Source: a virus. Taken from it: a DNA stretch of 25,174 nt. Both the position numbers and the translations under genes were made by a program. Within the stretch, counting starts at the first letter, position 1; every line of letters begins with the position of its first letter. Positions 1-25,174 of this stretch are shown piece by piece. Under the pieces are notes generated by a model that saw only the letters and a program-made list of their open reading frames with translations, was not told the DNA's origin and made no database searches. Where the stretch lies: positions 1 through 25,174 of the IMG/VR virus record IMGVR_UViG_3300044646_001223; one strand, written 5' to 3'.

Positions 1-254
1 ACTGGTTGTTCATTTGGTAAGATTGGTTGTTCAACCGGTTGTTTAATCATAATTTCATCTTGGATATGCTGACTTGGCATTACCACATCTTCCACTTTTG
101 AAATAATTCTACCACCTGGTCCTAATTCATCACCTCTGGCATTTACTTTAACATTGCCAATTGCAACCGTTAATTCATTTTGATTCATTAGTTTATTCAT
201 ATCAACTTCTTTTCCTTGCATTGACCGATAAACCACACGTTGTTGTTCTTTCAT
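1..254 (-). CDS. Conserved phage protein, N-terminal part (runs off left edge)
   Basis: This minus-strand frame is open from ATG at 254 to the window edge, so only the first 84 or so residues are visible. It begins MKEQQRVVYRSMQGKEVDM and continues with a segment containing VNARGDELGPGGRI, then a proline/glutamine-rich stretch (QPVEQPILPNEQPV). A good Shine-Dalgarno (AAGGAG, 7 bases before ATG) fixes the start and overlaps the stop codon of the upstream 169-aa gene. The YRSMQGK...NARGDELGPGG pattern is, from memory, a recurring feature of hypothetical proteins in T4-like marine and freshwater phages, usually near structural genes. I do not know its function. Its place downstream of tail genes suggests a virion or assembly role, which is inference only. 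Confidence 0.75.
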   Translation of the reverse strand, partial: MKEQQRVVYRSMQGKEVDMNKLMNQNELTVAIGNVKVNARGDELGPGGRIISKVEDVVMPSQHIQDEIMIKQPVEQPILPNEQP

Positions 255-264
255 TATAATCTCC

Positions 265-774
265 TTATCTTAAAAATTCTTTCCAATCTAAATTATATTT
301 AATAGAATCTATTCGATGAATACCAATTAAATATAAAACATAACTGGATACACTAGAGCCACGCCCAACTCCCCACAATATATTATTTTCGGTACAAGTA
401 TCGACAAAATATTTACACCATTGTAATAGTGCCATCATTCCTAACCGTTCAAATTCTGAAAGCTCTTCAATAACACGTTCTCGTTCATGGTCTGAATGAC
501 ATTTTGATATACAAAATGATTGTACATCAAAATTTTTATATTCAGTAGGTATAAACCATGATGATTGATTGATTCTATCAAATTCTTCTATGGTAATCGA
601 TTGGTCAATTGATGAATTGTTATTCCATTGAATTTCGGCGATATTTTCTAGATTTATTAATTCTCTATTAATATCCACTGATAGTTGAGGTAGAACCGAT
701 GTATTCCCTTGATAAAGGATATTGAACACATCGGTTTCATTAAAAATTGGGTTGTTGAACTTATCTAATCTCAT
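265..774 (-). CDS. DNA polymerase III alpha (DnaE)-like fragment protein
   Basis: This 169-aa protein has a C-terminal third (residues about 95-169) that reads like the segment of bacterial DNA polymerase III alpha just before the catalytic palm: an E-x2-EFERLGM helix, WCKYFVDTCTENNI, the GVGRGSSVSSYVLYLIGI loop (DnaE has a GRGS..GS.V.Y.L.I counterpart) and IDSIKYNL..KEFL. In full-length DnaE the catalytic PD-x-D-x-D motif follows at once. Here the protein stops, so it has no PHP domain, no catalytic aspartates and no fingers or tau-binding region, and cannot be a polymerase. The N-terminus (LDKFNNPIFNETDV) is not recognisable. The ATG at 774 lies 10 bases after the stop of the 76-aa gene, without a clear Shine-Dalgarno. 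Similar short polymerase-III-like proteins are, as I recall, annotated in other T4-like phages. The function is unknown. Confidence 0.8.
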   Translation of the reverse strand: MRLDKFNNPIFNETDVFNILYQGNTSVLPQLSVDINRELINLENIAEIQWNNNSSIDQSITIEEFDRINQSSWFIPTEYKNFDVQSFCISKCHSDHERERVIEELSEFERLGMMALLQWCKYFVDTCTENNILWGVGRGSSVSSYVLYLIGIHRIDSIKYNLDWKEFLR

Positions 775-783
775 TAGTACATT

Positions 784-1014
784 TTAATTGATATTGATAA
801 GTTTGTCAAGTCCTTTTTCTCTATTTTCCATCATTCGTTGCCATTCATTGCGACGACGGGTTGCCATTTCTTCTTTATAGGTTTCTAACACTGCTGAAAT
901 TTGTTGTTGTAGTCCAAAATTTTGTGTCATGAAATATTTTTTACCTAACTCAGTAATTTTAGCCTCAATTTCAGCATCTTTCATTTCTGAAAGATTGGTG
1001 ATCAATGGATGCAT
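784..1014 (-). CDS. Small conserved phage protein, helical
   Basis: A 76-aa protein that is highly charged and predicted mostly helical (MKDAEIEAKITELGKKYF, then QQQISAVLETYKEEMATRRR, then a basic and acidic C-terminus ending KGLDKLININ). Its start codon shares one base with the stop codon of the upstream 275-aa gene (TAATG), which points to translational coupling in the tail operon. The opening MHPLI.NLS..KD.E...KI.EL..KYF resembles small hypothetical proteins of T4-like phages. I cannot assign a function. Length, helix content and context would suit a chaperone or small assembly factor, but this is inference. Confidence 0.8.
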   Translation of the reverse strand: MHPLITNLSEMKDAEIEAKITELGKKYFMTQNFGLQQQISAVLETYKEEMATRRRNEWQRMMENREKGLDKLININ

Positions 1015-1841
1015 TAATACTCACCTAAATATCTAATATAGACATTGGTACCATGATCATGGCTCCATGCTTCGATTACCTTATGCTTTCCATTTGTATT
1101 AAGTGTACAGTTAACAAGGTTTGCGGTAACTGCAATTGGCGAAATAGAAATCCAAGTATTAGCTGCCACTGTTGCTGTTAGATTTTTATCAATTGTAATA
1201 CTATTAGAAGTACTTGATACTACTTTACTATCTGCTGGAATATTAGTACCTGATACATATCCACCAACATGCGGAATTATATTACCTGAAGTTGGAATAG
1301 ATGAATTTGTAAATGATAATACATTAGTTCCGATTCCACTACTTGAATTAGTGATAAATGCTTGTATATTTGTAACTCCATTTTCAATTACCATTGTCCC
1401 AGCATTTACAGTAGTTAATGTAGGTGTTCTGGTGCCATTTCCATCACTTTTAAGATGTATTCTAATAACTGCATATTCATTTAATGCAGCCCAGTTATTG
1501 AATCTCAAAGTTGCATTTCCTGTCAATGTAAACTTTTGAAATGGTCCATTATTCAAATCAATATCAGTTTGTGATGCGACGGTTTCAGTATGAACAGCTC
1601 CATAAAACTTATTATATATCGCATTACTAACAGTACTTCCTTGTAAATCATTGATTACTGCTGAATTATCACTTAAACTTGCCTTTAATACAGTATAAGT
1701 TTGCAAGTCTGCTATTTCTCCTTTAGCAGTTTCCAACGCTATTTTAATAGAATTAAAATTATCACGAAATCCTTGGGTGTTATTATCTTGCCCAGCAACT
1801 GGGAATGCTTCATCAATTGATGAAAAATTTATATTACTCAT
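1014..1841 (-). CDS. Tail fibre-like structural protein (275 aa)
   Basis: This 275-aa protein begins with a short motif region (residues 1-50: DNNTQGFRDNFNSIKIAL, then a helix ending EIADLQ) related to the DGTGD.R..F.KVN.NF module at the start of the two larger neighbours, so all three probably attach to the same virion structure. The middle and end are beta-rich and Thr/Asn-rich: FQKFTLTGNATLRFNNW around residues 95-111, and a C-terminus HKVIEAWSHDHGTNVYIRYL that resembles the closing strand of phage fibre proteins. Residues about 190-235 contain a small VSGTNIPADSKVVS...ITIDKNL unit similar to units repeated in the giant protein. The gene overlaps its upstream neighbour by ATGA. A late promoter motif lies 30 bases upstream, inside the end of that neighbour. 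The exact virion location is unknown. Confidence 0.8.
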   Translation of the reverse strand: MSNINFSSIDEAFPVAGQDNNTQGFRDNFNSIKIALETAKGEIADLQTYTVLKASLSDNSAVINDLQGSTVSNAIYNKFYGAVHTETVASQTDIDLNNGPFQKFTLTGNATLRFNNWAALNEYAVIRIHLKSDGNGTRTPTLTTVNAGTMVIENGVTNIQAFITNSSSGIGTNVLSFTNSSIPTSGNIIPHVGGYVSGTNIPADSKVVSSTSNSITIDKNLTATVAANTWISISPIAVTANLVNCTLNTNGKHKVIEAWSHDHGTNVYIRYLGEY

Positions 1842-4336
1842 ATTGTTATCCTATCGTTTCTAAATACGAAATATTTATCGTTTGTACTGCCATCAATTGA
1901 ATCAATTATATATCGATCAACTGTATAATCTAATAATTTAAAGTCAAAATTGTTATGTTTTATATTTAAAATAATGTCATCACCCATTCCAACTTTACAA
2001 TAACATAAGGGAACTGCTAATGTAAATCCTAGTTCAGTTTTTGTACCTGGTTGAATACTTCTCATCCATAAAGGTAAATAATTACGCTCTGATGCAAATG
2101 AAATTGAGTTAGATGGATCATTTGGGTCGATATCACTCCAATTTTTAAATCTATCTCTCCAATTACTAACACTATTTGGGAAATAAGTTGATGGTTTACT
2201 ATTAGACGATTGATAACCAGTACTATCAACACTAATTAACGGGTTAGGTCTACTTGAACTTGGTGCAGTATTATTAAGTTGATCTAATGATATATCCCAG
2301 AATGATAAACTATTATCAGTTGTTATACTTGGTGTTTGTTGTCCACCATGAATTGTATTAGGCAATCGTTTATTATTAGGTTCTAGTGGATCTATCATTT
2401 CAATATAAACAACTTCATATACTTGGGATTTAGTACTCATATCAACTGCTATTGCTTTTTTAACATTTCCGAATTGGAATCGTTTTCTTTTATGATTGAG
2501 GCCCATTGCACTTATATATGTTGCAGAATCACGCGATTCAATACCTGCATATATCATCATTGATAAATCAGTTTGAACTCCAAAATTAGTATCATTTAAT
2601 CTATAAATATTTTCAGGTGTAAATATGGTAGTATCATTTATAAATGTGCTCCAAATATCACGTTGCGACATTTTTAATAATGGTTTAACTTTGATATTGC
2701 TATAATTAATCTGGTACGGAGTGTCTACAAAAAGAGTAAATGATTTAGTAATTTCAGAAAATGCTAAAATATCTCGTGCCTTGATTGTAAAGGTGAATAA
2801 TCTATCAAAAGTAGTAGTTCCACCATCAAATAATGTATCATTGCTTGTATAATCAAAATTCGTAAGACCTTTTAAATTTACATTATTAGTAAATTGTATG
2901 ACGGTTCCAATTATTTCACCATCTAAAGTCAATGATAGACCATTTGGAAGTGACCCATCTTCAATTGTATATAATACAATTGCATTAGTTATGTTACTTG
3001 ATGCTTCAACTTTTAATGTTGACACATTGTTAGCATTTATAGAACCAAGATTAGCTGGTGTAACCCAATTTAAAACACTGTCGATCTCCCCAATTATTTT
3101 GAGTGTAAATGTTCTGGTTGATGATGCATCTTCAACACCTTTATCATCATATGTTGTTGCAGTTATTGTAAATCTATATGTTTCTGTAATTGCCGGTTGA
3201 TATGGAACTCTTCCATAGATATCAGCGGTATTATAGTCAAAATGCATCCCAGGTGGAAGACCGTAATGAGACCAATTGGTAATATCTATTGCTTCACCTG
3301 ATATATGGGTTTTTATACATATATATTGTTTACCACTTATCAGTATCAAATCATTTATATAATAGCTATGTAAAGGCTGCCATGCATCTGATGCGTCCGC
3401 AAATGAATAACTCACTGGCACCCCATTTACTCTGTTATAGGTATCTAAGAATACAACTACATAATTATTAGCACGATATGTTCCTAAATCGGTTTTAGTA
3501 ATCCAAATTGGAGATCTTAGATATGTAACGTCAGCAGTAAATAATCCAGTATTATCTAATAAGGTATTATTATCTGCTCTGAAATAATCATCCCCAACTA
3601 CAAATATCTTAAAGGTACGTTTAGCAATCGTATCCCCATCTGTAATTGTAACTATAAATTGATAATTTCTATTTAATTTCTTTGGAGTACTAGATGGTAA
3701 ACTATAATCATAATCAGGTGCATCAAAGATATAGCTGTCGTAACCATTGGTAGGTCTGTAACCAAAATCATATGCAATTATATCATATAATCCATTATCA
3801 TACCATCCCGTACCATCTTCTGGTTTTATAGATAAAGTAGGTTCAACAAATCCAACTAACCTTCCATCAGTTGTTAATGTTAAGCCTGGTGGTAATACTC
3901 CTTCATCATCTGCTATAAAATAACTTAATTGCTGACCAGTTGCAGTATCATTATCATATGCTTCTATTTGATAATCAACATATGTACTATCTAACACAAA
4001 ATATTGATGATATAATCCAATATCTAAAAACCCACTTTGTGTAGTGAATGTTGGTGCATCTGCTCCATCAATTGTTATCGTAAAGGTTCTATCAGAAATG
4101 TCCAACCCATTAGATGCTCTAATACAAAATTTAAATGTAGTATGTCTTGGAACTTCAAATGGTGTACCAACTAACATTGAACCTTTTAACCGAATACCAG
4201 GTGGTAATTCTCCTGCGATTATAGTAAATGTTATCCCAGAATCATAATATATCGGAAGTGCCTGGTTATATATTGTTCGTTCTTGTAGTATACCAAATGA
4301 AAACCCTGAAGCTTGTGTCCATACATTTAATGCCAT
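1838..4336 (-). CDS. Large tail protein with repeated Ig-like (He_PIG-type) domains
   Basis: An 832-aa probable virion surface protein. At least four units carry the hallmark of putative immunoglobulin (He_PIG-type) domains, LPPG(I/L).L...G.L.GTP..., followed by a F.I.A.......R.FTI.I strand. They are seen near residues 40-90 (GELPPGIRLKGSMLVGTP), 145-170 (VLPPGLTLTTDGRLVGF), 355-415 (GLPPGMHFDYNTADIYGRV) and 475-500 (SLPNGLSLTLDGEIIGTV). The last 250 residues lack the repeat and contain SNWRDRFKNW and LPLWMRSIQPG segments, possibly the part that anchors the protein. No signal peptide or membrane segment is seen, as expected for a virion protein assembled in the cytoplasm. The ATG at 4336 lies 12 bases after the stop of the 182-aa gene and the stop overlaps the 275-aa start, so the three look cotranscribed. 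Ig-like repeats in phage virions commonly bind carbohydrate or cell surfaces. Confidence 0.8.
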   Translation of the reverse strand: MALNVWTQASGFSFGILQERTIYNQALPIYYDSGITFTIIAGELPPGIRLKGSMLVGTPFEVPRHTTFKFCIRASNGLDISDRTFTITIDGADAPTFTTQSGFLDIGLYHQYFVLDSTYVDYQIEAYDNDTATGQQLSYFIADDEGVLPPGLTLTTDGRLVGFVEPTLSIKPEDGTGWYDNGLYDIIAYDFGYRPTNGYDSYIFDAPDYDYSLPSSTPKKLNRNYQFIVTITDGDTIAKRTFKIFVVGDDYFRADNNTLLDNTGLFTADVTYLRSPIWITKTDLGTYRANNYVVVFLDTYNRVNGVPVSYSFADASDAWQPLHSYYINDLILISGKQYICIKTHISGEAIDITNWSHYGLPPGMHFDYNTADIYGRVPYQPAITETYRFTITATTYDDKGVEDASSTRTFTLKIIGEIDSVLNWVTPANLGSINANNVSTLKVEASSNITNAIVLYTIEDGSLPNGLSLTLDGEIIGTVIQFTNNVNLKGLTNFDYTSNDTLFDGGTTTFDRLFTFTIKARDILAFSEITKSFTLFVDTPYQINYSNIKVKPLLKMSQRDIWSTFINDTTIFTPENIYRLNDTNFGVQTDLSMMIYAGIESRDSATYISAMGLNHKRKRFQFGNVKKAIAVDMSTKSQVYEVVYIEMIDPLEPNNKRLPNTIHGGQQTPSITTDNSLSFWDISLDQLNNTAPSSSRPNPLISVDSTGYQSSNSKPSTYFPNSVSNWRDRFKNWSDIDPNDPSNSISFASERNYLPLWMRSIQPGTKTELGFTLAVPLCYCKVGMGDDIILNIKHNNFDFKLLDYTVDRYIIDSIDGSTNDKYFVFRNDRITI
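1872..1879 (-). promoter_or_regulatory. T4-type late promoter motif (GATAAATA)
   Basis: CGATAAATATTT on the minus strand, 30 bases before the 275-aa gene start and inside the end of the 832-aa gene. It matches the T4 late -10 element TATAAATA at 7 of 8 positions and recurs with the same G in first position at other structural genes in the window. Confidence 0.6.
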
Positions 4337-4348
4337 TTCTATTCCTTA

Positions 4349-4897
4349 TTAAAATGCACCAAAATCGATATTAGTTATTTTTGGTATTAAAAAAGACCCC
4401 ATATCAACATCAGTTCCTCTAGGATATGATGGTGAATAACCAGATGGTGTTTCAAACGTGCCCAAATCGATAATTGATTGATTGGAAGTTAGTAAAAGTT
4501 CAACCATTGAGTTTAATAATGGTATATCAATACCCCAAATTGTAGATTCAATTCCACCACCATTGATTGCTTTAATAGTATGCCCATTTAAGCCAAGATT
4601 CCCGCCTAACATTGGTGTAGTATCAGTTACTACACTGGTAACGGCATGTAAATTTACAGTATTTGTTGATTGAGTTATTGTTACACTATTATCAGTGCTA
4701 GTTAATGATTTAAATTCAAGATTACCATCATTTTTCCTAGCATATAATCCAATACCAGTGCCCATATTAGTGGCACCGGTCACTTCTGATCTAAGTATAT
4801 CGAAATTAGCATTTACTTTTTGAAATGCGGTACGGAGATCATCTCCAGTACCATCATTTGCATAATTACCTAAATTAATTGTTTGTAATGTTGTCAT
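4349..4897 (-). CDS. Short tail fibre/baseplate-associated protein (182 aa)
   Basis: A 182-aa protein that opens with NDGTGDDLRTAFQKVNANFDIL (residues about 14-35; written here only as a motif summary DGTGD..R.AF.KVN.NF). It is almost the same module as at the N-terminus of the giant protein. The middle (MLGGNLGLNGHTIKAINGGGI) is typical of phage fibre repeats in which the chain winds into a trimer. The end (residues 130-182) repeats a DLGTFETPSGYS / VDMGSFLIPKITNIDFGAF pattern. The late promoter motif at 4916-4923 gives it its own transcription start just after the palindromic end of the giant gene. A Shine-Dalgarno-like GAGAGCAAC precedes the ATG. It is probably a minor fibre or adaptor sharing an attachment point with the giant protein. 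Confidence 0.8.
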   Translation of the reverse strand: MTTLQTINLGNYANDGTGDDLRTAFQKVNANFDILRSEVTGATNMGTGIGLYARKNDGNLEFKSLTSTDNSVTITQSTNTVNLHAVTSVVTDTTPMLGGNLGLNGHTIKAINGGGIESTIWGIDIPLLNSMVELLLTSNQSIIDLGTFETPSGYSPSYPRGTDVDMGSFLIPKITNIDFGAF

Positions 4898-4915
4898 TTG
4901 TTGCTCTCTTTTACA

Positions 4916-4923
4916 TATTTATC
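4916..4923 (-). promoter_or_regulatory. T4-type late promoter motif (GATAAATA)
   Basis: CGATAAATATG on the minus strand, 18 bases before the ATG of the 182-aa gene and just downstream of the palindromic end of the giant gene. It would restart late transcription for the 182-832-275-76-169 aa block. Confidence 0.7.
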
Positions 4924-4945
4924 GTTATATTTGATAATGATGAAA

Positions 4946-15705
<10,760 letters not shown>

Positions 15706-15721
15706 TTAATGTAAATAGTAT

Positions 15722-16009
15722 ATGATTATTAAAACTGATTATATTTTATCCGAGTATCAACGTGTTAGTAAATTAGGAAATACTCATACATATTCAAGGA
15801 AGAAGTCAATAATTACATTCCGGTGTGATTGCTGCGGTGAGTTATTTCAAAGAGAACGTGGAAGTATGGATCCTAATAGATTGAACAACAATTTTTATCA
15901 CGTATGTAACATGTGTGATGTAAAACGGTTTGCTCAACAGAAAGGTGTTGAAAATAAACATATATGGGATATGCCAGTTTCTTCACTCAAGACAATAGAC
16001 CAATTATAA
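15722..16009 (+). CDS. Zinc-ribbon-type small phage protein (95 aa)
   Basis: A 95-aa basic protein with two CxxC knuckles: FRCDCCGELFQRERGSM near residue 34 and HVCNMCDVKRFAQQKGVE near residue 61. This is the layout of a zinc ribbon. The line GSMDPNRLNNNF..VC..CD.KRFAQ.KG is conserved, as I recall, in many T4-like phage proteins of unknown function. It is the first plus-strand gene and is divergent from the giant fibre gene. A weak -10 (TATAAT at 15699-15704) lies 17 bases before the ATG, but no Shine-Dalgarno is evident, so expression may be low. Its stop codon overlaps the late promoter of the next gene. It could bind nucleic acid or be a structural zinc protein; neither is shown. Confidence 0.75.
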   Translation: MIIKTDYILSEYQRVSKLGNTHTYSRKKSIITFRCDCCGELFQRERGSMDPNRLNNNFYHVCNMCDVKRFAQQKGVENKHIWDMPVSSLKTIDQL

Positions 16010-16012
16010 ATA
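16005..16012 (+). promoter_or_regulatory. T4-type late promoter (TATAAATA, exact)
   Basis: TTATAAATAAAG on the plus strand, an exact match to the T4 late -10 element. It overlaps the stop codon of the zinc-ribbon gene and lies 17 bases before the lysine-rich EF-hand-like gene. Confidence 0.7.
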
Positions 16013-16029
16013 AAGAACAAGGAGAATTT

Positions 16030-16407
16030 ATGTTTGAATTTATTAAAAAATTATTTCGATTAGGAAAAGTAGAATCTGAAATTGCCGTAGTTGACGAACA
16101 AGCAAAAAAAGTTACTAGAAGAGTTAAGAAAATAGTAGATATCAATAACGATAACGTTATTAATTTAGAAGATGTAAAAGAAGTTAAAAAACGTGTTTCT
16201 AAAAAAGTAAAAGAAGTTGCTGATGTAAATAGAGACGGTAAAGTTGATATAGAAGATGTTAAAGAAGCAGTTAAAAAAGTTTCTACACGTATTAAACCAA
16301 CACCGCCACAGTCAGTAATTAAACAAGAAATTGCTGAATCAGTTAAACCAAAACCAAAACCTACTAATAAAAAACGTGGTAGAAAACCAAAAGCAAAAGC
16401 AAAATAA
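16030..16407 (+). CDS. Lysine-rich protein with two EF-hand-like loops and AT-hook-like tail (125 aa)
   Basis: A 125-aa protein; the ATG at 16030 is preceded by GGAGAATTT and a TATAAATA late promoter. Two 12-residue loops have calcium-ligand spacing: D37-N39-D41-V43-N45-D48 (DINNDNVINLED) and D65-N67-D69-K71-D73-D76 (DVNRDGKVDIED), 28 residues apart and each followed by a VKE..KK helix. This is like a dockerin or EF-hand pair. The C-terminal 35 residues are a flexible proline/lysine tail ending KKRGRKPKAKAK, which resembles an AT-hook or histone H1 tail. The first 12 residues (MFEFIKKLFRLG) could form an amphipathic helix. The late promoter suggests a virion or packaging role. Calcium and DNA binding are inference from motif only. 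It ends at a strong intrinsic terminator. Confidence 0.8.
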   Translation: MFEFIKKLFRLGKVESEIAVVDEQAKKVTRRVKKIVDINNDNVINLEDVKEVKKRVSKKVKEVADVNRDGKVDIEDVKEAVKKVSTRIKPTPPQSVIKQEIAESVKPKPKPTNKKRGRKPKAKAK

Positions 16408-16410
16408 CTT

Positions 16411-16434
16411 AAAGGGGCTTATAGCCCCTTTTTT
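16411..16434 (+). terminator. Intrinsic terminator after the lysine-rich gene
   Basis: AAAGGGGCT pairs with AGCCCCTTT (9 base pairs, loop TAT), followed by more T residues. It lies 3 bases after the stop and faces the end of the convergent 64-aa frame, so it may act on both strands. Confidence 0.85.
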
Positions 16435-16627
16435 ATATCGTTCCTTTTATTTTACCAAAAATAAATTCTTGTTTTGTAATCCAACGTGTATTAACTATCA
16501 GGAGTTTAGTCGTACTAATAACGTAATGCGTACTTGTACCTTGATATGCATATGTAAGCCACATTATTTTTTTTCGATAAATCACATCTTGTTGGAATCC
16601 AAACAAATTTAAGCTTCCATTTAGCAT
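16433..16627 (-). CDS. Small hypothetical protein (64 aa)
   Basis: A 64-aa minus-strand frame from ATG at 16627, 13 bases downstream of the UV endonuclease stop, ending against the terminator of the convergent plus-strand gene. The sequence (WLTYAYQGTSTHYVISTTKLLIV, then RWITKQEF) has an alternating beta-like pattern and looks like a compact phage protein. No Shine-Dalgarno is clear. An overlapping plus-strand frame (16331-16612) crosses the end of the lysine-rich gene and the terminator and is much less likely. I do not recognise a family. Confidence 0.5.
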   Translation of the reverse strand: MLNGSLNLFGFQQDVIYRKKIMWLTYAYQGTSTHYVISTTKLLIVNTRWITKQEFIFGKIKGTI

Positions 16628-16640
16628 TGTTATAAAAAAA

Positions 16641-17672
16641 TTAAGAAACAGAACTCATCGCTTTTTTAGCATGTTCATACAATGAGAATGATGCAAGATT
16701 TTTTGCTTTTGATTCACAGAGTATATCTGCCCATACCCAATGACTCAATGCCCAATCATTAACAGCATCGTTCCAGTAGAAATTAGAATGTGCGCGAAGT
16801 TTTTGTTTAGAATGACCAGTTTCTAAAAGTAAGTTAAGATCTGGTTTAGTGCTGGCGCAATGATTGGCCAAAACATCTTCCCTACTAATAGAATAATGTA
16901 AAGTAGGGCGAACACCTCGCCAACTTTGAATAACCTGCTCAACCCTTGGGTCATCGGGGGTGATATATTCTCCAGTTTTAATAAAATGATGGTGAATATC
17001 CAAAACGACAGGAATCCTGTCAGAAATACTAAGACAAGCATCAAGTCCATGGGTCATTTCCTCGTTTTCAATTGTTATACAGTTCTTAGCAACCTCGCTA
17101 AGACGTTCATATGCTTCTAAGAAGCCGTTTGGTCCACGTTTGCCAGCAATATGGACATTGATCTTCATATCTTGGAAGGTTTTGCCATATCCCATCCAAC
17201 GTGTCATATCAGCGTGGTATTCAAATTCTAATATCGACCTATCGACAATTCCACTGTCGTCACTTGCCAACACGCAAAACTGCCCAGGATGAAAAGACAA
17301 GCGAACGCCAGTATCACGAGCCAAGCGTCCAATTTCGGCAAAAGTCCGTTCCGCATACGCTTGAACATCTTCCATGCGCCAAAAATAAATCCACTGCTCG
17401 TGAGTATATAGAGTGAGAATGTCGCTACTAATCCTAACCATTCGTAAGTGTTCATCTAACGTACCTACCTTTTGTACCAGTTTACGAGTTGCCTCAATAT
17501 TTTGTTTCATTAATGACCAAAGCTTTGCTTCAGCTGTTTTCTGGGTTTGCCGATTAAGCCACGCTACGGTAGTAGTACCGGTATTATATTTCTTACAATC
17601 ATCAGTTGCTTTAATACCGTCAACTTGTGATGGGTTATCGATCCATTTGCAAGCAAAACCTATTTTATTCAT
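16641..17672 (-). CDS. uvdE: UV damage endonuclease (UvdE/UvsE family)
   Basis: A 343-aa TIM-barrel repair enzyme that nicks DNA 5' to UV photoproducts, starting an excision pathway independent of UvrABC. The sequence has the family's features in order: GFACKW at the N-terminus, HLRMVRISSDI (residues 75-85), RLSFHPGQFCVL (124-135), a metal-ligand-type H174 in INVHIAGKRG, E202 in TIENEE, LDIHHHF (224-230), LHYS (258-261), and the late H286 and H295. These fit the barrel's metal ligands. The start is placed at ATG 17672 (MNKIGFACKW), as in family members; the TTG 12 bases upstream is less likely. A sigma-70-like promoter (TTGACA, 17-base spacer, TATTAT) lies just upstream, with its -35 in the coding end of the 113-aa gene. 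A UV repair gene suits a phage living in sunlit water. Confidence 0.9.
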   Translation of the reverse strand: MNKIGFACKWIDNPSQVDGIKATDDCKKYNTGTTTVAWLNRQTQKTAEAKLWSLMKQNIEATRKLVQKVGTLDEHLRMVRISSDILTLYTHEQWIYFWRMEDVQAYAERTFAEIGRLARDTGVRLSFHPGQFCVLASDDSGIVDRSILEFEYHADMTRWMGYGKTFQDMKINVHIAGKRGPNGFLEAYERLSEVAKNCITIENEEMTHGLDACLSISDRIPVVLDIHHHFIKTGEYITPDDPRVEQVIQSWRGVRPTLHYSISREDVLANHCASTKPDLNLLLETGHSKQKLRAHSNFYWNDAVNDWALSHWVWADILCESKAKNLASFSLYEHAKKAMSSVS

Positions 17673-17698
17673 GTTAAATTTCAATAGTTAAAAATTAC

Positions 17699-17727
17699 AT
17701 AATATACTGATTACTAATCATTGTCAA
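17699..17727 (-). promoter_or_regulatory. Sigma-70-like promoter for the UV damage endonuclease gene
   Basis: TTGACA (17722-17727), a 17-base spacer and TATTAT (17699-17704). The -35 box lies in the last codons of the 113-aa gene. Gives the repair gene its own transcription start. Confidence 0.7.
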
Positions 17728-18055
17728 TAGACAATTCAGATAGTTGTTTTTTTAATGCTTTTATGTCATTTAATAAGTCAGCTATGATCGCATATTCATT
17801 AGATTGATGTTCTAGTAGATGATATATTACTTTCATAGTCCAATACCACCAATTCATACATACAATAAGCATTAATGAAACAATAACCCACCAAATTGAT
17901 TTTTCATGGAGTCCTGTTAACCAATCCCATCCAAAAATTAATAATACTACACAAACAAACACAACAGAACTGGCGACCAACCATCTGCGTCGTTGTAAAT
18001 TTATTTTAATTATTTCTTGTGTATGTTTTTCAATAAGGATGGTGAATCGTATCAT
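17714..18055 (-). CDS. Two-helix membrane protein of unknown function (113 aa)
   Basis: A 113-aa protein with two hydrophobic helices, WLVASSVVFVCVVLLIFGW (about residues 25-43) and WWVIVSLMLIVCMNWWYW (about 55-72). A basic arginine-rich segment precedes the first helix, and a C-terminal helix (ADLLNDIKALKKQLSELSI) has coiled-coil-like heptads. The N- and C-termini are probably cytoplasmic by the positive-inside rule. The ATG sits inside an 11-base-pair perfect hairpin, which should limit initiation. A short two-helix protein can be a holin, an inhibitor or a superinfection-exclusion factor, but nothing in the sequence decides between these. It lies 31 bases after the 396-aa gene and 42 bases before the UV endonuclease, so it may be cotranscribed with the former. 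Confidence 0.75.
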   Translation of the reverse strand: MIRFTILIEKHTQEIIKINLQRRRWLVASSVVFVCVVLLIFGWDWLTGLHEKSIWWVIVSLMLIVCMNWWYWTMKVIYHLLEHQSNEYAIIADLLNDIKALKKQLSELSIDND

Positions 18056-18080
18056 ATTAATATTTACCTATATGATACGA
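18047..18080 (-). promoter_or_regulatory. Start-codon-sequestering hairpin of the 113-aa membrane gene
   Basis: An 11-base-pair perfect inverted repeat (TCGTATCATAT with ATATGATACGA) around a 12-base loop. On the mRNA the right arm contains the ATG (18055) and codons 2-3, and the loop holds an AGGT that may be the ribosome site. No T-run follows, so it is less likely to be a terminator of the 396-aa gene. Confidence 0.65.
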
Positions 18081-18086
18081 TTAGTT

Positions 18087-19277
18087 TTAACCAACTTTTA
18101 ATAGGATGATATCTTCATTGATTCTACCATTCAGTTTAGTGTCGGTAGCATTGATATCTTCAAGGAATTTTCTAAGAGCTATTTTTCCAGCTGATTTAAA
18201 CTCTTTTAGCTTATCTTCTGGTTTTCTAATGGTTTTTTGAACACTTTTATGCTCATCATAACCAATAATGGTAGTTCCTTTAATACCAAGTGGCCCAGTC
18301 ATATCATCTGCAATGTATTTTCCAAGCTTTCTTGTTTTGGTATTATAAGTCCATAATTCTTTTGAACCTAATATATCAGTCGGATTGACTGATACTAGTT
18401 TTAATGGTTCGAATGTCTTCAAGAATTTCAGTTTTTCTACTATTTTATCTTTAGGAATAGCTTTTTTAGCTCTTGGTTTACGTAAAACCTTAGCTTCTTC
18501 CATTAACATAGTGCAAGCAGAGTCAATTTCCTTATAAAATGCCAATAAATTGTTTATTTGCTTCTTATTTCGATGCTTATACCCTTCTTTAAGGTCTTCA
18601 TCCTTGCCTTCGATTACTTCTGATAGTTCTTTTAATCCGAATGAGTAATAATCTTTAATAACACGAGCATGAGCTGCTTTTACTTCTTTACCTTTTAATA
18701 AATTAAGAATCTTGAACTGCTTTGGGTCGAATTTTTCAGGGGTTTCCATCCAAACTTCGATTGCATCTTCAATTTCTTCAGTCATTTTAAAAGTTGCTTC
18801 TCGAACACGCTCCTGTATACTAACAACTGGTGTATTTGGTTTAGTATCTGCATCATCTTCTTGTTCGATGTCATTTTTACTATCATCAATTACTTTATTA
18901 ATAGCATTAATTAGCCATTCTTTAGTATTTGTACCCTTATTAAAATCATCACGTTGTTCTGGCATACCACGGGATAAACAACTGGCAATTGCACCCATTG
19001 TTGTACTAACGCGCCAATCTTTGGATTTCTTAAAGTCTGTAATAACACTTTTTTCATAGCCGTTTTCAGTCATCCAGGTCAACACGGCTGGTTTCAGGTC
19101 TTTACCGCTGAATTGTATGTTATAATAATGCATGGCATTATGATAATGCTTCAAGAATTCAGTTGCAGATAATGATTCAGTATCATCCCAACGTGGACTC
19201 CAATCTTTATTACGATTTTCACGTATAGTGACGCTAGTAATCTTAGCTTTTTTTGTTTTTTTAGCTATTTTTGCCAT
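18087..19277 (-). CDS. Conserved phage protein (396 aa), function unknown
   Basis: A 396-aa soluble, charged protein with a very basic N-terminus (MAKIAKKTKKAKITS). Residues about 35-115 carry a pattern I associate with hypothetical proteins of T4-like phages (HYHNAMHYYNI, KDLKPAVLTWM, STTMGAIASCLSRGMP, DFNKGTNTKEWL). An acidic linker follows (around 135-145), then helical segments. The last 100 residues are a second conserved block (LWTYNTKTRKLGKYI, GLGIKGTTI-like, VQKTIRKPEDKL, LNGRINEDIILLKV). No catalytic motif is evident. The ATG follows a GGAATTT Shine-Dalgarno and lies 11 bases after the 61-aa cysteine-rich gene, so it belongs to the operon started at 20307. The basic start may bind DNA. 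Confidence 0.8.
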   Translation of the reverse strand: MAKIAKKTKKAKITSVTIRENRNKDWSPRWDDTESLSATEFLKHYHNAMHYYNIQFSGKDLKPAVLTWMTENGYEKSVITDFKKSKDWRVSTTMGAIASCLSRGMPEQRDDFNKGTNTKEWLINAINKVIDDSKNDIEQEDDADTKPNTPVVSIQERVREATFKMTEEIEDAIEVWMETPEKFDPKQFKILNLLKGKEVKAAHARVIKDYYSFGLKELSEVIEGKDEDLKEGYKHRNKKQINNLLAFYKEIDSACTMLMEEAKVLRKPRAKKAIPKDKIVEKLKFLKTFEPLKLVSVNPTDILGSKELWTYNTKTRKLGKYIADDMTGPLGIKGTTIIGYDEHKSVQKTIRKPEDKLKEFKSAGKIALRKFLEDINATDTKLNGRINEDIILLKVG

Positions 19278-19288
19278 ATAAATTCCAT

Positions 19289-19474
19289 TTATGGTGTGGG
19301 ATAGATTACTTGGCTAGGTTTTTCAGGTCTATCTGGACAATACAAGCAGTCTGGATCATTGCATTTTTCTTCTAACCATTTATTACATAACTCACAGTAG
19401 TAAGCATCATGTCTTAGACAATAACTACGCTCACTACCACAAGTACAAAAGTTTTTAGACGGTTTTACGTCCAT
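19289..19474 (-). CDS. Small cysteine-rich, probably zinc-binding protein (61 aa)
   Basis: A 61-aa protein dense in cysteine and histidine: CTCGSERSYCLRHDAYYC, then ELCNKWLEEKC and DPDCLYCPDRPEKPS. The many CxC and CxxC pairs suggest one or two bound zinc ions (zinc ribbon or finger-like). Its ATG overlaps the last 10 bases of the 280-aa gene, so translation is probably coupled. A proline-rich tail ends the protein. No function is recognised. Small zinc proteins of this type in phages often bind RNA polymerase or nucleic acid, but that is not shown here. Confidence 0.75.
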   Translation of the reverse strand: MDVKPSKNFCTCGSERSYCLRHDAYYCELCNKWLEEKCNDPDCLYCPDRPEKPSQVIYPTP

Positions 19475-20307
19475 AGTGATTTTCTAACCTTAGTTAATCT
19501 AATAAGCATATCTTCTTCTTCTTGTTCATATTGAGCTTCAATATCACTCAATCTTACATGAGTAGCAGAACGTTCTGCTCGTTCTTCAGGTGTTTCATCT
19601 TCATAGTCAAATAACGACATAATATCATCACTGCCATTTCTTTTTTTATTGCAGATTTCAGACCAACCACTTACATCATATGGATCAGGACGATTTGGAT
19701 ACACTTCTTTCCACCATGTATACAATTCTTTAATTTCCATAGCAGCTAGTGCTTGAGGTGTTGGTTGTCCATATTCTGGATCATTTTTATCACACCATTC
19801 TTCATTAGTTAATTTTGAAGCCCAGTCTAAATAATCTAAACCAGCTTCCGGACAGCGCCAAGTTCTCCATCTAAAGAAATTAGTTCTCCACCAAGGAACG
19901 CAATACATATCACGTTTTTCTTTATCCCACATAACATTATGCCATGCTTGTTCAACCTCGACAAAATTTACAAGTTCATTGAACAAACATGGTAAGAAAC
20001 GATAACCAACATCTTGCCAGTTTCCTGGCTTAATGTCATTAGGATGAGCAGTTAATGCATGGCTTTTGACCACCCAACGATTATTGATGTAATAACGGAA
20101 CGATTGGAACGTGTTATATGGCAGGTAAACAAAGTCCTGAAGTTTACCTAAACCGGTTTCTGCAATCCAATATCTAACAGGATGTAGTTTCTTTGCTTCT
20201 TGTTTCCATAATCGCCATTCACGAGCAGTAGCGAATTCAGGTTTTTTACTACCTGAAATCCATTTTGCTATTTTCGAATTTGACCAATAAGTTGAGTGTT
20301 GTGCCAT
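19465..20307 (-). CDS. Conserved T4-like phage protein (280 aa), function unknown
   Basis: A 280-aa tryptophan-rich soluble protein. It begins MAQHSTYWSNSKIAKWI and has recognisable conserved blocks: HPVRYWIAE (about 42-50), YYINNRWVVKSHALTAHP, GNWQDVGYRFLPCLFNELV, FFRWRTWRCPEAGLDYLDW and an acidic C-terminal region (DYEDETPEERAE, EAQYEQEEEDML). I associate this combination with a widespread hypothetical protein of T4-like phages; no catalytic residues stand out. It is the first gene of a minus-strand operon (280, 61, 396, probably 113 aa). An AGAGG Shine-Dalgarno and a consensus sigma-70 promoter (20337-20365) precede it, so it is probably expressed early. Confidence 0.8.
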   Translation of the reverse strand: MAQHSTYWSNSKIAKWISGSKKPEFATAREWRLWKQEAKKLHPVRYWIAETGLGKLQDFVYLPYNTFQSFRYYINNRWVVKSHALTAHPNDIKPGNWQDVGYRFLPCLFNELVNFVEVEQAWHNVMWDKEKRDMYCVPWWRTNFFRWRTWRCPEAGLDYLDWASKLTNEEWCDKNDPEYGQPTPQALAAMEIKELYTWWKEVYPNRPDPYDVSGWSEICNKKRNGSDDIMSLFDYEDETPEERAERSATHVRLSDIEAQYEQEEEDMLIRLTKVRKSLWT

Positions 20308-20336
20308 ATATGCCTCTTTATTTTACTAAAAAAACT

Positions 20337-20365
20337 ATTATACATAATTGGAAAGTATTTGTCAA
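20337..20365 (-). promoter_or_regulatory. Consensus sigma-70 promoter for the 280-aa operon
   Basis: TTGACA (20360-20365), a 17-base spacer and TATAAT (20337-20342) on the minus strand. The start would be near 20330, about 23 bases before ATG 20307. It lies 8 bases from the plus-strand late promoter of HEG1, so the two are back to back. Confidence 0.8.
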
Positions 20366-20373
20366 TAATAAAT

Positions 20374-20382
20374 GATAAATAA
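20374..20382 (+). promoter_or_regulatory. Late promoter motif of HEG1 (GATAAATAA)
   Basis: ATGATAAATAAG on the plus strand. With T4 spacing, transcription would start near 20387, the first base of the leader hairpin. The same motif and downstream leader precede HEG2. Confidence 0.75.
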
Positions 20383-20386
20383 GACT

Positions 20387-20416
20387 GTAGTTCGCGGAAC
20401 GCCAATTCCCAACTAC
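20387..20416 (+). promoter_or_regulatory. Leader hairpin of HEG1 mRNA
   Basis: The arms GTAGTT (20387-20392) and AACTAC (20411-20416) pair. An inner helix GGAA/TTCC (20396-20399 with 20406-20409) is closed by a CGCCAA loop. The hairpin sits between the late promoter and the AGGAG ribosome site and leaves that site free. HEG2 has the same outer arms, the same CGCGG bulge side and a different loop. Confidence 0.7.
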
Positions 20417-20441
20417 TTTAATACTAAACAGGAGTATCAAC

Positions 20442-21278
20442 ATGAATATTTATCAATCAATACCAGCATATGTGTATAAAATCACTTGCAATCCAACTGG
20501 GCAATTTTACTACGGATACCGTGAAAGAAATATAACGAATCATAAATACCCACACGAGGACCTATGGGTTGAATATTTTACAAGTAGCAAGTTAATCAGC
20601 GACTTATTAAGCCAATATGGAAAGGATAAATTCACTACTGAAATTATTTTTACTAGTACGAATAGATTGGATGCATATTGGATGGAACAATCCTATATTC
20701 AACAGCATTGGACCAACGCATTATTATTAAACAAACATTTTATCGACCCAGTATCTAAACGCAAGGCATTTAGAGCAACAAAGGAAACTGCTGCAAAAGC
20801 AACATTAACTAAACGTTTACGGGGTACGGATAAACTTGGTGGTGCAAAAACACTAGAAACTTTGAAAAATTCCGGGAAATTACGTGATAGAGCATTGAAG
20901 TCTGCCTCAACAAAACGAAAGAATGGTACCGATAAATTATCAGTGGAAAAGTCTATAAAAACCAGAAAAGCTAACGGTAATGATAAAATCGGAACTGAAA
21001 AAATGGTTAGAACTAGAATTGAAACTGGTTCATATATCACTGGTGCTGCCAAAACAGCGGAATTAAGAAGGATTAGAGGAACCGATAAAATCGGAGCTGC
21101 AAAATCCGCTGATAAAAATAGTCATTTCTGGGAAGTTATAAATCCAGAAGGGATGTCATCAGTAATTAAAAATTTAAGTAAGTTCTGCCGCGATAACGAT
21201 CTGCACGTAGCTGCCATGTGTAGAATAACAATATCTGGTAGATGCCATAAAGGATGGAAATGTAATAGAATACAATGA
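20442..21278 (+). CDS. GIY-YIG homing endonuclease with 17-residue repeats (HEG1)
   Basis: A 278-aa protein. Residues 10-30 hold the GIY-YIG nuclease signature in variant form (VYKITCNPTGQFYYGYRERN, with YYG for YIG and R27 or R29 in the catalytic arginine position). E82 in WMEQSYI fits the metal-binding glutamate. Residues 111-228 are a linker of seven tandem units of exactly 17 residues (consensus GTDKLG..K....TR..). The C-terminus (HFWEVINPEGMSSVIKNLSKF, then CRITISGRCHKGWKC) resembles a helix-turn-helix DNA-binding module of phage homing enzymes. The gene is antisense to both neighbours and complete with its own late promoter, leader hairpin, AGGAG ribosome site and terminator. It makes a site-specific break that promotes copying of the gene into phages lacking it. 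No intron or split host gene is seen, so it is a freestanding type. Confidence 0.85.
   Translation: MNIYQSIPAYVYKITCNPTGQFYYGYRERNITNHKYPHEDLWVEYFTSSKLISDLLSQYGKDKFTTEIIFTSTNRLDAYWMEQSYIQQHWTNALLLNKHFIDPVSKRKAFRATKETAAKATLTKRLRGTDKLGGAKTLETLKNSGKLRDRALKSASTKRKNGTDKLSVEKSIKTRKANGNDKIGTEKMVRTRIETGSYITGAAKTAELRRIRGTDKIGAAKSADKNSHFWEVINPEGMSSVIKNLSKFCRDNDLHVAAMCRITISGRCHKGWKCNRIQ
20772..21116 (+). repeat. Seven tandem 17-codon (51-base) repeat units inside HEG1
   Basis: Residues 111-228 of HEG1 divide into units of exactly 17 residues beginning at R111, G128, G145, G162, G179, G196 and G213. The pattern is G-T-D-K-(L/I)-G-x-x-K-x-x-x-T-R. Position 1 is Gly in six of seven units and position 9 is Lys in all. 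Confidence 0.8.
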
Positions 21279-21307
21279 AAATAGGGGGTTCTAAAACCCC
21301 CTATTTT
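21278..21307. terminator. Bidirectional terminator between HEG1 and the MazG-like gene
   Basis: A 13-base-pair stem (AAAATAGGGGGTT with AACCCCCTATTTT) around CTAA. It is symmetric, with T-rich ends in both directions, between two convergent genes that end at 21278 and 21312. Confidence 0.85.
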
Positions 21308-21311
21308 ATTA

Positions 21312-21677
21312 TCATCTAACTAAAAATGGTTTTAGGTTTGGTGGAGACCAGGAAATTGGTTTTAAAACTTTTCCATCTTCTCTTTTTAATACTTTACCTG
21401 TATCCGGGTCAATTTTACTCATATTAGACCGGATAACTTCATTCCATGCACCTTCTACGTCAACCCCTGCTGATAACAGTGCACCAACCCCAACTACTAT
21501 CATATCTAAAATTGCATCAGTGACTTCTACTAGGTCATTATTACTCTCCGCCACACTCAATTCATTAAATTCTTCTCTAATGAGGTTCAAGTATAGATTA
21601 TACTGTGCTTCATTGAATTTGTCAACTGTTTGGTCTGATGCGACCATAAATGTTTCTTGATCTTTAAAAATACTCAT
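21312..21677 (-). CDS. MazG-like / PRA-PH-type NTP pyrophosphohydrolase (121 aa)
   Basis: A 121-aa all-helical protein of the MazG / phosphoribosyl-ATP pyrophosphohydrolase-like superfamily. The metal-binding signature is present: E35-E36-x-x-E39 (REEFNEL) followed by E51-x-x-D54 (EVTDAILD). The C-terminus (AWNEVIRSNMSKID..TGKVLKREDGKV..P..W.PPNL) is the form common in T4-like phages. Such enzymes cleave nucleoside triphosphates or alarmones to monophosphates. Roles proposed for phage MazG include clearing (p)ppGpp or non-canonical nucleotides. The ATG at 21677 has its own AAGGAAATTAAA ribosome site. The same frame is open upstream, so a longer 179-aa product is also possible (see the separate entry). 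It is the last gene of the operon and shares a bidirectional terminator with HEG1. Confidence 0.85.
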   Translation of the reverse strand: MSIFKDQETFMVASDQTVDKFNEAQYNLYLNLIREEFNELSVAESNNDLVEVTDAILDMIVVGVGALLSAGVDVEGAWNEVIRSNMSKIDPDTGKVLKREDGKVLKPISWSPPNLKPFLVR

Positions 21678-21851
21678 TTTAATTTCCTTATTATTATTTT
21701 CTTGTAATCGTTCTTTAATAGAAGTATATGCAGTAATCATACCCATATGTACTTGTATACTAGCTACGTTATCGCTAGTATTGCATATATTTACAAGAGA
21801 TGCAATCTCTTGATCACAAAAATCGATGCATCCTTGTATTTTATCATTCAT
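21312..21851 (-). CDS. Longer in-frame form: 58-aa N-terminal extension plus MazG-like domain
   Basis: From ATG 21851, with a good ribosome site AAGGAAATTAAA, the frame runs 58 codons (MNDKIQGCIDFCDQEIASLV..., helical, ending ERLQENNNKEIK) and continues with no stop into the MazG-like gene at 21677. The ribosome site and start context of the extension are nearly a copy of the MazG start context. The 58 residues look like a separate small gene that has lost its stop, because a shift of one base would end it at TAA TAA TAA just before the MazG ATG. The product could be a 179-aa fusion, with the 121-aa form made from the internal start. The frame does extend further upstream to 21941, but that part overlaps the previous gene and has no ribosome site. 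Confidence 0.5.
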   Translation of the reverse strand: MNDKIQGCIDFCDQEIASLVNICNTSDNVASIQVHMGMITAYTSIKERLQENNNKEIKMSIFKDQETFMVASDQTVDKFNEAQYNLYLNLIREEFNELSVAESNNDLVEVTDAILDMIVVGVGALLSAGVDVEGAWNEVIRSNMSKIDPDTGKVLKREDGKVLKPISWSPPNLKPFLVR

Positions 21852-21861
21852 TTTAATTTCC

Positions 21862-22218
21862 TTATTGTTGTTTCTCTTCATTAAACCAACGTAGTATAAA
21901 CCACGTGGCATCTTCTGGTCGTTCAAACATCCATTGTTCACGATAGCCGTTAAAATTACCTTTTAAATTTTCTGAACACCATGTTTTAATCACGTGTTCA
22001 TTTAATGTCCTAGCTATTGGATATGGAAGTTTTATTTGTGTCCAATCTGGGAAAGCTGTTTTAAATACCTCCCAAAAGATTTCTCTATCCATTTCTTCTT
22101 GAATTTCTTTTGCAAGAGTTTCAGACATCAAATCTTGTACTGGATCAATAGTCCAAGAAGCTTTTAATTTTCTAGGTGTAGCGTTTATTGTTTTTGTTGT
22201 CATTTGAATTGTAGACAT
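21862..22218 (-). CDS. Small protein with a capsid-protein-like segment (118 aa)
   Basis: A 118-aa protein in two parts. Residues about 14-50 (PRKLKASWTIDPVQDLMSE, then ETLAKEIQEEMDREI) resemble a stretch of T4-type major capsid protein gp23 that reads RKLKA.WT.E..QDL... followed by an EI..EIDRE helix. Residues about 50-115 (FPDWTQIKLPYPI, WCSENLKGNFNGY, FERPEDATWFILRWF) form a second block seen in other phage hypothetical proteins. An AAGGA 5 bases before ATG 22218 supports that start. The stop overlaps the ribosome site of the following gene. Placement in the sigma-70-driven operon does not suggest a capsid component. The function is unknown. Confidence 0.75.
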   Translation of the reverse strand: MSTIQMTTKTINATPRKLKASWTIDPVQDLMSETLAKEIQEEMDREIFWEVFKTAFPDWTQIKLPYPIARTLNEHVIKTWCSENLKGNFNGYREQWMFERPEDATWFILRWFNEEKQQ

Positions 22219-22234
22219 CCTTGTCCTTAAATAC

Positions 22235-22630
22235 TTATTCTACTTTACCACCAAGTTCTCTTAACTTTTTAATAAAGTCCCTTCGGGTTCGATAATCGGA
22301 TATAATAACAGTGCTTATGGTATATTCTGAATTATCAATTGCATCTTTCGAGTCTCTGAGACTATATCCAGTATACTCTCGAACTAGTTTGATAGCTGAA
22401 ATAACAGAACCATTAGTTCGAATATTCCCTATACTAAATTTCACTTCAGAAGCAGAAGAACCTTCGATCATTTTAAAAAATACTCGACCTTTTACTTCTT
22501 CACCAAGTGCAACATTCATTGCTTCCCAAACTTCCATTGCTTTATCAGCACCGTAATGTTTGGTTAAACTTCTAACAAATATTACACCATCATTTACAAC
22601 TTCTTCTAATGTATCGTTCATATTTTTCAC
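22235..22630 (-). CDS. Ribosomal protein L7/L12 C-terminal-domain-like protein (131 aa)
   Basis: This 131-aa protein has a last 65 residues that match the factor-binding C-terminal domain of bacterial ribosomal protein bL12: a VKFSIGNI strand, VISAIKLVREYTGYSLRDSKDAID (helix-turn-helix equivalent to KVAVIKAVR..TGL.LKEAKD.V in bL12; shown as one motif), a loop longer than usual, and FIKKLRELGGKVE. The N-terminal half (TLEEVVNDGVIFVRSLTKHY, AMEVWEAMNVALGEEVKG) is not the bL12 dimerisation domain or hinge. The domain recruits translation factors to the ribosome. A phage copy could compete for or redirect them, but this is inference. GTG 22630 overlaps the upstream stop (GTGA); ATG 22621 is the alternative start. 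Viruses carrying bL12-like genes have been reported. Confidence 0.75.
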   Translation of the reverse strand: MKNMNDTLEEVVNDGVIFVRSLTKHYGADKAMEVWEAMNVALGEEVKGRVFFKMIEGSSASEVKFSIGNIRTNGSVISAIKLVREYTGYSLRDSKDAIDNSEYTISTVIISDYRTRRDFIKKLRELGGKVE

Positions 22631-22890
22631 AGTGGATTACTTTTTAATACTATTAATGTAAATTCAACCGGATCAACTTCTACTGTAAGACAATCTCCCC
22701 AGCGATGTTTTATAAAACGCACTTCATCACCATCTTGTCTCCAAATTCTCGTAGAGTTCAATACCAGTTTAAAGTAGTGATCAACCACAACAGTATCATT
22801 AGATGATACTGGAACATTGTACCTGGCAATATATTTTGACCCATAAATTTCAATTGCGGAATCTGCAATTTCATAATAAACATTAGTCAT
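22627..22890 (-). CDS. Small hypothetical protein (87 aa)
   Basis: An 87-aa protein beginning MTNVYYEIADSAIEIYGSKY. It is beta-rich by its alternating pattern (YIARYNVPVS, TVVVDHYFKLVL, EVRFIKHRWGDCLTVEVDPVEF). The start at ATG 22890 is chosen because it overlaps the stop of the zinc-ribbon gene as ATGA, the usual arrangement in this operon. A longer frame from TTG 22935 would overlap that gene by about 50 bases. No family is recognised and no membrane segment or catalytic motif is seen. Confidence 0.7.
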   Translation of the reverse strand: MTNVYYEIADSAIEIYGSKYIARYNVPVSSNDTVVVDHYFKLVLNSTRIWRQDGDEVRFIKHRWGDCLTVEVDPVEFTLIVLKSNPL

Positions 22891-23042
22891 CGTTGATGTT
22901 GGATTAATGGGGGTTGATTTTCTTTTAAATACCAATCAAATTCTGATCTACAATCTGAACAGCATTTTTTATTCATTGATCTAAAATGAAGTAATGCCCC
23001 ATTACATTTAGGGCATCGTTCTAATGGTTCAGAATGGTTCAT
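22887..23042 (-). CDS. Zinc-ribbon micro-protein (51 aa)
   Basis: A 51-aa protein shorter than most gene-calling cut-offs. It reads MNHSEPLERCPKCNGALLHF, then RSMNKKCCSDCRSEFDWYLK, and ends in a proline/glutamine tail. CPKC at residues 10-13 and CSDC at 28-31 form two CxxC knuckles 14 residues apart, a classic zinc ribbon. Both ends overlap neighbours by ATGA, which strongly supports a real gene in a coupled operon. Possible roles are nucleic-acid or polymerase binding, but the sequence only shows the metal site. Confidence 0.75.
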   Translation of the reverse strand: MNHSEPLERCPKCNGALLHFRSMNKKCCSDCRSEFDWYLKENQPPLIQHQR

Positions 23043-23197
23043 TGTGGATCTACTTTATTAAGTTCTACTACTGTGGTTTCTGTTACCGGTGTTGGTTGTT
23101 TGTCTAAGCTGGTTTTTACATATGCTAGTACCAATACCATTGTCGTAACCGAAAGTATAACAAAAAATGATACCAAAACATTTCTAAAAATTTCCAT
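23039..23197 (-). CDS. Single-helix membrane peptide (52 aa)
   Basis: A 52-aa peptide: MEIFRNVLVSFFVILSVTTM then VLVLAYV forms one hydrophobic helix (residues about 6-27), followed by a polar tail (KTSLDKQPTPVTETTVVEL). It probably sits in the inner membrane with the tail outside, or is a lipidless signal anchor; there is no lipobox cysteine. The ATG lies 3 bases after the stop of the 96-aa gene with GAGGAC upstream. The stop overlaps the zinc-ribbon start (ATGA). Function unknown. Confidence 0.7.
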   Translation of the reverse strand: MEIFRNVLVSFFVILSVTTMVLVLAYVKTSLDKQPTPVTETTVVELNKVDPQ

Positions 23198-23200
23198 TGT

Positions 23201-23491
23201 TTAGTCCTCTTCGTTGTTATCATGGGTTTCGTTTACTTCTTTAACTGTAGATTCTATCCACAACATAGCTCGTAAAAAGCCTTCTGCCTCAACCGTGTTA
23301 ATAGTTAAGCCGTCTGCTTTAATACTTTCGTAAAAGTCTTTGGCGCGTTTAACTTCCCACTCAATTGTTTCAGTTAAGTGTTCGTACTTTTCTTGGGCTA
23401 TTCTATTTGGTTTTGAACGGTTATTTGCTTCGCGTTCGATTAAGCATTTAATCGTGTCTACAATTGTTTGGTCAAGATCTTCGGTAGCCAT
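23201..23491 (-). CDS. Small acidic helical protein (96 aa)
   Basis: A 96-aa acidic protein predicted almost entirely helical (DLDQTIVDTIKCLIEREANN, EKYEHLTETIEWEVKRAKDF, AEGFLRAMLWIESTVKEVNE) with an acidic tail NNEED. It is the first gene of the operon that runs to 21312. It follows a perfect-consensus sigma-70 promoter with extended -10 at 23519-23547 and an AAGAGAAAC ribosome site. Strong early transcription and a small acidic product would fit a host-takeover protein, but the family is not recognised. Confidence 0.75.
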   Translation of the reverse strand: MATEDLDQTIVDTIKCLIEREANNRSKPNRIAQEKYEHLTETIEWEVKRAKDFYESIKADGLTINTVEAEGFLRAMLWIESTVKEVNETHDNNEED

Positions 23492-23518
23492 ATGTTTCTC
23501 TTAGTGTGTTAAAATTGT

Positions 23519-23547
23519 ATTATATCAAGTTGTTTAATAGATGTCAA
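23519..23547 (-). promoter_or_regulatory. Consensus sigma-70 promoter with extended -10 for the 96-aa operon
   Basis: TTGACA (23542-23547), a 17-base spacer and TGATATAAT (the -10 hexamer is 23519-23524). The stop codon of the 64-aa gene lies inside the -35 box. Followed by TTAACACAC, as at the next promoter. Confidence 0.8.
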
Positions 23548-23738
23548 GCAGATAATATCGATAAAAATCTGCAATTGGTATTCATTTCTGATGGGAACCA
23601 TGTTTTTCCAGAATCCAATGATCTGCATAGATTATTATCTATAAGTTTGAACCGTATATATGAAAATTCATCATTTCTACCTAATGTTTCCCCCGCTAAC
23701 AATGCTTCGTATACTTCTCTATCGTTAATAAATGACAT
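23544..23738 (-). CDS. Small hypothetical protein (64 aa)
   Basis: A 64-aa protein: MSFINDREVYEALLAGETLG, then FSYIRFKLIDNNLCRSLDSG and KTWFPSEMNTNC. The REVYEALLAGETL...R..L.D..L.....G..W.PS pattern is like small modular proteins found in several copies in T4-like phages. AGGA lies 5 bases before ATG 23738, and a strong extended -10 promoter lies just upstream at 23767-23794. Its stop codon is inside the -35 box of the next promoter. Function unknown. Confidence 0.75.
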   Translation of the reverse strand: MSFINDREVYEALLAGETLGRNDEFSYIRFKLIDNNLCRSLDSGKTWFPSEMNTNCRFLSILSA

Positions 23739-23766
23739 AGTGTTCCTGTGTGTTAAGTTTTAATAT

Positions 23767-23794
23767 ATTATAGCAAGTATTGTAGATTTGTCAA
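23767..23794 (-). promoter_or_regulatory. Consensus sigma-70 promoter with extended -10 for the 64-aa gene
   Basis: TTGACA (23789-23794), a 16-base spacer and TGCTATAAT (the -10 hexamer is 23767-23772). The stop codon of the 44-aa frame lies inside the -35 box. Followed by TTAACACAC and an AGGA ribosome site. Confidence 0.8.
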
Positions 23795-23925
23795 GAGTTT
23801 TTAAAGAATTGTTTGAAGACACCTTCTAATGCATCGTGTAATTCATCGTCTAGTTTTTTAAATTCATCTTCGGATAATTCTAAAGTGAATGGTAGTGTAA
23901 TTGTTGACACAACTTTTTTTACCAT
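23791..23925 (-). CDS. Small helical protein (44 aa), possibly the 3' half of a frameshifted gene
   Basis: A 44-aa frame starting at an ATG without a Shine-Dalgarno: MVKKVVSTITLPFTLELSED then EFKKLDDELHDALEGVFKQF. It overlaps the previous frame (23864-24001) by about 60 bases in the +1 frame. The overlap begins at a run of seven A residues (23914-23920 on the opposite strand as T). Removing one A from that run would join the first 29 residues of the upstream frame to this one, giving a natural-looking 69-aa protein. It may therefore be a broken, recoded or mis-sequenced gene instead of an independent one. Its stop lies in the -35 box of the next promoter. Confidence 0.5.
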   Translation of the reverse strand: MVKKVVSTITLPFTLELSEDEFKKLDDELHDALEGVFKQFFKNS

Positions 23926-24001
23926 GTGTTTCAAATTTGTAATTTGCACCAGGAGTTTGGCATTTTGTTTTTGTTTCGATTAAATTAATTAAATCTCTCA
24001 T
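23864..24001 (-). CDS. Small frame (45 aa), possibly the 5' half of a frameshifted gene
   Basis: A 45-aa frame from ATG 24001: MRDLINLIETKTKCQTPGAN, then YKFETHGKK, after which the frame reads SCVNNYTTIHFRIIRR and stops. AAGGA lies 6 bases before the ATG. The ribosome site is in the loop of an 8-base-pair hairpin whose right arm ends at the first base of the ATG. The first 29 residues look protein-like and the rest less so, which suggests a shift at the A7 run into the frame of 23791-23925. The gene lies immediately beside HEG2 and reads away from it. Confidence 0.5.
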   Translation of the reverse strand: MRDLINLIETKTKCQTPGANYKFETHGKKSCVNNYTTIHFRIIRR

Positions 24002-24023
24002 TGTAGTTCCTTATTAACTACAA
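24001..24023 (-). promoter_or_regulatory. Hairpin over the ribosome site of the small gene at 24001
   Basis: The perfect arms TTGTAGTT and AACTACAA enclose AATAAGG on the minus strand. The Shine-Dalgarno AAGGA is partly in the loop and the right arm ends at the ATG, so folding should reduce initiation. The arms contain the same GTAGTT/AACTAC pair as the two endonuclease leaders. Confidence 0.6.
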
Positions 24024-24031
24024 TATTTATT
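24024..24031 (-). promoter_or_regulatory. Possible late promoter-like motif (AATAAATA)
   Basis: CAATAAATATTG on the minus strand, directly before the hairpin at 24001-24023 and the small frameshifted gene. One mismatch from the T4 late element. If it is used, the transcript would start inside the left arm and the hairpin would be incomplete. Confidence 0.35.
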
Positions 24032-24070
24032 GTTTACAACAGTTAAGCGTTGTGATATAATCAATTAACG

Positions 24071-24079
24071 GATAAATAA
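24071..24079 (+). promoter_or_regulatory. Late promoter motif of HEG2 (GATAAATAA)
   Basis: CGGATAAATAAAG on the plus strand, 66 bases before the ATG, against 68 bases in HEG1. The predicted start is at about 24084, the first base of the leader hairpin. Confidence 0.75.
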
Positions 24080-24083
24080 AGAT

Positions 24084-24111
24084 GTAGTTCGCGGATGGCC
24101 GTCCCAACTAC
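24084..24111 (+). promoter_or_regulatory. Leader hairpin of HEG2 mRNA
   Basis: The arms GTAGTT (24084-24089) and AACTAC (24106-24111) pair. The inner helix is GGA/TCC, possibly extended by a U-G pair around a GGCC loop. The loop differs in sequence and length from HEG1 while both helices are kept, as expected for a selected RNA structure. Confidence 0.7.
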
Positions 24112-24136
24112 TCTAACATTAACAAGGAATGTCAGC

Positions 24137-24892
24137 ATGAATATTTATACAATCTATACAGCCACTAATAAAATAAATGGAAAAAACTATATTGGGTTTG
24201 ATTCAAAATGGCCTAAAAGAAAATACGAACATCATTATAATAGCACAGTTGGCTCATCAAATCAAGTATTCTATAATGCAATACGGAAATACGGATGGGA
24301 TAATTTTGAATGGAACATAATTTATCAATCACATGATGCAGAACATACATTAACAGTAATGGAAAATCATTTCATAAATGAATATCGTAGCTATATTCAT
24401 TTTGAAAATAGTAATGGATATAACATGACATTGGGTGGAGAAGGAATAGTTGGTCATATACATACCCTGGAAACCAGAAATAACATTAGTAATGCATTAT
24501 TAGGAAAAACAAAAGGAAAACCAAAACCGCCTAGATCAGCTGAACACTGTGCAAATATAAGTAAATCTAAACGTGGAAATTGTTATGGTATACAGAATAA
24601 AGGACAAATACCTTGGAATAAGGGGAAATCTGGAGTATATTCAGATGAACAACTACAAAATTTAAGAAACCATGCGATAGGACGTGATAAGGGGAAAGGC
24701 TGGTATAATGATGGTATTAAAGAATATTTTATATTTCCTCATCAAACATTTGATACCTATATAAAAGGAAGAATAAAAAGGTCTAGAAATATGAAACCTA
24801 TTATTTGTCCTCATTGTGGTATATCCGGTAGTGGTGGGAATATGACTAGATACCATTTTGATAATTGTAAAGATAATAAAAAGGGGACATAA
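24137..24892 (+). CDS. GIY-YIG homing endonuclease with NUMOD3-like motifs and C-terminal zinc finger (HEG2)
   Basis: A 251-aa protein. The start at ATG 24137 (MNIYTIYTATNK) is chosen because AAGGA lies 8 bases upstream and it matches the start of HEG1. Residues 3-30 are the GIY-YIG nuclease core (IYT..., NYIGFDSKWPKRKYEH) with R29 and catalytic-type E76 (VMENHFINEY). NUMOD3-like repeats follow at about 108-125 (HTLETRNNISNALLGKTKGK) and 134-147 (SAEHCANISKSKRG), with a third weaker copy near 158-185. The last part (C224-x2-C227-x12-H240-x3-C244, ICPHCGISGSGGNMTRYHF) is a zinc finger seen in phage homing enzymes. It is antisense to its neighbours, has its own late promoter and leader hairpin, and its stop lies in the loop of a terminator. 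It is freestanding. Confidence 0.88.
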   Translation: MNIYTIYTATNKINGKNYIGFDSKWPKRKYEHHYNSTVGSSNQVFYNAIRKYGWDNFEWNIIYQSHDAEHTLTVMENHFINEYRSYIHFENSNGYNMTLGGEGIVGHIHTLETRNNISNALLGKTKGKPKPPRSAEHCANISKSKRGNCYGIQNKGQIPWNKGKSGVYSDEQLQNLRNHAIGRDKGKGWYNDGIKEYFIFPHQTFDTYIKGRIKRSRNMKPIICPHCGISGSGGNMTRYHFDNCKDNKKGT

Positions 24893-24902
24893 AGTCCCCT
24901 TT
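24880..24902. terminator. Bidirectional terminator between HEG2 and pmoC
   Basis: AAAGGGGAC pairs with GTCCCCTTT around ATAAA. The HEG2 stop codon TAA (24890-24892) is in the loop. The T-run is better on the minus strand (TTTTTATT), so it is likely to end pmoC as well. A second small inverted repeat (TAGCATA/TATGCTA) overlaps the pmoC stop at 24906-24926. Confidence 0.8.
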
Positions 24903-24920
24903 CTTCTAGCATATACTGAT

Positions 24921-25174
24921 TTATGCTAAATCGTTTTTCAATAATTTAGCAATGGCTTGTACTTCTGTATTTACTACACCCATTACTGCAAGTGCGGCCC
25001 ATCCAAAGAATACGAACCCATAATGTAAAGGTGCAACAAATAATTCCTCCATAAACCAGAATGTGTGACCCCATTCGTTCAAGCCAACGTTTGGCAAGAT
25101 CATGAAAGGACCGATAACCGCGATCAAATACATCAAATGTAAACCTTCTTGGTATGTAGGCAATCTTGTTTTTG
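24921..25174 (-). CDS. pmoC: Particulate methane monooxygenase subunit C, C-terminal part (runs off right edge)
   Basis: The last 83 residues or so of a membrane protein that reads KTRLPTYQEGLHLMYLIAVI then GPFMILPNVGLNEWGHTFWF and MEELFVAPLHYGFVFFGW. This is the PmoC/AmoC C-terminal region. The set N-x3-H-x13-H (NEWGH...PLH) has the spacing of the Asn227-His231-His245 CuD copper site of Methylococcus PmoC, so a key metal site is intact. Two helices flank it. PmoC and AmoC are hard to separate from a fragment; PmoC is favoured because pmoC-bearing phages of freshwater methanotrophs are known. No start is visible because the gene enters from outside. The TTG at 25163 is internal. It ends 19 bases from the HEG2 terminator, which should also stop its transcript. 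Membrane insertion into host pMMO is inferred. Confidence 0.88.
   Translation of the reverse strand, partial: KTRLPTYQEGLHLMYLIAVIGPFMILPNVGLNEWGHTFWFMEELFVAPLHYGFVFFGWAALAVMGVVNTEVQAIAKLLKNDLA

Follow-up and report, generated by a model that had tools for sequence, protein, structure and literature searches.

The locus and the virus that carries it

We examined a gene, P0001, in a window that is the complete 25,174-base virus record IMGVR_UViG_3300044646_001223. The gene encodes a small basic protein, described in an earlier note as late-expressed, with an EF-hand-like pair of loops and an AT-hook-like tail. The gene, its parts and surroundings, and two other genes of the window are as follows.

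15722..16009, plus strand: upstream gene of 95 residues with two CxxC pairs, zinc-ribbon-like by eye
16005..16012, plus strand: T4-type late promoter motif TATAAATA, matching the T4 consensus
16020..16024, plus strand: AGGAG ribosome-binding site, read from the sequence
16030..16407, plus strand: target gene P0001, an open reading frame from the ATG at 16030 to a stop codon ending at 16407 (125 residues, pI 10.1)
16030..16065, plus strand: N-terminal amphipathic stretch MFEFIKKLFRLG, residues 1-12
16138..16173, plus strand: loop 1 DINNDNVINLED, residues 37-48, a 12-residue D-x-N-x-D loop
16174..16221, plus strand: 16-residue connector separating the loops, a helix in both low-confidence AlphaFold models
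16222..16257, plus strand: loop 2 DVNRDGKVDIED, residues 65-76, a 12-residue D-x-N-x-D loop
16258..16368, plus strand: little-constrained stretch, residues 77-113, the end of a helix and then a linker (dN close to or above dS)
16369..16404, plus strand: basic tail KKRGRKPKAKAK, residues 114-125
16411..16431, plus strand: intrinsic-terminator-like hairpin with a 9-pair stem, detected on both strands
4954..15690, minus strand: tail-fibre-like open reading frame of 3578 residues, more than 40% of the record
24921..25172, minus strand: AmoC/PmoC-type monooxygenase subunit, C-terminal part, truncated at the end of the record (Pfam E=1.6e-41)

The virus is probably a T4-like phage infecting methane- or ammonia-oxidising bacteria. 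In the tail-fibre-like frame, the final 982 residues match fibres of T4-like cyanophages, a pelagiphage and other phages, together with hypothetical proteins, over 13-30% of the length among the matches listed. A neighbouring frame of 396 residues has relatives in 42 records, including phiM12, Cr30 and PA5oct, and the related genomes G001 and G003 encode a T4-type gp23 capsid protein. The monooxygenase subunit has matches in two of five relatives searched, being full-length in G002 and split in two, with internal stop codons, in G003. Its best NCBIfam model is bacterial AmoC (scores of 131 for the partial copy in the window and 383 for the G002 copy, against a cut-off of 319), and the G002 copy also exceeds the cut-off of the general methane/ammonia model (352 versus 281). 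Phages of methane oxidisers that carry pmoC are known, one of them with a fragmented pmoC (PMC7674155).

Several other frames of the window deserve mention in their own right. Two probable homing-endonuclease frames (matches to a NUMOD3 motif and to SegE-type GIY-YIG) lie on the plus strand at 24095-24892, adjoining the AmoC/PmoC gene, and at 20442-21278. On the minus strand, a 169-residue frame at 265-774 matches part of the NTPase domain of the bacterial DNA polymerase III alpha subunit (47 bits), which is unexpected for a T4-like phage, and a 131-residue frame at 22235-22630 matches the C-terminal domain of ribosomal protein L7/L12 (26.7 bits against a cut-off of 25.9).

Close homologues of the target protein were found at six viral loci, which together with the window's own protein represent four distinct proteins: that of L002 (identical to the window's), L003/L004, L005/L006 and L007. 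At each of the distinct loci, namely those of the window, L003, L005 and L007, the 95-residue CxxC gene lies directly upstream; a Pfam search gave no match for it at E<=0.01.

The motif TATAAATA is the T4 late consensus as published (PMC1524935), and it stands 16-18 nucleotides ahead of the ATG in each of the four distinct loci, including L005, where the flanks differ. Across the genome of the relative G001 the motif is rarer than expected rather than enriched (23 copies against 42), so we do not treat it as stand-alone proof of late expression. Six of the 23 copies precede a start, compared with 16% for permuted motifs; those six include copies ahead of a baseplate-hub gene, two long fibre-like frames (by eye) and the target homologue. 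The proposal of late expression is supported by the similar distance of the motif in the homologues and weakened by its genome-wide scarcity in G001, and on these sequence grounds the target gene is likely to be expressed late.

Conserved parts of the protein and its close homologues

The two loops with full D-x-N-x-D spacing are real. The window protein scores above the Pfam gathering cut-offs for both EF-hand_1 (30.9 bits versus 25.4) and Dockerin_1 (27.9 versus 22.9). When it was shuffled 20,000 times, a loose form of the loop pattern appeared at least once in a single shuffle and twice in none. Among open frames of at least 60 codons, the target is the only one of 74 in the window with a loop, and it carries two; in G001 there are two such frames among 469, and only the target homologue has both loops. 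Among solved structures, those nearest in sequence are calcium-binding EF proteins together with dockerins of type I (for example 6kgc_B, 3ul4_B and 4fl4_A).

Oxygen ligands are present at positions 1, 3, 5, 9 and 12 of both loops, and position 6 of loop 1 is Asn rather than Gly. The earlier note had proposed conservation of the ligand positions in homologues as a check, and this holds: all ten are identical in L003 and L005. What does not hold is a canonical EF-hand pair. The loops are of EF/dockerin type with conserved ligands, and they are separated by 16 residues rather than by the roughly 25 of calcium-responsive EF proteins; in lanmodulin the spacing is 12-13 (PMC10232371). The separation is also 16 in L003, L005 and the more distant L065, 9 in L007 and L062, and 20 in L059. 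A connector of 9 residues can hardly accommodate both helices of an ordinary EF pair, and L007 combines two perfect loops at this distance with an apparent decayed third. Two AlphaFold models give a helix-loop-helix-loop-helix arrangement with pLDDT values of 53 and 51, and because both are of low confidence we make no claim about the fold.

Codon comparisons indicate that selection preserves the loops and the tail and leaves the linker at residues 77-113 free to drift. For both loops jointly, dN/dS values are 0.09/1.06 to L003 and 0.12/1.54 to L005, and for loop 1 alone 0.03/0.92 to L003; site numbers are small, with 12-13 synonymous sites in the loops. The connector gives 0.08/0.35 to L003 and 0.06/0.35 to L005 and the tail 0.07/0.32 and 0.00/0.18, whereas residues 77-113 give 0.33/0.34 and 0.73/0.34. 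Residues 1-12 are almost fully conserved in L003, where 11 of 12 are retained, and moderately so in L005, with 9 of 12 (0.17/0.31).

The tail is strongly basic, with a net charge of +11 over the last 20 residues of the window protein, and its RGRKPK is invariant in all four distinct close homologues, the window counted. A DNA pattern for RGRKPK was found in none of 11 named comparison phages. The AT-hook core is R-G-R-P. What is conserved in the tail is a basic motif, and the AT-hook label is not supported: no AT-hook family appears among Pfam matches at E<=1, and RGRK stands where an AT-hook has RGRP. More generally, the lysine-rich sequence of the window protein attracts many weak, unrelated family matches.

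The N-terminus was overlooked in the earlier note. MFEFIKKL is invariant in all four distinct close homologues, again counting the window, and in the window protein the hydrophobic moment reaches 0.86 over 11 residues from residue 3, with no hydrophobic signal segment found. This conserved part points to a membrane rather than to a free intracapsid protein.

A tblastn search of 50,697 named-phage records with the window, L007, L065 and L008 proteins returned either nothing or only matches at E 2 and above, which is weak evidence of absence since the low-complexity filter of BLAST probably masks lysine-rich proteins. The DNA pattern for the loops was found in none of 11 named comparison phages. 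Among six named comparison phages, Dockerin_1 matched in none and EF-hand_1 in one, below cut-off (phiM12, a different type of protein). A weak match of PA5oct to profile A1, built from the window family (E 0.013, with an internal stop codon, six named phages searched), was taken as chance. Patterns for the N-terminus (16 stretches) gave no new family members, ten of the stretches being unrelated proteins with a similar start, and those for loop 1 (5 stretches) gave only phages already known to carry the gene. In host genome contigs, profile A1 yielded no confirmed relative among 336 pattern stretches. No paper on such a phage protein turned up in literature searches, at the level of their result listings. 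A different type of phage membrane protein, with one EF loop followed by hydrophobic segments, occurs at L025 (G004) and L022 (phiM12); its EF matches are below the Pfam cut-offs in L025, and L022 has none at E<=0.01.

A wider group of transmembrane-type proteins

Loop-pattern and profile searches of viral contigs revealed 12 further distinct phage proteins of 89-137 residues with the same plan, bringing the total to 16. The group comprises L056-L065 without L057 and L058, plus L009, L095 and L111-L115. L057 and L058 were left out as a different type of protein with a lipoprotein-like start. Members have a hydrophobic N-terminal segment in place of the amphipathic helix (8 computed, 4 near-identical by eye), then one or two D-x-N-x-D-G loops, then a tail with a net charge of +7 to +9 over the last 20 residues. 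The plan common to this group and the window family is a membrane-type N-terminus, loops and a basic tail, with identity mostly within the loops. Across 23 loops from the 16 distinct proteins, positions 1 and 5 are D and position 3 is N in all 23, and position 12 is D in 22, counts that for the transmembrane group are partly imposed by the search patterns. Several members carry one loop only; if these are tight metal binders, they may pair between molecules.

Profile A1 matches profile A2, built from seven transmembrane-type proteins without the L095 group, with 97.7% probability over 53 columns that cover the loop region only. Judged from the profiles, the match is one of shared domains and not necessarily of one gene lineage, and it could reflect a common EF domain rather than a common gene. 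Searched against host genome contigs, A2 found seven loci in firmicutes, Bacteroidetes and an archaeon.

The orientation of the transmembrane-type proteins can be estimated from charge. In all eight sequences examined, the N-terminal flank of the hydrophobic core has no K or R and the C-terminal flank has 1-5. The latter flank also has 1-3 acidic residues, and its net charge is zero in five of the eight. The bias therefore leans weakly towards a tail and C-terminus inside the cell.

Five of the 12 distinct transmembrane-type proteins (those of L095, L111, L112, L113-L115 and L062) are encoded directly after the prohead protease gene, gp21. In L095 the order is portal, two genes, gp21 protease, target-type gene, one gene, an S21-like gene, presumed gp22 scaffold and gp23; Pfam confirms portal, protease and capsid, PHROGs confirm the S21-like gene, and gp22 is assigned by position, with no Pfam or PHROG match. 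L113-L115 agree with this order, as does L112 with one extra gene before the S21-like gene, and L111 agrees from the start of its contig, which falls after the portal. Head genes of L111-L115 were read from similar sequences, and the L062 protease was confirmed by Pfam; family scans covered the L095 genes, the L062 protease and the gene after the L062 target. The four distinct proteins between gp21 and gp22 (L095, L111, L112 and L113-L115) are all encoded ahead of the capsid gene and have RGRKKK or PGRKKK as their last residues, and these tails form a sequence bridge to the window's RGRKPK. Tails of several other relatives lack RGRK and are of the KYGGRVKK and KKATTKAK types.

T4-type head genes are confirmed in the records of L095, L062 and L009, and gp23 was not found in those of L056, L060, L062, L064 and L065, which are fragments. 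Other transmembrane-type genes are found away from a head cluster, near fibre/primase, GIY-YIG or Dps-like genes (all by eye) or near UvdE genes. In four named T4-like phages (Mosig, P-SSM2, phiM12 and BUCT-ZZ01, the last with gp21 and gp22 both identified by position and label) no gene is annotated between gp21 and gp22.

We also noted several features of these regions that are of separate interest. The phage ribosomal protein S21-like gene of L095 (5547-5762) lies within the head cluster, ahead of the presumed gp22. The transmembrane-type gene at L060:2320-2589 is followed directly by a Dps/ferritin-like frame (by eye). In G001 the portal gene (L072:13943-17146) encodes 1067 residues with an internal match to an HNH endonuclease, a possible intein, and at 138426-140094, just before the presumed scaffold gene, two similar frames with a common YPVSEI flank an unrelated frame of 270 residues. 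By eye, this arrangement looks like a disturbed prohead protease gene.

A possible role in head assembly and its relation to known systems

We propose that the window protein is a late, cytoplasm-facing, membrane-associated accessory protein that tethers or organises head assembly at the membrane, with metal-bound loops and a tail that binds a polyanion. This reading is tentative, with a probability of about one in three. The likeness to short proteins encoded beside head genes points to such a role without proving it. The layout of N-terminus, loops and tail is well supported, and the binding of metal, the attachment to a membrane, the ligand of the tail and the function are inferred. The N-terminal amphipathic helix, like the transmembrane helix of the related group, would attach the protein to the cytoplasmic face of the inner membrane. 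One to three EF/dockerin-type loops would coordinate Ca2+ or a different hard metal, locking short helices into a compact rod that serves as a helical spacer. The flexible basic tail would then grip a polyanion; the likeliest candidates are the scaffold core of the membrane-bound prohead and DNA being packaged, and lipid is a further possible ligand. In T4, prohead assembly begins on a portal fixed to the inner membrane, with gp40 assisting (PMC9958956). The combination of an anchor, probably cytoplasmic loops and tail, and a recurrent site beside the prohead protease gene suggests that the tether may act there.

The main weakness of the head-assembly reading is that the window's own gene lies outside the head cluster; in G001 the family gene sits at 33 kb, against 141 kb for the capsid gene. 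On this reading the window protein would serve the same function as the transmembrane group. Free Ca2+ in the cytoplasm is normally very low, and an inward-facing Ca2+ sensor would therefore mostly be empty. In favour of the reading is a weak match of the window protein to a PHROG head scaffolding family (phrog_4866, 17.2 bits, E 0.0069), which perhaps reflects composition only.

A bolder extension is that T4-like phages possess an unnamed class of head-assembly protein, in which an anchor, a metal-gated rod built from dockerin-type loops, and a basic tail link the growing prohead or packaging DNA with the membrane. Influx of divalent metal at a membrane breach would release or stiffen the rod, making calcium a signal of late morphogenesis. 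We regard this as a long shot.

Alternatively, the protein may be packaged with the DNA as an internal head protein, like IPI-III of T4, its metal-loaded loops and tail condensing capsid DNA or entering the cell at ejection. This idea of the earlier note seems to us unlikely. The late motif, basic composition and tail conservation agree with it, the head-cluster site of the similarly built proteins fits it equally well, and there is a weak match to internal head proteins of phiKZ (PF12699). At 19 bits against a cut-off of 27, however, that match is below threshold in a sequence low in complexity, and an invariant amphipathic or hydrophobic N-terminus is unexpected for a free internal protein. 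Crosslinking of DNA in the capsid is possible, and we do not favour it.

The same late motif, together with an N-terminal anchor and basic tail, would suit a factor acting in lysis or on the envelope: a membrane-anchored basic protein, spanin-like or cationic and membrane-destabilising, whose loops are switched by metal influx through the holin lesion. Rz-like spanin matches occur in the transmembrane-type proteins L056 (phrog_8821, E=7.5e-4) and L065 (phrog_214, E=3.7e-3), and a nearby gene of the window (17714-18055, minus strand) matches a spanin family very weakly (phrog_89, E 0.099). Counter to this, the matches are weak and probably driven by an anchor plus a charged helix, the window protein has no PHROG spanin match at E<=1, and the predicted topology leans, weakly, to a tail inside. 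We consider a lysis role distinctly unlikely.

A further option is an organiser at the interface of membrane and nucleoid, comparable in plan to p16.7 of phi29, in which the basic tail anchors DNA of the phage or the host at the membrane, with no tie to heads. The anchor and the basic tail with its RGRKPK core would serve such a function, but the tail has no AT-hook match, RGRK is missing altogether from the tails of several relatives, and the late motif suggests action after replication has started; on balance this explanation is improbable. The notion that compact, lanmodulin-like loops retain or transport rare-earth ions in a methane-oxidising host draws on the AmoC/PmoC gene of the same record, on loops closer than in calcium sensors and on a weak NCBIfam lanmodulin match (E 0.0046), and we judge it highly improbable given the low score, two loops rather than four with 16 rather than 12-13 residues between them, no Pro at position 2, Asn in place of Asp at position 3 and no hydrophobic signal sequence.

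Whichever reading is preferred, small phage proteins repeatedly carry EF/dockerin-type loops flanked by an anchor of membrane type and a basic tail. If metal matters to the head-assembly tether, divalent cations would be tied to head assembly or packaging via a specific, testable protein. Even if it does not, the proposal offers a hypothesis for small genes that have no assigned function in the family libraries used.

Looking across known systems, we did not adopt the family names AT-hook, lanmodulin, spanin or phiKZ internal protein, for which the window protein is below cut-off or has no match. Lanmodulin (NCBIfam NF053806) resembles it in having closely spaced EF-type loops, but the score is 17 bits against a cut-off of 135, and position 2 is I or V. 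The hallmarks of lanmodulin are four EF hands, a 12-13 residue spacing and Pro at position 2 (PMC10232371). With T4 gp40 and the membrane-bound prohead initiator, the likeness lies in the proposed site of action, the prohead at the inner membrane, and we claim no sequence relation. The transmembrane-type group, which may include the window protein, has the same plan of membrane-type N-terminus, loops and basic tail, and differs in that its N-terminus is hydrophobic and that of the window protein amphipathic.

The usual EF-hand residue at loop position 12 is Glu. The window protein resembles EF-hand_1 (PF00036) in its 12-residue D-x-N-x-D loops flanked by helical stretches, and departs from it in having Asp at position 12 of each loop, in the Asn that occupies position 6 of loop 1, and in the shorter separation. 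Type I dockerin (PF00404) has duplicated D-x-N-x-D loops with Asp at position 12, as here, with a longer connector, so that 41 residues of the protein align to 47 profile positions. That dockerin is an exported module of cellulosome-type enzymes and scaffoldins, whereas the window protein is a stand-alone phage protein with no hydrophobic export signal. Loops of the EF-hand and dockerin kinds are familiar mainly from proteins of signalling and of cellulosomes, and the protein described here is an unusual setting for a known type of loop.
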